Shown here piece by piece: positions 1-64,000 of a stretch of DNA of 64,000 bases. The translations under genes were made by a program, and so were the position numbers. Below the pieces are notes generated by a model that had not been told where the DNA came from, searched no databases, and saw nothing but the letters and a program-made list of their open reading frames with translations. The stretch covers positions 1-64,000 of the forward strand of contig PMLJ01000038.1 of the NCBI GenBank assembly GCA_003158855.1, written 5' to 3'. Source of the stretch: Acidimicrobiaceae bacterium. Its GTDB lineage: Bacteria > Actinomycetota > Acidimicrobiia > Acidimicrobiales > RAAP-2. Every line of letters starts with the position of its first letter. Within the stretch, counting starts at the first letter, position 1.

Positions 1-1
1 T

Positions 2-121
2 CACGCACTTCTCGACGCCCACCCTGACGAGGCTCGTTGGACGGCTATGACGGATTCCGCAGTTGGATGGATTCCTGCATGCCGTCTCCAAATGGGAAGT
101 CACTTTGCCCAGCGATATTGA
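2..121 (+). CDS. Possible 3' end of a gene cut by the window edge
   Basis: One frame is open from the first bases for about 39 codons and ends in TGA at 119-121. Its amino-acid make-up (a segment reading LDAHPDEARW, then a Trp- and Gly-containing tail) is plausible for protein, but no family can be recognised from so little. The ~160 bases between it and the next start hold no other gene I can support. It may equally be chance open frame. Confidence 0.25.
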   Translation, partial: HALLDAHPDEARWTAMTDSAVGWIPACRLQMGSHFAQRY

Positions 122-280
122 GCAACTTCACGTTTTCGTTTGGAGGGTAGTGATGCGCATCGTCAAACGACTTCGGACGAGTAGACGACAATGGGGCTAG
201 AAAGTAGAAGCCGGGCAAAGAACTGTAGGGGTGTGAATGTTTGACGGGAGCATGAATACTGAGAGGATCGACCTAAAGTC

Positions 281-1840
281 ATGAAGTCAAAGATCATTTT
301 CCTAGTCACCGTCGTTGCGCTCCTGTCATCGTTCTTTCTCATGTCCTCAGCCTCGGCTGCGACAACAAGAACACGGCCGGGTGAGCCTCGCCACGTAACA
401 GCCGTCGCAGGTGACAATTCGGTGACTGTGCGTTTCTTACCCCCTTCTTCCAACGGTGGCGACAGGGTCAATCGATACGACATCAAGACGTATCCCACAA
501 ATCGCGTGTACAACTGTCTATCGACCAACTGCCATATAGGAGGTCTGGCAGCGGGAACTCCATACTTCTTTCAAGTTGCTGCTGTAACCAAGGTTGGTAG
601 GGGCGAATATTCCATGCCATCGAAAGTCGTTACACCAACCGGATCGGTCACCATCACCTTCAATGCGAATGGTGGATCGGGCACCATGGCAAGCGAAACC
701 GAGCCATACGATACGACCGCCGCCCTCGCGTCCAATACCTTCACCTACGTGGGCTACACATTTACCGGTTGGAACACTACGGCCAACGGCAGCGGTACCG
801 CATTCACCAACGGTGCACTTGCGAAGTTCACTAGGGGTGCTACCTTCTACGCGCAGTGGACAGTTGCCTCGGCACCAACAACGGTCACCATCACGTTCAA
901 CGCCAATGGCGGGATCGGCACGATGGTTCCCGAGACCGAGACCTTGAACGTCTCGGCAGCATTGACCACAAACACCTTTACTCGTACCGGATACACATTC
1001 AGTGGTTGGAATACCGTTGCGGGTGGAGGCGGCACCGGTTACAGCAACGATGCTTCTTATTCGTTTGTTACGAGCATGACGCTTTACGCGCAGTGGACCG
1101 CGACGTCAATCACCGTCCCATTTTCAGGGTCGACCTCACCAAACTGGTCAGGTTACGTGCTCCCTACAACCTCGCTGGACACTTTGGCGTCCGGCGAATG
1201 GACAGTACCTACACTTAATTGCACCGACACACCAAATGGGTCATCTTCTACATGGGTAGGTATTGGTGGTGTTACGTGGTCAGACGGAAGTTCGTCGGGG
1301 TCACTCTTGCAAACGGGCACAGAAGATGACTGCGTCAACGGAGTACAGGTCGATTCCGGTTGGTTTGAGATTTACCCGAGCACCCCCAATTACGAAGAAA
1401 CGTTCTCGAATTTTCCGGTGCGCCCCGGAGACACGATTGAGGCAATCGCTGGCTACAGCGGTGGGCAATGGGTGACTGATTTGGAGAACCTCAACACAGG
1501 TCTCTCTGGCTTCTTCGTAATTGGCAATTCATGGGCAGTGTTCACGACGGCGACAGACACACCCGTGGGCGGCATTCAGGGTTACGCCACAGGTACGTCA
1601 TACTCCGGCGCGTATTCGGTGGAGTGGATTGAAGAAGACGTCACAAGTGCTGACAGCGGCTCACTATTCACACTTCCCAACTATGGGAGCGTGACGTTCT
1701 TCAACTTGCGGACAAGTCTCACTTCCTGGTCGCTCCCCAATAGCGATGCTTATGAAATGACGAATGACGGCAATACCCCCGTGTCCGTACCCGGCTCCGT
1801 TAGCAACGACGGTTTCACCGTCACCTACACGGGACCTTGA
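281..1840 (+). CDS. Secreted G1-family (eqolisin-like) peptidase with FN3 and InlB-type repeats
   Basis: A 519-residue exported protein. Residues 1-26 form a signal peptide (charged start, hydrophobic core, A-S-A-A end). Residues ~33-120 look like a fibronectin type III domain (PGEPRHVTA start, AGTPYFFQVAAV core). Two InlB-type B-repeats follow (~122-195 and ~200-273), each with FNANGG, GYTFxGWNT and LYAQW/FYAQW. Residues ~285-480 match peptidase family G1: NWSGY, then WVGIGG, a glutamine in LLQTGTE (Q344) and a glutamate in VEWIEED (E448), which are placed like the Gln/Glu dyad of eqolisins. Such enzymes are acid-active endopeptidases outside the cell; the FN3 and InlB parts probably bind polymers or surfaces. 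The start has no strong ribosome site but the signal peptide fixes it. The domain call is from motif reading, not a profile search. Confidence 0.75.
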   Translation: MKSKIIFLVTVVALLSSFFLMSSASAATTRTRPGEPRHVTAVAGDNSVTVRFLPPSSNGGDRVNRYDIKTYPTNRVYNCLSTNCHIGGLAAGTPYFFQVAAVTKVGRGEYSMPSKVVTPTGSVTITFNANGGSGTMASETEPYDTTAALASNTFTYVGYTFTGWNTTANGSGTAFTNGALAKFTRGATFYAQWTVASAPTTVTITFNANGGIGTMVPETETLNVSAALTTNTFTRTGYTFSGWNTVAGGGGTGYSNDASYSFVTSMTLYAQWTATSITVPFSGSTSPNWSGYVLPTTSLDTLASGEWTVPTLNCTDTPNGSSSTWVGIGGVTWSDGSSSGSLLQTGTEDDCVNGVQVDSGWFEIYPSTPNYEETFSNFPVRPGDTIEAIAGYSGGQWVTDLENLNTGLSGFFVIGNSWAVFTTATDTPVGGIQGYATGTSYSGAYSVEWIEEDVTSADSGSLFTLPNYGSVTFFNLRTSLTSWSLPNSDAYEMTNDGNTPVSVPGSVSNDGFTVTYTGP

Positions 1841-1849
1841 GGTAGAAGG

Positions 1850-1975
1850 ATGGCTCAGATCAATGAACAGGGGATAACCCTCGCTGGCGGGCGCACCGTC
1901 GGCATTATCTCAGTCAATGGCGGCGAGATTCGTGGCGAAGGGCTATATGGATTACTACGCAGGCACAAGATGTAG
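1850..1975 (+). CDS. Small open frame of 41 codons running into the left inverted repeat
   Basis: ATG at 1850 lies nine bases after the peptidase stop and has a GAAGG-like ribosome site directly before it. The product (starts MAQINEQGITLAGG, ends LLRRHKM) has no known family. Its last ~15 codons are made from the left arm of the inverted repeat, so it may be a longer gene that was cut short when the repeat-bounded element arrived. It could also be a chance frame. Confidence 0.35.
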   Translation: MAQINEQGITLAGGRTVGIISVNGGEIRGEGLYGLLRRHKM

Positions 1976-1976
1976 T
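1929..1976 (+). repeat. Left arm of an imperfect inverted repeat
   Basis: The stretch GGGCTATATGG...GATGTAGTG (1940-1976) reappears in reverse complement at 2649-2686 with only three differing bases. Outside it sits a short palindrome TTCG-TGG-CGAA (1929-1939) that also flanks the right arm, with its three-base loop inverted. The pair encloses one minus-strand gene. Confidence 0.85.
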
Positions 1977-2015
1977 GGTTGGTCGTCTTTTCTACGAGAT
2001 GGTCACGGCATAGGG

Positions 2016-2564
2016 TCACAGTTTGCTCAGCTCATCTATGAGCCAGTCAAGGCGCGCGGCTGTCTGAATCCAGATCTCCGAGGCCCTGTCAGTACCGACG
2101 TAGTTGGGCTTCTGTCTCTTCAAACCATGTGAGATGAGAGCCGTTCTTTCATTTCTGTCCATGACATCTTCCAGCTCAGTGAGAACATCACTCATCCATC
2201 CATAGCAAACATTGGCTTCGTGAATGACCGCCTGATCGAGTTGCTGTGCTTCTTCCTCGCCCAGGTCAGTTTTCTGACTCGCCTGACTTTCTTGTTGGAG
2301 TGACCGATCGAGCTTCTTTAGGTATTCGTTTCCGACGCTAATAAGTAGGCGGTAACTCAACTTCCTGCGCTCCACCTTGGCCGCCGCCTTGTCAACGTCG
2401 CGCTTCTCAAGAATTACCGTGATCACGATCACTATGAGGCACGCAGCAATGCCACAGAGAAGAGCCAGCACAACATGGTGACGAAGCAGGTACAGCACTA
2501 GCGCACCAACAAAAGTGACGAGTAGCCCCTCAGAGAGGACTCGTACGTCGCGCTTGTTGAGCAT
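2016..2564 (-). CDS. Two-helix membrane protein with helical cytoplasmic domain, unknown function
   Basis: A 182-residue protein that I do not recognise. Residues ~8-27 and ~29-51 are hydrophobic and probably form a membrane hairpin. The rest is polar and Glu/Gln/Lys-rich, predicted helical (EEEAQQLDQ; WMSDVLTELEDVMD), and the end has an aromatic WIQTAARLDWLI segment. The gene fills most of the space between the two arms of the inverted repeat and is the only gene there, so it is the likely cargo of that element. Two N-terminal membrane helices plus a soluble helical part also occur in some membrane effectors of defence systems, but nothing here proves such a role. Confidence 0.6.
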   Translation of the reverse strand: MLNKRDVRVLSEGLLVTFVGALVLYLLRHHVVLALLCGIAACLIVIVITVILEKRDVDKAAAKVERRKLSYRLLISVGNEYLKKLDRSLQQESQASQKTDLGEEEAQQLDQAVIHEANVCYGWMSDVLTELEDVMDRNERTALISHGLKRQKPNYVGTDRASEIWIQTAARLDWLIDELSKL

Positions 2565-2648
2565 GGCCTACTCCGGCTCTTCGCAGTCCTCATCCATCGC
2601 CTCAGCCTAAGTCTCTGTCCCTGGCTCCTCAGGCTCCATTTCGACCGG

Positions 2649-2699
2649 CACTACATCTTGTGCCTGCGTAGTTATCTATATAGCCCTTTCGTGGCGAAG
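2649..2699 (-). repeat. Right arm of the inverted repeat
   Basis: Reverse complement of the left arm, CACTACATCTTGTGCCTGCG onward, followed by TATATAGCCC and the TTCGTGGCGAA palindrome (2689-2699). Arm-to-arm span is about 770 bases. Confidence 0.85.
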
Positions 2700-3110
2700 G
2701 TGGTCCCTTACGCTCGCAGCTTGTCGTGCGAGTGAAATTCAAATTGAACCAGCACCCGAAGGAGGCGATGATTGCAGTGACTTCGCTCACCGCCTCTCTC
2801 CGAATAGAACCACACGTCACTTCAATGCAAATGGTCTCCGAACGGCACGAGACGGCTCGTCGCCTGTTATTGGGCAACGGTCCACGATGCCCTGTCACTG
2901 AATTCGAATTTTGAAAGGGTGGCGATGAGCCGATTATCCCCGAAGACCCGTTCCCAATAAAATAAGCAGTCCGGGCAGTGGTCGACGGAGTTCGAACTTA
3001 GTCCCGTCACCTCCATTGCACTCACCCGACTGTTCGGAACGAACACGATGAACCAGTCGGTAGCAAGATGTTGTGAATATGTTGTTACAGGATTCTGCTA
3101 GCGATAGACG
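2700..3110. other. Intergenic stretch without a supported gene
   Basis: The stretch is A+T-richer than the chromosomal genes. A plus-strand GTG frame at 2726-2914 (62 codons, begins MRVKFKLNQH) is open but has no ribosome site and no recognisable product. I see no tRNA, terminator or clear promoter. Confidence 0.5.
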
Positions 3111-3123
3111 AGGAGGTGGGACC

Positions 3124-3264
3124 ATGACGACGAGCAGCATTCCGCGACCGAGAGGGATTTCTGCTGAATCCTTCTTTCCGTCTCGTCCAAGTGGCGCTCT
3201 TTCAGTCAACGCTGCGCGTCAGTTGGCACTCATCGAGCTCGACATCGAGAGGCCCTGCCCATGA
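3124..3264 (+). CDS. Small protein of 46 residues with strong ribosome site
   Basis: ATG at 3124 is preceded by GAGGAGGTGG (3111-3120), one of the best Shine-Dalgarno sequences in the window, six bases before the start. The product (MTTSSIPRPRG start, ELDIERPCP end) belongs to no family I know and has no membrane segment. Its TGA overlaps a following ATG as ATGA, and that next tiny frame overlaps the downstream secreted-protein gene as GTGA, so the three look translationally coupled. It may be a regulatory leader rather than a working protein. Confidence 0.4.
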   Translation: MTTSSIPRPRGISAESFFPSRPSGALSVNAARQLALIELDIERPCP

Positions 3265-3296
3265 TGAAGCGGCTCGCCGTAACGGTGAATCAGTGA
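3261..3296 (+). CDS. Possible 11-codon coupling peptide
   Basis: ATGATGAAGCGG starts inside the ATGA overlap with the 46-residue frame, encodes MMKRLAVTVNQ, and stops at TGA 3294-3296, overlapping the GTG start of the secreted protein. Too short to call on its own; the double overlap is the only support. Confidence 0.25.
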   Translation: MMKRLAVTVNQ

Positions 3297-4405
3297 AGGC
3301 GATCTGGCTGCGCAAAATGTCGCTCGCGCTTGCGTGCGTCGCTCTAGGCGTCCCGCTAATGGTCCAATCTCCAGGTGCCGCCGCCACGTCGACAACCGCT
3401 AATGCGACGGTGCCGTATCCAATGCTCGGCGCGAACCTCACTACCGAGTACGTTGCAGCGGGAACGCAACCATCGATCACCGTGACCGCGAGCGATCCCA
3501 CTGATACTCCCAATACTGGAGTATCAGAGTACCTTTGGGGGCCTCTGCCAGTCCCGACGTCCGGTGTCTGCTCCACTCTCACGCTCGTTCAATTCGACAC
3601 GGAGAGTCCGGGCGTCGGTGTCTATACCTCGATGGTTCCCAATTTGTTAGGGACGGTGGTTAGCGCCAGCGGCCCCGTAACGATCGTCGGCCCCGTCGCC
3701 GCAACTGCGGGTTGTTATGGGTGGACTACACCCATATCGGGGACCGCGGAATCAATTTCACCAACCACCACTACGACAACTACGACCAAAGTGCTGGCTG
3801 CCGCAAAGACGTCTGTCACTTGCATGCGCGGTAGGACCACCAAGAAGGTGACGTCGGTGAGCCCGAAGTGTCCCAGCGGTTACAAGAGAGCCTCGACAAT
3901 TTCATGCGTTAAGGGATCGGCGATTAGGAAAGTGACCGCGGTGAGCCCGAAGTGTCCCAGTGGTTACAAGGAAAAGAAGACCGCTCCAAAGCCACCGGTG
4001 ACCACCACGACGACGACAATCCCAACCCCCACTTCAGGCCTTGCCTCGTGCGGGGACTGTGGAGTGGCGGCACTGATTAATGCCGACCGCGCCACTCTTG
4101 GCCTGCATCCATTGGCACTGATCAACAATGCCGCCGGCGTGGAACTAAGCGCCCTTCTTTTCGTGTCGGCTGCCGACGATCCGGGCATAGCGGCGTGGAA
4201 CATTACGGCGACTGACACGCCGCAACAAGCAGCCGTAGCAGCCGTAAATGCGTGGTGGGCTGAAGGGCCGGGGCTTGCCGTCGATGGGCACGGTCATTAT
4301 GACGCGATCGTGAACCCGAACTACACGTCCATCTCCGTTGCAGTTGCGTTCCAACCAGCGGGCACTCCACTTGGGCCTTGCTGGGTTGTCGTAGCGGGGC
4401 TCTGA
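3293..4405 (+). CDS. Secreted CAP-like protein with Cys repeat pair
   Basis: About 370 residues from GTG 3293. This start gives a good signal peptide (VKAIWLRK, then a hydrophobic stretch ending AAA); an ATG at 3317 would lose the positive charges. Residues ~40-150 resemble the GCYxW modules of the large adhesin downstream (LWGPLPVP, CSTLTLVQF, TAGCYGW). A Thr linker follows, then two 28-residue repeats with SPKCPSGYK, a motif common in actinobacterial exported proteins, then another Thr linker. The last ~130 residues look like a loose CAP/SCP domain (CGVAALINADRATLGLHPLA; SISVAVAFQ near the end), usually an extracellular domain of varied function. It probably sits outside the cell or loosely on the wall. 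Confidence 0.65.
   Translation: MKAIWLRKMSLALACVALGVPLMVQSPGAAATSTTANATVPYPMLGANLTTEYVAAGTQPSITVTASDPTDTPNTGVSEYLWGPLPVPTSGVCSTLTLVQFDTESPGVGVYTSMVPNLLGTVVSASGPVTIVGPVAATAGCYGWTTPISGTAESISPTTTTTTTTKVLAAAKTSVTCMRGRTTKKVTSVSPKCPSGYKRASTISCVKGSAIRKVTAVSPKCPSGYKEKKTAPKPPVTTTTTTIPTPTSGLASCGDCGVAALINADRATLGLHPLALINNAAGVELSALLFVSAADDPGIAAWNITATDTPQQAAVAAVNAWWAEGPGLAVDGHGHYDAIVNPNYTSISVAVAFQPAGTPLGPCWVVVAGL
3809..3970 (+). repeat. Two 84-base direct coding repeats
   Basis: GTGAGCCCGAAGTGTCCCAG occurs at 3857 and again at 3941, exactly 84 bases apart, inside two similar 28-codon units of the secreted protein. Confidence 0.8.
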
Positions 4406-4421
4406 ACATCCCGGACAGGTG

Positions 4422-4898
4422 CTACTTAGTCTGTTGACCACGTTTCGCATCAAGCGAGTCAGAACCTGTGTCAGTGGATCGACGTCGGGGATTGGTCGGA
4501 AGCCACGGCGCGGGGGGAGTGCTCAACGCCCGCACTCGGCGTAGCGCGTCATAGGCCGCTCGAGTGCCTTCCAACGCGACCTCGATGCGCCCTACGCCGC
4601 TCACCAGCACCTCGCACTGCGCTCGAAGCTCGGCGATCTCGCCGTGCGCGGCCTCCAGCTCGGCCTTCAGTCGCTCCACCTCACCGTCGGCAACGTGGGA
4701 CCGGCCTCCCCTGAACGGTTCATCCAGAATCTCTAGTCCGGCGTTGTTGAGAGCGGCCACGCTCACGAAGATGCGCTTATTTTGATCTTCCCGGGGCTCG
4801 GGTATCAATGAACCGGCCTCGATCAATCGCCGCAAGGTCCCATGCGACTTGTGGCACGCTCGGGCGGCTTCACTGAGAGTTAGTAGTTTCGTATCCAT
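4422..4898 (-). CDS. Helix-turn-helix DNA-binding protein with coiled coil
   Basis: 158 residues. The first ~55 (TLSEAARACHKSHGTLRRLIEAGSL, then KRIFVSVAAL) form a MerR/excisionase-like winged helix with the usual helix-turn-helix and wing. Residues ~70-125 are a heptad-like coiled coil (EVERLKAELEAAHGEIAEL) likely to dimerise it. The basic tail is unstructured. Proteins of this build are common on actinobacterial plasmids and conjugative elements, where they bind near their own promoters. It is transcribed away from the adhesin and transfer operon, with a 13-base palindrome in the shared upstream region, so it may repress that operon. Function is inferred from fold and position. Confidence 0.65.
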   Translation of the reverse strand: MDTKLLTLSEAARACHKSHGTLRRLIEAGSLIPEPREDQNKRIFVSVAALNNAGLEILDEPFRGGRSHVADGEVERLKAELEAAHGEIAELRAQCEVLVSGVGRIEVALEGTRAAYDALRRVRALSTPPAPWLPTNPRRRSTDTGSDSLDAKRGQQTK

Positions 4899-4914
4899 TG
4901 ACTAATCATATCAG

Positions 4915-4927
4915 AGCAATGATTGCT
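4915..4927. promoter_or_regulatory. Candidate operator palindrome between divergent genes
   Basis: AGCAATGATTGCT is a perfect inverted repeat around a three-base centre, 17 bases before the start of the HTH gene and about 140 before the adhesin. The ~170-base region is A+T-rich. It is a reasonable binding site for the divergent HTH protein; no binding evidence exists here. Confidence 0.4.
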
Positions 4928-5068
4928 TGTAAATGATGCTATTTCCTGTATTTAGGTACTCTTCTAGGGGACTCGCAGGAGAAATTTTGAGGAATCTGGA
5001 AATTTGCCCTGCTTATGAGTATACATATGCTACTCTGCGTCACAGAAACTTCTAGCGTAAGGGGTGGA

Positions 5069-8000
5069 ATGTCGCATCAGCCGAGTACAGGTAACAGAAT
5101 TCATCTACAATGGATATGCAAAAGTTTACTCGTTCCATTCATCTGTGTAGCTATGCTCGCTGCGGCAATCGGTATCGCCGCCGCCGCGAACACGACAGGT
5201 CCCGGTGACGGTACCTACGGCGGCTACTCCTCGCACTACTGGGGCGCCTACGTTCTCGACACCACCGATGGGACGCTCTACGGCTACTGCGTCGATCCCG
5301 GTCAGGCCAGCCCGGACAACCCAGCGATCACCCACGACACTTACACCGTCTCGACCGTCTCCAACGCCTCGGAAGCAACGCTCGGTTGGCTCGCCGCCCA
5401 GACAGGCAGTGGCGCACTCGGTCTGAGTGCGGACAATCTCGCCGGCGGAATCTCGATGGTCGCGTACAACACCTATGGAGGCGGCAGCATTGGCAGCGGT
5501 CCGGTGTCTGCCGCGTCGATCAGCACCGTGACCAACTTCATCGACAACTATCCCGGTACGTGGACCATTAGTGCGACGCTCCAGGCGGCGCCTGCGGGTG
5601 GTTACGTGGCCGGAAGGACCTACACCGGCGAGGTCCACGTCGCGGCCGGCAACGGCAGTGGTGTCCCCGACGTTCAGATCCTCAGTCCCGCCGTTGGCGG
5701 CGCGGGGGAGTTCAGCTCGTTCGCCTGGACGAACGCCACTACCGGCGGTGGCGGGAATGCGTCCTTCACGTGGACCGACAACAACGCCGGCGACTCCTTC
5801 TCCGCCAGCTTCACCTCGCGGTACGGCCTGCCTACGGGTGTCGCCGACCTTGACTTGGCTCCGACCGGCTCGGGTGGTCAAACCATGCTGCTCGGAATTA
5901 CGCGGAGTAACGCCTCAGCAACCGTTAGGGGTACGACTGCCACCGGAACCATTGTCGGCGCACCCGTCACGGTTTACTTGATCAAGGTGGCATCCGGCGA
6001 TGTTACGGACACTCCGATTGCCGGCGCGGTCTTCAACATCGCAAGTGCCAGCGGAACGGTGTTGTATACCGGTGTCACTACTCAGACAACTCCCGTTGAG
6101 ATCGATACTTTGATCGAGCCCGCTAACAACGGTGAGCCGATGCAACCCGACACCGTCTACGAAATGGTCGAGACGTCGGCACCTGCGGGCTACACGGTTC
6201 CAACGGACAACGTGACCTCGTTTACGACGCCTGCCAGCGGAGGAACGATGACGGTCACGGTGGCCGACCCGGCCTCAGTGGTGACGCCGCCTCCGCCACC
6301 GCCCAATACGGCGTCGGTGTACATGATCAAGACTTCGACAACCGATCCCACTGACACGCCGATCGCGGGCGCCGTCTTCAACCTGGCCGACGGCAGCGGC
6401 AACGTGCTGGCGACGGGCATCACGAGCACGACGTCCCCGCTAGAGATCGACCAACTCGTGTCCGGCGGTATGACTGATGGCTCGACCTACGAGCTCATTG
6501 AGACGGCGGCTCCCGTTGGCTACTACATCGCAGCGAACAACGTGACCACGTTCACGATTCCCGCCGGCGCGACCATCGACGAGGTAATCGTCGCTGACGC
6601 ACCGGTCCCAAGCCCAACAGTGGCGACGCAGGTCACTTCGGACAGTGGACTGCCGGGCACGGTCTTAAGCGACGTCGTCACGGTATCTGGCGACGACGGA
6701 GAGGCCGGTGTCATCATCGCAACGTTGTACGGCCCGGTGGCGCCGTCCGCCACGGGAAGTTGCCGCGACCTGACTCTCGCCCAGTGGGAAGCGGGAGCGA
6801 CCCAGACCTTCACGACCGATATAACCGGCAACGGTGCCTACACCATCACTGGCCCGACCTCAGCGTCGGCTGGTTGCTACGGCTGGAGCGACACGATCAC
6901 CCTGACTCCTTCGAGTACCACGGGCTCATCCTCACCCACCTCACCCACGGAATCGACCGCCATCACCGTGCCGGTCTACTTCGTCAAGGCGTCGTCCACT
7001 GACCCCACGGACACGCCAGTTGCCGGCGCGGTCTTCTCGTTAGCCGACGCCAGTGGCAACATTTTGGCGACGGGCATCACGAGCGCAACGACACCCGTGG
7101 AGATTGATCAACTCGTGTCGGGAGGAATGCCCGAGGGCGCGACCTACGAGCTCATCGAGACCCAGGCTCCCCCTGGCTACTACGTTCCAACCGGCAACGT
7201 GACGACGTTCACGGTACCGATGGACGCGACCGCGTACACGGTGCTCTCCATGGCGGCCACGACGTCAATTGCGCCGAGCCCCAATAATGGCGTTCGCCCC
7301 ACCGGCCAACTCTTCGCCGTCAGCTGTCCCAGCGCCACCACCTGCATTGCCGTCGGCATCGACAACTCTCAACAGGTCGCCACCTCCATTGGCACTCTGT
7401 CCGGTGGCACCTGGACCTGGAGCGCCGAGACCCAGGCCGGCAACGGCTACGGCGAACTCACCGCCGTCAGTTGTCCCAGTGCGACGTCGTGCGTCGCCGT
7501 GGGTTTCAACTCCAACCGAAACAACATCACCATTGCCGGCACTCTCTCCGGTGGCGCGTGGACCTGGTCCGCCGAGTCGCTGGTGCCCGGACAGAGTAGC
7601 CAGGGCGAACTCACCGGCGTCAGCTGTCCCACCACGACGACCTGCGTCGCCGTGGGATACGAAAGCAGCAACAACACCTACCAGAGCATCACTACCGTCG
7701 GCACGTTGTCCGGTGGCGTGTGGACCTGGACCACGCAGTCAGTCGTCACGCCCGACGCCACGGGCTACGGCCGGCTCAACGCGGTCAGTTGCCCCAGTGC
7801 GACGTCGTGCGTCGCCGTGGGTTACGACGGCAGCCTTCAAAACGGCAGTAACCAGTCCATCACTACTGTCGGCGCGTTGTCCGGTGGCGCGTGGACCTGG
7901 ACCACCGAGTCACCAGTTTCGGCTGACGCTTCCGGTGCGGGTTACCTCTACGGCGTTAGTTGTTCCACTGCGACAACGTGCGTCGCCGTGGGCTTCGACG

Positions 8001-10279
8001 CGGGCGCCCAGTCCATCACCACGTCGGGCACGCTGTCCGGGGGTAGCTGGACCTGGACAGCGGACACGGTCATCGTGCCGGACCCCTCCGGCTTCGGCGA
8101 CCTCTACGGGGTTAGTTGTCCCAGCGCGACCACCTGCGTCGCCGTTGGCCAGGACCCTTACGATCCCATCGCCACCGTGGGTACCCTGTCGGGCGGCACC
8201 TGGACCTGGAGCGCGGAGTCATCCGCTGTCGGTGATCCGACCACCGGCACCGGCTACGACCGGGGCGTCAGTTGTGCGAGCGCGACGACGTGCGTCGCCG
8301 TGGGCTACGACCGAGCATTCGGAGGCATCGCCAACGTCATGGAACTCCCACAAGGGCCAGTCACTGCACCAACTGCTGCGTACACCGTGACGGTCACCGA
8401 CCCGCCGATGCCCACGCCCGCGCTCTCGACGCAGGTCGGCGCACCGGTCGTGAGCGTCGCCACGACCGCCCTGACCGATACCGTCACCGTCTCGGGCGAC
8501 GACGGAGAGGCCGGAACAATCACCGCGACGTTGTACGGACCGGTCGCGGCGCCCAGCTCGATGAGCTGTGTTGACGTGACCCTCGCGCAGTGGGAGGCGT
8601 CGGCGAGCCAGAGCTACTCCGTTGTTATCACCGGCGACGGTCCCGTGGTGATCACTGGTGTCGTTCCCAACTCGACGGGTTGCTACGCCTGGGCAGAGAG
8701 CCTCACGTTGACCCCCTCGAACGCGGTGGCGACGTCCCTGCCCACGGTGCCTACCGAGTCGTCGCTGGTGACGATCCCGGTGTCGTTCGTGAAGGCGTCA
8801 ACGTTAGATCCCACCGACGCACCCGTAGCCGGCGCTGTCTTCACTCTCGAATCGAGCAGTGGCGTCGTGCTGGCGACGGGCCTCACGAGTGGCACGAGCG
8901 CCGTGGCGATCAATGTCCCCGGACTGTACTTCATGCAGGGTGCCACGTACGAGTTGGTGGAGGTCACGGCGCCCGCCGGCTACTACGTACCGACGAACAA
9001 CGTGACGACGTTCACGATCCCGAGCGGTGTGACCACCGACACGGCCCTGGTGCTCGACCCCCCAATGCCGACGCCGAGTCTCAGCTCACAGGTGAGTGCG
9101 TCGGACCAAGCGCCGGGCACCCGTCTTACCGACTCGGTCGTCGTCAGCGGTGACGACAGCGAATCCGGCCTCATCCAGGCCACGCTGTACGGGCCCGTGA
9201 CGCCGCCGGCCTCGATGAGTTGTAGCGACCTCTCGCTCGCAGAGTTCGAAACATCGCCCAGTCAGGTCATCACCGTTGGGATCAGCGGCAACGGCACCTA
9301 CAGCGTCATCGGTCCCGAGGAAACCGCGACGGGTTGCTACGCCTGGGCCGAGAGCCTGACCCTGGATCCTTCAGGTGCGGGTGCGTCATCATCACCCTTG
9401 GTAGTGAGTGAACAGACATTGCTTGCGGTCCCGGTGACCTTCACGAAGGCGTCTACCACTGACCCGACCGGTACGCCCATCGCCGGCGCGGTGTTCAACC
9501 TGGCGAACGCTAGCGGCAACATTCTGGCGACCGGCCTCGTGAGTGGCACGAACGCCGTAACGATCAATGTCCCGGGTCTCTACTTCATGCAGGGAGCGAC
9601 CTACGAGCTCATCGAGACCCAGGCGCCGCGTGGCTACTACATCGCGGGCAGCAACGTGATCACGTTTACGATCCCGGCGGGCGCGACGGCGTACAGCGTG
9701 CTCGCGACGGACCCACCTATACCGTTGCTGACACCGGCCTCGGTCGTGTCACATATCCGCACGAAGTATTTGACTCCCGGCGGCGGGGTGGCCGACAGCA
9801 TCGACGTGGCCGTCGATGACGGAGAGCCCGGCACAATTACCGGCACGCTGTACGGCCCCGTGGCGCCGCCAGCCTCGATGAGTTGCGCGGACCTGACGCT
9901 CGCCCAGTGGCGGGTGGCGTCCAGCCAAGTCTTCACCGCCGTGCTCGGCGCCGACGGTACCGGCACGGTGCTCGGCCCGGTACCAACGCAGGCCGGTTGC
10001 TACGGCTGGGCGGAGACGGTGACGCTGACGGCCTCGGGGGCGACCACGACGACGCCGCCCACGTCGACGAATGAGCAGGCGTTCGCCAGCGTCAGCGGCT
10101 CGGGTAAGGGAGTGGGTGGAACTGGTACGGGTCACTCAACGACGAATATCAACACCGGTGGTCCGGTGCCGGCCGGACTGAACAAGACGTTGCTGGCGAG
10201 CGGCCTGGCACTGCTTGCGCTGGCCGTGCTGTTGGTCGACATCGGTCGCAAGCGTCGAAACGCCAGGGGCCAGGAATGA
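5069..10279 (+). CDS. Giant modular sortase-anchored adhesin with Cna-B domains and a seven-repeat propeller-like part
   Basis: About 1736 residues. ATG 5069 is chosen over ATG 5015 because AAGGGG lies just before it and a membrane/signal segment (LLVPFICVAMLAAAIGIAAAA) follows soon after. The start of the mature part (5215-5500) has LYGYCVDPG, like the Cys of thioester adhesin domains. Then come five Cna-B/SpaA domains (about 5965-6265, 6316-6600, 6970-7250, 8780-9055, 9435-9710; TPIAGAVFNLA, YELIETxAPxGYY), four modules ending GCYxWAE (about 6610, 8410, 9065, 9740 onward), and seven SCPSATTCVAVG repeats (7305-8345). The C-terminus has a membrane helix and RKRR tail typical of wall-anchored proteins, but no LPxTG; NTGGPVPAG precedes the helix. 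It overlaps the sortase gene by ATGA. Being first in the transfer operon, it probably holds mating cells together. Confidence 0.75.
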   Translation: MSHQPSTGNRIHLQWICKSLLVPFICVAMLAAAIGIAAAANTTGPGDGTYGGYSSHYWGAYVLDTTDGTLYGYCVDPGQASPDNPAITHDTYTVSTVSNASEATLGWLAAQTGSGALGLSADNLAGGISMVAYNTYGGGSIGSGPVSAASISTVTNFIDNYPGTWTISATLQAAPAGGYVAGRTYTGEVHVAAGNGSGVPDVQILSPAVGGAGEFSSFAWTNATTGGGGNASFTWTDNNAGDSFSASFTSRYGLPTGVADLDLAPTGSGGQTMLLGITRSNASATVRGTTATGTIVGAPVTVYLIKVASGDVTDTPIAGAVFNIASASGTVLYTGVTTQTTPVEIDTLIEPANNGEPMQPDTVYEMVETSAPAGYTVPTDNVTSFTTPASGGTMTVTVADPASVVTPPPPPPNTASVYMIKTSTTDPTDTPIAGAVFNLADGSGNVLATGITSTTSPLEIDQLVSGGMTDGSTYELIETAAPVGYYIAANNVTTFTIPAGATIDEVIVADAPVPSPTVATQVTSDSGLPGTVLSDVVTVSGDDGEAGVIIATLYGPVAPSATGSCRDLTLAQWEAGATQTFTTDITGNGAYTITGPTSASAGCYGWSDTITLTPSSTTGSSSPTSPTESTAITVPVYFVKASSTDPTDTPVAGAVFSLADASGNILATGITSATTPVEIDQLVSGGMPEGATYELIETQAPPGYYVPTGNVTTFTVPMDATAYTVLSMAATTSIAPSPNNGVRPTGQLFAVSCPSATTCIAVGIDNSQQVATSIGTLSGGTWTWSAETQAGNGYGELTAVSCPSATSCVAVGFNSNRNNITIAGTLSGGAWTWSAESLVPGQSSQGELTGVSCPTTTTCVAVGYESSNNTYQSITTVGTLSGGVWTWTTQSVVTPDATGYGRLNAVSCPSATSCVAVGYDGSLQNGSNQSITTVGALSGGAWTWTTESPVSADASGAGYLYGVSCSTATTCVAVGFDAGAQSITTSGTLSGGSWTWTADTVIVPDPSGFGDLYGVSCPSATTCVAVGQDPYDPIATVGTLSGGTWTWSAESSAVGDPTTGTGYDRGVSCASATTCVAVGYDRAFGGIANVMELPQGPVTAPTAAYTVTVTDPPMPTPALSTQVGAPVVSVATTALTDTVTVSGDDGEAGTITATLYGPVAAPSSMSCVDVTLAQWEASASQSYSVVITGDGPVVITGVVPNSTGCYAWAESLTLTPSNAVATSLPTVPTESSLVTIPVSFVKASTLDPTDAPVAGAVFTLESSSGVVLATGLTSGTSAVAINVPGLYFMQGATYELVEVTAPAGYYVPTNNVTTFTIPSGVTTDTALVLDPPMPTPSLSSQVSASDQAPGTRLTDSVVVSGDDSESGLIQATLYGPVTPPASMSCSDLSLAEFETSPSQVITVGISGNGTYSVIGPEETATGCYAWAESLTLDPSGAGASSSPLVVSEQTLLAVPVTFTKASTTDPTGTPIAGAVFNLANASGNILATGLVSGTNAVTINVPGLYFMQGATYELIETQAPRGYYIAGSNVITFTIPAGATAYSVLATDPPIPLLTPASVVSHIRTKYLTPGGGVADSIDVAVDDGEPGTITGTLYGPVAPPASMSCADLTLAQWRVASSQVFTAVLGADGTGTVLGPVPTQAGCYGWAETVTLTASGATTTTPPTSTNEQAFASVSGSGKGVGGTGTGHSTTNINTGGPVPAGLNKTLLASGLALLALAVLLVDIGRKRRNARGQE
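7305..8345 (+). repeat. Seven tandem propeller-like coding repeats in the adhesin
   Basis: Units of about 145-170 bases start near 7321, 7468, 7619, 7786, 7957, 8110 and 8266. Each encodes V-S-C-x5-C-[IV]-A-V-G, then a GTLSGGxWTW strand. Seven units and a Cys pair per unit suggest a seven-bladed beta-propeller with one disulfide per blade. Confidence 0.75.
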
Positions 10280-10998
10280 GCATCCTTGCCCGAACGGCAG
10301 TGGCCTGTGCAGCGGCCGGCCTGGTGCTGGTGGGGGTGGCGGTCCTGAACCGCCCCCTCGCTAGTGCACCACTGGTGAAGCACCCCTTCTCACTGAAGAG
10401 CGCGGCCACGCTGCCCGTCCAACCTTCCGGTACGAAGGTAGTGGCCGATCACCTGGTGATTCCGTCGCTGCACGTTGACGCTACCGTGGTGACCACGTCG
10501 ATTGTGGATCACGAGTTGGTTATCCCGGGCGACGTGCACGACGTCGGCGAGTGGGGACGTCTGGCCAACGCGGGTACCACCATCGTCGCGGGACACATCA
10601 ATTGGGTCGGCCAGGGCCCCGGCGCACTGGGCGGTCTCGCGAATATTGCGCCAGGGGCGACCGTGTATCTGGCCAACCGGGCGGGCGTCGTGAGCGTGTG
10701 GAGCGTCGTAAGTCTCCGGGCGGTCTTGAAGAAGGATCTGCCACAGGCGCTGTTCGCGGCGGGCGGAGCTCGCCGATTGGTACTGGTCACCTGCGGCGGC
10801 GCCTTTAACGCGGCGACCCACCAGTACGCCGACAATGTCCTCGCTACCGCCGTGCCCGCGCCGGCGCGCGAGATGAAGATCGCCACCCGCACTGACGTGC
10901 CGGGGCAACTAGCCGTGAGCGTGGCGCAGGACTTTCCTCCCCCTTGGCCTGCGCCACGCCCGCGGAACCCTTCGGTCGAGATCGGGATGCGCGGGTGA
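10276..10998 (+). CDS. Class F-like sortase
   Basis: 240 residues. An N-terminal membrane helix (~8-25) anchors it outside-facing. The sortase core follows: LVIPSLHVDATV, IPGDVHDVGEW, then the catalytic His in AGHINW (H107) and the catalytic Cys in LVTCGG (C173), with FNAATHQYADNV after it as in class F enzymes. It joins a cleaved sorting signal to the cell wall. Start overlaps the adhesin stop (ATGA), so the adhesin is its evident substrate, although that protein lacks a classical LPxTG. The tail after ~residue 215 is Pro-rich and not part of the fold. Confidence 0.85.
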   Translation: MSILARTAVACAAAGLVLVGVAVLNRPLASAPLVKHPFSLKSAATLPVQPSGTKVVADHLVIPSLHVDATVVTTSIVDHELVIPGDVHDVGEWGRLANAGTTIVAGHINWVGQGPGALGGLANIAPGATVYLANRAGVVSVWSVVSLRAVLKKDLPQALFAAGGARRLVLVTCGGAFNAATHQYADNVLATAVPAPAREMKIATRTDVPGQLAVSVAQDFPPPWPAPRPRNPSVEIGMRG

Positions 10999-11648
10999 AG
11001 AAGGTTGCACTCCTGCTCGCGGTGCCCCTCGCGGTGTTCGTGGTGGCCCTCTTAGGCCTCGCCGTCCTGTTCGCCACGGTGGGCGGCACGGCCCAGGCCG
11101 CCGCGTGCACGCTGTCCACGCTGACGTCTTCGAAGACATCAACCACTTCGACTACGACGACACCGTCCTCGAACGCGAACTGTGGCGCGGCGGCGATCGC
11201 CACCCTGCCCACTTCGCCGGTCGTCAGTGACGGCCTGCCCGCGAACTACGTGATGCCCGCCGACGCGACGGCGGCCGAGACCGTGGCGATCACCTACGCG
11301 CTGGCCCAGCTCGGCAAGCCGTACCTCTGGGGTGGTGCCGGTCCCGCGGCCTTCGACTGCTCGGGCCTCACCATGATGGCCTGGGCACGGGCCGGCGTGT
11401 CGCTGCTGCACTACACCGGCGATCAGATCGGCGAAGGCACCGCCGTGACGTCGTACGCGGAGATAGCACCCGGTGATCTGGTCCTCGTGCCAGGCAGCGA
11501 CGGGACCGTCGCGAGCCCCGGACACGTGGGGATCTACGTCGGCGACGGACTCGTGGAGTCGGCGGTCGACGTGCAGTTCGGCGTCATTGTCCAGCCGTAC
11601 TCGTACTTCATCAGTGGCGGGCTCTCAGGGATTCGCCATGTGGGCTAA
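10995..11648 (+). CDS. Secreted NlpC/P60 peptidoglycan hydrolase of the transfer system
   Basis: 217 residues from GTG 10995, which overlaps the sortase stop as GTGA and gives a proper membrane/signal helix (VKKVALLLAVPLAVF). A Ser/Thr linker follows, then an NlpC/P60 domain: YALAQLGKPYLWGGAG, catalytic Cys in FDCSGL (C122), catalytic His in SPGHVGIYVG (H177). These enzymes cut gamma-D-Glu-diaminopimelate bonds in peptidoglycan. In type IV secretion operons such a hydrolase opens the wall for the channel, the role of VirB1. Confidence 0.85.
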   Translation: MKKVALLLAVPLAVFVVALLGLAVLFATVGGTAQAAACTLSTLTSSKTSTTSTTTTPSSNANCGAAAIATLPTSPVVSDGLPANYVMPADATAAETVAITYALAQLGKPYLWGGAGPAAFDCSGLTMMAWARAGVSLLHYTGDQIGEGTAVTSYAEIAPGDLVLVPGSDGTVASPGHVGIYVGDGLVESAVDVQFGVIVQPYSYFISGGLSGIRHVG

Positions 11649-11708
11649 CCGGACCCGGACGTTGGCGAACTACGCGCAACAGAAAGTCAACCAAATAAAG
11701 GAGAAGCA

Positions 11709-12020
11709 GTGATTACACAACTCTTAGCAGCCCGGCTCGTGGCCAGCGGCGTGACTGTCACGCCGAACAGCACGGCGATTCCCGGCATCAATACCCTGTC
11801 AACCCTCGTGGGTTCACTGATGGCCTTTGGCCTGGTGTTATCGCTTGCTGGGTTCGTGGGGTGTGCGATCGTCATGGCGATTGGGCACCACAGCGCCAAT
11901 CCGCAGTGGTCGACGAGAGGGAAGTCGGGGCTGATGGTGTGTCTCGTCGCGGCCCTGCTGATCGGTGGCTCGGACCTGCTGATCAACACGTTCTACGGCC
12001 TCGGCACGAGCCTCAGCTAA
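11709..12020 (+). CDS. Small two-helix membrane protein, VirB2/DUF6112-like
   Basis: 103 residues from GTG 11709 with AAAGGAG seven bases before. Two hydrophobic segments, ~35-60 (SLMAFGLVLSLAGFVGCAIV) and ~77-97, are joined by a short polar loop (GHHSANPQWSTRGK). Size, helix pair and position between the hydrolase and the channel genes match the small pilin-like or DUF6112 membrane proteins of actinobacterial conjugation operons. The stop overlaps the next ATG (TAATG). Confidence 0.6.
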   Translation: MITQLLAARLVASGVTVTPNSTAIPGINTLSTLVGSLMAFGLVLSLAGFVGCAIVMAIGHHSANPQWSTRGKSGLMVCLVAALLIGGSDLLINTFYGLGTSLS

Positions 12021-12823
12021 TGAGAAACGTCTGGCGAACTGCGCGCGCGAAGCCCCTCATCGCGGCCCTCGTCGTCGGGGTCGTGGTGGCTGTCGTGTCG
12101 TGGATTACCCTCTCGGGTTCGTTCGCGTCACCGACTAAGGGAGCGACCGTACAACCCGGGACCATCGCTACTAGCAATGCGGCGACGTACCACCCGCTAC
12201 GGATCACTCCACCTGAGACGGCGGTCGAGCGAACGGTCAATCAAGCGCTCGAACAGAGTTCGAACCTGAGTGGTCTCGCGGCCTTGGAGGCGTCGAGCTT
12301 TCCTTCCCCCACCACCGGCGCGGCGTTTCCGCCCATTGTGGCAGCGGACACTTCATCACCCTCCATGTACGCAATGGCGTTCACTCAGGAACTCTTAGAC
12401 GTAGATTTCGTGACGACGACACGGAATGAACTGCTCGCCTGGGCGGGCTACAACAACGCGCCTAACACGACGATCAACATACCCACCTCGGCGCAGCTGA
12501 AGGTGCTCCCCGACTCGCTGACGACGAGTCCGGCGGTTCTGCCTTCGACTGCCCAGTGGTCAGCGTTGGCGAAGTCGCGCACGGTCTGGCGCGTCAGCGG
12601 TCTCGTGGTCTCGGTGAACCCCACGTGGACCCAGGCCCTGAGCGCGGGCTGGGAGTCGGTCGACCCGCTCATGGTGATCTACGACGTGTCGGGGACGCTC
12701 ACGGTAACGACCCCTGGTCGCACTTCTGTAGTGGAGTCGATCTCCTTCGGGCTCACCCTCGGGGGAGCGTCGCTGCACCCCGGCTACGGCGCCGTGGCCG
12801 TGAACAACTGGACGGTCAACTGA
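12020..12823 (+). CDS. Membrane-anchored conjugation protein, possibly VirB8/TcpC-like
   Basis: 267 residues from ATG 12020, which shares a base with the preceding stop. One membrane helix (~12-32, PLIAALVVGVVVAVVSWITL) is followed by an extracellular domain. Residues ~190-265 contain alternating strands with Trp (WRVSGLVVSVNPTW, LMVIYDVSGTLTV), which suit an NTF2-like fold as in VirB8/TcpC, but no decisive motif is visible. Position before the VirB6-like gene supports a channel-scaffold role. Family assignment is an inference. Confidence 0.5.
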   Translation: MRNVWRTARAKPLIAALVVGVVVAVVSWITLSGSFASPTKGATVQPGTIATSNAATYHPLRITPPETAVERTVNQALEQSSNLSGLAALEASSFPSPTTGAAFPPIVAADTSSPSMYAMAFTQELLDVDFVTTTRNELLAWAGYNNAPNTTINIPTSAQLKVLPDSLTTSPAVLPSTAQWSALAKSRTVWRVSGLVVSVNPTWTQALSAGWESVDPLMVIYDVSGTLTVTTPGRTSVVESISFGLTLGGASLHPGYGAVAVNNWTVN

Positions 12824-14331
12824 TGTGCAACTCCCTCAACCCCATCTGCGCCATTGCCGATTCGATCGGCAGCCTGGGTTCCACCGTCACGTCCTCGGTG
12901 TTCAGTAGCGTCGCGTCGGCCTTCGGGAACACCGCCGACTCGGCGATCAATTGGCTGTGGGAGCAGTTGTCCACGTCGACGGCGATCTCGCTCAGTGGCC
13001 CCAACTTCGAGCTCGACCTGGGCATCGTCGTGTCTATCGCGGTCCTAGTGTGCCTGGGACTGTTCGTCATTCAGACGGCGCTGTCGGCACTGAAACACGA
13101 CGCGGGCGGCATTGGCCGCGCCGTGCGCGGCTTAGTAATCGCCACCGTGGGCTGTGCGATCACCTTGGCGATCCTCGACGTGCTCCTCGCGGGCGTCGAC
13201 CAGCTCTGCGTGGGCGTGGTGAAGATCGCGACCGGCGGCACCATTGCGACGCTCGGCACCAAGATCATTGGTGGCGCCGTGTTCACGACGGCCATTGCGA
13301 GTCCAGCCACTGTTCTCATCCTGTCGCTCGTCGCAATCTGCGCGGTGGCGATCGTGTGGTTCGCGCTCGTGATCAGAAAAATGCTGATCATCATCACCGC
13401 GATCTTCGCGCCCCTGGCCTTCGCCGGGGGCGTCGCCGACCTCTCGCGAGGCTGGGTGCGCAAGTGGCTCGAAGCCATGCTCGCACTGGTCTTTTCCAAG
13501 CTGATCCTGATCATCATCTTCGTCATCGGGCTAGGGGTCTTGGGTGGCATGGGCTCACCGGCCGGGGCCACACCGCTGACGGCGATAACCGAGGAGATCA
13601 CCGGCCTGCTGATCCTCCTCGTTGCCGGACTATCGCCGTGGATGGCGCTACGAATCGTGCACTTCACGGGCGACCACGTCGCCACGATGTCGGCTTCGGC
13701 GGGCCACGCCAGCGCGGGAGCATCGACGGTGGTGGGCGCTCCCCAGAAGGCTGCGCAGATGAAGTATTCGTCGATGATGCTCGCAGGGAGCCGCTCGGGA
13801 TCAGTGGCACCTCCACCCGGATCGGGTCTTGGTCCACTCGCCGCCGGTAACGCGTCGGCCAGAGCGGGGACGTCCGCTAGCGCTGGTGCTGCGGCCGGCG
13901 TCGCCACGGGAGGCGCGGCGCTCGCGGCGTTGGCTGGTGTGGAAGCGGGAAGGAAAGTCCGCACCGCCGCAGCCGAAGGCACCCAGCAGGGCACGGGATC
14001 CGCGAAGTCAGCGGATGGCGGAGCCAGAGCGTCAGGCGGCGTTCCGTCGGCAACCAGTGGTACCGGCCAGTCGCCAGTCGTGGAGCCGGGCACGCCCAGC
14101 CACATGGCCAGTGACTCGTCGGCGCCTCACACGACGCCTCACACGACGCCTCACACGACGCCCAGTTCCGCCCCACGACGCGTCGATGCCGACGCGACAG
14201 TTGCGCCATTGCCCCAGCCACGCGCGCCACGTTCGCCAATGCCACCCGCGACGCCACCGGCCGCACAGACTTCTCAGTCCGTACCGCCACCGCCATTTCC
14301 GGTCAGTCCTCCCGAGTCGCGAAATCAGTAG
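12823..14331 (+). CDS. VirB6/TrbL-like polytopic channel protein
   Basis: 502 residues from ATG 12823 (TGATG overlap). At least six membrane segments lie between ~65 and ~290: GIVVSIAVLVCLGLFVI, AVRGLVIATVGCAITLAILDVLL, TVLILSLVAICAVAIVWFALVI, LIIITAIFAPLAFAGG, ILIIIFVIGLGVLGG and ITGLLILLVAGLSPWMAL. The APLAFA/WL-motif core is typical of TrbL/VirB6 proteins that form the inner-membrane channel. The last ~200 residues are a low-complexity Ala/Ser/Gly/Pro tail, probably cytoplasmic, containing a triplicated P-H-T-T unit. Sits directly before the SCO6880-type gene. Confidence 0.75.
   Translation: MCNSLNPICAIADSIGSLGSTVTSSVFSSVASAFGNTADSAINWLWEQLSTSTAISLSGPNFELDLGIVVSIAVLVCLGLFVIQTALSALKHDAGGIGRAVRGLVIATVGCAITLAILDVLLAGVDQLCVGVVKIATGGTIATLGTKIIGGAVFTTAIASPATVLILSLVAICAVAIVWFALVIRKMLIIITAIFAPLAFAGGVADLSRGWVRKWLEAMLALVFSKLILIIIFVIGLGVLGGMGSPAGATPLTAITEEITGLLILLVAGLSPWMALRIVHFTGDHVATMSASAGHASAGASTVVGAPQKAAQMKYSSMMLAGSRSGSVAPPPGSGLGPLAAGNASARAGTSASAGAAAGVATGGAALAALAGVEAGRKVRTAAAEGTQQGTGSAKSADGGARASGGVPSATSGTGQSPVVEPGTPSHMASDSSAPHTTPHTTPHTTPSSAPRRVDADATVAPLPQPRAPRSPMPPATPPAAQTSQSVPPPPFPVSPPESRNQ
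14124..14159 (+). repeat. Three tandem 12-base repeats
   Basis: GCCTCACACGAC occurs three times in a row in the tail of the VirB6-like gene and encodes P-H-T-T units. Probably a slippage product. Confidence 0.8.
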
Positions 14332-14334
14332 CTC

Positions 14335-15780
14335 GTGACCTCTACCACCTTCAGCCCGGCGACCGTGCGATTCGCCCGGCGCTCCACGCGCGGGATGATG
14401 CTCGGCTTCTCGGCCCTGCGCTGCACCGCGATTGGTCTGGCGGCCCTGACGGTGTTACTAGGTCTGCTCACAGGGGGCGGGTGGGGCCTCGTCGTGAGCG
14501 CGCCGGTATGGGCTGCGCTCCTAGCAACCGCCTTCGTCACACGCAAGGGCCAGCCCCTCGTTGAGTGGATCCCCTCGGTGCTGCATTGGGCGGCGCGCAT
14601 GTCGGCGAAGCAGACGACCTACCGGGCGAGGGTGACCGTGCCCCGGCCCGCGGGCACGATGGCCCTGCCGGGCGACGCCGCGCCGTTGCGGTTCTACAAC
14701 GATCCCGATACGGCTGCGTGCCTGCTGCACGACCCGCACCGTCAGACGTTGTCGGCGGTGCTCTGCGTGTCGCATCCCGCCTACGTCCTGCTGGCCCCGA
14801 GCGATCAAGTGAATCGGGTGTCGAACTGGGGGCGCGTCATTGCGTCGCTCGCCCAGACGGGCACGTGTTCGGTGCTGCAAATATTGGAGTCAACGATTCC
14901 CGACCCCGGCACGAAGGTCGCCCAGTGGTACCAAGACCACGCCACGCACCGCGACGATTGGTCGAACGCCGAGTACCTAGCCCTGCTCGCCCAGTCGTCG
15001 TTCGGATCGTCCACGCATCGCACGACGATCACCGTCACCCTCGACATGAAGAAGGCGGCGGCAGCAATTCGTGGCGCGGGACGGGGCGTCAAGGGCGCCG
15101 CCCACGTGCTGCGTATCGACATGAGCGTCCTCGAGCAGGGGCTGCGCGCGGCCGACCTGCGTCTCGACGGCTGGCTGGGTGAAGCGAGAATCGCCGCAAT
15201 GATCCGCCAGGCCTACGATCCAACGACCGAGCTCGACGCCAACAGTCCCGGTGCGAAGCTCGTCTCGGCGGGACCAGTCGCTCTCTCGGAGCACTGGTCG
15301 TACCTGCACCATGACTCGGGCTACTCGACGGTCCTGTGGATCAGTGAGTGGCCCCGGATCGAAGTGGCGCCGCACTTCCTGCACGCGCTCATCTTCGCCC
15401 CCGACATTCGCAAATCGTTGTCACTGCTCGCCCGGCCACTCGGCACGGTCGAGGCGCTGCGAGCACTGCGCAAGGAGAAGACCGAAGCGATCACCGACGC
15501 CGGGCACAAGGCCAAGGTTGGTCAGGTGCAGGATCTCTCCGACGTCCAGGAGTACAACGATTTGCTGAAGCGCGAGCAGGCCCTGATCGGCGGTCACGCC
15601 GACGTGGAGTTCAGCGGCTTCATCACCGTCACTGCGAGCAGCGAAGAAGAACTGACACAGGCAGTGGCGCTCATCGAACGCTCCGCCGGTCAGTCGGGGT
15701 GCGAGACACGGGTGCTTTACGGGCGCCAGTCGCAGGGATTTGTTGTCGGGGCGTTGCCCCTCGGTCGCGGTGTTTTTTAA
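14335..15780 (+). CDS. SCO6880/PrgI-family conjugation membrane protein
   Basis: 481 residues from GTG 14335, three bases after the preceding stop. Two membrane helices (~23-60; AIGLAALTVLLGLLTGG and GLVVSAPVWAALLATAFV) are followed by a large soluble part. Actinobacterial SCO6880-type proteins have this PrgI-like N-terminus and lie just before the VirB4 ATPase, as here. The soluble part (DPDTAACLLHDPHRQTL; VLWISEWPRIEVAPHFLHAL; TASSEEELTQAVALIERSA) resembles the N-terminal region of VirB4 proteins, suggesting that the VirB4 N-domain is encoded as a separate chain. A component of the mating channel. Confidence 0.65.
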   Translation: MTSTTFSPATVRFARRSTRGMMLGFSALRCTAIGLAALTVLLGLLTGGGWGLVVSAPVWAALLATAFVTRKGQPLVEWIPSVLHWAARMSAKQTTYRARVTVPRPAGTMALPGDAAPLRFYNDPDTAACLLHDPHRQTLSAVLCVSHPAYVLLAPSDQVNRVSNWGRVIASLAQTGTCSVLQILESTIPDPGTKVAQWYQDHATHRDDWSNAEYLALLAQSSFGSSTHRTTITVTLDMKKAAAAIRGAGRGVKGAAHVLRIDMSVLEQGLRAADLRLDGWLGEARIAAMIRQAYDPTTELDANSPGAKLVSAGPVALSEHWSYLHHDSGYSTVLWISEWPRIEVAPHFLHALIFAPDIRKSLSLLARPLGTVEALRALRKEKTEAITDAGHKAKVGQVQDLSDVQEYNDLLKREQALIGGHADVEFSGFITVTASSEEELTQAVALIERSAGQSGCETRVLYGRQSQGFVVGALPLGRGVF

Positions 15781-15799
15781 CAGAAAAGGGGTAGTGAAT

Positions 15800-16714
15800 A
15801 TGTCACGACGCAAAGACAAGGCAGCACAGCAGACCGAGATTGAACGACTGCGGGCGGCGATTGCCACGCCATTATTGGCCCGAGTGCCCGGTTCGCATCA
15901 CATCGTGGTCGCGTGTCCGAAGGGGGGCACCGGCAAGACCACCACGGCGGCGATGTTGGGGCTGAATCTCGCTGATGTGCGAGGCGAGATCGTGAGCGTC
16001 GTCGACGCCAATCCCCACATGAGCACGCTCCGTCGGCGCCTGGTGTCGCCCGCCGTGCCACCAACGCGTCCGTTCGTGGAGCTGTGCGCCCGAGCCCTCG
16101 ACGAGGACATCCTGCCCGAGTGGTCCGCTCTGGCGCCCTACACCGACGTGGTCGCTCGGTTGCGTGTGCTGAGCAACCAGACGGCCGACCCCGCAGAGGT
16201 CGAGAGTCTCACCTTCGCGGAGTTCGAGGCCGGCGTGGCGTTGCTGCGCCGCGCGGCCCAGATCGTCATCTCCGACATGGGTACGTCGTCAACTGGCCCG
16301 GTGGCCGTGGCGGCGATGGAGACGGCGAACACGCTCGTCTTTGCGACGGAGCTGGCGCAAGACTCCCTAGAGCTCGCGATTGAAATGGTCAGCGCTTTGG
16401 CCGGTCAACCGCTCAGCTACCGGCCCGATCCCGACGACTGGTCGGCCGTGTCGAACGGCCGGTTCGCGCATTTGGTGCAGGGCGCGATTGTCGCTATCGC
16501 GCCAGGTCGCGGCGACCGTGACCCCGCGGATCTCACCGCGCTGATCGATTGGCTTCGCGCCGTGTGCGGGGGCGGGGTCTTCATCATCAACAAGGACGAT
16601 CACCTGGCGTTGGGCGACCTGATTGTCCCGAGCGCACTGCAAAGCGAAACGACAATCGCGCACCTCGGCGTCGCCGCCGCCGTGGCCGCGAGGTTCCCAC
16701 AGGTCCAGGACTAG
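15800..16714 (+). CDS. ParA/MinD-type ATPase in the transfer operon
   Basis: 304 residues from ATG 15800, with AGGGG about ten bases before. A deviant Walker A motif, CPKGGTGKTTTAAMLGLNLA, has the signature lysine K41 and the P-loop lysine K46, defining the ParA/MinD/CpaE group. VDANPHMSTLRRRL is the usual metal-binding Asp segment, and IVISDMGTSS is the Walker B-like strand. These ATPases cycle on DNA or membrane as dimers to place DNA or complexes. Its location between the SCO6880-type and VirB4 genes, without a ParB partner, suggests it serves the transfer machine, not plasmid partition. Confidence 0.75.
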   Translation: MSRRKDKAAQQTEIERLRAAIATPLLARVPGSHHIVVACPKGGTGKTTTAAMLGLNLADVRGEIVSVVDANPHMSTLRRRLVSPAVPPTRPFVELCARALDEDILPEWSALAPYTDVVARLRVLSNQTADPAEVESLTFAEFEAGVALLRRAAQIVISDMGTSSTGPVAVAAMETANTLVFATELAQDSLELAIEMVSALAGQPLSYRPDPDDWSAVSNGRFAHLVQGAIVAIAPGRGDRDPADLTALIDWLRAVCGGGVFIINKDDHLALGDLIVPSALQSETTIAHLGVAAAVAARFPQVQD

Positions 16715-16717
16715 TCC

Positions 16718-17302
16718 GTGCTACCCGAGCTACCCCCGAGGCCAGAAGAGTGGAATCCCACTCCGCAACCGCCCGAACGTACGTGGACCCGACGGACGAT
16801 CTGGATGGCGGTGGGGGCCTCACTCGCGGGGGTGGTGGCGCTGTTCGTGATTGCGGCCTTGATCCACCCTGGGCTGACGCGCATCGTGTTCGAGTCGTCG
16901 CCGACCACTACGACAGTGCCTGCGGCTACAACCACCACCACTGCTACCACAACGACAACGAAACTGGCGAGCCGTCGCCCGTCAACGCCAGTAGTGCACA
17001 CGGTGACGACAACGACGACCCCGCGCGCGGTACATCAGATCAACGCGTCAATCGACGCGGGCTCGTCCAGCCCCGGCGAAGTGATGGTGACCGTGACGGT
17101 CACCACGGACGCAGGTCACGTCAGCGGGACGATCTACGGGACCAGCACGTCGGGCAACGCGAAAGCAACCTTTGCCGGACCGGTAACCGGCGGCACCGCC
17201 ACGTTCAACGTCACGCTCGCTCTCGAACTGCCCGCGTCGGTCTACGCGGTAGTGGTGTCGCCATCGGGCAGCGTGACCACCTCAACGGTTCCACTCAGTT
17301 AG
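16718..17302 (+). CDS. Membrane-anchored Thr-rich protein of the transfer operon
   Basis: 194 residues from GTG 16718. A Pro-rich cytoplasmic start (PELPPRPEEWNPTPQPP) precedes one membrane helix (~30-51, IWMAVGASLAGVVALFVIAALI). A long Thr-rich linker (~62-95) leads to a small beta domain (~105-194; VTVTVTTDAGHVSGTIYG, GGTATFNVTLALELPASVYAVVVSPSG) that resembles a short immunoglobulin-like fold. No family recognised. It is likely a wall-spanning part of the channel or a surface spike. Confidence 0.55.
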   Translation: MLPELPPRPEEWNPTPQPPERTWTRRTIWMAVGASLAGVVALFVIAALIHPGLTRIVFESSPTTTTVPAATTTTTATTTTTKLASRRPSTPVVHTVTTTTTPRAVHQINASIDAGSSSPGEVMVTVTVTTDAGHVSGTIYGTSTSGNAKATFAGPVTGGTATFNVTLALELPASVYAVVVSPSGSVTTSTVPLS

Positions 17303-17310
17303 GAGTTGAC

Positions 17311-19065
17311 ATGACCAAACGAGCCAAGCACTCTGTCGCCAGCCCTACGAGGGCACCGATCCCGCCGATCCCCGTTTTGGTCCAGGCACGAACGGAGCTC
17401 CAGGGGCCTCGTGCGCTCGCTCTTCCCAAAGCCCCTGGTTACGTTCGCGTACTCACGCCGTACTCGGCGCAAACCAAGCCAGTACAGGCGATCCTCGACG
17501 GAGGAAAGTCACTCGGTGGCGCCCTGTACAGCGGGTCGGACACTTCGCGACGCGAGAGGCGCGCTGAGGCGCGTGCGGCGGCGCAGATTTCGATGGCTGA
17601 CCGTGTGGCGGCCCGCGAACAACTTAAGGAGGTGAAGCAGCGACTGCGACGCGAAGCTGCAGCTGCCGCGTACCTGCCGAGAAACGGCGAGGACGGTGCC
17701 GACGCGCTGCGCACCTATCGAGCGCTGAAAGTGGAACCGCACAAGGCGACGAGCGAAGTCTTGGCCGGTGCGTACCCGTTCCTCGCCGAGAGTGGCCTCG
17801 GTAGCCAGGGCATCTTGATCGGACAAGACGCCTGGAGCGGCGCGGGCTTCGTCTATGACCCATGGGTGCTCTACCAGTTGGGGATTCTCACCAACCCGAA
17901 CTGTTTACTCGCCGGCGTGGTCGGTCGAGGCAAGTCCACCCTCGCCAAGGCCATCGCGACACGTTCCATTGCCTTCGGACGAAAGTGCTACGTGCCCGGT
18001 GACCCCAAGGGGGAGTGGACCGCCGTTAGTCGCAGTGTCGGTGGTCAGGCCATCGAGCTAGGTGGCGGGACCCAGGCACGCCTCAACCCTCTCGACGAGG
18101 GCCCGAGGCCCGAGTACCTGATAAGTCAGGACGAGGTGCGCGAACCGGTCACCGACACAGCGTGGTGCGAGTTGGTGCAACAGCGCCGCCGCGATCTGCT
18201 GCGGTCAATCACCGAAGCGGCACTCGGCCGGCCAATGGCGCCGGTCGAGTCGACCGCGCTCTACGCGGCCCTCGACGAGGCGGTGCGAACGAACAGCGTG
18301 CCGGTCCTTCCCCACGTGGTGTCGGCGATGTTCGACCCGCCGGGTGACGTGATCGGGTCCAGTCGCGCGCAGTTGCTCGACGACGGACGCGAGGTGGCGC
18401 ACGCGGTCAACCGGCTGGTCGGCGGGGACCTCGGCGGGCTGTTCGACGGGCCCTCGACGGTGCGCTTCGATCCGGATCTGCCCATGGTGAGCCTGGATCT
18501 CAGCCGCATTGCGGGTTCGGACGCGAAGATCGGCATGGTCATGACGTGCGCGAGCTCGTGGATGGAGGCGGCCCTGCAGGATCCCTCGGGCGGACAGCGC
18601 TGGGTGATCTACGACGAGGCGTGGAGGGTGTTGAAGCAGCCCGCGTTGCTCGCACGAATGCAGAGCCAGTGGAAGCTCAGTCGGGCCCTCGGCATCGCCA
18701 ACCTCATGGTGATCCACCGACTCAGCGACCTCGACGCCGTGGGCGACGCCAACTCCGAGGCACGCAATCTCGCCCTCGGCCTGCTGGCGGACTGCTCGAC
18801 CAAGATCATCTACGCCCAGGAGCGAGGCGAAGACGCCAAGACCGGTACGGCACTCGGACTGTCCTCGACAGAGATCGACCAGCTCTCCAGCCTGGCCCGC
18901 GGCGAAGGGCTCTGGCGCATCGGCGATCGCTCTTTTGTTGTGCGCCATATCTGCACGCCGGGCGAGCTCGCCCTGTTCGACACCAACCAAAGGATGGTTA
19001 TTAACCCCCGTGGGTTCAGCAATTCTGAAGCCTCTAACAGCGCGAACTTGAGGGTGGACGAATGA
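17311..19065 (+). CDS. VirB4/TraC-like conjugation ATPase
   Basis: 584 residues from ATG 17311, with TAGGAG six bases before. An N-terminal region with a basic coiled coil (~75-115) leads to the ATPase: FVYDPW, Walker A GVVGRGKST (K208), VPGDPKGEW, NPLDEGPRPE, Walker B WVIYDEAW and a VIHRLSDL sensor segment, all typical of VirB4 in Gram-positive and actinobacterial elements. It powers substrate movement or pilus assembly at the inner face of the membrane. The N-terminal VirB4 domain seems to be supplied by the SCO6880-type gene. The stop overlaps the next start (ATGA). Confidence 0.85.
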   Translation: MTKRAKHSVASPTRAPIPPIPVLVQARTELQGPRALALPKAPGYVRVLTPYSAQTKPVQAILDGGKSLGGALYSGSDTSRRERRAEARAAAQISMADRVAAREQLKEVKQRLRREAAAAAYLPRNGEDGADALRTYRALKVEPHKATSEVLAGAYPFLAESGLGSQGILIGQDAWSGAGFVYDPWVLYQLGILTNPNCLLAGVVGRGKSTLAKAIATRSIAFGRKCYVPGDPKGEWTAVSRSVGGQAIELGGGTQARLNPLDEGPRPEYLISQDEVREPVTDTAWCELVQQRRRDLLRSITEAALGRPMAPVESTALYAALDEAVRTNSVPVLPHVVSAMFDPPGDVIGSSRAQLLDDGREVAHAVNRLVGGDLGGLFDGPSTVRFDPDLPMVSLDLSRIAGSDAKIGMVMTCASSWMEAALQDPSGGQRWVIYDEAWRVLKQPALLARMQSQWKLSRALGIANLMVIHRLSDLDAVGDANSEARNLALGLLADCSTKIIYAQERGEDAKTGTALGLSSTEIDQLSSLARGEGLWRIGDRSFVVRHICTPGELALFDTNQRMVINPRGFSNSEASNSANLRVDE

Positions 19066-20825
19066 CCGCGCAGCGCGACAGCACTGACCTTTACCTCGGC
19101 CTGATTTTCGGTGCCATCATCCTCTTCCTGTTTCTCGCCGCCGGTGGCTTACTCTCGGCATTCTTCAGCGGCCACGGGTTCCCTACGCACTACACGAGGG
19201 GAGCGATCACCGCATTCGCGCACGCCGGCGATCCGTCGCTCGCGTGGAAGGTGCCGGTCGGTCCCGCGTGGCTGTACTGGACAATGACAACGATGGTCGT
19301 GACCGGTGGCATCGTGGGCACCGTGTTCGCAGTCCAGTTCGTGAAGCACGAGGGACACCGCAAGGCGGAAGATCCGACGCAGCTGCCTGGTCTCGCCGAT
19401 CGGCGCGACGTCATCTTTGCGGCCGGAGCGAAGCACCTGCTGACCCGGGGCCCAGTCCTGCGGCCGTCCATTGTGAAGCCGGTACCGAACGATCTGGGGT
19501 TCTTTCTGGGGACAAGTCGCCGCTCCGACTGCTTCGCTAGTGTCGAGGACTCCATGGTCATTCTGGGTCCCCCGCGAAGCGGCAAGGGATACAACCTGGT
19601 CATCCCCTTCATCCTCGATGCGCCGGGTGCGGTGGTCACCACCAGCACCCGGCCGGACAATCTGGCCGCCACGATGACCGCACGCGCAAGGCGCGGTCCG
19701 GTGGCCGTTTTTGATCCGCAGGGCCTCGCGAGAGGGGTCACGGGAGCGTTGCGCTGGTCACCCATCAGGGGCTGTGAGTCCCCACAGACGGCGATGCTCA
19801 GGGCGAACGCCCTGTGCGCGGGCGCCGGCGCCGGAATCACCGACGGAGGATTCTGGATCCAGCAGACCAACACGGTGGTGCGATGCCTGCTGCAGGCGGC
19901 CGCCCTCGACGGGCGCACGGCCGTTGATCTCTATCGGTGGAGTCTGTCGGCGCCGGCGGCCAGTCAAGCGGTCAGCGTGTTAGCGGAGTCACCCGGCGCC
20001 GCCCCCCTGTGGTCACAGGCCCTCGATGCGGTCATTACCGCGGACCAGCGCCAGCGCGACAGCGTGTGGTCGATCGTGAGCACGGTCTTTGGACCGTTGG
20101 CTGATCCTCGAGTGGTGGCGCAACTCACGCCAGCCTTGGGCGAGGAGTTCCACCCCGCGCAGTTCCTGCGCGATTGCGGGACGCTTTACCTGCTGGGCAC
20201 GGCGGCCGGGGCCTCGGCCACCGCGAACTTCGTTTCGGCCCTGATTGAAGACGTGGTGGAGACCGCGCGCCAGGTAGCCGGCGCGTCAGTGGGCGCGCGG
20301 ATGGACCCGCCGCTGGCCCTCATCTTGGACGAGGCGGCGAACTATCCGCTGCCGTCGCTGGGGGCGCTCATGAGCGAGGGTGGCGGCACGGGCATTGCCA
20401 CCGTTGCGGTGCTGCAGTCGCTGGCCCAGGCGCGAGCTCGCTGGGGTCACGACAGCGCCCAGGCGATCTGGGACTCGGCCATCGCCAAGGTGATCCTCGG
20501 CGGATCGAGCAACGCCAGTGACCTGCGCGACATCGCCCAGCTAATCGGCGAGCGCGACGTTCAGGAGGTGTCGATCTCGCACCAGTCCGGCGGAGGCCGC
20601 AACATCAGCGAGTCCACGCGCCAGCGCGGGATTCTCGACCCCAGCATGATCCGTTCCATCAAGGTCGGCCACGGCCTGCTGATGCTGCGCGCGGCCGCGC
20701 CGATCATGCTGACGTTGAAGCCCTGGACTGCGCGCGCCGACGCGGCCGAGCTGCGAAGGGATCGGGCCGCCGTAGAAGAGACGCTGCGCCTCGGCGCGGC
20801 GACGAACGGGGGTGTCCATGCCTAG
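19062..20825 (+). CDS. VirD4/TraG-like type IV coupling protein
   Basis: 587 residues. Two N-terminal membrane helices (~9-33; ~70-92) are followed by a large ATPase domain: Walker A GPPRSGKGYNLVIP (K175), VTTSTRPDNL, VFDPQGLA and Walker B ALILDEAANYPLPSLGALMSEGGGTGIA, with VLQSLAQARARWG after it. This is the TraM-recognition/TraG build of coupling proteins, which bind the relaxosome DNA complex and feed it to the channel. It overlaps VirB4 by four bases. A coupling protein without a visible relaxase in the window is noteworthy. Confidence 0.88.
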   Translation: MTAQRDSTDLYLGLIFGAIILFLFLAAGGLLSAFFSGHGFPTHYTRGAITAFAHAGDPSLAWKVPVGPAWLYWTMTTMVVTGGIVGTVFAVQFVKHEGHRKAEDPTQLPGLADRRDVIFAAGAKHLLTRGPVLRPSIVKPVPNDLGFFLGTSRRSDCFASVEDSMVILGPPRSGKGYNLVIPFILDAPGAVVTTSTRPDNLAATMTARARRGPVAVFDPQGLARGVTGALRWSPIRGCESPQTAMLRANALCAGAGAGITDGGFWIQQTNTVVRCLLQAAALDGRTAVDLYRWSLSAPAASQAVSVLAESPGAAPLWSQALDAVITADQRQRDSVWSIVSTVFGPLADPRVVAQLTPALGEEFHPAQFLRDCGTLYLLGTAAGASATANFVSALIEDVVETARQVAGASVGARMDPPLALILDEAANYPLPSLGALMSEGGGTGIATVAVLQSLAQARARWGHDSAQAIWDSAIAKVILGGSSNASDLRDIAQLIGERDVQEVSISHQSGGGRNISESTRQRGILDPSMIRSIKVGHGLLMLRAAAPIMLTLKPWTARADAAELRRDRAAVEETLRLGAATNGGVHA

Positions 20826-20940
20826 GCCCGGAACAGGCTTCGCATGGTCCGGCGAGCGCGTCACCGGCTCCGTCGTCGCACAGGTCTGCGATGCGACGAC
20901 GAGAGAGCCGGCCAGTCAGCGCGACGGAGAAAGCGGGTGA
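20818..20940 (+). CDS. Small overlapping reading frame of 40 residues
   Basis: ATG 20818 lies inside the end of the coupling-protein gene and the frame ends at TGA 20938-20940, three bases before the next ATG. The product (MPRPGTGFAW start, QRDGESG end) is unknown. The tight packing is in keeping with the rest of the operon, but the composition is not diagnostic. Confidence 0.35.
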   Translation: MPRPGTGFAWSGERVTGSVVAQVCDATTREPASQRDGESG

Positions 20941-20942
20941 GC

Positions 20943-21449
20943 ATGAGCAACATCGACCTTCAAGAGCGCCAGCGCAGACTGCGCCAGGTCATGGGACACG
21001 GCGCACCGGCCGCCGACGACGTGGCCGCTCCAGTTCACTGGCCCTCGCTCAGTCCACTGGAAGCCGAGCGCGCGTGGCCAGAGCTGCGCGCGTGGGTAAC
21101 CGCGCTGCGCGAACGCTACGAGGACCTCGACTACCACGTGATCCCGGCGTGCTGGTACGAGCACCCGGCCCACGTCGCCGCCCTGCAGGCCTTGAAGGAT
21201 CACGAGAGGGTCGCCTACGACAAGACGGCGCCCGGATCGTCGGGCACGGACTGGCACCGCGCGTACCGCGACATGGTGATCCTGCTGCGCACGTTCACGG
21301 GTCACCTCCAGTGCACGACGGCTGCGCACCAGCCGAGCCGTCCGGTCCCGGGAACCGACGATGCGGCGTGGAAGAAGTTCGTGGCGGACGACATCGCGCG
21401 GCGACGTCGCAGGGCGACCGCCGCGGCGTTGGGTCAATCAGAGCAGTAA
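20943..21449 (+). CDS. DUF4913-like accessory protein
   Basis: 168 residues from ATG 20943; a GTG at 20937 is also possible. The core, WPELRAWVTALRERYEDLDYHVIPACWYEHPAHVAALQALKDHE, with WHRAYRDMVILLRTFTG after it, resembles the Trp-rich DUF4913 proteins that often follow VirD4 in actinobacterial plasmids and elements. No enzyme motif is seen. The role is unknown, presumably transfer-related or host-interaction. The C-terminal tail is Arg-rich. Confidence 0.55.
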   Translation: MSNIDLQERQRRLRQVMGHGAPAADDVAAPVHWPSLSPLEAERAWPELRAWVTALRERYEDLDYHVIPACWYEHPAHVAALQALKDHERVAYDKTAPGSSGTDWHRAYRDMVILLRTFTGHLQCTTAAHQPSRPVPGTDDAAWKKFVADDIARRRRRATAAALGQSEQ

Positions 21450-21482
21450 GCCCACCACCGGGCTAGAGAGAAGGAGACGGGT

Positions 21483-22007
21483 ATGGCCGTAGCGACTACA
21501 TGGACAGTGCACCACCGGTGCGGGCACGATCAGGACCACGACCTGTCGAAGAAGCCGCCGTCAGAACGCACGGGTCTGGCGCATTGGCTGGGCCAGCGCG
21601 ACTGCTCCGCGTGCTGGCGCGCCGGGCGCGGAGAGAACCAGGCCAGGGAAGAGTGGCTCGCCGAGCAGCGCTCCAAAGAGTCGACGGAGATTGACGTCTG
21701 GGAGCGCCGGACGCAAATGCCCGAGCTCGTGGGGACAGAAAAGGCGGTCGCCTGGGCGGCGCGCGTGCGTTACACGCTGATGGGCGAGGCCTACGACTGG
21801 CGCGTCGACCGCGAGTGGTCCGAGGAAGAGTTCGTCGTACGGCTCGAGGCACCAGCGCGCGAGCGTGCAAGCGCCTCGTGGTGGATCGACCAGCGAGACA
21901 GCGCCCCCGAGGACCTCGAAGAACTGTTGACCGACGGCGTGTCCACGGGTGACGCAAGGTTCGCACCGGATGACGGCGAACCGCCCTTCCCGGAGGTGGC
22001 GACGTGA
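21483..22007 (+). CDS. Unknown protein with N-terminal Cys/His cluster
   Basis: 174 residues with AGAAGGAGA eight bases before the ATG. The first ~45 residues carry HHRCGH and, 25 residues on, DCSACW, a spacing that suits a small zinc-binding ribbon. The middle (STEIDVWERRTQMPELVGTEKAVAWAARVRYTLM) is Trp-rich, and the C-terminal third is strongly acidic. No family recognised. It may bind DNA or a protein partner; it lies between the DUF4913-like gene and the ArdC-like fusion. Confidence 0.55.
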   Translation: MAVATTWTVHHRCGHDQDHDLSKKPPSERTGLAHWLGQRDCSACWRAGRGENQAREEWLAEQRSKESTEIDVWERRTQMPELVGTEKAVAWAARVRYTLMGEAYDWRVDREWSEEEFVVRLEAPARERASASWWIDQRDSAPEDLEELLTDGVSTGDARFAPDDGEPPFPEVAT

Positions 22008-22168
22008 AAGCCCGGCTTGGTGGCAGTTTCGTGCGCCATTGCGCGGAGAGCGCTTCGCTGGCGCCAGCGGGCGCGTTGGCCCGCACCGGCCACCTCGAAA
22101 GCCCATTCTCCCCGTGCGAAGCGCTGCCAGGAACCGAAATGGGCGGAAACGGAGTAGCTGATGAGTGA
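22004..22168 (+). CDS. Small reading frame of 54 residues bridging two genes
   Basis: GTG 22004 overlaps the previous stop as GTGA, with GGAGGTGG upstream at about 21991-21998, and the frame ends eight bases inside the next gene. The product (VKARLGGSFVRHCAES start) is unknown. The start overlap and ribosome site make translation credible. Confidence 0.4.
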   Translation: MKARLGGSFVRHCAESASLAPAGALARTGHLESPFSPCEALPGTEMGGNGVADE

Positions 22169-23903
22169 GATTGTCGCCCTGACCGTGGAAGGCAAGGAGC
22201 GCGAATACCACGTTCTGGTCGTCAACGGCGCCCCGCAACTGGTCGGCTACGGCGTCAACTTGTCAAACGCCGACCTCTCGGGTGCAGATCTCCAGGGACT
22301 GGACCTGTCGTTCGTGAATCTGCAGGCTGCCAACCTTACGTTCGCCAACCTGTCGGGTTGCAATCTGTCCTTCGCCGACCTCTCGGGTGCGCAGGCGGTT
22401 GGCGCCGACCTGCGAGGCTCAACCCTGCGCGGAGCGGTCACACTCGATGCGAGCCTGACCGGCGCCGACCTGCGGGGGGCGACCTACGACAAGCGGACGG
22501 TTCGCGGTGCCTTCATCAGCGACGAGCTAACGCCGGAGTACTTGCGCATGCTGGGCATTCCTGCACTGGTCGATTTGGCGGGAGCGGAGGATTCGCAGTC
22601 GCGGTCTGATCAGGCTGCCGAGTTGGAGGAGCAGATCGCCCTGCTCGAGGCGAAGGCGGCAGCCGCCGACGAGTGGAACGACAGATTGGCAAAGCGAAAA
22701 GGCGAAGCCGAGAGAGGGCTAATCGCGCTCGATCAGAACGGTGTCCTGGCAGACACTCCGTCGGTGTATGTCTCAACACCGCCCACCCAACTCAACGAAC
22801 CACGAGGAGGTCGCATGCGCGACTATTCAGGACTGCTCGAAGGACTCAGCGCCGGCATTGCCGACCTCACGACCAGCGAGAAGTGGACGCAGTACCTCGA
22901 CGTGCAGAGCAAGTTCTATCGCTACAGCCCCAACAACGTCATGTTGATCCTGATGCAGAACCCCTACGCCACCCGGGTGGCGGGCTACCGGGCCTGGCAG
23001 GCACTGGACCACCAGGTCATGGCCAAGGAGTCGGCCCTTCGGATACTGGCTCCGATGACGTACAAGAGGGACAACGCGCCCGAGGGTGAAAAGGCCCGAG
23101 AGATTCGCGGCTTCAAGTTGGTGCCGGTGTTCGACATCAGCCAGACCGAGGGGCCGGACCTGCCCGACATCGTGAGCAAGCTTGAGGGACTCGCGCCCGA
23201 GGGGGTGTTCGCCAAGCTCACCGAGTTCGCGGAAGGTATTGGCTTTCGCGTCGAGCGACCGCAGTCGTTGGAGAGCGGGGCGAACGGCGACACCTCCCAC
23301 TCAGAGGGGCGAATCCGAGTGGTGAGCACCAACTCCGAGGCCCAACAGGCGAAGACCTTGGCCCACGAGATCGGTCATGCTCTCCTGCACGATCCCGTAG
23401 CTGAAGCGACCAAGGACCTGGAGCGGGGGCTCAAGGAGCTCGAAGCCGAGTCCACGGCCTACGTCATCTGTACGGCGCTCGGCATGGATACGAGCGACTA
23501 CTCCTTCGGGTACGTGGCGGGCTGGGCCGGTGGTGCCCCTGAAGCCACACAGGGCATCAAGGCATCGACGGGGCGGATCCAGAAGGCCGCCACGGCGGTG
23601 TTGAAGGCCTTCGAGGTGGAAGAACCTGTCGTCGAAGCTACGAACGATGTCAGCATAGAAATGGCCGCTGAGCGCTCGGCTGACGTGGACGCAATGCTCC
23701 GCACGGGCGAGCGCCGGACGGAAGATCTGGTCGAGCTTGAGCGCATCCAAGAGTTCGCCGACACGTCCGACGGACACGTCCAAGTGGTTACGGTCGATCT
23801 CTCACTGCGCGACACCTCGATGAGCAACTACCGGCCACTCTCGGCGCGGGAACTCGACGTCATGGGTGCTCCTGCCGATGTGTCGCTCGAATTCGGTCTT
23901 TGA
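22161..23903 (+). CDS. Pentapeptide-repeat protein fused to an ArdC-like antirestriction metalloprotease
   Basis: 580 residues. Residues ~34-108 are about fifteen pentapeptide repeats (NADLS GADLQ GLDLS, later FANLS, GADLR), which fold as a right-handed quadrilateral beta-helix; in MfpA and Qnr this shape mimics DNA. A coiled linker (~155-185) follows. From residue 219 the protein resembles ArdC: DYSGLLEGLSAGIADL, W..YL..QSKFYRYSPNNVMLI, GYRAWQALDHQV, then a zinc-protease motif HEIGH (H402, E403, H406) and an E-rich helix with ESTAYVICTALG. ArdC proteins bind ssDNA and protect incoming plasmids from restriction. GAGGAGG before ATG 22815 could also start the ArdC part alone. Domain fusion is seen; the antirestriction role is inferred. 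Confidence 0.72.
   Translation: MSEIVALTVEGKEREYHVLVVNGAPQLVGYGVNLSNADLSGADLQGLDLSFVNLQAANLTFANLSGCNLSFADLSGAQAVGADLRGSTLRGAVTLDASLTGADLRGATYDKRTVRGAFISDELTPEYLRMLGIPALVDLAGAEDSQSRSDQAAELEEQIALLEAKAAAADEWNDRLAKRKGEAERGLIALDQNGVLADTPSVYVSTPPTQLNEPRGGRMRDYSGLLEGLSAGIADLTTSEKWTQYLDVQSKFYRYSPNNVMLILMQNPYATRVAGYRAWQALDHQVMAKESALRILAPMTYKRDNAPEGEKAREIRGFKLVPVFDISQTEGPDLPDIVSKLEGLAPEGVFAKLTEFAEGIGFRVERPQSLESGANGDTSHSEGRIRVVSTNSEAQQAKTLAHEIGHALLHDPVAEATKDLERGLKELEAESTAYVICTALGMDTSDYSFGYVAGWAGGAPEATQGIKASTGRIQKAATAVLKAFEVEEPVVEATNDVSIEMAAERSADVDAMLRTGERRTEDLVELERIQEFADTSDGHVQVVTVDLSLRDTSMSNYRPLSARELDVMGAPADVSLEFGL
22804..22817 (+). promoter_or_regulatory. Internal ribosome binding site and ATG inside the fusion gene
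   Basis: GAGGAGG (22804-22810) sits four bases before an in-frame ATG (22815) exactly where the ArdC-like part begins. This would give a second product of 362 residues without the pentapeptide part, or it may be the fossil start of a once separate gene. Confidence 0.5.
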
Positions 23904-23913
23904 AAGGCAATAA

Positions 23914-24441
23914 ATGACCAATCCAATCTCACTGGTCGTCACCTACGACCCAACGTTAGAGAAGTTCTCCGTCGACGTTGACGCCACGGCGTTGCTCTTT
24001 CCCGACGGGCTGTACATCGATGACGACACGCAGTATTGGTCGGAAGAGCCCCTTGCCATAGAAGACGTAATGGACCGGCTGACTGTTCAGCTGAGTGCCC
24101 CATCAGCATCCACTGCTCTTCGAGGTGAGGATTCGGTCTCGATCTCGACGAAGTTCATTGAACTCGCGCTGAACATCCTTGATCCCGATTTGAAGTGGGA
24201 CGCGGAAGAGACGCTGGAGGTAAGCGACGCAGCAGGCAGATTCCTTAGGAAGTATCCGATCACCGAATGGGAAATTGAGGGTGCATTTGGGCTAGCCGTT
24301 CAGTTCGTTCACGATTGGGCAACGGGCGAATACTCCAATTCCGTTCCCACCAATGGGCCAGCATCTGTCTTCACACCGAGCAGCGATCACGACCTCGATG
24401 TCCTTGACCTCGTCATTGATGAAGGTCCCACTTTCGAATGA
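23914..24441 (+). CDS. Very acidic unknown protein
   Basis: 175 residues, of which 35 are Asp or Glu and only eight Lys or Arg. No membrane segment, signal or known motif is visible; the central part (STKFIELALNILDPDLKWDAEETLEVSD) may be helical. It follows the ArdC-like fusion by ten bases, with GAAAGG before it. Small acidic proteins next to antirestriction genes on mobile elements are often DNA mimics that block host nucleases, so this is a candidate, but the charge alone does not show it. Confidence 0.55.
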   Translation: MTNPISLVVTYDPTLEKFSVDVDATALLFPDGLYIDDDTQYWSEEPLAIEDVMDRLTVQLSAPSASTALRGEDSVSISTKFIELALNILDPDLKWDAEETLEVSDAAGRFLRKYPITEWEIEGAFGLAVQFVHDWATGEYSNSVPTNGPASVFTPSSDHDLDVLDLVIDEGPTFE

Positions 24442-24475
24442 GACACGTTTCCGCTATCTACCGAAAGGAGTTGCA

Positions 24476-24790
24476 ATGACAATCAACGAGCCAGTTGAGT
24501 TCATCGACCCCCTAAAACAGTCCGAGCGGGCCCATGCCCTAACTGCCGTGCCCGCGACGATCGGTCTTGCCGAGGCTGCCTTGATTCTTGGCATCGCCAA
24601 GAGCACCGCGTGGACGATGTACTCGCAGGGTACTTTTCCGTTGCCAGTGATCAGGATAGGGACACGCATTCGTGTCGTGAGGGTCCATATTCAACAGTTC
24701 TTGGAGACCGGAGAGCCCGTCACCTTTGAGTCGGCCACCGCCTCTCCTGTCGCATTCGAGCCAGCGGCCCGAGAGTCAAACGCTGGTTGA
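24476..24790 (+). CDS. Excisionase-like helix-turn-helix protein
   Basis: 104 residues from ATG 24476, with AAAGGAG six bases before. Residues ~28-80 form a MerR/Xis-type helix-turn-helix (IGLAEAALILGIAKSTAWTMYSQGTFPLPVIRIGTRIRVVRVHIQQFLE). Such proteins bend attachment-site DNA and direct the integrase to excise. Its last 15 bases overlap the end of the convergent integrase gene, the usual xis-int neighbourhood. Confidence 0.75.
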   Translation: MTINEPVEFIDPLKQSERAHALTAVPATIGLAEAALILGIAKSTAWTMYSQGTFPLPVIRIGTRIRVVRVHIQQFLETGEPVTFESATASPVAFEPAARESNAG

Positions 24791-26008
24791 ACCGCGGCCC
24801 ATCTTCTTGACGGGCTTGATCGTTTTCGCGACCTTCTTAGCCTTGACGTCCGCCGCGGGTTTGTCTATGGGGGGCGATTCTCTCTCTGTCCGTATGTTGC
24901 CCATCACCGCAGCGGCGTCCTGGTCGCTCGCCTCGACGAAGTGCGTGTAGACCGACAACGTAGTTGACGGGTTCGCATGCCCCAGTCGACCGGCGACTGT
25001 GCGCACCGGTATGCCCGCGGTCATCATTCGAGTCGCGGCGAAGTGGCGCAAATCGTGCAGACGCATGTTGTCAAAACCGAGAGCGTCTCGCACTGCTTGG
25101 AACTGCTTGGTGATGGTCCCTGGGGTCATCGCAATGAGGCAGTCTGGCTCACGGGAGAACACGTACGCATTGGCCACGATCTTCATGCCAACCTGTTTCG
25201 CCCGATCTGTGACGATGGCTTTCTGTGCCTCGAATACCGCGAGCGTGTCGGGGTCGAGCGAGATACGACGTTCTGCGTGGGTCTTAGTGCTCTTCTCTCT
25301 GATCCCGCCCGGCACTTCGGCAATCGAGCGCTCGATGGTGAGGGTCATGCGCTTCGGATCAAGGTTGCTCCAACGAAGCGCGCACATCTCTCCTCGGCGC
25401 GCACCGGTCGACGCGGCGATGTGCAAGAAGTGGCCCAGTTCGGGGTTCTGTCGCCGTGTGTAATTGAGCAACTCATCAACCTGAGTCGCATTAGGCGGCG
25501 AGAGTTTGGGCTTGGTCATCCGAGGCGGGGTGACGTTGGCAGCGGGGTTGGTCGCTATCCAACCCAAGATAACGGCCTGACGGAGCGCCCGTCTAATGAT
25601 GGCGTTGATTTGGCGCACCGTTGTGGGCGACAGTCCGATCTGATTGACGAGTCCTCGATAGAGCTGATCCAGGTCGTCGGTGGTGATCTTATTGACCGGG
25701 CGATCTCCGATGGCCGGGAAGATCCTCACCTTCAGTTTGTTCCGATAACCACGAAGAGTCGTCGGGCTTAGATCGTCTTCGACGAGGTCAAGCCACTTGT
25801 TGGCGAGTTGCTCGAAGGTCGCCGACGTGCCGTCGTAACGACCGGACTGGGCCTCGGCAACCAGGGCATTGAGCCTCTGGCGAGCTTGGGTCTTACTGCC
25901 GCGAACCGTCTTACTCAACTGGCGATTCCTGCCAGTGACTGGATCGCGGCCGGCCATGAACCTGACCTCCCAGACGCCAGGCTCCTTTTCTCGCAGAGTT
26001 CCGCTCAC
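24776..26008 (-). CDS. Tyrosine site-specific integrase
   Basis: 410 residues. An N-terminal AP2-like arm-binding domain (GVWEVRFMAGRDPVTGRNRQ) is followed by a SAM-like core-binding domain (~63-150) and the catalytic domain, with Arg in TGARRGEMCALRW, HDLRH, GHANPSTTLSVYTHF (His/Trp-box and nucleophile Tyr). A Lys-rich tail ends the protein. It is the phage-type integrase that inserts this element; the gene start is ~100 bases from the CCA end of tRNA-Lys, the expected target. Confidence 0.92.
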   Translation of the reverse strand: MSGTLREKEPGVWEVRFMAGRDPVTGRNRQLSKTVRGSKTQARQRLNALVAEAQSGRYDGTSATFEQLANKWLDLVEDDLSPTTLRGYRNKLKVRIFPAIGDRPVNKITTDDLDQLYRGLVNQIGLSPTTVRQINAIIRRALRQAVILGWIATNPAANVTPPRMTKPKLSPPNATQVDELLNYTRRQNPELGHFLHIAASTGARRGEMCALRWSNLDPKRMTLTIERSIAEVPGGIREKSTKTHAERRISLDPDTLAVFEAQKAIVTDRAKQVGMKIVANAYVFSREPDCLIAMTPGTITKQFQAVRDALGFDNMRLHDLRHFAATRMMTAGIPVRTVAGRLGHANPSTTLSVYTHFVEASDQDAAAVMGNIRTERESPPIDKPAADVKAKKVAKTIKPVKKMGRGSTSV

Positions 26009-26038
26009 GGATCACATGCTATTCAATTTTCGGAGGAG

Positions 26039-26057
26039 TTAGGGATTATTTAGGGAT
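26039..26057 (+). repeat. Two directly repeated TTAGGGAT boxes
   Basis: TTAGGGAT at 26039-26046 and 26050-26057 are 11 bases apart, one helical turn, between the integrase gene and tRNA-Lys. They could be arm-type binding sites for integrase or excisionase. Confidence 0.35.
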
Positions 26058-26104
26058 GCCATTGGGCTTGGCGTCCTAAATCGCTCCATAATCCTTTGTT
26101 TTAC

Positions 26105-26180
26105 TGGTGGGCCGCCCGGGTCTCGATCCCGGCACCTTGGGATTAAAAGTCCCCTGCTCTTCCCGATGAGCTAGCGGCCC
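26105..26180 (-). tRNA. tRNA-Lys (anticodon TTT), with encoded CCA
   Basis: On the minus strand GGGCCGC pairs perfectly with GCGGCCC, the D stem is GCTC/GAGC, the anticodon loop is CTTTTAA, and the T stem is CCGGG/CCCGG, with ACCA at the end. Two oddities: the first anticodon-stem pair is G-A, and the T loop is ATCGAGA, with A in place of the near-universal T54. Its 3' end faces the integrase, so it is the probable attachment site. Confidence 0.88.
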
Positions 26181-26337
26181 GATGGACGACCAATTGAACC
26201 ACGAAATGCTCAACCACCGAATGACCACTGTAGCCCACGCGATTTGGGCTCTCCGGTGCAACCATGGCCAAGCGTCTTGACTCTCTGGCATTGCCAACCA
26301 ATGGGTGATAGTCGTATTCATAGGTGTTGTACCTGTG

Positions 26338-26367
26338 TTGACCGCGAATGTCTACTGCGTGTATGAA
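26338..26367 (+). promoter_or_regulatory. Candidate promoter of the alcohol dehydrogenase gene
   Basis: TTGACC (26338-26343), an 18-base spacer, and TATGAA (26362-26367) fit a sigma-70-type promoter 31 bases before the ATG. A ribosome site GAGAGGAG follows at about 26384-26391. Confidence 0.45.
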
Positions 26368-26397
26368 CGCCTCCGTGTTTCTTGAGAGGAGACCAAC

Positions 26398-27444
26398 ATG
26401 AAAGCCGTTCAGTACCGAACCTTTGGAGGTTCGCCAGAAGTCGTCGAGATTGAAAAGCCCTCGCCGGGACCGGGTCAGGTCCTCCTGAAGGTCACGGCAT
26501 CGGGTCTTTGTCACTCGGACGTGTTCGTGATGAGTATTCCCGAGGAGCAGTACTTTCTTGGGAACTTACCGTTGACGCTTGGACATGAAGGCGTCGGCAC
26601 CGTTGAGGAACTTGGCGCTGGGGTAACGAGCGTAAGGGTTGGCCAGAATGTCGCGGTCTACGGGCCGTGGGGCTGCGGCGTGTGCCACCAGTGCGCGCAG
26701 GGTCATGAGAACTACTGCCTTCGCGCGACGGAACTCAACATTCGTGCTCCCGGACTGGGCGCCCCGGGATCGATGGCGGAATACATGATTGTGGACGACG
26801 CCCGCCATCTTGTCGACATCGGCGATCTGGATCCCGCTATCGCAGCTCCACTTACCGATGCCGCGTTGACCCCATACCATGCGATCAAGTCGAGCCTGCC
26901 CAAGCTCGGGGCAGGAACGACAGCCGTGGTTCTCGGTGCCGGTGGACTTGGCCACCTCGGGATTCAGATCCTGAAGGTTCTGAGCGCGACGCGAGTCATT
27001 GCGCTCGACGTTGACGAATCGAAGCTGCAGTTGGCGAAGGAGTCCGGCGCCGACGTCGCGCTGCTCTCAACCGATCCCAATGTCGTCGCCGTTGTCAGCG
27101 AGCGCACCGGAGGCAGGATGGCCGAGGGGGTCTTCGACTTCGCGGGATACCAGGAGAGTCTCGACGTGGCCCGCCAGTTGGTGGGGGTCGGCGGCGACTT
27201 CAAGATCGTCGGTCTCGGCATGGGTGGGGCCACGATTCCGGTCGGGTTCTTCGCTACGCCCTATGAAGCCAGCGTCGGGACTACCTACTGGGGTTACCGC
27301 GAAGAGTTGTTCGAGGTCATCGAACTCGCCAAAGAAGGCAAGCTCAATGTCCACGTCGAGAGGTTCTCCATCGAGGACGCGCCGAAGGCCTACGAGAGGT
27401 TGCACGAGGGAACACTCGACGGCAGGGCAGTCGTGGTCTTCTAG
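26398..27444 (+). CDS. Zinc-dependent NAD(P) alcohol dehydrogenase
   Basis: 348 residues of the medium-chain dehydrogenase family. The catalytic zinc site is visible in SGLCHSDV and GHEGVGTV, the structural zinc site in CGVCHQCAQGHENYC with four cysteines, and the nucleotide-binding Rossmann motif in VVLGAGGLGHLGIQ, with D in ALDVDESK pointing to NAD. It resembles actinobacterial ADH-A-type enzymes acting on secondary or aryl alcohols. A single gene with its own promoter, first on the chromosomal side of the tRNA. Confidence 0.88.
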   Translation: MKAVQYRTFGGSPEVVEIEKPSPGPGQVLLKVTASGLCHSDVFVMSIPEEQYFLGNLPLTLGHEGVGTVEELGAGVTSVRVGQNVAVYGPWGCGVCHQCAQGHENYCLRATELNIRAPGLGAPGSMAEYMIVDDARHLVDIGDLDPAIAAPLTDAALTPYHAIKSSLPKLGAGTTAVVLGAGGLGHLGIQILKVLSATRVIALDVDESKLQLAKESGADVALLSTDPNVVAVVSERTGGRMAEGVFDFAGYQESLDVARQLVGVGGDFKIVGLGMGGATIPVGFFATPYEASVGTTYWGYREELFEVIELAKEGKLNVHVERFSIEDAPKAYERLHEGTLDGRAVVVF

Positions 27445-27644
27445 TGCAGGCAAGAAGTGTCGAGGCCACTTTCGCCAAGCCCCGGACCCGGAGAGGGCCG
27501 TAATCAGGTGCGGGTTCACATCAGGGAAACGACTGAGAGGACACGTCCAGAGCCCCGCCGTGCACGGTCTGTTTGACGCGCCAAGCGCGCCCACTGCCAA
27601 ACACCTCGTCAGGCACCCCGACGAGGATTCAGTGGAGCGACCCC

Positions 27645-27920
27645 TTAGCCCTTGATCACGTTATGCACGGTTGCCACCATTGGCTCTCCCAAGCTGACGC
27701 CCAATTCCGTCAGAATCGGCATGAGAGTCGGCCCGAATGCTTCGAATTCCTCCTGCGACTCCCACACGTCGAATACTTGTATCTCACCGTTGGACTCGAG
27801 GGCGAAGTGGTACGAACGCCCCTTCGGCGCACCTTGCCCCGCCGATTCCAATTGCTTGATTGCCTGGTTGTACTTCTCGGGTGTGAACCCTCCATGCATG
27901 AAGTAGATTCCTAGCGCCAT
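27645..27920 (-). CDS. Small ferredoxin-fold (ABM-like) protein
   Basis: 91 residues. The pattern of strands and helices (GIYFMHGGFTPEKYNQAIKQL, RSYHFALESNGEIQVFDVWESQEEFEAF) matches the dimeric alpha/beta-barrel group that includes antibiotic-biosynthesis-monooxygenase-like proteins. FDVWES with a following acidic helix is common in actinobacterial members. Substrate unknown. It stands alone between two genes. Confidence 0.65.
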   Translation of the reverse strand: MALGIYFMHGGFTPEKYNQAIKQLESAGQGAPKGRSYHFALESNGEIQVFDVWESQEEFEAFGPTLMPILTELGVSLGEPMVATVHNVIKG

Positions 27921-28415
27921 TGTTCCAGTCCCCCCGGATCGTTTGGATGAATGCTGCGCCGACGGTACCAGATCTTGAAGGAACTATCAACGGTGATTCC
28001 CCAGCGGAACGCCCTCCAGCTAGTGACATCCGCAGATTGCTCGTGTCGCAGGTCCGGCGTGAGTCCCCCGTGCCGACCAGCTGTTCGGATGGAACTGTCG
28101 TCAGGCGCTATCGAAACGGCATCCGTACCAGATGCCGGGGATTCGCGTTCGCGGCGAGATCATGGAGCCCGGCCGCAGAGCCATCTCTCCACCCGCCCCT
28201 CTGCCGTCTGCCACTTCAGATCCTCAACTCGATCAAGCGGAAGTGTCGGCAAGGAGAGCTCTCGTGGTGGGGCGTGAAGCCACGTCCAGGATCTTCCTGC
28301 TCGCCGCGCCACGTTAGGTTCCGAGAAAGCTTGTCGAAGGGGGCCGGGGGATAGGCCACAACAGCGTTTCAGCGGTCACTGGAACACCGTTGCCATGTTC
28401 CCTACGAAACGCGGC
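27921..28415. other. Intergenic stretch without a supported gene
   Basis: Several open frames cross it on the plus strand, but they have no ribosome site and their Arg/Pro/Ser-rich products look like translated non-coding DNA. No tRNA, repeat or clear hairpin seen. Confidence 0.5.
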
Positions 28416-30167
28416 TCATTCGGCCTCTTCAGGAACTTCTTCGGAGTCGGCCTGCCACTGCGGGGCGTCCGCGCCGAGGACACGATCGACGAACTTCGTC
28501 CACGAAGGCTCCTCCGTGGGCTTCCTCACGGCCAAGTGGCGTCGGATGAAGAGCTTTGCGACGGCCGACTTCTCCAGGCTCGACGTCGGTTGATCGGCCT
28601 CTCGTAGGAGGCACGTCGCTTGGATGACGTCCATCAATCCCGTCAGTTGCCGGCGAAAGTGCTTCGCCGAGTAGTCAGGGTCGTCGAACGACTTCGCGAG
28701 CCGTGGCCGCAGATCGCCTAGGGAGAGCAGTACCTGGGTTGGATTCTTGCCGTCTGGATTCGACAGCTTCGAGAGTTCGTCTTCGATCCACGCGACGACC
28801 GAGTCGACGAGATCCAATCGGGCACAGTCGCGGTAGATCTGTGCGCAGAGCACGTTGTGCGTGCCTTCCCAACTCTCGAACACGACGGCGTCGCGGTAGA
28901 GGCGCGGAAGCGGGGAGAAGTCCTCGATTGTGCCGTTGCCCCCGAGGACCTCGATGGCCCGGTGCACGACGTCCGACGCGGCGATGGACGTCACGTACTT
29001 GTTGGCGTTCACCAGGAATCGGTGAATGGCGACGTCGCTTTGCGTCGCGTTTCCCCCGTCGATCTTGGCGACGAATTCGGTGAGCGCGAAGGTCGATGCC
29101 AGCGACGCCGCGGTCTCGGTCTTGATGATTGCGAGCTGCTCGCGAACAGCGGGGAAGGAGGCGATCCTCTCACCGAAGGCCTCACGGTGCTGGGCGAAAC
29201 TCGACGCCTCCAGGTACGCGCGGCACATGATTCCCGCCGATCCGACGGCGTTCAGCCACCGCGATGTGTTGAGGAGTTCGGTGACGGCGATCTTGAAGCC
29301 GTCGCCGAGTTCACCGATGGGCCACGCCACGGCATTGTCGAAATCGATCTCCGCCGACGCGAGCGCTCGGGTGCCGAGCTTGTCCTTCAGCCGACGCAGG
29401 CGAAAGCCGTTCGGTGTCGAGCCATCGAAGGACCGCGGAACCACGAAGCAGGCGAGCCCCTTGGTCCCCGGTTCGGCGTTGTCAGGTCGAGCCGTGATCG
29501 CGAAGAGATCGGCGTCGGCGACCGAGCAGAACCACTTCTCGCCGGTGATCCGCCACGCGCCGGGAGTCTCCGGGTCGGGGGTGGCCCTCGTGACATTGGC
29601 GCCGACGTCGGAGCCGCCCTGCACCTCGGTGAGGAACTGCGATCCTCGCAGCGCGACGTCGGCGTCAGCGGCGGCGAGACCCGGCAGGTAGCGGTCCTTG
29701 ATCTCGTTCGAAGCGCGATGCTCGATGGCGCGGCGTAGCCCAACGGTGCAGACGATCGGACACGCCTGACCCCCCTCGCCGACGTGCGACAGCAGCAGGA
29801 ACTTCGCGGCGAGTTCGAAGGCGCCCTCGAAGTCGAGTGGCGTCGCGAGCATGCGAGATCGCCACGCGGCACGCGCGGCTTCGAACTGCGCCGGGTGGAA
29901 CTCGATCTCGTCGATGTGCCGGCCAAGTTCGTCGTAGGCACGGAGCTTCGGGAACTCCCGACTGCGCTCGAGCACGTGCACCGCCGGCTCGATCACCGTC
30001 GCGACCGTCGCGCCGAAGGCGCTCAGTTCCTCGAGCTGAGACGACTCGAGTGGGTGTCCCATTCGTAACTCCAGCACAGACGCGAAGTCGGACAGCGCCG
30101 TGAAGAAGTTGGAGGACTTCTCCTCTTTCCATCTGATCAGGTCCTCACGTCCGGGCTGTTCCACCAC
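28416..30167 (-). CDS. AidB-type acyl-CoA dehydrogenase family protein
   Basis: 583 residues, as long as AidB and longer than ordinary acyl-CoA dehydrogenases (~380). Flavin-binding segments are clear: LTEVQGGSDVGANVTRA, WRITGEKWFCSVADADLF, LKDKLGTRALASAEIDFD, and VLGGNGTIEDFSPLPRLYRDA with FESWEGTHNVL after it. The last ~140 residues form the extra AidB helical domain. AidB-like flavoproteins bind DNA or oxidise fatty acyl substrates; which applies here cannot be read. Single gene, transcribed away from the arginine cluster, with the putative start at ATG 30167. Confidence 0.8.
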   Translation of the reverse strand: MVEQPGREDLIRWKEEKSSNFFTALSDFASVLELRMGHPLESSQLEELSAFGATVATVIEPAVHVLERSREFPKLRAYDELGRHIDEIEFHPAQFEAARAAWRSRMLATPLDFEGAFELAAKFLLLSHVGEGGQACPIVCTVGLRRAIEHRASNEIKDRYLPGLAAADADVALRGSQFLTEVQGGSDVGANVTRATPDPETPGAWRITGEKWFCSVADADLFAITARPDNAEPGTKGLACFVVPRSFDGSTPNGFRLRRLKDKLGTRALASAEIDFDNAVAWPIGELGDGFKIAVTELLNTSRWLNAVGSAGIMCRAYLEASSFAQHREAFGERIASFPAVREQLAIIKTETAASLASTFALTEFVAKIDGGNATQSDVAIHRFLVNANKYVTSIAASDVVHRAIEVLGGNGTIEDFSPLPRLYRDAVVFESWEGTHNVLCAQIYRDCARLDLVDSVVAWIEDELSKLSNPDGKNPTQVLLSLGDLRPRLAKSFDDPDYSAKHFRRQLTGLMDVIQATCLLREADQPTSSLEKSAVAKLFIRRHLAVRKPTEEPSWTKFVDRVLGADAPQWQADSEEVPEEAE

Positions 30168-30546
30168 GATCTCCTCTCATCTCAGTTACCTATGCGCAGG
30201 GATAGCACACCTCCGAGCAAGAGGCGCAACGGTCGCGTGGTTCCGTTCGATCTGAATCCGACGGGCTTGGCTGCTCTTCGCGCGCATGCGAGGCGGAGAT
30301 CGTTCGCGGTCCCGACATCGAGTCTCGAAATCGGAGTTCGCCGAGTTCCCCGGCGTCGGGTGGACAGCCGGCACCCAAGTGATTGATGCGTGACGTGAAC
30401 GTGTCGCGGTGAGTACGCAAAAAGCCTTCTATCTCTTGAAGATTGATGACTTTCGACCTTAGTCTCACCGGTCAGACGTGGACAATCGATGGGACAATTT
30501 CGTAAGGGCGTTGTGTCCGGCGCAGCGTCGCTCCCGAGGAGGCATA
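30168..30546. other. Divergent intergenic region upstream of the arginine cluster
   Basis: No gene is supported. It must carry promoters for the AidB-like gene and the arc cluster. TTGAAG-N17-TTAGTC (about 30437-30465) is a weak promoter match. I found no clear FNR or ArgR box. Confidence 0.4.
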
Positions 30547-31974
30547 GTGTCGTCAACCAGTGATCAGCCAACTGGAGGATTGCATTCCTCCGACCTACCG
30601 CTTTCGAAGCGAAACTCGGAGAAAGCCCACGCCTTGGGGCTGACGTCCGCGACCGCCTTGGTGGTGGGCAGCATCGTGGGGACCGGCGTGTTCACCATGC
30701 CCGCCGTGATGGCCGGTGCGGGGACGATGAGCATCATCGTGCTCGCCGTGATCGCGCTCGGCGCGATGCTCCTGGCCGTTCTTTTCGGTCAACTCACCAA
30801 GCGCGTTCCCAACAGCGACGGTGGCGTCTACGCGTACGCGCGCCACGAGTTCGGCGACTTCGCCGGGTACCTCGTTGGCTGGTGCTACTGGATCCAGACG
30901 TGGGCCGGCAACGCGGCAATCGTCTCCTCGTGGGTCTTCTACGTGGACGCGCTCTTCAACTTTAGCCATCCCAGCGGCTTGGGCAACTGGGGCATCGCGA
31001 TGGTCGGACTCTGGGTTCCCGCCGCCGTCAACCTCGCGGGCGTGCGCCAGATGGCGTGGTTCCAGAACGTCAGCGTGGTGCTGAAGTTCCTGCCGCTGCT
31101 GTTCGTCGGCGTCGCCGGATGGTTCTTCGTCCAAAAGGCGAACTTCGGTCCCTTCAACGCGTCGGGCGGCAGCCTCTACAGCGGCATCGGCATCGCCGCC
31201 GGTGTGGCGCTCTTCTCCTTCATCGGGGTCGAAGCCGCCGCGGTCTCCGCGAAGCGGGTGAGGGATCCGCGCACGAACGTGATGCGCGCGTCGGTGCTCG
31301 GCACGGTCGCGAGCGCTCTGCTCTACGTGCTGGTGACCGCCGTCGTGATGGGGCTCGTGGCGCACCACACGCTGGTGGGCACCGGCTCGCCGTTCGTCAA
31401 CGCCTTCCAGACCATGTTCCCCCACAGCGCGTGGGCCGGTCGCTTCATCGCCGGTCTCGCCGTCGTTTCGGGGATCGGGGCGCTGAACGGTTGGACGCTG
31501 ATCGTGACCGAGACGTCGCGAGCGGTCGCGCAAGACGACCTCTTCCCGCGGCCATTCGCGTGGACCGACAAGAAGGGGACGGCCTGGTTCGGTATCCTCG
31601 TCGGCACGGCGCTGCCTTCGATCCTGATGGCGTGGCGCTACTCGACCAGTTCGGGGCTGACGGTCTTCACCTACCTGGTCGACCTCAGCGTGGTGACCGT
31701 CGCCATCCCGTACTTCTTCTCGGCGATCGCGCAGTTGACGTTCCTGGTGTCGCGCCGCCGCCGCGTGCAGGGATGGCAGCTGGCGCGCGACCTCTCGATC
31801 GCGGGAGCGAGCGTGCTGTTCTCGATGTGGGTGACGTTCGCATCGGGCTACCAGGTCGTCTACCAGGCCCTGGTGGTGCTGCTCATCGGGCTGGTGCTCT
31901 ACGCCTTCTTGAACGCCCGCCGCGAGCGTTTGGGCGAGGCCAGTGAACCAGTGGACCTCCCCGCAGAGGTGTAG
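30547..31974 (+). CDS. arcD: Arginine/ornithine antiporter-type APC permease
   Basis: 475 residues from GTG 30547, preceded by GAGGAGG. About twelve membrane helices follow a short polar start. [22 protein letters not shown] is the APC-superfamily substrate-binding first helix, and [24 protein letters not shown] is typical of the basic amino-acid/polyamine antiporters. Its place directly before arginine deiminase, ornithine carbamoyltransferase and carbamate kinase supports exchange of external arginine for ornithine. The exact substrate is inferred from the neighbours. Confidence 0.82.
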
Positions 31975-32045
31975 GAGTACACGGACTGCGAAGACCGCGC
32001 ACGAGAATGACCAGGTCAAATAGGAATGTAAGAGAAGGGACCGTG

Positions 32046-33263
32046 ATGACGTTTCATGTTGATTCAGAGGTTGGCCGACTGCGCCAGGCAATACTCCACC
32101 GCCCGGGACTGGAGCTTTCGAGGCTGACGCCCTCGAACGTCGAGAGTCTGCTGTTCGACGACGTGCTGTGGGCGAAGAAGGCCAAGGAGGAGCACGACGC
32201 CTTCGCCGAGGCGCTTCGCGACAGGGACGTGAAGGTTCACTACTTCGCCGAGCTCCTCGGCGAGGTCTTGAACGAAAGGGACGGCCGGGCGTTCGTGCTC
32301 GACCGGCTCTGCACGAACGATCAGTTGGGCCCCTCGCTCGTCAAGCCGGTTCGCAAGCTCTTGGATGACCTCGACGGAGGCCAGTTGGCGGACAGTCTGA
32401 TTGGCGGCATCCTGAAGTCCGACCTGCATCCGCTGAAGACGAGGAGCCTTGCGTGGGAGCAGTTGCGCGCCGACGACTTCGTGCTGCCCCCGCTTCCCAA
32501 CCACCTCTTCCAGCGCGACAACTCGTGCTGGATCTACGCGGGGGTGACCGTCAATCCGATGGCGAAGCCCGCGCGCCAGCGCGAGTCGCTGCACACGAGG
32601 GCCATCTACAACTTTCATCCGATGTTCCGCGACGAGAAGTTCGAGGTCTATCTCGATGAGGAGGTCACGCATCACCAGGCCACGCTCGAGGGCGGCGACG
32701 TCCACGTTCTCGGCCACGGGGTCGTCTTGGTCGGCATGGGCGAGCGGACCTCGGCGATCGCGGTCGAGATCCTGGCGCGCCGGCTCTTCGAATCGGGCCA
32801 GGCGACGCGCGTGATCGCGATCGAGCTGCCGCGAAGCCACGCCTTCATGCACCTCGACACGGTGATGACCATGATCGACACGTCGACGTTCGTGCTGTAC
32901 CCGTACTTCGACCGCAACCTGCGCAGCTGGACGGTCATCGCCGCCGACGAGCCCGGCGAGCTGCGCCTCACCCAGAACGAGGACCTCTGGGAGACCCTGG
33001 CCCAGGCCCTGAAGGTCGACCGCGTGACCGTGCTCTCGACCGATGAGGACGAGCGGGCCGCCGAGCGCGAGCAGTGGGACGACGGGACGAACTTCCTCGC
33101 CGTCGCCCCGGGTGTGATCATGGGCTACGACCGTAACGTGGCAACCAACACCATGCTGCGCCGCGCAGGCATCGAGGTCATCACGATTGATGGCAGCGAA
33201 CTCGGCCGCGGCCGCGGCGGTCCGAGGTGCATGACCTGTCCTATCGAAAGAGACCGAGCGTAA
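32046..33263 (+). CDS. arcA: Arginine deiminase
   Basis: 405 residues from ATG 32046; AGAAGGGACC precedes it. It hydrolyses arginine to citrulline and ammonia in the cytoplasm. Motifs: [19 protein letters not shown] at the start, [13 protein letters not shown], the acidic-histidine pair EGGDVHVLG and [11 protein letters not shown], and the nucleophile Cys in [12 protein letters not shown] (C395). Length is standard. The stop shares a base with the arcB start (TAATG). Confidence 0.94.
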
Positions 33264-34282
33264 TGAGCAGATCAAAGTTCCTGGACGGCCTGAAGGGGCG
33301 AAGCCTCCTGCGCGACACCGACCTCACGAAGAAGGAGTTCATGGCCCTCGTCGATCTGGCGTTCCTGCTGCGCCAGGAGAAGTGGACGGGCACCGAGAAG
33401 AAGCGCCTGAAGGGCAAGAACATCGCGCTGATCTTCGAGAAGACCTCGACGAGGACGCGCTCGGCCTTCGAGGTCGCCGCGCACGATCAGGGCGCGCACG
33501 TCACCTACATGGGACCCGGTGAGACCCAGTTGGGCAAGAAGGAGTCCGTGAAGGACACCGCCCGCGTGCTCGGGCGCATGTACGACGGCATTGAGTTCCG
33601 CGGGTTCGCCCACGCCGACGTGGAGAAGCTGGCCGAGTTCGCGGGCGTTCCGGTCTGGAACGGGCTCACCAACGAGTGGCACCCGACCCAGTTGCTCGCG
33701 GACGTCATGACGATCCTCGACCACACCGCAAAGCCGATTGAACAGGTCGTGCTCTCCTACGTGGGCGACGCTCGCAACAACACGGCGAACTCGATACTGG
33801 TGGTGGCGGCGCTGCTCGGCATGGAGATCCGGATCGGCGCCCCGGGCGTGCTGCAGCCGTCCGACGACGTCCAGAGGCTCGCCAGGTCCTCGGCGGAGCG
33901 CTCGAACGCCCGGATCACCATCACCGAGAGCGCGAGCGAAGCCGTCACCGGCGCCGACTTCATCTACACCGACGTGTGGCTGTCGATGGGCGAGCCCGAA
34001 GAGGCGTGGGGGTCGCGCATCGAGCAGTTGCTGGCGTACCAGGTGAACGCGGCATTGATCGAGTCCAGCCGGAATCCCGACGTCAGGTTCCTGCACTGCC
34101 TGCCGGCCCTGCACAACTGCGAGACCGCGATCGGCGACGAGCTCGCGAAGATCTACGGGGTCAGCGCGCTCGAGGTGACCGACGAGGTATTCGAGTCTCC
34201 GGCGTCGATCGTGTTCGATCAGGCGGAGAACCGCCTGCACACCATCAAGGCCATCATGGTCGCGACGCTGGCCGGAGGCTGA
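33263..34282 (+). CDS. arcB: Ornithine carbamoyltransferase
   Basis: 339 residues. Carbamoyl-phosphate motif [23 protein letters not shown], ornithine motif DVWLSMGE and HCLP in [10 protein letters not shown] are all intact. In this cluster it runs in the catabolic direction, splitting citrulline with phosphate to ornithine and carbamoyl phosphate. Start ATG 33263 overlaps arcA by one base; a biosynthetic argF role cannot be excluded. Confidence 0.93.
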
Positions 34283-34286
34283 GATC

Positions 34287-35213
34287 CTGATCGTCGCCGC
34301 CCTCGGCGGCAACGCCTTGCTGCAGCGCGGCGAGCGGCCGGCGGCGGAGATCCAGGAGCACCACGTCCTCGACGCGGTTGCGCACCTGGTCAAAGTCGCC
34401 GAAGGCAACACGCTGGTCGTCACCCACGGGAATGGTCCCCAGGTCGGCATGCTCGCGGTCGAGAGCGCCAGCGATCCCGTGCTCGATCACCCCTTCCCGT
34501 TCGACGTGCTCGGGGCCCAGACCCAGGGCATGATCGGCTACTGGCTGGCCCAGGCGCTGGCCAACGCGCTGCCCGCCCGGAGGGTGGTCGCGCTCGTTAC
34601 CCAGACGGTCGTCGACCTCAACGATCCGGCCTTCTCGAACCCCACCAAGTTCGTGGGGCGGGGCTACGCGCCGGACGAGGCTCGCCCGACGGCGGGGACC
34701 GGGTGGACCATGAGGCGGGACGGACCGCTGTGGCGTCGCGTCGTGGCGTCCCCCGAGCCGCTCGAAGTGGTGGAGATCGCGACGATCAGAGAACTCGTCG
34801 CTACGGGCACGATCGTGGTCTGCGCGGGAGGCGGGGGGGTGCCCGTGGCGCGCGACGAAGCGGGGAGCCTTCACGGCGTCGAGGCGGTCATCGACAAGGA
34901 CCTCGCTACGGCGGTGATCGCGCGCGACGTCAACGCGGACGCCATGCTGATCCTCACCGATGTGGCGGCCGTGCTCGCCGGCTACGGAACGGCGAACGAA
35001 CGTCCGATCCATTCGGCGACGGTCAGTGAACTGCGCGCCATGACCTTTCCCGCCGGGTCGATGGGCCCGAAGGTGGAAGCCGCCTGTCGGTTCGTGGAAG
35101 CCACCGGAGGGCGATCGGCCATTGGGTCCTTCGACGATTCGCTCGAGGTCCTTCTTGGCACGGCGGGCACGACCGTCGTCGCCTCCAGAAATCCGCGGGG
35201 ACCGAGCGAGTAA
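34287..35213 (+). CDS. arcC: Carbamate kinase, apparently with a CTG start
   Basis: 308 residues if it starts at CTG 34287. It makes ATP from carbamoyl phosphate and ADP, the energy-yielding step of the pathway. The essential N-terminal segment AALGGNALLQRGE, VTHGNGPQVGML, GGGGVPVA and DKDLATAVIA are present. No in-frame ATG, GTG or TTG lies before the LGGNALL motif; the first, TTG 34317, would delete it. GGAGG (34274-34278) is placed eight bases before CTG 34287, so that codon is the best start, with ATC 34284 as alternative. Five bases after arcB. Confidence 0.9.
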   Translation: MIVAALGGNALLQRGERPAAEIQEHHVLDAVAHLVKVAEGNTLVVTHGNGPQVGMLAVESASDPVLDHPFPFDVLGAQTQGMIGYWLAQALANALPARRVVALVTQTVVDLNDPAFSNPTKFVGRGYAPDEARPTAGTGWTMRRDGPLWRRVVASPEPLEVVEIATIRELVATGTIVVCAGGGGVPVARDEAGSLHGVEAVIDKDLATAVIARDVNADAMLILTDVAAVLAGYGTANERPIHSATVSELRAMTFPAGSMGPKVEAACRFVEATGGRSAIGSFDDSLEVLLGTAGTTVVASRNPRGPSE

Positions 35214-35223
35214 GTTCGAGGCC

Positions 35224-35412
35224 ATGTCCGAGTTCAGCAACGAGAGCGTCATCGCCATCGAAACCACGCTTAATGAGGTGGACCGCGCCCTCGAGCGCTT
35301 GCGTGTCGGCACCTACCGCGTCTGCCAGGTCTGCGCCACGCCCATCGCCGACGCCGACCTCATCGCCAATCCTCTGCTGGCGAACTGTCCGGCCCATCCG
35401 GAACTCGCGTAG
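35224..35412 (+). CDS. Short DksA/TraR-type zinc-finger protein
   Basis: 62 residues. A helical start (VIAIETTLNEVDRALERLRVGTY) leads to the DksA/TraR zinc finger, CQVCATPIADADLIANPLLANCPAH. It is much shorter than DksA (about 150) and lacks the long coiled-coil arm. Such truncated proteins may bind RNA polymerase or simply zinc. It sits just before a terminator. Confidence 0.7.
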   Translation: MSEFSNESVIAIETTLNEVDRALERLRVGTYRVCQVCATPIADADLIANPLLANCPAHPELA

Positions 35413-35431
35413 TCGCTGCTTCGAAAGCAGG

Positions 35432-35461
35432 AAGACCCGGTGGCCTGAACCACCGGGTCTT
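35432..35461. terminator. Bidirectional hairpin terminator
   Basis: AAGACCCGGTGG and CCACCGGGTCTT pair perfectly over 12 bases around a six-base loop. It lies between the convergent zinc-finger and sodN genes and so can serve both; there is no long T run. Confidence 0.8.
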
Positions 35462-35478
35462 GCTGATCGGGACGCCGC

Positions 35479-35895
35479 TTACTTCTTGGTCGCCCAGAAG
35501 AGTTCGGCGATCGCGTCGATCTCGCTGAGGAGACGGTCGGCGACGGTGACGTCGTTGGACTTCTTCGCGTCGCCGGCGGTCTTGGTGGCCATCCAGAAGA
35601 GGTCGTGCAGGTTGGGGAACTCCTTCAGATGGTCGACCTTGAAGTAGTCGGTCCACAGGACCCACAGGTGGTGCTTGACGAGCTCGCAGCGCTCCTCCTT
35701 GATGATGGTGGCGCGGACCTTGAAGTCGGCGTCCTCGGACGCGTTGTACTTCTCCATGCAGGCCTTCACCGACTGGGCTTCGATCCTCGCCTGGGCGGGG
35801 TCGTACACGCCACAGGGCAGGTCGCAGTGGGCCGACACCACGAGCGGGGTGGTGCTCGCGTCGAGTGCTTTGTTGATACGGGAAAGAAGCGTCAT
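35479..35895 (-). CDS. sodN: Nickel superoxide dismutase precursor
   Basis: 138 residues. After a 22-residue pro-sequence, the mature chain begins with the nickel hook HCDLPCGVY (H23, C24, C28), which binds the metal once exposed; the mature part has the usual ~116 residues and four-helix pattern. It turns superoxide into peroxide and oxygen in the cytoplasm. The gene is divergent from its maturation peptidase sodX. Confidence 0.95.
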   Translation of the reverse strand: MTLLSRINKALDASTTPLVVSAHCDLPCGVYDPAQARIEAQSVKACMEKYNASEDADFKVRATIIKEERCELVKHHLWVLWTDYFKVDHLKEFPNLHDLFWMATKTAGDAKKSNDVTVADRLLSEIDAIAELFWATKK

Positions 35896-35987
35896 GGCTT
35901 CGCCTTTCGATTGTCGCGGCCAACGAGGATGCTGACCAGTCCTACAAGGAGAAGGTTAGCCAGACCGCTCGTCTATCGTTCATTTTT

Positions 35988-36293
35988 GTGTCCCGGATCG
36001 TGCAGTTCCTCTTTCGTCGAGTCGCCGTCGACGGTCATTCGATGATGCCGACGTACCTGCCCGGTGAACGCCTGACGGCCATCCGCCGGTGGCGGCCGGT
36101 GCGCGTGGGCGATGTGGTCGTCGTTCGCGATCCGAGGGATCGCGGCCGCTGGCTCTTGAAACGATGCGTCGGGCGCAAGGGGCACCAACTCGACCTTCGC
36201 GGCGATAACGCCGGCGTTTCGACCGATTCGCGGGACTTCGGCCTGGTCCGGAGCCGCGACGTCGCGTGGATAGTGTGGAAAAGGCGAGCCTGA
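35988..36293 (+). CDS. sodX: SodX, nickel-SOD maturation peptidase (S26 family)
   Basis: 101 residues from GTG 35988. Serine S18 in VDGHSMMPTY and lysine K58 in RWLLKRCVG are the catalytic pair of signal-peptidase family S26; GDVVVVRDP lies between. Such short soluble forms next to sodN remove the SOD pro-sequence so the nickel hook can form. It shares a 92-base promoter region with sodN. Confidence 0.85.
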   Translation: MSRIVQFLFRRVAVDGHSMMPTYLPGERLTAIRRWRPVRVGDVVVVRDPRDRGRWLLKRCVGRKGHQLDLRGDNAGVSTDSRDFGLVRSRDVAWIVWKRRA

Positions 36294-36346
36294 CAAGGGA
36301 CTTTCTGCCCCTGACGGAATGATGACTCGACCGGTAGGCTTTGCGC

Positions 36347-37564
36347 ATGCCCCGTCTCAGCGTCCTGTCGTATCACACGTCGCCCCTGGCTCAGCCGGGC
36401 ACCGGCGACGGCGGCGGCATGAACGTCTACGTCCGCGAACTCTCGAGCGCGTTGGCCCGGCTCGGTCACGAAGTCGACGTCTACACCCGGCGCGACAGTC
36501 CCCAGCTTCGTGACGTCGAGCAGGTCGAACCGGGCTTTCGGGTCCACCACGTCAGCGCCGGGCCTGCGGCCCCGCTCGAGCGCGAGGCGTTGGCGGACCA
36601 CATCGGAGAGTTCACCGACGGGGTCGCGGCGTCGTTTCGAAGTTCCGGGAAGCCTGACGCGATCCACGCGAACTACTGGCTGAGCGGACTCGCCGGCCAC
36701 CGGTTGAAGCACGAGATGAACATTCCGCTGATCATGACGTTCCACACGTTGGAGCGGGTGAAGGCCGACCACTTCGAGGCCGAGTCCGAGGAACGCGCGC
36801 TGCAGGAGGCCGCGATCTTCGCCTGCGCCGACGCGGTCCTCGCCAGCTGCGAGGTGGAAGCCGAGCAGTTCGTCCGTTTCTACAACGCCGATCCGGCGCG
36901 GGTGCACATCGTGCCCCTCGGCGTCGAGCACGCGTTCTTCGCTCCGGGGTACCGTCCGCAGGCCCGCCGGGCCCTCGGGCTCGACGCCGACCAGACGTTG
37001 CTCTTGTTCGTCGGACGGCTCCAAGCCCTGAAGGGCGTGGACCTCGCGCTCGAGACGTTGATCGAGCTTCGCGCCCGGGGCCGAAACGCCATGCTGGCGA
37101 TCATTGGTGGGCCGTCGGGCGCCGACGGAAGAGAGACCTTGGCGAAGCTTCACGAGCGTGTCGCCGAGGCGGGCGTCATCGAGCACGTGAGCTTCGTCGC
37201 GCCGCAGGCCCATCAACTGCTTTCGTCGTGGATGCGCGCGGCCGACGTGACCCTCGTGCCCTCGCGTTCGGAGAGCTTCGGACTGGTGGCGCTGGAGTCT
37301 TCCGCGTGCGGAACGCCGGTCGTCGCGAGTGAGGTCGGGGGACTGATCACGCTGATCGAGCCCGGCGTCAACGGATTCCTGGTGTCCGATCGCGACCCGA
37401 GCGCCTGGGCTGACGCCGTCGAGGTGGCGACCAATCCCGAGACCACCACCGCGATGTCCAACAGCGCGGTCCTGCTCGCGCGCCGGTACACGTGGCGCTC
37501 GGCCGCGGAGTCGCTCGCGAGCCTCACCGAGCAGCTGAGCCTTTCGGGCCTCGTGCGTTGCTAG
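36347..37564 (+). CDS. mshA: D-inositol-3-phosphate glycosyltransferase
   Basis: 405 residues from ATG 36347 (an upstream TTG at 36341 is possible). GT-B fold, family GT4: PGTGDGGGMNVYVRELSSALARLGHEVDVYTRR at the start binds the acceptor, and FVGRLQALKGVD and SESFGLVALESSACGTPVVAS bind the UDP-sugar, with the E-x7-E signature. It starts mycothiol synthesis by joining GlcNAc to inositol phosphate. Immediately followed by the YbjN-like gene. Confidence 0.93.
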   Translation: MPRLSVLSYHTSPLAQPGTGDGGGMNVYVRELSSALARLGHEVDVYTRRDSPQLRDVEQVEPGFRVHHVSAGPAAPLEREALADHIGEFTDGVAASFRSSGKPDAIHANYWLSGLAGHRLKHEMNIPLIMTFHTLERVKADHFEAESEERALQEAAIFACADAVLASCEVEAEQFVRFYNADPARVHIVPLGVEHAFFAPGYRPQARRALGLDADQTLLLFVGRLQALKGVDLALETLIELRARGRNAMLAIIGGPSGADGRETLAKLHERVAEAGVIEHVSFVAPQAHQLLSSWMRAADVTLVPSRSESFGLVALESSACGTPVVASEVGGLITLIEPGVNGFLVSDRDPSAWADAVEVATNPETTTAMSNSAVLLARRYTWRSAAESLASLTEQLSLSGLVRC

Positions 37565-38053
37565 ATGTCGGCTCCGATCGGCGAAGAGGATGCGGCGCTC
37601 CGTCTGGATGAGGTTGTCCGAGAATGGGAGGCCCAGTGGCGCGCGAGCGGGCTGGTCGGAGAGGTGGAGCACGCGCCCCACAGCGACGACCGCGGCCACT
37701 TTCATTGGATGATCCGCCTTCGCGGCGACGAGAAGGACGTCATCGCACTGTGGCTGACGCTGCGCCAGCGCACCGTGCACTTCGAATCCCAGATCATGCC
37801 CGCCCCCGAGGAGAACCGCGAGGTTCTCTACCGGTACCTGCTCGTGAAGAACGCCGACCTGCGCGACCTGCACCTCGCCATCGGGCCAGAGGACGGCGTC
37901 TATCTGGTCGCGCAGGTTCCCATCGCCGATGTGACCCTCGAGCGACTGGACGAACTCGTCGGGGCGACGGTGCACTACGTCGATGAGATCTTCCCGACCG
38001 CCATGTCGATGGGGCTGGGTGCGCTGTATCGTCGCCGCCCCAGGAGAGAGTGA
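37565..38053 (+). CDS. YbjN-domain protein
   Basis: 162 residues starting on the base after the mshA stop. The fold pattern (FHWMIRLRGDEKDVIALWLTLRQRTVHFESQIMP, EENREVLYRYLLVKNADL, DGVYLVAQVPIADVTLERLDELVG) is that of YbjN/type III chaperone-like proteins, which commonly follow mshA in actinobacteria. No enzyme motif. It may chaperone or regulate a partner. Confidence 0.75.
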   Translation: MSAPIGEEDAALRLDEVVREWEAQWRASGLVGEVEHAPHSDDRGHFHWMIRLRGDEKDVIALWLTLRQRTVHFESQIMPAPEENREVLYRYLLVKNADLRDLHLAIGPEDGVYLVAQVPIADVTLERLDELVGATVHYVDEIFPTAMSMGLGALYRRRPRRE

Positions 38054-38076
38054 GGGTCACGCTGTAGCCTTGAAAC

Positions 38077-38883
38077 ATGGCTTTTGAACTAATCGTCGTC
38101 GGTGGCGGGCACATGGGATCGGCACTCGCCGAAGGACTGGTCAGCGCTTCGTGGTGTGCGCCCGAGCAGCTCGCCATCATCGAAAGCTCGGTGGAACAGC
38201 GCGAGTCGCTGAAGGCTCGCCTGCCGGGCGTCACGGTGCTCGCCTCGCTTGAGCTCGAGCACGTGGGCGATTCCACGGGTGCCGTCCTGTGCGTGAAGCC
38301 CCTCCACGCGGAGTCCGCGGCGCGGGTTTGCGGCATCGCGGGGGTTCGCCGACTTCTGTCGGTGGTGGCGGGGCTCTCGACGGCGCGCATCGAAGCGGTC
38401 TTCCCCGGTCCGATCGCGGTGATCCGCTCGATGCCCAATACTCCGGTGCTCGTGCGCAAGGGCGTCAGCGCCATCGCGGGCGGAGCGCACGTCACGAAGG
38501 ACGACCTCGACTGGGCCGAGTCGATCCTCGGAGCGGTCGGCACGGTCGTGCGGGTGACCGAACTGAACATCGACGCGGTGTCGGGGCTCTCGGGCGCGAT
38601 GCCGGCGTACCTGTACCTCGTCGTCGAATCACTCATCGAAGCCGGCGTCCACCAGGGGCTCTCGCGCGACGTGTCGCGTCAGCTGGTGGTGGGGACCTTC
38701 GAGGGATCGGCGGCGCTCTTGGCCGCGACGGGCGAGTCACCCGAGGAGCTTCGCTCCCAGGTGACCTCTCCCGGCGGGGTTACCGCGGCGGGACTTCGAA
38801 TGCTCGAAGGACGGGCGGTGCGAGCCGCGTTCTTGGAGGCGGTCGCCTCGGCCGCCGAGCGAAGCCGTCAGTTGGGCCGCTAG
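38077..38883 (+). CDS. proC: Pyrroline-5-carboxylate reductase
   Basis: 268 residues. N-terminal Rossmann motif VVGGGHMGSALAEGL binds NADPH; RSMPNTPV and SPGGVTAAGLRMLE near the end are the family signatures, and VSGLSGAMPAYLYLVVESL forms part of the dimer core. It reduces pyrroline-5-carboxylate to proline. Same direction and close spacing as its neighbours. Confidence 0.93.
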   Translation: MAFELIVVGGGHMGSALAEGLVSASWCAPEQLAIIESSVEQRESLKARLPGVTVLASLELEHVGDSTGAVLCVKPLHAESAARVCGIAGVRRLLSVVAGLSTARIEAVFPGPIAVIRSMPNTPVLVRKGVSAIAGGAHVTKDDLDWAESILGAVGTVVRVTELNIDAVSGLSGAMPAYLYLVVESLIEAGVHQGLSRDVSRQLVVGTFEGSAALLAATGESPEELRSQVTSPGGVTAAGLRMLEGRAVRAAFLEAVASAAERSRQLGR

Positions 38884-38895
38884 TAATGTTGGTCA

Positions 38896-39594
38896 ATGGC
38901 CGTCACCACACGTCTCAGAGCGAGGAAGCTGTCCGAACCGACCATCGCACGCCTGCCGGTCTACCAACGAATCGCTGAAGGCTGGCAGCGTCGGGGGCTC
39001 ACGCGGATCGACTCTCAGCAGATCGGCGAGCTCGCTGGCGTCACCGCGACGACCGTGCGCCGCGACCTCGCGGGACTCGGCTCCTTTGGAACGCGTGGCG
39101 CCGGGTACGACGTCAATGTGCTCAATGAACGCATCGGCGAAGCCCTCGGGCACGACCGCAAATACGACGTGGCCGTCGTCGGCATCGGCAACCTGGGCCG
39201 TGCGCTCGTCAACTCCTCCAACTTCCTGATCCGCGGCGCCCAGCTCGCGGATCTCTACGACAACGACCCCGAGGTCATCGGCACCGAGGTGGCGGGCCAC
39301 ATCGTCAAGCCCCTGAACGGGCCCATCGCGAGGGCCACCGTCGGGGTCGTCTGCGTGCCCGCGGTGGCGGCCCAGGAAGTCGCGGATCGGCTGGTGAACG
39401 CCGATATCCACGCCCTGCTGAACTTCGCCCAGCAGGTGATCACGGTGCCGCTCGGCACGGCGGTGCACTACGTGGACTTCTCCATCGAGCTGCAGATCCT
39501 GATGTACCACCTCAACAACGGCACGGGACCCCTCGGCGGGGGCTTACTCCACTCGCTCGGCATCGCCACCGCGAACCCCCTGCGGGCCACCTAG
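38896..39594 (+). CDS. rex: Redox-sensing repressor Rex
   Basis: 232 residues. An N-terminal winged helix (LPVYQRIAEGW, DSQQIGELAGVTATTVRRDL) binds the operator; the Rossmann domain (VVGIGNLGRALVN, YDNDPEVIG) senses NADH/NAD; FAQQVITVP and VDFSIELQIL complete the family pattern. It usually represses respiratory and fermentation genes when NADH is low. Directly upstream of hemA, as in many actinobacteria. I saw no clear Rex box near it. Confidence 0.95.
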   Translation: MAVTTRLRARKLSEPTIARLPVYQRIAEGWQRRGLTRIDSQQIGELAGVTATTVRRDLAGLGSFGTRGAGYDVNVLNERIGEALGHDRKYDVAVVGIGNLGRALVNSSNFLIRGAQLADLYDNDPEVIGTEVAGHIVKPLNGPIARATVGVVCVPAVAAQEVADRLVNADIHALLNFAQQVITVPLGTAVHYVDFSIELQILMYHLNNGTGPLGGGLLHSLGIATANPLRAT

Positions 39595-39618
39595 CATGGC
39601 CCTCATTGTGGAGACTCC

Positions 39619-40881
39619 GTGGCACTGATTTCGGTTGGCATCGACCACGAGCACGCATCACTCGACCTGCTCGAGCGCGTCACCGTGCTCGAGCACGAGT
39701 GGAACAAGGTCCTTCGCACGCTGCTGAGCCAGCGCAACATCCACGAGGCCGTCTTTGTCTCGACGTGCCTGCGCACCGAAGTCGTCGCCGTGATCGACCG
39801 TTTCCACGGGGCGATCGAAGAGATCACCACGACGCTCTCCGAGGCGACCGGCCTTGACGCCGGCGAGTTCGAGGACAAGCTGACGGTTCACTTCGACCGG
39901 GGGGTGGCGAACCATCTGTTCAGCGTCGCCGCTGGTCTGAAGTCCGTTGTCCCCGGCGAGTTCGAGATCCTCGGCCAACTTCGCCGTGCGCTCGAGCTCG
40001 CGTCCGAGGAGCACACCGCCGGACCGGAGCTGACCGAGCTGTTCCAGCGGGCGATCACCGCGGGCAGGCGCGTGCGCGCCGAGACGGGGATCGCCCGGGG
40101 AACGACGAGCTTCGCCCAGGCCTCGGTCGCCATGGCGCTCGAGGGACTGGGCGAGGAGATACACGGCGCCGACGTCGTCGTCGTTGGCGCGGGACAACTG
40201 GCCGCCGGGGTCGCGAAGAGCCTGCTGGGTTCGGCGGGTCAGATCGCGACCGTCACGATCTGCAATCGAACGATTGAAAAGGCGCAGTCGCTGCGCGACG
40301 AGATTGGCGACACCCGCGTGCTCGCGAGCGGCCTCGACGACATCGAAGCCAAGCTTCGCCTCGCGCGGCTCGCCATCATCTGCGTCGAAACCACGACGCC
40401 GGTCATCACGCGTGCGCACCTCGAGGGCTCCGCGCACCCGCTCTTGCTCGTCGATCTCGGGGTCCCCAGGGCCGTCGCGGTGGACGTCGAGGAACTGGGT
40501 CACGTGCGTCGCGTCGACATCGGGGACCTGCACCTGCGCGTCGAGCAGGCGCTCGGCGAGCGTCACGGAGCGGCCGACGAGGCCCGCGCCATTGTCGAGC
40601 ACGACGTCGAGAAGTACCTCCACGACCAGCGCGCGCGCGGCGCCGCCGCCATTGTGAGCGAACTGCGCGAGTACTTCGACGATATCGTGGACACCGAACT
40701 GCATCGTCGCGAGGGCGACCTTTCCGATCTCAGCGAGGAACAGCAGGAGAGGGTCCGCTCGCTCATCCGCTCGGTCGTCGCGAAGATCGCCCACCGCCCG
40801 ACCGTGGCACTGAAGGAGTCGGCCGGCACCGATCACGGCATTCGACTCAACGAGGCCACCCGTTCGCTCTTCGACCTGTGA
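39619..40881 (+). CDS. hemA: Glutamyl-tRNA reductase
   Basis: 420 residues from GTG 39619. Catalytic segment VSTCLRTEV contains the nucleophile Cys, the NADPH site is VVGAGQLAAGVAKSL with CNRTIEKAQ, and a C-terminal helical dimer domain follows. It commits glutamyl-tRNA to tetrapyrrole synthesis by reducing it to glutamate-1-semialdehyde. It overlaps hemC by four bases. Confidence 0.95.
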   Translation: MALISVGIDHEHASLDLLERVTVLEHEWNKVLRTLLSQRNIHEAVFVSTCLRTEVVAVIDRFHGAIEEITTTLSEATGLDAGEFEDKLTVHFDRGVANHLFSVAAGLKSVVPGEFEILGQLRRALELASEEHTAGPELTELFQRAITAGRRVRAETGIARGTTSFAQASVAMALEGLGEEIHGADVVVVGAGQLAAGVAKSLLGSAGQIATVTICNRTIEKAQSLRDEIGDTRVLASGLDDIEAKLRLARLAIICVETTTPVITRAHLEGSAHPLLLVDLGVPRAVAVDVEELGHVRRVDIGDLHLRVEQALGERHGAADEARAIVEHDVEKYLHDQRARGAAAIVSELREYFDDIVDTELHRREGDLSDLSEEQQERVRSLIRSVVAKIAHRPTVALKESAGTDHGIRLNEATRSLFDL

Positions 40882-41780
40882 GCGCGGTTCGCCTCGCGAC
40901 GCGCCGCTCGCCGCTCGCGCTTCTGCAGGCCGAACTCGTCCGCTCGAACCTGCAGCGCCACGGCGTGCGGGCAGAACTGGTGCTCATCGAGACGAGCGGC
41001 GATCGCACGCTCGACGTTCCCCTCTCGGTGCTGGGCGGCCAAGGGATCTTCGCGGTGGAGATTCAACGAGCGCTCCTTCGAGGCGAAGCCGACGCGGCGG
41101 TGCACAGCGCCAAGGATCTGCCCAGCCAGTGTCCCGACGGCCTCGAGATCGTGTGCGTCCCCGAGCGTCGCGACCCGGTTGACGTGCTCGTGGGGCGCTC
41201 GCTCGCGGGGCTCGGTCCGGGGGCGACCGTGGCGACGGGTTCGCCTCGCCGACGCGCCTTGCTGCTCGAACGTCGACCCGACCTCCAAGTGGTCGAGCTG
41301 CGCGGCAACATGGCCACGCGCCTCGCCACGCCTGGCACGGGAGGCGTCGACGCGATCGTCGCGGCGGCGGCTGCCCTGGAACGGCTGGGCCAGAGCGAGC
41401 TCATCGCCGAGCGCCTCGATCCCACGTGGTTCGTGCCCCAGGTGGGCCAAGGAGCCCTCGCGCTCGAAGCGCGACGCGACGACGTGGCGACCCACACGCT
41501 GCTCGCGAAAATCAACAATGATGAGGCCATGACCGCCCTCGTGACCGAACGAGCCTTCCTGGCCGAGCTCGGCACGGGGTGTTCGATTCCCGCGGGGGCC
41601 TACGCGCGCCTCGTCGGCGGCGTCATCCACGTGCACGGCGCGATGATCGGCGTGGACGGATCGACGAGCGTGCGCGCTTCGTTGAGCGGAGGGCCGCCCT
41701 CGCAGTTGGGCCGCGAGCTTGCGATCACGCTTCGCGATGAACTGGGCGGCGCGTTGCTTGCGGGCTGGGACCGCCTCTAA
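40878..41780 (+). CDS. hemC: Porphobilinogen deaminase
   Basis: 300 residues from GTG 40878 (GTGA overlap with hemA). Motifs: LATRRSPLALLQAELVR, VHSAKDLP, GSPRRRALLLERRPDL, RGNMATRL, and the cofactor-binding Cys in GTGCSIPAGAYA. It joins four porphobilinogens into hydroxymethylbilane. Confidence 0.95.
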   Translation: MSAVRLATRRSPLALLQAELVRSNLQRHGVRAELVLIETSGDRTLDVPLSVLGGQGIFAVEIQRALLRGEADAAVHSAKDLPSQCPDGLEIVCVPERRDPVDVLVGRSLAGLGPGATVATGSPRRRALLLERRPDLQVVELRGNMATRLATPGTGGVDAIVAAAAALERLGQSELIAERLDPTWFVPQVGQGALALEARRDDVATHTLLAKINNDEAMTALVTERAFLAELGTGCSIPAGAYARLVGGVIHVHGAMIGVDGSTSVRASLSGGPPSQLGRELAITLRDELGGALLAGWDRL

Positions 41781-41782
41781 CC

Positions 41783-42460
41783 GTGAAGATCGTTCTCACC
41801 CGAGAGACCGGTCACAACGAAATGCTCCGACCGCTGGTGCCCGACGGCGCCGACGTCGTCGAGGTTCCGCTCACCACGACCCGCTACTTCTCGGTCGATC
41901 ACGTCGACGAGGAGTTGAGGGCGAATCGTGACTACGCGAAGTTCCGCGCGCTCGTCGTCACCAGCCCGCGCAGCAAGGAGTACCTGGGCGTCGCGCGTGG
42001 CGCCCTCGCACCCAACGCGCAGGTCTACTCGGTGGGACGGGCGACCACCCGGGTGCTCGTGAATGAGGGCGTCACCGTCACGGCGGAGTCCGAAGGGTCG
42101 GCGGCGGAGCTGGGCGACGTCATTGGTCGTGGTCCGGTCCTGCTGCTCGGCGCGGGCGTCATTCGCGACGAGTTGCCCGAGGCGCTGCATAAACATGGAC
42201 TAAGAATCGCGCACGTCGCGTGCTACGAAACCCTCCCGGTCGCGCTCGACACTGAGGCCACGGCGACGCTGCGACTCGCCGACGCCGTCTTCATTGGCGC
42301 GCCGTCGGCGTGGCACGTGGCTCAAGAATTCATTGCTCCCTCGACGTGGGTGGTCGTGCCGGGTCTCACCACCGGCGCGCAAGTGCGCGTGACCCACGAG
42401 CGTGTCATCGAGGGCTGGGAGCCCTCGCTTCGCGACATCCTGGCGACCCTCGAGGACTGA
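41783..42460 (+). CDS. hemD: Uroporphyrinogen-III synthase
   Basis: 225 residues from GTG 41783, two bases after hemC. The two-lobed build is seen in VLTRETGHNEMLRPLV, VVTSPRSKEYL, VYSVGRATTRVLVNEG and IGAPSAWHVAQEF. It closes and inverts the last ring. Not fused to a methyltransferase, unlike some actinobacterial forms. Sequence of this family is weakly conserved; position supports the call. Confidence 0.85.
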   Translation: MKIVLTRETGHNEMLRPLVPDGADVVEVPLTTTRYFSVDHVDEELRANRDYAKFRALVVTSPRSKEYLGVARGALAPNAQVYSVGRATTRVLVNEGVTVTAESEGSAAELGDVIGRGPVLLLGAGVIRDELPEALHKHGLRIAHVACYETLPVALDTEATATLRLADAVFIGAPSAWHVAQEFIAPSTWVVVPGLTTGAQVRVTHERVIEGWEPSLRDILATLED

Positions 42461-42502
42461 TCCGCCCGAAGTGAGTCGGGGAGCGGGTAATAGGCTGGCG
42501 AT

Positions 42503-43479
42503 GTGTTTCCCGCTGAACGACCACGTCGACTCCGTCGAACGCCCGCACTGCGTCGCCTCGTCGCCGAGACGACCCTTTCGCCGGTTGACTTCGTCGCGCC
42601 GCTCTTCGTCGCCGAAGGGCGCGACGAGCCCCGCGCCATCAGCGCGCTGCCCGGACATTTCCAGCACACGCTGTCCTCGCTGCACGAGGAGGTCCGCGCG
42701 CTGCACGCCGCGGGTGTCGGCGGCGTCATTCTCTTCGGCGTGCCCGAGGAGAAGGACGAATTCGGAAGCGGGGCCTGGGACCCGCGGGGCATCGCCCAGG
42801 TGGCGCTTCGGTCGCTGCGTGACGAGTTCGGCGACGATCTGGTGGTCATGGCCGACCTCTGCCTCGACGAGTACACGAGCCACGGACACTGCGGGGTGCT
42901 GCGAAGCGACGGCACCGTCGACAACGACGCCACGCTCGAGCTCTACGGGCGCACCGCGGTCGCCCAGGCCGAAGCCGGGGCCGCCGTCGTCGCCCCGAGC
43001 GGGATGATGGACGGACAGGTCGGCGCCATCCGCACGGCGCTCGACGATGCCGGCTTCGAGGAGATCATCATCATGGCCTACGCCGCCAAGTACGCGAGCG
43101 GCCTCTACGGGCCGTTCCGCGAGGCGGTGGGCGTAGAGATCGCGAACGGCGGCGACCGGCACGGCTACCAGCAGGACTCGCGCAATCGCCGCGAGGCCCT
43201 TCGAGAGGCGCGCGCCGACGTCGAACAGGGCGCGGACATCGTGATGGTCAAGCCGGCGATGACCTACCTCGACATCGTCAGCGACCTTCGAGCCGAGCTC
43301 GACGTGCCGCTGTGCGCCTACCACGTGAGCGGCGAGTACGCCATGGTCAAGGCGGCCGGCGCGAACGGCTGGATCGACGAGAAGGCCGTCGCCATCGAGC
43401 AGCTGACCGCCGTGCGCCGCGCCGGGGCGGATTTCGTGCTGACGTACTTCGCGCGCGAGATCGCCGAGGAGCTCGGACG

Positions 43480-43483
<4 letters not shown>
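42503..43483 (+). CDS. hemB: Delta-aminolevulinic acid dehydratase
   Basis: 326 residues from GTG 42503. Motifs: RRLRRTPALRRLV, DFVAPLFV, the metal/active-site region DLCLDEYTSHGHCG, Schiff-base lysines in MAYAAKYAS and VMVKPAMTYLDI, and YHVSGEYAM. It makes porphobilinogen from two aminolevulinates. The DEYTSHGHCG stretch has one Cys only, suggesting a magnesium- rather than zinc-type site. It overlaps hemL. Confidence 0.93.
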
Positions 43484-44753
<1,270 letters not shown>

Positions 44754-44757
<4 letters not shown>

Positions 44758-45842
44758 CCACGTTTCGCAGCGAAGGCTGGGCGGTGCGGCCCAGCTTCGT
44801 GCCCCACGGCGCGACGGCGCCGGTCACCCTGCTCGGCGACGAGCACGGACTCACGCAGCTGTCGGGAAACCCGCCGGTGGCGTGGCAGAGCCCGTGGAGC
44901 GAGCTGTCCTCGATCCAGCTGCTGCGCGTCTCGAGGGGCATGGCGCTCTTCGCGACCATCGACGGCGTGCGCTACTGCTGGCGCACGGGCAACCGGCGCG
45001 ACTACGACGTCGTGGCCGAGGTCGTGCTCGAGCACGGCGGCAAGGTGATCCGTCGAAGGCGCCGCGCCGGCGTCGTCGCGGTCGTGGCGGTGGTGCTCGT
45101 CGCCTCGCTCGCCGGAAGCATCGGGGCCTTCTTCTCGGGATCGTCGAAGAACCAGGAGCTCACCGACGCGAAGGGCGTCAACCTCACGCGGCGCGACTTC
45201 CCGTCGGGTTGGTACACGACCAACGGGTCGTTCCTCGAGTACCTCTTTCCCCCGGCGAAGGACGTCATCACCTCGACGTCGACGACCGCTCCGAAGGCGA
45301 ACTCCGCCTGGGCCCAAGTGTCGGCGCAGTTCCAGAGTTGCCTCGGGGTGTCGGCGAGCAAGGACCGCGTCTTCGGCGAAGCCGGCCAGCAACCCGACTA
45401 CCAGGTGTCGTCGCGGATCTTCGGGTCCCAGACCGACGGAGGGATCGAGGTCGCGGACCTCACGCAGTACTACCGCACCACGACGATGGTCAAGAAGGAC
45501 ACGGCCGAGATGTCGATGAGGAAGTTCGGCGGATGCCTGGTGGCGTCGAATGCCGCGCTCATCCTCTCGCAGTACAAGAGCAACGTCCCGTCGGTGCCGG
45601 CGGGAACCGACTGGAAGCCGCTCACGTTCGTGCACGGCTGGGCCCGCGGCGGGGTCACCACGTTGAGCGACCCGGGAGTGACCGCAACCCTGCACCTGGT
45701 CACGGTCGTCGCCACGGCCGGGCACTACGAGGTGACGTTCGCCGCGCTCGTCGAGAAGTGGCCCGAGACGAAGTCGCTGATCGCGGGCCTCGTGAACACG
45801 CTGAAGTCGCGCATCACCGCGGGTAACTCGGCCGTCGTCTAG
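44754..45842 (+). CDS. Single-pass membrane protein of unknown function
   Basis: 362 residues from ATG 44754, overlapping the hemL stop as ATGA. Residues 1-95 form a small beta-rich cytoplasmic domain (WSELSSIQLLRVSRGMALFATIDGVRYCW), perhaps PH-like. A RRRRR stop-transfer signal and one membrane helix (~103-124) follow; the remaining ~230 residues are outside, with two Cys (QSCLG, GGCLV) that may pair. No family recognised. Co-transcription with the heme genes suggests a link, perhaps only positional. Confidence 0.65.
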
Positions 45843-45846
45843 AGCC

Positions 45847-46713
45847 TCAGGAGTTGAGCTTCGTCGAGTGGCGCTGGCCGCGCGCGGGGCTTCGCCCGAA
45901 CCCGATGAACGCGCTCACGCTCACCACGATGTAGACCAGCCAGACGATGCCCTGCATCACGGTGGGGTGGTCCGCGTAGCCCACGAGCGAGTGCAGCACG
46001 TCGCCCACGCTCGAGGACTCGGTGACGGCGTTGCTGGTGTTCCACATCACGTGGGTGCCGATCGAGATCCAGCCCAGCTGCTGCATGTTCTCGACGGCGT
46101 CCGCGAGCAGGCCCGCGGCGAAGAACATCAGCACGATCCCGAGCACGCGGAAGAAGATCTTGAGATTCAACTTCGTCCCCATCTTGTACATCGCGAACGC
46201 GAGGGCGAGCGCGACGATGAGGCCGAGCGCGGCGCCGAGCAGCAGCAGGTTCCCGTGCACCGGCGTCGCCGCCTGGCGCGAGCTCGCGAAGACGATGGCG
46301 AGGGTGAAGACCATCGTCTCGAGCCCCTCGCGCCCGACCGCCTGGAAGGCCAGCACGCCGAGCCCGAAGCGGGTGCCCTTGCCGAGGGCCACGTCGCTGC
46401 GCTCCTGGAGCTCCTTGGCCATGGTGTGGGCGTGCTTGTGCATCCAGAAGGTCATCCAGGTCAGAAAGGCCGCCGCGATGACGTAGGTCGCGGTCTCGAA
46501 GTAGGTCTGGATGTTCGAGCCGTCGTACTGCTTGATGAGGAAGTACGCGCCCACGCCGCCGAAGAGGACCAGGACGAACGCGGCGCCCACCCCGACAAAG
46601 ACGTCGCGGAAGTGCTCGCGCTTGTTGATCCGGCTGAGGTACGACAGCAGGATCGCGACGATCATCGACGCCTCGATGCCCTCGCGCAGGAAGATCACGA
46701 AGGTTGGTATCAC
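45847..46713 (-). CDS. efeU: FTR1/EfeU-family iron permease
   Basis: 288 residues with about seven membrane helices. Both iron-transfer motifs of the family are present, LREGIEA at the start and GREGLET at residues ~128-134. It imports ferrous iron after oxidation at the cell surface; the partners EfeO and EfeB are not in view. Start is GTG at 46713. The gene converges on the unknown membrane gene with a four-base gap. Confidence 0.88.
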   Translation of the reverse strand: MIPTFVIFLREGIEASMIVAILLSYLSRINKREHFRDVFVGVGAAFVLVLFGGVGAYFLIKQYDGSNIQTYFETATYVIAAAFLTWMTFWMHKHAHTMAKELQERSDVALGKGTRFGLGVLAFQAVGREGLETMVFTLAIVFASSRQAATPVHGNLLLLGAALGLIVALALAFAMYKMGTKLNLKIFFRVLGIVLMFFAAGLLADAVENMQQLGWISIGTHVMWNTSNAVTESSSVGDVLHSLVGYADHPTVMQGIVWLVYIVVSVSAFIGFGRSPARGQRHSTKLNS

Positions 46714-46809
46714 CTGGTCACCATGTTGGCGCAGCGCTCGCAGATCACGGTTTCAGGCTAACGGGCAGGTCGGTCGGGGTCGCCCGGCATGATGGTCGTC
46801 CCGGTCAAC

Positions 46810-48147
46810 TCAGTCATCGGACGAGCCGTCGCCGAGCAGCAGCGCGTAGGCCCGCTCGGGGATCACTTCGGCGAGGCGAACGAGGGCGCGGTAGCCGATC
46901 TCCGCGGGACCCTTCTGGTCGTTGCTCATGAGGTTGGACATTATCGCGAGCAGCTCCTTCATCAGGGGCTCGATGCGCAGGCCCAGCCCCACGCAGGCGG
47001 ACATGATCCTCGGCTCGGAGATGACCCGCACGAAGGCCCTCGCGACCTTGAAGTAGTCGCCGTAGGCCTCCTCGAGCCGGAACTCGTAGAGCGCGAGCGC
47101 CGTCGGGTCGTTGGCGAGCAGCGCCTCGCCGAGCACGCCCGCGGCGAGGCGGCCCGATTCGTAGGCGTAGGCGATGCCCTCGCCGTTGAAGGGGTTGACC
47201 GTTCCGGTGGCGTCGCCGATCGTGAGGGTGTTCGCCCCGACCCGCGGTCCGATGGCGAGGCCCATGGGGAGCCGACCGCCGGTCGCGGGACCGCAGCACG
47301 TCTCGTCGTTGAGGCCCCAGGCGTCCGCGGCCTGGGCGACGAAGTACTCCTGCAGCTTCGTGGTGTTCACGCCCTTCCAGGCCCCTCCGGTCGAGAGCAG
47401 TCCGACGCCCACGTTGACGCGTCCGTCGCCCAGGGGGAAGATCCAGCCGTAGCCGGGCACGACCTCGCCTTTCGGGTCTCGGATGTCGAGGTGCGAGTCG
47501 ATCCACGGCTCGGCGTGTCGCTCGCTCGTGTAGTAGCCGCGAAGCGCCATGCCCATAGGCCATGAGCGATTGCGCGTGGTGCCGAGCTCGCGCCCAATGC
47601 GCGAGTTTTGGCCGTCGCCGACGACCACGAAGCGAGCGCGGATCTCGGCGGTGGTACCGGTCTCCTTTTCCTTCACGATGACGCCTTGGGCGCCCTTCAA
47701 GGCGTCATCGCCGCCCGGGGTGGGTTCGAGCAGCGCGACGACCTCGACGCCGTTCAACAGCACGGCGCCGTCGTGCTCGGCCCGCTCGGCCACCAGTCCG
47801 TCCAGGTTGAAGCGGGTGATGGTGTAGCCGTAGTTGGGAAAGACCGGGTGATCGGGCCAGTTCATCTCGAGCGAGGCGCCGAAGCCGAAGGCGCGAAGAC
47901 CGTTGTAGCGGTGGCCGTTCGCAGCCACCTCAGGCTCGAGGCCCATCTGCTGGAGCTGGTAGACCGAGCGCGGGGTGAGCCCGTCCCCGCAGGTCTTTTC
48001 GCGGGGGAACTGTTTCTTCTCGATCAGGCAGACCGACCAGCCCGCCCGGCTGAGCCAGTAGGCGCAGGCCGAGCCCGAGGGGCCGGCGCCGACAATGACG
48101 ACGTCAAAGAGAGTTGGCCTGGAAACAATTTCGCCGAGTCGTGTCAC
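46810..48147 (-). CDS. Geranylgeranyl-reductase-family FAD oxidoreductase
   Basis: 445 residues. FAD-binding GAGPSGSACAYWLSRAGWSV, EKKQFPREKTCGDGLTPRSV (family signature), VVVGDGQNSRIGRELG and GDATGTVNPFNGEGIAYAYESG mark the group that includes geranylgeranyl and menaquinone (MenJ-type) reductases. In actinobacteria it sits next to nuo, so saturating the menaquinone side chain used by complex I is the likely role. Start GTG 48147, divergent from nuoA. Confidence 0.8.
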   Translation of the reverse strand: MTRLGEIVSRPTLFDVVIVGAGPSGSACAYWLSRAGWSVCLIEKKQFPREKTCGDGLTPRSVYQLQQMGLEPEVAANGHRYNGLRAFGFGASLEMNWPDHPVFPNYGYTITRFNLDGLVAERAEHDGAVLLNGVEVVALLEPTPGGDDALKGAQGVIVKEKETGTTAEIRARFVVVGDGQNSRIGRELGTTRNRSWPMGMALRGYYTSERHAEPWIDSHLDIRDPKGEVVPGYGWIFPLGDGRVNVGVGLLSTGGAWKGVNTTKLQEYFVAQAADAWGLNDETCCGPATGGRLPMGLAIGPRVGANTLTIGDATGTVNPFNGEGIAYAYESGRLAAGVLGEALLANDPTALALYEFRLEEAYGDYFKVARAFVRVISEPRIMSACVGLGLRIEPLMKELLAIMSNLMSNDQKGPAEIGYRALVRLAEVIPERAYALLLGDGSSDD

Positions 48148-48178
48148 TTGACAAGCCTATGTCGTTGGTCCCTAGCGT
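48148..48178 (+). promoter_or_regulatory. Candidate nuo promoter
   Basis: TTGACA (48148-48153) is a perfect -35 box; TAGCGT (48173-48178) fits a TANNNT -10 with a 19-base gap, longer than ideal. It lies 35 bases before the nuoA start, in the only gap between the divergent genes. Confidence 0.35.
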
Positions 48179-48212
48179 CATCTCAGTTCACTGCCTTCGG
48201 CGTCTGATAGAA

Positions 48213-48665
48213 ATGATGGACGTGGACCAGTACTTACCAATACTGGGGCTCCTGATTCTCGGGGTGCTGTTCGCATCAGGGTCGCTCGTGATGTCAGCTT
48301 GGCTGGCACCGCACAAGCGGCCGACTGACGCGAAGCTTGCTCCCTACGAGTGCGGGATTGTCCCTGAATACGAACCGCCTCAGCGCTTCCCCGTTCGCTT
48401 CTATCTGGTCGCCATGATTTTCGTGATCTTCGACATCGAAGTCGTCTTCATGTACCCGTTCGCCGTGGTCTTTCGCCAGTTGGGCCTGTTCGGCCTCATT
48501 GAGGTCGTCGCGTTCTCCCTCACCGTCTTTGGGGCGCTGCTCTTCCTCGTCAGCGAGGGCGCCCTGTCGTGGGGCCCCGTGAAGCACCTGACCCCGGGCA
48601 TGCCCTCGCGCACGAGCTCTTCGACCATCGTGCGCATCGGCGCCGACTCCGAACAGGCGGCTTAG
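48213..48665 (+). CDS. nuoA: NADH-quinone oxidoreductase subunit A
   Basis: 150 residues from ATG 48213 (an ATG follows at 48216). Three membrane helices and the loop YECGIVPEYEPPQRFPVRFYLVAMIFVIFDIEVVFMYP with its acidic residues are diagnostic. Membrane subunit near the quinone entry. First gene of the operon. Confidence 0.95.
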   Translation: MMDVDQYLPILGLLILGVLFASGSLVMSAWLAPHKRPTDAKLAPYECGIVPEYEPPQRFPVRFYLVAMIFVIFDIEVVFMYPFAVVFRQLGLFGLIEVVAFSLTVFGALLFLVSEGALSWGPVKHLTPGMPSRTSSSTIVRIGADSEQAA

Positions 48666-48668
48666 TCG

Positions 48669-49232
48669 ATGGCTTTCGAGGATCTCCAGCACAACTTCCT
48701 GACGGGCCAGCTCGAGGACCTCGTGAGGTGGGCGCGCCGCGCCTCGGTGTGGCCGGCCTCCTTCGGCCTCGCGTGCTGCGCCATCGAGATGATGGCCGCC
48801 GGCGGCGCCGACTTCGACCTCGCCCGCTACGGCATGGAGGTCTTTCGCAACTCACCGCGCCAGGCCGACCTCATGATCGTCGCCGGACGGGTCTCCCAGA
48901 AGATGGCCCCGGTGCTTCGCCAGGTCTACGACCAGATGATGGAGCCCAAGTGGGTCATCTCGATGGGCGTCTGCGCCTCGACGGGCGGGCTGTTCAACAA
49001 CTACGCCATTGTCCAGGGCGTCGACCAGATCGTCCCCGTCGACGTCTACGCGCCGGGCTGTCCGCCGAGCCCCGAGACCCTGATGCACGCGATCCTCACC
49101 CTCCACGAGCAGATCCGCACCGGCGAGATCATGAAGCGCCGCAGCGAGGGCCGACCAACGCACATTGAGGACGCGCAGAACCTCTGGACTCCCGAGGTGC
49201 CTGTCGCAGTGAGGGTGGGAACACCGAAGTGA
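48669..49232 (+). CDS. nuoB: NADH-quinone oxidoreductase subunit B
   Basis: 187 residues. The four cluster N2 cysteines are in [18 protein letters not shown] and [10 protein letters not shown]. It passes electrons to quinone. A hydrophilic tail of ~25 residues follows the conserved part. Confidence 0.96.
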
Positions 49233-49723
49233 CGTCCCTTTCTCCGTTGGCCCCCCCAGGCGTAGTGACCAGTGATGGTCTCGGCGCCGACTTGCTCTGC
49301 TTCCCGACGCGCGAGCAGTACTTCGCCCTCGTCGAATCGTTCAAGAACGACGGTTTCGAGATGTGCGTGGACGTGACCGCGGTCGACTACCTCGAGCACT
49401 TCGACCGTCCGCTGCCCGACGAGGTGGTCGCGACCCGTTTCGAGGTCGTCACCAACCTGCTCAGCCTCTCGAAGAAGCGCCGCGTGCGCATCCGCGTGCA
49501 GGCGGGCAACGAGGAGCCCGAGGTCGACTCGCTCTTCGCCCTCTATCCCGGCACCGAGGCCCTCGAACGCGAGGTCTTCGACATGTACGGCATCATCTTC
49601 ACGAACCACCCCGACCTCACCCGCATCCTGATGCCCGAGGACTGGGAGGGCCACCCCCTTCGCAAGGACTACGGATCGGGGCGCGTGCCCATCCAGTTCA
49701 AGGAAGCGCCGGGTCCCAGGTGA
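49229..49723 (+). CDS. nuoC: NADH-quinone oxidoreductase subunit C
   Basis: 164 residues from GTG 49229 (GTGA overlap). Contains the 30-kDa subunit signature ([36 protein letters not shown]). Peripheral connecting subunit, separate from nuoD rather than fused. Confidence 0.95.
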
Positions 49724-51072
49724 TCGATCCAACCGTTCGCGCCGCGGAGCGCGTCGAGCTCCTCGCCGCCGAGACCTCGGAGGGCGCGCAGGAACTGAAG
49801 CGCCGCGCCGATACCCGTTCCGACGAGCTCGGTCGCGAGGTCGGAGCGGTGCTGCGCGTCCAGGGCCTCAACGTCGACCCCGACTCGGTCGACTACGACC
49901 GCCGCGACGACGAGACCATGATCATCAACATGGGTCCGTCGCACCCGTCGACCCACGGCGTGCTGCGCCTGATGCTCGAGCTCGACGGCGAGTTCGTCCT
50001 TCGCACCAAGCCCGTGATCGGCTACCTGCACACCGGCATGGAGAAGACCGCCGAGGAGCTGAGTTACGTCCAGGGCGCCACGAACGTGACGCGCATGGAC
50101 TACCTCTCGCCGGTCATCAACGAGCTCTCCTACTCGATGGCCGTCGAGAAGCTGCTCGGCATCGAGGTGCCCGAGCGCGCGGTGTGGATTCGCATGATGA
50201 TGAGCGAGCTCAACCGCATCTCCTCGCACCTGGTGTGGATGGCGACCAACGGCATGGACCTCGGCTCCACGTCGATGATGATCTACGGGCTGCGCGAACG
50301 CGAGCTGATCCTCGCCTTCTTCGAGAAGACCGCCGGTCTTCGCATGAACCTGAACTACGTGCGCCCCGGCGGCGTGGCGGCGGACCTTCCCGACGGCTGG
50401 CAGGACGACATCCAAGTCATCTGCGACACGATCTACGAGCGCAGCTTCGAGTACGACCAGCTCCTCACGGGCCAGCCCATCTTCCGCCAGCGCCTCATCG
50501 GCGTCGCCCCGATCACCGCCGAAGAGGCCCTGGCCCTGAGCCTCACCGGGCCGTTGCTGCGCTCGACGGGCGTCGCGTGGGACCTGCGCCGTTCGATGCC
50601 GTATCTGGCCTACGACCAGGTGGAATTCGACGTCATCGTCGGCACGTACGGCGACAACTTCGACCGCTACGCCATCCGGCTCAACGAGATACGCGAGTCG
50701 GTGCGGATCGTGCGCCAGTGCCTCGACATGATGCCGAGCGGCGACTACCGCAGCCAGGACCCGAAGGTCACCCCTCCGCCACGCGCGCGTATCGGCGAGT
50801 CGATGGAGGCGCTGATCCACCACTTCAAGCTGTTCACCGAGGGCTTCCACGTCCCGGTCGGCGAGGTCTACTCGGCGGTCGAGTCACCGCGCGGCGAGAT
50901 CGGCTGCTACATCGTCTCGGACGGGGGACCCAAGCCGTACCGGCTGCACGTGCGCGGGCCGAGCTTCGTGAACCTGCAGGCCGTGTCCCTCCTGATGCGC
51001 GGGGGATCGATGTCCGACACGATCACCGTCATCTCCACCATCGACCCCGTCATGGGAGAAGTTGACCGATGA
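49720..51072 (+). CDS. nuoD: NADH-quinone oxidoreductase subunit D
   Basis: 450 residues from GTG 49720 (GTGA overlap with nuoC). Quinone-site motifs NMGPSHPSTHGVLRL, IGYLHTGMEK and, near the end, SPRGEIGCYIVSDG. About 65 residues precede the conserved core, longer than in many relatives. Confidence 0.95.
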   Translation: MIDPTVRAAERVELLAAETSEGAQELKRRADTRSDELGREVGAVLRVQGLNVDPDSVDYDRRDDETMIINMGPSHPSTHGVLRLMLELDGEFVLRTKPVIGYLHTGMEKTAEELSYVQGATNVTRMDYLSPVINELSYSMAVEKLLGIEVPERAVWIRMMMSELNRISSHLVWMATNGMDLGSTSMMIYGLRERELILAFFEKTAGLRMNLNYVRPGGVAADLPDGWQDDIQVICDTIYERSFEYDQLLTGQPIFRQRLIGVAPITAEEALALSLTGPLLRSTGVAWDLRRSMPYLAYDQVEFDVIVGTYGDNFDRYAIRLNEIRESVRIVRQCLDMMPSGDYRSQDPKVTPPPRARIGESMEALIHHFKLFTEGFHVPVGEVYSAVESPRGEIGCYIVSDGGPKPYRLHVRGPSFVNLQAVSLLMRGGSMSDTITVISTIDPVMGEVDR

Positions 51073-51689
51073 GCCACTTTCGAAGCGAAATTTACCAACG
51101 CGCCGAAGAGCTCGTCGCCCTCTATCCGCGTCCACGCTCGGCGATGCTGCCCCTCTTGCACCTCGCCCAGGAGCAGGACGGCTACCTGAGCGACGAGGGC
51201 ATCGCCGAGGTCGCCGAGCTGACGGGCACGACGCCCGCCGACGTGCGCGGGACCGCGTCGTTCTACGACATGTTCCACCTCGAGCCGGTCGGCAAGTACG
51301 TCGTCGGGGTCTGCACGAACATCGCCTGCCTGCTGGCGGGCGGCGAGGAGTTCCTCGAGCACGCGTCGAAGAAGCTGGGTTGCCCGGTGGGTTCCACCTC
51401 CGAAGACGGCCTGTTCACGCTGGAAGAGACCGAGTGCCTCGCCGACTGCAACATCGCCCCGGTCGTGCAGGTGAACCACCGTTACGTGCGCACCACCACC
51501 CCCGAGACCTTCGACGCCATGATCGACGAGCTGCGCGATGGCAAGCTCGACCACGACGTGCCCTCGCACGGCACGCTGATCCGCGTGCGCCGAAGCGGCG
51601 GACTGCGCGCATCGCGCCAGGAAGTCGCCGACCAGCGCATTGCCGCGAAGGCCGCCCGCGACCAACGAGTCGAAAGCGAGGCGAAGTAG
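51069..51689 (+). CDS. nuoE: NADH-quinone oxidoreductase subunit E
   Basis: 206 residues; ATGA overlap with nuoD. The 24-kDa [2Fe-2S] ligands are seen as CTNIAC and, later, ETECLADCNIAPVVQV. A basic Arg/Lys tail of ~40 residues is extra. Confidence 0.95.
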   Translation: MSHFRSEIYQRAEELVALYPRPRSAMLPLLHLAQEQDGYLSDEGIAEVAELTGTTPADVRGTASFYDMFHLEPVGKYVVGVCTNIACLLAGGEEFLEHASKKLGCPVGSTSEDGLFTLEETECLADCNIAPVVQVNHRYVRTTTPETFDAMIDELRDGKLDHDVPSHGTLIRVRRSGGLRASRQEVADQRIAAKAARDQRVESEAK

Positions 51690-52993
51690 TGGCCGCGCTC
51701 GACGCTCCTCGTATCGTCACCTCGCGCCGGGACTTCGCCGACTCCTTCACGCTCGCTCGCTACCTCGACACCGGGGGCTACGTTGCCCTGAAGAAGGCGC
51801 TCACCATGTTCCCCGAAGCGGTCGCCGCCGAAGTCGACGCCGCGTCGCTGCTCGGGCGCGGCGGCGCGGGATTTCCCGCCGGGCGCAAGTGGTCGATGCT
51901 TCGAAAGTCGCCCATCTCGTACCTCGTCGTGAACGGCGACGAGTCCGAGCCCGCCACCTTCAAGGACCACTACCTCGTCGAACGCGACCCGCACCAGCTG
52001 GTCGAAGGCGTGATCATCGCGGCGTACGCGCTCCAGGTCAACCAGGCCTTCATCTTCATGCGCGGTGAGTTCGCGCTCGGGCTCGAACGGGTCCAGCAGG
52101 CGCTCAACGACGCGTACGCGCACGGAGCCCTCGGATCCAAGATCTTCGGTTCGGACTTCTCGCTCGACGTCGTCGTGCACCCCGGAGCCGGCGCCTACAT
52201 CTGCGGCGAGGAGACCGCGCTCATTGAGGCGCTCGAGGGCAAGCGCGGGTTCCCCCGCATCAAGCCCCCGTTCTTTCCCGCGGTCACCGGTCTCTACGGC
52301 GAGCCCACGGTCGTGAACAACGTCGAGACAATGTCGAACCTGCCGTGGATCGTCAACAACGGCGGCGCCGCGTTCGCGGCGCTCGGCGGCGGACGCTCCA
52401 CCGGTACGCGACTCTTCGCCCTGGCGGGACGCGTGAAGAATCCCGGTGTCTACGAGGTCGAGATGGTGAAGAACACCTTCCGCGACCTCATCTACGACCC
52501 CCAGTTGGGCGGCGGCATCATCGACGACAAGCAGATCAAGGCCTTCATCCCCGGCGGCGTCTCCGCTCCGTGGTTCGGGCCCGAGCTGCTGGACCTGCCG
52601 CTCGGCCAGGACGAGGTGGCGGGCGAGGGTTCGATGCTCGGTTCGGGATCGATCGTCGTGATGGACGAGACGAGCTGCGTGGTACGCGCGGTCTGGCGGA
52701 TCACGAAGTTCTTCTCGCGCGAGTCGTGCGGCCAGTGCACCCCGTGCCGTGAGGGATCCGGCTGGATCGAGCGCGCGATGTACCGACTCGAGCACGGCGG
52801 CGGACGAATGGAAGACATCGATCTGCTGCTGGACCTCTGCGACAACATCGCGCCCGGCCTCACCTGGCCGCCCCAGCAGACGACGATCTGCGTGCTCGGA
52901 CCATCGATCCCGTCGTCGGTGCACTCGGCGATCCAGATGTTCCGCGACGATTTCGTGGCGCACGTTCAACACGGAGGATGCCCCCATGAGTGA
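51689..52993 (+). CDS. nuoF: NADH-quinone oxidoreductase subunit F
   Basis: 434 residues from GTG 51689 (shares a base with the nuoE stop). FMN/NADH site LLGRGGAGFPAGRKW and NGDESEPATFKD, CGEETALIEALEG, and the [4Fe-4S] ligands ESCGQCTPCREG. NADH enters the complex here. It overlaps nuoG by eight bases. Confidence 0.96.
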   Translation: MAALDAPRIVTSRRDFADSFTLARYLDTGGYVALKKALTMFPEAVAAEVDAASLLGRGGAGFPAGRKWSMLRKSPISYLVVNGDESEPATFKDHYLVERDPHQLVEGVIIAAYALQVNQAFIFMRGEFALGLERVQQALNDAYAHGALGSKIFGSDFSLDVVVHPGAGAYICGEETALIEALEGKRGFPRIKPPFFPAVTGLYGEPTVVNNVETMSNLPWIVNNGGAAFAALGGGRSTGTRLFALAGRVKNPGVYEVEMVKNTFRDLIYDPQLGGGIIDDKQIKAFIPGGVSAPWFGPELLDLPLGQDEVAGEGSMLGSGSIVVMDETSCVVRAVWRITKFFSRESCGQCTPCREGSGWIERAMYRLEHGGGRMEDIDLLLDLCDNIAPGLTWPPQQTTICVLGPSIPSSVHSAIQMFRDDFVAHVQHGGCPHE

Positions 52994-55589
52994 CGTGACG
53001 CGCACAACGGTTCAGATCACGCTCGACGGCCGCGCCATCGAGGCGAAGCCGGGCGAGCTCCTGATTGAGGCCTGCGAGCGTGCCGGCACCTACGTCCCGC
53101 GCTTCTGCTACCACCCGCGCATGGAGCCCGTCGGGGTGTGCCGAATGTGCCTCGTCGAGGTCGACAGCCCCCGCGGCGCCACGTTGCAGCCCGCCTGCTA
53201 CCTGCGGGTGAGCGACGGCATGAACATCGTGACCGATTCCGAGAAGGTCAAGAAGGCCCAGGACGGCGTGCTCGAGTTCCTGCTCGCCAACCACCCCCTC
53301 GACTGCCCGGTCTGCGACAAGGGCGGCGAGTGCCCCCTGCAGGACCAGACGCTGGCGCACGGATCGGGCGAGACCCGCTTCATCGAGGAGAAGCGCCACT
53401 TCGTCAAGCCCGTCGAGATCGGCGAGCTCGTGCTCCTCGACCGCGAGCGCTGCATCCAGTGCTCGCGCTGCACCCGTTTCGCGAGCGAGGTCGCCGGCGA
53501 CGCCCAGATCGCCTTCGCCGGACGCGGCGATCTGATCGAAGTCGCGACATCCCCCACGCAGCCCTTCGACTCGGTCTTCTCGGGCAACGTGGTCCAGATC
53601 TGCCCCGTCGGGGCGCTCACCGCCAAGCCCTACCGCTTCTCCGCTCGTCCGTGGGACCTCGAGCAGGTCGAGAGCACCTGCACGACGTGCGCGGTGGGAT
53701 GCCGCGTCGCCGTGCAGTCCTCGGGCAACCGGCTCACCCGTGTCCTGGGTGTCGACAGCGACCCCGTGAACCACGGCTGGTTGTGCGACAAGGGACGCTT
53801 CACCCTCGAGTCGGTCGACGGGAACATCCTCTCGTTCGATCCGCTGAAGGCGACCACCCGCATCACCGAGCCCCTCCTGCGGCGCAACGGCGAGCTCGTC
53901 CCCGTGAGCTGGGGCCAGGCCCTCGCCGAAGCCGCGTCGCTGCTCCGTGAAGCCTCGGCGAAGCCCGGTGGCGTCGGCGCCATCGGCGGCGCGGCCCTCA
54001 CGAACGAGGGTGCGTTCGCGTGGGAACGATTCGTGCGCGGCGTCCTCGGCAGCGACAGCATTGACGCGCAGTACGGCGACGGCCTCGACGCCGCGCTGCT
54101 GCAGGCGCTGCCCATGGCGACCATCGACGAGGCGGCCAGCGCCTGCACGGTCGTGACGCTGACCGGCGACCTGCGCGAGGAGCTGCCCATCCTGTTCCTG
54201 CGGCTGCGCGAGGGCGCCGTGAAGAAGTCGAGCTCGATCGTCGAGTTCGCCTTTGGTCCGAGCGCCCTTCACTCGCTCGCGCGCGTCTCGCTCGTCGTTC
54301 GCCCGGGTGAAGCCCATATCGTCGCCCAAGCCGTAGCGAGCGGATCGGAAGTCCCCGTCGGCGTCGCCTTCAGCGAGGAAGAACTCCGCGAAGCCCGTCG
54401 CCTCATTGGCGAGAGCGGCGAAGGCGTGGTCTTCGTCGTCGGACGTCCCAACTTGGCCGAAGACGCCCGGGTGATGGAGACGGCGATTCGCACGCTCGCC
54501 GAGCGCTTCCCCGACGCCAAGTTCCTGCCCGCGCTTCGACGGTCGAACGTGATGGGCGCCCTCGACATGGGGCTCAGCCCGAACCTTCGTCCCGGTCGCG
54601 GATTCAACGCGCACAAGGGGGGGCGTGACACGCTGAGCCAGCTCGAGGCCCTTCGCAAGGGCGACCAGTGGGCCGTGCTGCTCCTCGGCGGGTGCCTGCT
54701 CGGCAACGTCGCCGACCCGGACGGCGCGCAGAAGGCGCTTGAGGCGGCCGACGTCGTGGTCGTCACCGGACACGGCGGCGCGACGCTGGCCTACGCGAAC
54801 GTCGTCCTGCCCGCCGCCATCCAGCACGAGCGAAGCGGCACCGTCACCAACATCGAAGGCCGCGTCACCACCGTTTCGCCCAAGATCGTTCCCCCCGGTT
54901 CCGCGTGGCCCGATGTCGCGATCGCCGCCGAGCTCGCCGAGGAGTTTGGCCAGAGCATCGGGCTCACGTCGGTCGAGCAGACCTCGCGGGCGATCGAGGA
55001 GACGACGGGTTACCCCGCGCTCTCGGTGATGAACGACGAGGTGTACGACGGCGTCGTCGTCGGACGCAACGTCACCCCCTCGCCTCGGCGCACGCTCGAC
55101 CCGATGGCCGTCCCCGGCATCCGTTCGGCGAACGCCGTGGGCCTCGGCTCGCACACCGGTTCGACGGTCGTCGTCAACGCCACCGGATCCGCGACGACCT
55201 CGAGCGCCACCTGGAACGACGTGCGCGCGGGACGCGGGCTCGACGTTCCCCTCGCCGACGCCTACGCGCTGCGCGTCGTCCTGAGCCGCCGGCTCTACGA
55301 CCGCGGCGTCGCGATGCAGGGGTCGCCCGCGCTGCACGGCCTGATTCCCACGACGACGCTGCACCTCAACCACTTCGACCTCGACCGCCTCGGCGTCGAG
55401 AGCGGCGACGTGGTGAAGGTGAACGGTCCGAAGGGCACGCTGGAGCTGCCGGTCGTGCTCAACGAAGGTGTCGCGCGGGGCACCACCGAGATCATCTTTG
55501 GCACCCTCGACGAGTCCGGCGAGAACGTGGTGAAGGAACTCATCGACGGTTCGAGCGTCATCACCCAGGTTCGATTGGCGACGCGATGA
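52986..55589 (+). CDS. nuoG: NADH-quinone oxidoreductase subunit G
   Basis: 867 residues from ATG 52986. N-terminal [2Fe-2S] domain (FCYHPRMEPVGVCRMCLVEV), C-P-V-C-D-K-G-G-E-C-P-L-Q-D, then CIQCSRCTRF, and a molybdopterin-oxidoreductase-like body with an extra cluster site CTTCAVGCR. The C-terminal ~100 residues resemble a molydopterin-dinucleotide domain. Carries the iron-sulfur chain from NuoF/E to NuoI. Confidence 0.95.
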   Translation: MSDVTRTTVQITLDGRAIEAKPGELLIEACERAGTYVPRFCYHPRMEPVGVCRMCLVEVDSPRGATLQPACYLRVSDGMNIVTDSEKVKKAQDGVLEFLLANHPLDCPVCDKGGECPLQDQTLAHGSGETRFIEEKRHFVKPVEIGELVLLDRERCIQCSRCTRFASEVAGDAQIAFAGRGDLIEVATSPTQPFDSVFSGNVVQICPVGALTAKPYRFSARPWDLEQVESTCTTCAVGCRVAVQSSGNRLTRVLGVDSDPVNHGWLCDKGRFTLESVDGNILSFDPLKATTRITEPLLRRNGELVPVSWGQALAEAASLLREASAKPGGVGAIGGAALTNEGAFAWERFVRGVLGSDSIDAQYGDGLDAALLQALPMATIDEAASACTVVTLTGDLREELPILFLRLREGAVKKSSSIVEFAFGPSALHSLARVSLVVRPGEAHIVAQAVASGSEVPVGVAFSEEELREARRLIGESGEGVVFVVGRPNLAEDARVMETAIRTLAERFPDAKFLPALRRSNVMGALDMGLSPNLRPGRGFNAHKGGRDTLSQLEALRKGDQWAVLLLGGCLLGNVADPDGAQKALEAADVVVVTGHGGATLAYANVVLPAAIQHERSGTVTNIEGRVTTVSPKIVPPGSAWPDVAIAAELAEEFGQSIGLTSVEQTSRAIEETTGYPALSVMNDEVYDGVVVGRNVTPSPRRTLDPMAVPGIRSANAVGLGSHTGSTVVVNATGSATTSSATWNDVRAGRGLDVPLADAYALRVVLSRRLYDRGVAMQGSPALHGLIPTTTLHLNHFDLDRLGVESGDVVKVNGPKGTLELPVVLNEGVARGTTEIIFGTLDESGENVVKELIDGSSVITQVRLATR

Positions 55590-56818
55590 ATCCGCTGCTC
55601 GCATCCGGTGACCCGCTGTTCGCCCACGGCGTCACCGGCGTGGTTCTGCTGATCGTGCTGATCAAGGTTCTGGTGGGATTTGGCGCCATCATGGGCGCGG
55701 TCACCATCATGATCTGGTTCGAACGCAAGGCGATCTCGGACATGCAGAGCCGCATCGGTCCCCAGCGCTGGGGACCGTTCGGGCTGTTCCAGACCTTGGC
55801 TGACGGGCTCAAGCTCATTGGCAAGGAGGACCTGGTTCCGAGCGAGGCCGACCGATTCGTCTTCAAACTGGCCCCCTATCTCGTCGTGGTCCCGGCGCTC
55901 ATCACGTTCGCCCTCGTCCCGCTGGGCGGAACGATCCACGTGGCGGGCCACGCCGTGATGCTGCAGGTGGCGAACCCGCCCATGGGGATCCTGCTGATGC
56001 TCGCGATGTCGGGCATCTCGGTCTACGGTGTTATGCTCGCGGGCTGGTCGTCGGGATCGAAGTACCCGCTGCTCTCCTCGGTGCGCGCGAGCGCCCAGAT
56101 GATCAGCTACGAGGCGGCCCTCGGCATGACGATCGTGACGATCATCCTCGCCACCGGATCGCTCTCGACGCACAACATCGTCACCTCCCAGGGCGGCGGC
56201 GTCTGGCACTGGAACCTGATCCGCCTGGGCGTGGTGCCCTTCGTGGTGTTCCTCATCTCGATCACCGCCGAACTGAACCGGCCGCCCTTCGACGTCGTCG
56301 AAGCGGAGAGCGAGCTCGTCGGCGGTTTCCACACGGAGTACTCGTCGATCCGCTTCGGCCTCTTCTACCTCGCCGAGTTCATGAACACCATCACCATGTC
56401 GGCGATCATCGTGACGCTCTTCCTCGGCGGTCCGGCCGGCTGGATCCCGCCGGTCGCGCACTTCAAGTGGATCTTCCCGATCATCTGGTTCGTGCTGAAG
56501 ACCTCCGGCTTCGCCTTCGCGTACGTGTGGTTCCGCGGCGCGCTCCCGCGCTTTCGCTACGACCAGCTCATGGACCTCGGCTGGAAGCGGCTCATTCCGC
56601 TCAGCCTCGGCTGGATGCTCATCGTCGCGGGCTTCCTGATCGCCCCGGGCTGGGGATTCCTCATGGCCTCGGCGGTGTTCCTCTCCTGGACGCTGCTCAC
56701 GAGGGCGTTCACGCTCGGCCAGTCGCGCGAAGTCGGCAGCGAGGCGGTGCTGCCGGTGGTCGGCGAGCGGCCGATCCCGGGCCGCATCATCCGCAAACTC
56801 ACGGACGGAGAGAGCTGA
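55586..56818 (+). CDS. nuoH: NADH-quinone oxidoreductase subunit H
   Basis: 410 residues from ATG 55586 (ATGA overlap). About eight membrane helices with the signatures ERKAISDMQSRIGPQRWGPFG, LADGLKLIGKED and ELNRPPFDVVEAESELVGGFHTEY. Membrane subunit forming the quinone chamber floor. Confidence 0.96.
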   Translation: MNPLLASGDPLFAHGVTGVVLLIVLIKVLVGFGAIMGAVTIMIWFERKAISDMQSRIGPQRWGPFGLFQTLADGLKLIGKEDLVPSEADRFVFKLAPYLVVVPALITFALVPLGGTIHVAGHAVMLQVANPPMGILLMLAMSGISVYGVMLAGWSSGSKYPLLSSVRASAQMISYEAALGMTIVTIILATGSLSTHNIVTSQGGGVWHWNLIRLGVVPFVVFLISITAELNRPPFDVVEAESELVGGFHTEYSSIRFGLFYLAEFMNTITMSAIIVTLFLGGPAGWIPPVAHFKWIFPIIWFVLKTSGFAFAYVWFRGALPRFRYDQLMDLGWKRLIPLSLGWMLIVAGFLIAPGWGFLMASAVFLSWTLLTRAFTLGQSREVGSEAVLPVVGERPIPGRIIRKLTDGES

Positions 56819-57570
56819 TGGCCCAGCCGTTCGACTTCTTTGGTGGTTTCAAGCTCACCCTGCAGCACCTGGTTCGCCCGAGGGTGACCAACAGCTACCC
56901 GAAGGTGAAGCGACCCAAGCAGCCGCGCCAGCACGGCCGCCACGTCCTCAGCCGCTACGAGGACGGGATGGAGAAGTGCATCGGCTGCGAGCTGTGCGCC
57001 GGCGCCTGTCCGGTCAACTGCATCTACGTTCGAGGTCTCGACAACCCGCCCGACCACCCCGTGAGCCCCGGTGAGCGTTACGGCTACGTCTACGAGATCA
57101 ACTACCTGCGCTGCATCCACTGCGACCTCTGCGTCGAGGCGTGCCCGCCCCAGGCGATCACCGAGTCCAAGATGTTCGAGTTCTCCTTCACCAACCGCTC
57201 CGACGCGATCTACACGAAGGCCGAGCTCCTCGTCGACGACCAGGGCTTTCCGCAGCGCCTGCCGTGGGAGGACTGGCGTGAGGGCGAAGCCGAGATGACC
57301 GGCGGCTGGATGCGCGCCACGTCGCCAGCGGGCGACGCGTCGTTCGAGGGCGTCGTCCAGTGGACCGGCGACCTAGGCGCGGGAGTGCGCGCGCCCGAAG
57401 GCGGACAGTCGGAGAACCGCGACGACGAGGCCACCGGCTCGAAGCAGATCCGCAACGTGTTCGCGAGGCACCTCAATCCGATCGACGTGCCGCTCGACCA
57501 GCGAGGTCTGCAAGGATTGATGAGGAACGCTCGCGAAAGAATGCCGCGTCGTCGACGAGGAGAGAAGTGA
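56818..57570 (+). CDS. nuoI: NADH-quinone oxidoreductase subunit I
   Basis: 250 residues from ATG 56818. Two [4Fe-4S] motifs, CIGCELCAGACPVNC and CIHCDLCVEACPPQA, carry clusters N6a and N6b. A ~100-residue tail beyond the core is longer than in enterobacterial NuoI. Confidence 0.95.
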   Translation: MAQPFDFFGGFKLTLQHLVRPRVTNSYPKVKRPKQPRQHGRHVLSRYEDGMEKCIGCELCAGACPVNCIYVRGLDNPPDHPVSPGERYGYVYEINYLRCIHCDLCVEACPPQAITESKMFEFSFTNRSDAIYTKAELLVDDQGFPQRLPWEDWREGEAEMTGGWMRATSPAGDASFEGVVQWTGDLGAGVRAPEGGQSENRDDEATGSKQIRNVFARHLNPIDVPLDQRGLQGLMRNARERMPRRRRGEK

Positions 57571-58148
57571 TGATTGCCGGCGCCTACGCCCTCGCCAGCG
57601 TCCTGGTCTTCGTGACCGCGGCACTGCTGATCCTGGTCGGCGCCATCGGCGTCATCGCCCTGAAGAACCCAGTGCACAGCGCATTGAGCCTGATCATGAC
57701 GCTCTTCGGCGTGGCGATCGCCTTCGTCGCCCAGTCCGCTGACTTCCTCGCCGCAGTGCAGATCATCGTCTACGCCGGCGCGATCGTCGTGCTCTTCCTG
57801 TTCGTCATCATGTTCCTCGGCGTGGATCGCAAGGAGCACGTCCACGTCGAGCCGCTCGTCGGCCAGCGCGCGTTCGCCGCGGTGGGTTCCGCCATCACGG
57901 TGGGCGGGCTCGTCGTCCTGATGGCTCGTTCGCACTGGGTCACCGGCGCCATGTCGGTCTCCACGAAGGGCGCGACGCTCGCGACGGGACAAGCCAACGT
58001 GAAGCAGCTCGGCACGGCGGTCTTTACGACCTATCTCTTCGCGTTCGAGGCCACGGCCGCGCTGCTGGTCATCGCCGTCGTCGGCGCGGTCGTGCTCGCG
58101 CGGCGCGAGCGCTCGGTGGATGACGAAGAGGTCGAGGTGGACGCATGA
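57570..58148 (+). CDS. nuoJ: NADH-quinone oxidoreductase subunit J
   Basis: 192 residues from ATG 57570, sharing a base with the nuoI stop. Five membrane helices; helix 3 reads [21 protein letters not shown], which includes the pi-bulge typical of this subunit. GTG 57567 is an alternative start. Confidence 0.94.
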
Positions 58149-58450
58149 ACGTACCCGCCGCGTGGTACCTGATACTCGCCGCCGTGCTCTTCGGCGTCGG
58201 CGCTTACGGCCTCTTGACCCGACGCAGCGCGCTGATCATGTTCATGTGCATCGAGCTCATGCTCAACGCTGTCAACCTGACCTTCGTGACCTTCTCGCGA
58301 ACGCTGGGCGACATCGGGGGACAGGCCAGCGTGTTCTTCGTCATGGTCGTCGCCGCGGCGGAGGTCACGGTGGGACTCGGCATCGTCGTGGCGGTCTTTC
58401 GACGCCGTTCGTCAACCTCGGTCGATGAACTTTCGGAGTTGAAGGGCTGA
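58145..58450 (+). CDS. nuoK: NADH-quinone oxidoreductase subunit K
   Basis: 101 residues; ATGA overlap. Three helices with the channel glutamates in [13 protein letters not shown] and [18 protein letters not shown]. Part of the proton-pump E-channel. Confidence 0.96.
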
Positions 58451-58451
58451 G

Positions 58452-60323
58452 ATGGCACACATCGCGACACTTATCCTGCTGCTGCCCCTGGTGGGTTTCG
58501 TCTTCGTTCTGCTGAACGGAAGGAGCATGAACGAGTCCCAGATCGGTTACGCGGCGACCGGGGTCGTGGGGCTCAGCTTCGTCGCCTCGGTGAGCGCGTT
58601 CTTCCTGCTCCTGCACCAGCACACCCGCGAGGTCACGGTGCAGCTGTTCACGTGGATCGACGTCGGCACCCTGCACGTGCCGGCGGCCCTGCTGGTCGAC
58701 CCCCTGTCGATCACGATGTGCCTCTTCGTCACCGGGATCTCGACGTTGATCCACCTCTATTCGATCGGCTACATGCACGGCGAGAAGGACTACCGCAAGT
58801 TCTTCCTGTACCTGAACCTCTTCGTGTTCTCGATGCTTACCCTCGTGCTCGCGAACAACCTGGTCCTCACCTTCGTCGGATGGGAGGGTGTCGGTCTCTG
58901 CTCGTACTGGCTCGTGAGCTTCTACTTCGACCGGGACTCGGCCGCCTCGGCCGGCAAGAAGGCGTTCATCTACAACCGCGTCGGCGACGTCGGGCTGCTG
59001 GTCGCGATGTTCCTGCTCTTCGCGCACACCGGCACGCTGACCTACCTCGGCATCTTCCACCTGGCCGGCACGCTCTCGCCGACCGTCGCGACGCTGACCG
59101 TGCTCGCGCTGCTGCTCGCCGCGACCGGCAAGAGCGCGCAGATACCGCTCTTCAACTGGCTCCCCGACGCCATGGAAGGCCCCACCCCGGTGTCGGCGCT
59201 GATCCACGCGGCGACCATGGTCACCGCCGGTGTCTACCTGCTCGTGCGCATGTCGCCCGTGCTCGCCCTCTCGGGGTCCGGGCGCACCACGATCGCGGTG
59301 ATCGGGGCCCTCACGGCCTTCGTCGCCGCCACCATCGCCACGTCCCAGAAGGACATCAAGAAGGTGCTCGCCTTCTCGACGGTCTCCCAGATCGGCTACA
59401 TGGTGCTCGCCGTCGGGGTCGGCGCCTACTCGGCCGCCATCTTCTTGATGGTGAGCCACGCCTTCTTCAAGGCCCTGCTCTTCCTCGGCTCGGGGTCGGT
59501 CATCCACTCGCTCAACGGCGAGCAGGACATGCGAAAGATGGGTGGGCTCCAGAAGTACCTGCCGCTGACCTTCCCGACGTTCCTCATCGGCTGGCTCGCC
59601 ATCTCGGGCATACCGCCGTTCGCCGGGTTCTGGGCGAAGGGTGACGTGCTCACCAACGTCTTCGCGCACAGCAAGATCCTCTGGATCCTGGCGGTGCTGA
59701 CGGCGATCCTCACCGCCTACTACATGAGCCGCCTCTTCATCCTGACCTTTCGCGGAACCGAGCGCTTCCGCGAGGAGACCCACGGGCACGATCCCCACGA
59801 ATCACCGTGGGTCATGACCGCACCGCTGGTCGTCCTCGCCGCCCTCTCGGTGCTCGGCGGGATGCTGGACCTGCCCTGGATCCACCACGACTCGCTCGCG
59901 GGCTTCCTGAGCCCCACGTTCGGCTACGTCGCGCCGACCGCCGCGGCCACGACGTTGGCCCAGTGGGGCCTCGCGGCGGTCGACGTCGCCGCGGCGGCGA
60001 TCGGGCTCTTCGCCGCGTTCACCATCTGGCGCGGGATCTCCGAGTCGGCCCGCTTCGAGTCGCCGTTCTTCGAGCACGTGTGGCACTGGGACGACTTCTA
60101 CGACGCCACCATTGGCCGCCCGCTCGAGAAGGCCGCCGCGTTCAGCGATGCGGTCATCGAGGACAAGGTCATTGACGGCGGCGTGATGGGCCTCGCGGTG
60201 GGGGTTCGCCACAGCGCCGAAGGCGTTCGCAAGGTCCAGTCCGGCTTCGTCCGCCACTACGCGCTCGCCACCGTGCTCGGCGTCGCCGTCATCGTCGTCT
60301 ACCTCGTCGCGAGGGTTGGTTAG
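58452..60323 (+). CDS. nuoL: NADH-quinone oxidoreductase subunit L
   Basis: 623 residues with about sixteen helices. Antiporter-like signatures: NNLVLTFVGWEGVGLCSYWLV, GKSAQIPLFNWLPDAMEGPTPVSALIHAATMVTAGVYL, and a long lateral-helix C-terminus. Distal proton-pumping subunit. Confidence 0.96.
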   Translation: MAHIATLILLLPLVGFVFVLLNGRSMNESQIGYAATGVVGLSFVASVSAFFLLLHQHTREVTVQLFTWIDVGTLHVPAALLVDPLSITMCLFVTGISTLIHLYSIGYMHGEKDYRKFFLYLNLFVFSMLTLVLANNLVLTFVGWEGVGLCSYWLVSFYFDRDSAASAGKKAFIYNRVGDVGLLVAMFLLFAHTGTLTYLGIFHLAGTLSPTVATLTVLALLLAATGKSAQIPLFNWLPDAMEGPTPVSALIHAATMVTAGVYLLVRMSPVLALSGSGRTTIAVIGALTAFVAATIATSQKDIKKVLAFSTVSQIGYMVLAVGVGAYSAAIFLMVSHAFFKALLFLGSGSVIHSLNGEQDMRKMGGLQKYLPLTFPTFLIGWLAISGIPPFAGFWAKGDVLTNVFAHSKILWILAVLTAILTAYYMSRLFILTFRGTERFREETHGHDPHESPWVMTAPLVVLAALSVLGGMLDLPWIHHDSLAGFLSPTFGYVAPTAAATTLAQWGLAAVDVAAAAIGLFAAFTIWRGISESARFESPFFEHVWHWDDFYDATIGRPLEKAAAFSDAVIEDKVIDGGVMGLAVGVRHSAEGVRKVQSGFVRHYALATVLGVAVIVVYLVARVG

Positions 60324-60325
60324 TC

Positions 60326-61825
60326 ATGCATTCGTCACTCTGGTTAACCGCGCTGCTGGTCGTGCCCCTCGCGGGCGCGCTCGTGGCGATGCTCGTGCGC
60401 GACAGGGAGGGCCGCGCGTACCTCGTCGCCGTCGTGACGGCGAGCGTCGAGATGGTGCTGGCGCTGTTCGTCGCGGTGCTCTACAACGACCACATCGCGA
60501 AGGCCCAGACCTTCGACTTCGCGACGCGCCACGTGCTCGCGGCTCCCTTCGGACTCGCCTACGACGTCGCGCTCGACGGCATCTCGCTGCTGATGGTGGT
60601 GCTGACCGCGATCGTCGTGCTGCTGGCGCTGCTCGGCGCGCGTGATCGTCGCCGCGAGCCGGCCTTCGTGTCGTGGCTCCTGATCCTCACCAGCATGACG
60701 ATGGGCAGCTTCATCGCCCACGACCTGCTGCTCTTCTTCATCTTCTTCGAGTTGACGCTCGTTCCCTGCTACTTCATCATCTCCCAGTGGGGCGGCGCCG
60801 AGCGGGGCAAGGCCGCGCTCAAGTTCTTCATCTACACCTTCACCGCGTCGGCGTTCCTGCTGATCGGCATCTTGTACCTGGGCTTCCTGCACCAGCACCA
60901 GACCGGGGGCGCGCTCAGCTTCGCCTACGGGGCGTTGTCGACGACGTCGATGACCCACTCGACGGCGATCTGGCTCTTCGTCGCCTTCGCCATCGCCTTT
61001 GGCGCGAAGGCGCCGATCTGGCCGCTGCACACGTGGTCGCCCCTCACGTACGCCGAGGCGCCGACGGCCGGTTCGATCGAGCTCTCGGCGCTGCTCGCGA
61101 AGCTCGGCTCGTACGGGCTGCTGCGCTTCGCCGTCGGGCTGCTCCCGCTGGCGCTGCCCGACATGCGCCCGGTGGTCATGACACTCGCGGTGATCGGGAT
61201 CCTCTACGGATCGGCGCTCGCCTGCGTGGCGCTCGACCTCAAGCGGTTCGTCGCGTACTCGTCGCTCGCCCAGATGGGCTTCATCACGCTCGGCGTCATG
61301 GCGGGATCGAAGATCGCCACGGTGGGCGCGGTGCTCTTGATGTTCAACCACGGCATCATCACGATCGGGTTCTTCCTCATCATTGGCTACATCGAGACCC
61401 GCCGGGGTAGCATCCAGATCCGCGACTTCAACGGCCTCCAGGGACCGGCGCCGGTGATGGCGGCGCTCTTCACGCTCGTCATGCTCGCTTCGATCGGCCT
61501 GCCGGGACTGTCGGGCTTCGTCAGCGAGTACCTCATCCTGATCGGCACGTTCGCCACCCACGCGTGGTGGGGCGTCTTCGGCGCCTTCGGTGTCGTCGCC
61601 GCCGCGCTGTACCTGCTCTGGGCCTACCAGCGGGTCTTTCACGGCCGGGCGGTCGGCGCGAACGCCACCATGACCGACGTCACCTCGAAGGAGCGCTGGG
61701 CACTGGTTCCCGTCGTTGTGCTGATCGTGGCCCTCGGCGTGTTCCCCAAGCCCGTTCTTGACCGGATCTCGCCGTCGGTCCAGCAGCTGATCGAGCACGT
61801 CGCTCCGAGCGGAGTTTCGAAGTGA
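60326..61825 (+). CDS. nuoM: NADH-quinone oxidoreductase subunit M
   Basis: 499 residues. LLLFFIFFELTLVPCYFIISQWGG, GAKAPIWPLHTWSPLTYAEAPTAGSIELSALLAKLGSYGL and MFNHGIITIGFFLI mark the second antiporter-like subunit. It overlaps nuoN by four bases. Confidence 0.96.
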   Translation: MHSSLWLTALLVVPLAGALVAMLVRDREGRAYLVAVVTASVEMVLALFVAVLYNDHIAKAQTFDFATRHVLAAPFGLAYDVALDGISLLMVVLTAIVVLLALLGARDRRREPAFVSWLLILTSMTMGSFIAHDLLLFFIFFELTLVPCYFIISQWGGAERGKAALKFFIYTFTASAFLLIGILYLGFLHQHQTGGALSFAYGALSTTSMTHSTAIWLFVAFAIAFGAKAPIWPLHTWSPLTYAEAPTAGSIELSALLAKLGSYGLLRFAVGLLPLALPDMRPVVMTLAVIGILYGSALACVALDLKRFVAYSSLAQMGFITLGVMAGSKIATVGAVLLMFNHGIITIGFFLIIGYIETRRGSIQIRDFNGLQGPAPVMAALFTLVMLASIGLPGLSGFVSEYLILIGTFATHAWWGVFGAFGVVAAALYLLWAYQRVFHGRAVGANATMTDVTSKERWALVPVVVLIVALGVFPKPVLDRISPSVQQLIEHVAPSGVSK

Positions 61826-63294
61826 AGATCGCCATTCCCCACATCCACTACCTCGCTATCGCGCCGGTACTGATCCTCTTCGGCGCGGCCCTCGTGCTTC
61901 TGTTCGCAACCGCGCTCGTTCGCACCAAGGTCTCCCAGAGAATCGCCACGCTGGTGACCGTGACCGCGTCGGCGGCGGTGCTGGTCGTCACCTACTTCCA
62001 GTGGCGCTGCATCGACCAGGTGGGCGCCACGACGACCATCGCGCACGCGATCGTGCTCGACGGCTTCTCGGTGGTGGCGACCGGCGTCATCGCCGCGAGC
62101 CTCCTGATGGCCTCGCTCGTCGCGCACGACTGGGCGGTGCGCGAGCGCATCGCCGGCGTCGAGTACCAGATCCTCGCGCTCGCGTCGACCGCGGGCGCGG
62201 TCCTGATGACCCAGGCGAACGACCTCGTCGTGATCTTCCTCGGACTCGAGATCCTCTCGATCGGGCTGTACGTGCTGGTCGCCTTCGATCGCCAGCGCGC
62301 CACGTCCGCCGAAGCGGCGCTCAAGTACTTCCTGCTCGGCGGCTTCGCCTCGGCGATCTTCATCTACGGGGCAGCCCTCGTCTACGGCGCCACGGGTTCG
62401 ACGAACCTCTCGTCGATCTCGTACTTCCTCGGATCGAACGTGCTGCTGCGTCCGGGCCTGCTCTACGCCGGTGGGGCGCTCCTGCTCGTGGGTTTCGCCT
62501 TCAAGGTGGCGGCGGTGCCGTTCCACCTCTGGTCGCCCGACGTCTACGAGGGCGCACCCACGCCGGTCACCGGCTTCATGGCGTCGGTCGTCAAGGTCGG
62601 CGCCTTCGCCGCGCTCGTTCGCGTGCTCATCTCCTCGCTCGGCACGCAGATGGACACCTGGCGCCCCATCCTGTGGGTGCTGATCGTGCTCACGACGCTC
62701 GTCGGCGCAAGCCTCGCGCTCGTGCAGCGCAACGCCAAGCGCATGCTCGCGTACTCGTCGATCAACCACGCGGGCTTCATGCTCGTCGGCGTCTGGGCGG
62801 GGACCGTTCGCGGCATCGCGGGCACGCTCTTCTACATCGTGACCTACGCGCCGACCGTGGTCGCCACGTTCGCCATCGTGACCCTGATGGGCGGGCTCGG
62901 CGACGAGAACCACTCCATCGACAGCTACCGGGGCCTCGCGCGTCGCCAGCCCTGGCTCGGCGCGTCGCTCGGGGTGCTGCTCCTCAGCCAGCTGGGCGCC
63001 CCGCTGACGACCGGCTTCTACGCCAAGTACGCGGTTCTCGCGTCGGCGCTCGATTCCGGCGGCGCCCCGGTTGCCCTGATCGCGCTGCTCAGCGCCGCCA
63101 TCGCCGCCTTCTTCTACCTGCGCTGGACCATGGCGCTCTACGCCGAGGACACGATCGAGGCGACCCGCGTGGTCGTCCCGGCGTCGACTGGCGTCGCGAT
63201 CGGGCTCGGGGTCGCGATGACGCTGGTCTTCGGCGTGTGGCCCGGGCCCCTCGCGGCCCTCGCCCAGCACGCGACGGTGCTCTTCACGCCATGA
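61822..63294 (+). CDS. nuoN: NADH-quinone oxidoreductase subunit N
   Basis: 490 residues from GTG 61822. Third antiporter-like subunit: VIFLGLEILSIGLYVLVAF, AALKYFLLGGFASAIFIYG, FKVAAVPFHLWSPDVYEGAPTPVTGFMASVVKVG. Closes the complete A-to-N set. Its stop overlaps the next gene. Confidence 0.96.
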   Translation: MKIAIPHIHYLAIAPVLILFGAALVLLFATALVRTKVSQRIATLVTVTASAAVLVVTYFQWRCIDQVGATTTIAHAIVLDGFSVVATGVIAASLLMASLVAHDWAVRERIAGVEYQILALASTAGAVLMTQANDLVVIFLGLEILSIGLYVLVAFDRQRATSAEAALKYFLLGGFASAIFIYGAALVYGATGSTNLSSISYFLGSNVLLRPGLLYAGGALLLVGFAFKVAAVPFHLWSPDVYEGAPTPVTGFMASVVKVGAFAALVRVLISSLGTQMDTWRPILWVLIVLTTLVGASLALVQRNAKRMLAYSSINHAGFMLVGVWAGTVRGIAGTLFYIVTYAPTVVATFAIVTLMGGLGDENHSIDSYRGLARRQPWLGASLGVLLLSQLGAPLTTGFYAKYAVLASALDSGGAPVALIALLSAAIAAFFYLRWTMALYAEDTIEATRVVVPASTGVAIGLGVAMTLVFGVWPGPLAALAQHATVLFTP

Positions 63295-64000
63295 CCCTCA
63301 TCGCGATAGCCACCTGCACCGGCGAGAACGTCGATCCCGACACCCCTCTGCTGCTGCGCGCCCTCGCCAACGAGGGCATCGACGCGCAGCTCGCGGTCTG
63401 GGACGACCCGAGCGTGAGGTGGGACGAGTTCGAGCTCACGGTCATCCGTTCCACCTGGGACTACGCCTCGAAGCACCTGAGCTACCTGGAGTGGGCGAAG
63501 GGCGTGGCGCGGCTCTACAACCCCTACGAGGTCGTGCGCTACTCGCTCGACAAGCACTACCTGGGCGACATCGCGACGCGCGGGCATCGCGTGGTCTCCT
63601 CCTTCTTCGCGGACGTGGGCGTGGACCCCACGTTCCCCGACGGCGACTTCGTCGTCAAGCCGAGCGTCGGCGCGGGCTCCATCGAGGCCGCGCGCTACAG
63701 GGCCTACGAGACCGAGGGCGCGCGCGGGCACGTCCACCGTCTCCACGACATGGGCCGCGACGTCGTCATCCAGCCCTACGTCTCGTCGGTCGACGAGATG
63801 GGCGAGCGCGCGATCATCTTCATCGACGGCGAATTCTCCCACGCCATGACCAAGGGCGCGATGCTGAACGTCGAGGAACACGACCGCAACGCGCTCTATC
63901 GCTGGGAGCGCATGTCGGTGGCGAAGGCGGAGCCCGACGCGGTCGCGCTCGCCGAGGAGATACTCGCGGGGCTCGGCTTCGGGAGGCTTCTCTACGCGCG
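63291..64000 (+). CDS. ATP-grasp protein, cut by the window end
   Basis: ATG 63291 overlaps the nuoN stop (ATGA) and the frame stays open to the last base, giving 236 codons. The N-terminal part (LLLRALANEGIDAQLAVWDD, TVIRSTWDY) and the grasp part (FVVKPSVGAGSIEAARY, VVIQPYVSSVDEMGERAIIFIDGEFSHAMTKGAML) resemble the glutathione-synthetase-like ATP-grasp proteins that join an acid to an amine. The C-terminal catalytic end is missing, so the substrate is unknown. Overlap with nuoN means it is probably made with complex I. Confidence 0.8.
   Translation, partial: MTLIAIATCTGENVDPDTPLLLRALANEGIDAQLAVWDDPSVRWDEFELTVIRSTWDYASKHLSYLEWAKGVARLYNPYEVVRYSLDKHYLGDIATRGHRVVSSFFADVGVDPTFPDGDFVVKPSVGAGSIEAARYRAYETEGARGHVHRLHDMGRDVVIQPYVSSVDEMGERAIIFIDGEFSHAMTKGAMLNVEEHDRNALYRWERMSVAKAEPDAVALAEEILAGLGFGRLLYA

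Follow-up and report, generated by a model that had tools for sequence, protein, structure and literature searches.

A pentapeptide-repeat domain fused to an ArdC-family protein on a putative actinobacterial conjugative element, with a predicted nested start

Analysis of a window of 64,000 nucleotides (the whole stretch of DNA studied) from an Acidimicrobiaceae bacterium revealed a gene joining a pentapeptide-repeat domain to an ArdC-like metalloprotease, in an architecture that recurs within the genus. We read its product as an ArdC-family establishment protein carrying a short N-terminal β-helix as a docking adaptor, with two inferred translation products, and we give this reading a probability of roughly one half. 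What is new is a predicted nested start, preceded by a strong Shine-Dalgarno (SD) match, that opens the ArdC part; the initial annotation mentioned neither this start nor the repeat-free orthologues that occupy the same slot in related elements.

The ArdC family aids the survival of incoming DNA in a new cell. The initial annotation proposed that the fused protein would protect entering DNA of a conjugative element both by mimicking DNA and by covering single-stranded DNA. The fusion, its ArdC kinship and the conjugative setting all held up, whereas DNA mimicry did not find support.

Domains and predicted structure of the fused protein

The gene (22161..23903, + strand) is a single unbroken reading frame from the ATG at 22161 to the stop and codes for a protein of 580 aa (62.4 kDa). 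Three Pfam profiles exceed their cut-offs, in the order pentapeptide repeats (PF00805, 86 bits against 20.2, E = 1.2e-24), ArdcN (PF08401, 27.8 bits against a gathering value of 22.6; residues 245-324, 22893..23132, + strand) and Peptidase_M78 (PF06114, 29.9 bits against a gathering value of 22; residues 377-433, 23289..23459, + strand). The PHROGs family phrog_7245, "anti-restriction protein", spans residues 243-496 (E = 5.9e-13). The zincin motif HEIGH lies at residues 402-406 (23364-23378); H402, E403 and H406 are invariant among 54 aligned proteins, and E426, E428 and E430, which correspond to the glutamate helix of the ArdC family, are each at least 90% conserved in the same alignment.

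Upstream of the ArdC part, an N-terminal cap with three predicted β-strands (residues 1-30; 22161..22250, + strand; block pLDDT 74-87 in an AlphaFold2 model of residues 1-184) precedes a pentapeptide-repeat β-helix of about four coils (residues 31-117; 22251..22511, + strand) and a poorly conserved linker (residues 118-218; 22512..22814, + strand) made of a short helix, a long helix at about residues 148-183 and a low-confidence region. Residues 31-115 divide into 17 pentapeptides, the final few imperfect, and block means of 86-94 at residues 31-110 of the same model follow the three strands; the repeats and their β-helix, both asserted in the initial annotation, are thus retained. A full-length AlphaFold2 model had a mean pLDDT of 69.1 and a pTM of 0.52, which leaves the placement of the domains relative to each other uncertain. 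In this model, pLDDT reached at least 90 in 15 of the 27 ten-residue blocks of residues 221-490 and fell below 50 for residues 180-219 and the tail at 488-580.

When the full model was compared with the PDB using Foldseek, the ArdC protein of the IncW plasmid R388 ranked first (6i89, E = 4.3e-8, TM 0.57 by target length, rmsd 6.5, about 20% identity), followed by designed solenoids and MfpA. The fused protein is therefore predicted to have the R388 ArdC fold, and the ArdC-like part with its HEIGH motif, as first annotated, agrees with both the profiles and the structural match. Like R388 ArdC (PDB 6i89, 6sna), it places ArdC-N before an M78-like zincin on a conjugative element. R388 ArdC, however, is 297 aa long (PMC7213743) and devoid of a repeat domain, whereas the fused protein adds 218 residues of β-helix and linker and, in contrast to R388 ArdC, a low-confidence tail. 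The polyvalent proteins likewise arrange several domains around ArdC-N and a metallopeptidase on conjugative elements, but ArdC-N is described as often N-terminal in them (PMC5512222), while the repeats lie ahead of it here; their Pfam model MPTase-PolyVal (PF18818) scored 17.8 bits on the fused protein, under its cut-off of 27.5.

Under the mimicry model, the β-helix would act as a decoy for nucleases of the host or for gyrase, with single-stranded DNA being covered by the ArdC part, and the repeats do share the right-handed quadrilateral β-helix of MfpA and Qnr; pentapeptide-repeat proteins of the PDB match the repeat model at Z 12-17. Against mimicry, the helix has only about four coils, roughly 85 repeat residues compared to NCBIfam model lengths of 183 for MfpA and 211-221 for Qnr, and its net charge in seven homologues is a nearly neutral −2 to −5 across 88 residues. 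MfpA itself is an electronegative dimer linked by C-terminal helices. The MfpA and Qnr models scored 32.3 and 24.4 bits, far from their respective cut-offs of 360 and 240, and we regard mimicry as quite improbable. The best NCBIfam profile was that of Alr5209 (E = 2.6e-21, 75.8 bits, short of its cut-off of 125); this short cyanobacterial repeat protein and NP275 resemble the repeats in size and fold (Z of about 15) but stand alone.

Estimates of dN/dS, several of which involve dS values above 1, were 0.13-0.37 for the repeats and 0.09-0.82 for the 30-residue N-cap (11 comparisons each), 0.08-0.17 for the ArdC part (7 comparisons; another, over just 16 codons, gave 0.39 and was set aside), 0.39-0.74 for the linker (8 comparisons) and 0.24-0.61 for the tail (5 comparisons). 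These values indicate that the repeats are maintained, and point to purifying selection on both the repeats and the ArdC part, with a loose linker. Because the β-helix is nearly neutral, short and far from the MfpA and Qnr cut-offs, a protein-docking module is favoured, and its putative role as an adaptor draws on the lack of charge and on the selection.

Recurrence of the fusion and its conjugative setting

Among 99 genomes of the genus, the source included, 21 yield a match with E ≤ 1e-25, and the fused gene is present in no fewer than nine. Five of these genes are complete (G000, the source, and G023, G050, G109 and G029), one is truncated by the end of its contig (G046), and in three (G005, G106 and G039) runs of N are the sole interruption; an apparent frameshift in G039 and apparent separate genes in G106 were rejected, both being such runs. 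Nine is a minimum since three further genomes (G008, G025 and G137) have an ArdC match at a contig edge or too partial for the fusion state to be decided. The fusion is not a sequencing artefact, a possibility that the initial annotation had raised. Two observations concern other ArdC copies: G109 holds a decayed one with four internal stop codons (contig C5, 107685-108263), and the source genome encodes a second, repeat-free homologue (59% identity) on another contig (C50, 2957-3748), whose start has a strong SD match (−11.4 kcal/mol).

In wider samples, which overlap, ArdC matches were present in 68 out of 397 genomes from the order, 32 out of 396 from the phylum and 48 out of 172 from the family. 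The loci read outside the genus were the listed matches with open frames longer than 450 aa, some shorter ones and one additional genome (G075). Across 167 loci scanned, HExxH and at least six pentapeptide matches coincide in 18 frames 250 aa or longer, all within fused loci. A scan of genome_contigs with two ArdC peptide patterns, which distant independent fusions could escape, found 47 loci encoding a relative; the fused form is present in eight, all of them labelled as Acidimicrobiaceae bacterium MAGs. No single place spans 80% of the fused query in any of the 2354 matching plasmid records or 261 phage records, and viral_contigs gave two weak, partial matches. Pentapeptide proteins of Corynebacterium phages, which match residues 3-134, were dropped as a source of the repeat domain because pairwise alignment yielded pentapeptide similarity without a clear common N-cap. 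The fusion is thus a recurrent architecture of a known family, seen in one genus only in this analysis.

The initial annotation's remark that it knew of no described fusion of this kind was consistent with the literature searched, mostly titles and abstract openings. A search of largely open-access papers for ArdC together with "pentapeptide repeat" returned none, nor did the titles and abstract openings listed for broader searches mention an ArdC/pentapeptide fusion. The word "pentapeptide" is absent from the main text of PMC5512222, and among the matches listed, one paper, on an esterase (PMC11033087), contains both "ArdC" and "pentapeptide".

The surrounding DNA has the hallmarks of an integrative conjugative element of soil actinobacteria, as judged from its gene content: an integrase beside a tRNA gene, a VirB4-like ATPase and VirD4 are all present, in keeping with the conjugative setting first proposed. 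Upstream of the fused gene lie genes for an adhesin, a sortase, an NlpC/P60 protein, SCO6881-like and SCO6880-like proteins (64.7 bits, far under the cut-off of 325, and 388 bits, above 60, respectively), a MinD/ParA-like ATPase, the VirB4-like ATPase (17302..19065, + strand, part of ORF 16549-19065) and the VirD4/TraG coupling protein identified by Pfam (19062..20825, + strand). Next comes a 174-aa gene (21483..22007, + strand; phrog_16123, E = 1.3e-8). Downstream are a gene for a 175-aa protein (23914-24441) that comes after ArdC whether the repeats are present or not and has no match in Pfam, NCBIfam, PHROGs or PADLOC, an HTH ORF (24353-24790), a tyrosine integrase identified by Pfam (24776..26008, − strand) and a tRNA-Lys gene (26105..26180, − strand), the probable attachment site. 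The integrase/tRNA-Lys order is repeated in G050 and G115, and contig C19 of G050 has the same overall layout at tRNA-Lys.

Pfam identified no relaxase in the set of window proteins searched against it, and the end of the tRNA-Lys gene has no repeat in the window, which begins at contig base 1, nor an exact second copy in the source genome. Contigs C38, C47 and C25 of that genome carry six more sequences that match the 3′ end of tRNA-Lys with 2-3 mismatches; these would be other tRNA genes or attachment sites. Within 5015-11648, a protein of 1754 aa that contains five SpaA prealbumin-like segments is followed by the sortase and the NlpC/P60 protein, and together they are likely a surface adhesin set of the element.

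A predicted nested start at M219

The linker ends in CGAGGAGGTCGC-ATG, and this M219 opens the ArdC part. A nested ORF starting there (22815..23903, + strand) would encode ArdC alone, a predicted second product of 362 aa (39.5 kDa), and duplex scoring and conservation mark an SD-like GAGGAGGT ahead of it (22804..22811, + strand). In 26 window ORFs chosen by hand, AGGAGG at −15 to −4 precedes one of 170 internal in-frame ATG codons, namely M219. Scored as a duplex with ACCUCCUU, which we take to be the anti-SD sequence (the 16S tail lies outside the window), the site reaches −11.9 kcal/mol and ranks first of 582 internal in-frame ATG/GTG codons, compared to −6.1 kcal/mol for the gene's own start at 22161. 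The sites ranked 2 and 7, at codon 18 in the integrase ORF (24776-26008) and codon 42 in the HTH ORF (24353-24790), suggest that translation truly begins there and that both ORFs as called are overlong. Those ranked 3 to 6 are internal to the adhesin, dehydrogenase and TraG genes, where a start would not be anticipated, and presumably arise by chance; since four of the seven best internal sites are of this kind, a strong SD-like match can be fortuitous.

Conservation bears on whether the fused polypeptide is instead the sole product, the nested SD being a relic of a stand-alone gene or a by-product of RGGR codons. A start codon is present at the site in 7 of 9 fused genes and missing in two (G046 and G106), RG is conserved in the five aligned fused proteins, and no clear extra synonymous constraint exists at the nested start (among amino-acid-invariant codons, 3 of 12 vary at codons 214-226 compared to 168 of 430 overall), all of which suit a single product. 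On the other hand, six fused genes keep the SD and ATG at −11.3 to −11.9 kcal/mol, the SD core and ATG staying in G109 and G039 while neighbouring codons change silently, and G029 retains an SD with GTG (−8.4 kcal/mol) despite different residues. The same start codon is used by 6 of 12 repeat-free orthologues; the other six start one codon upstream, one of them having an earlier start option as well. We consider a single product the less probable alternative, if one of some weight, and the nested start at M219 to be probably in use; the gene may thus make two proteins, full-length PPR-ArdC and ArdC alone.

Possible loss and possible role of the repeat arm

A repeat-free ArdC fills the same module slot in 11 loci, the module copies being 61-74% identical, with one partial copy at 83%. 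Of the eight loci that allow a decision, six have the gene at 21483-22007 beside the fused gene (it is absent in G029 and G106; the tally leaves out G023, whose contig begins too late), and it is found in none of the 11 repeat-free module loci. Contig C18 of G115 has a near-identical integrase (98%) and HTH protein (90%) at tRNA-Lys, but its conjugative module is more distant, and the ArdC in it lacks repeats and is 74% identical over query residues 209-580. In this case, modules appear to have been exchanged between integration cassettes.

A single clade of fused ArdC cores was not rejected on the protein tree (AU p = 0.067) but was rejected on the codon-partitioned tree (AU p = 0.0016), which groups the fused G029 with the repeat-free G048 and G115 (UFBoot 100); both trees label G025 repeat-free although its frame is open at a contig edge. 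Since the seven aligned repeat domains have common caps and core, the pattern is better explained by repeated losses of the N-terminal module, or by recombination at its border, than by repeated gains. The 5′ half of G115 aligns across the start of gene 21483 to five fused loci (44-58 compared to shuffle maxima of 26-29), an alignment that is partly the common end of the preceding gene. For G048, which has a run of N, two of eight comparisons placed the 5′ half above the shuffle maximum, and the tally was the same for the 3′ part in G115 and in G048; evidence for a deletion scar in these repeat-free loci is weak.

The repeat domain could also serve for translocation, or as a header, linking ArdC to the transfer machinery so that the protein accompanies the DNA, given that the fused gene lies shortly downstream of the coupling-protein gene and that ArdC-N is proposed as a header coupled to delivery (PMC5512222). 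However, in 11 module loci this slot holds a repeat-free orthologue, so the domain would be dispensable for the system, and production of R388 ArdC in the recipient suffices (PMC7213743). We find this unlikely, and prefer a docking adaptor. As described in PMC7213743, R388 ArdC carries a non-specific ssDNA-binding domain and is required in the recipient against HsdRMS, and our best guess, by analogy, is that this broad role would extend to the fused protein. HsdR_N is present in 18 of the 99 genomes of the genus: five of the nine fused carriers have it, compared to 13 of the remaining 90 (Fisher p = 0.009), with genome size an obvious confounder.

Under the adaptor reading, the gene would yield full-length PPR-ArdC and ArdC alone, the ArdC part would bind entering single-stranded DNA of the element and, like R388 ArdC in recipient cells, blunt restriction by the host, and the near-neutral β-helix, rather than mimicking DNA, would dock a protein partner and draw part of the ArdC pool there. 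Candidate partners are a host nuclease, gyrase and the element's own transfer apparatus. More tentatively, nested translation could provide two antirestriction isoforms, with the β-helix arm lost or swapped between elements at the internal start. If so, elements could switch the target of their ArdC via exchange of the arm at that start.

Conjugative elements often encode ArdC-type proteins, yet the way in which these beat restriction is unsettled: the protease activity of R388 ArdC is dispensable in the recipient against HsdRMS (PMC7213743). With an added binding domain, closely related repeat-free versions in the same slot and a probable start for two products, this family offers a natural comparison for finding the target of ArdC. 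Annotation of such fusions as one protein may overlook a second product.
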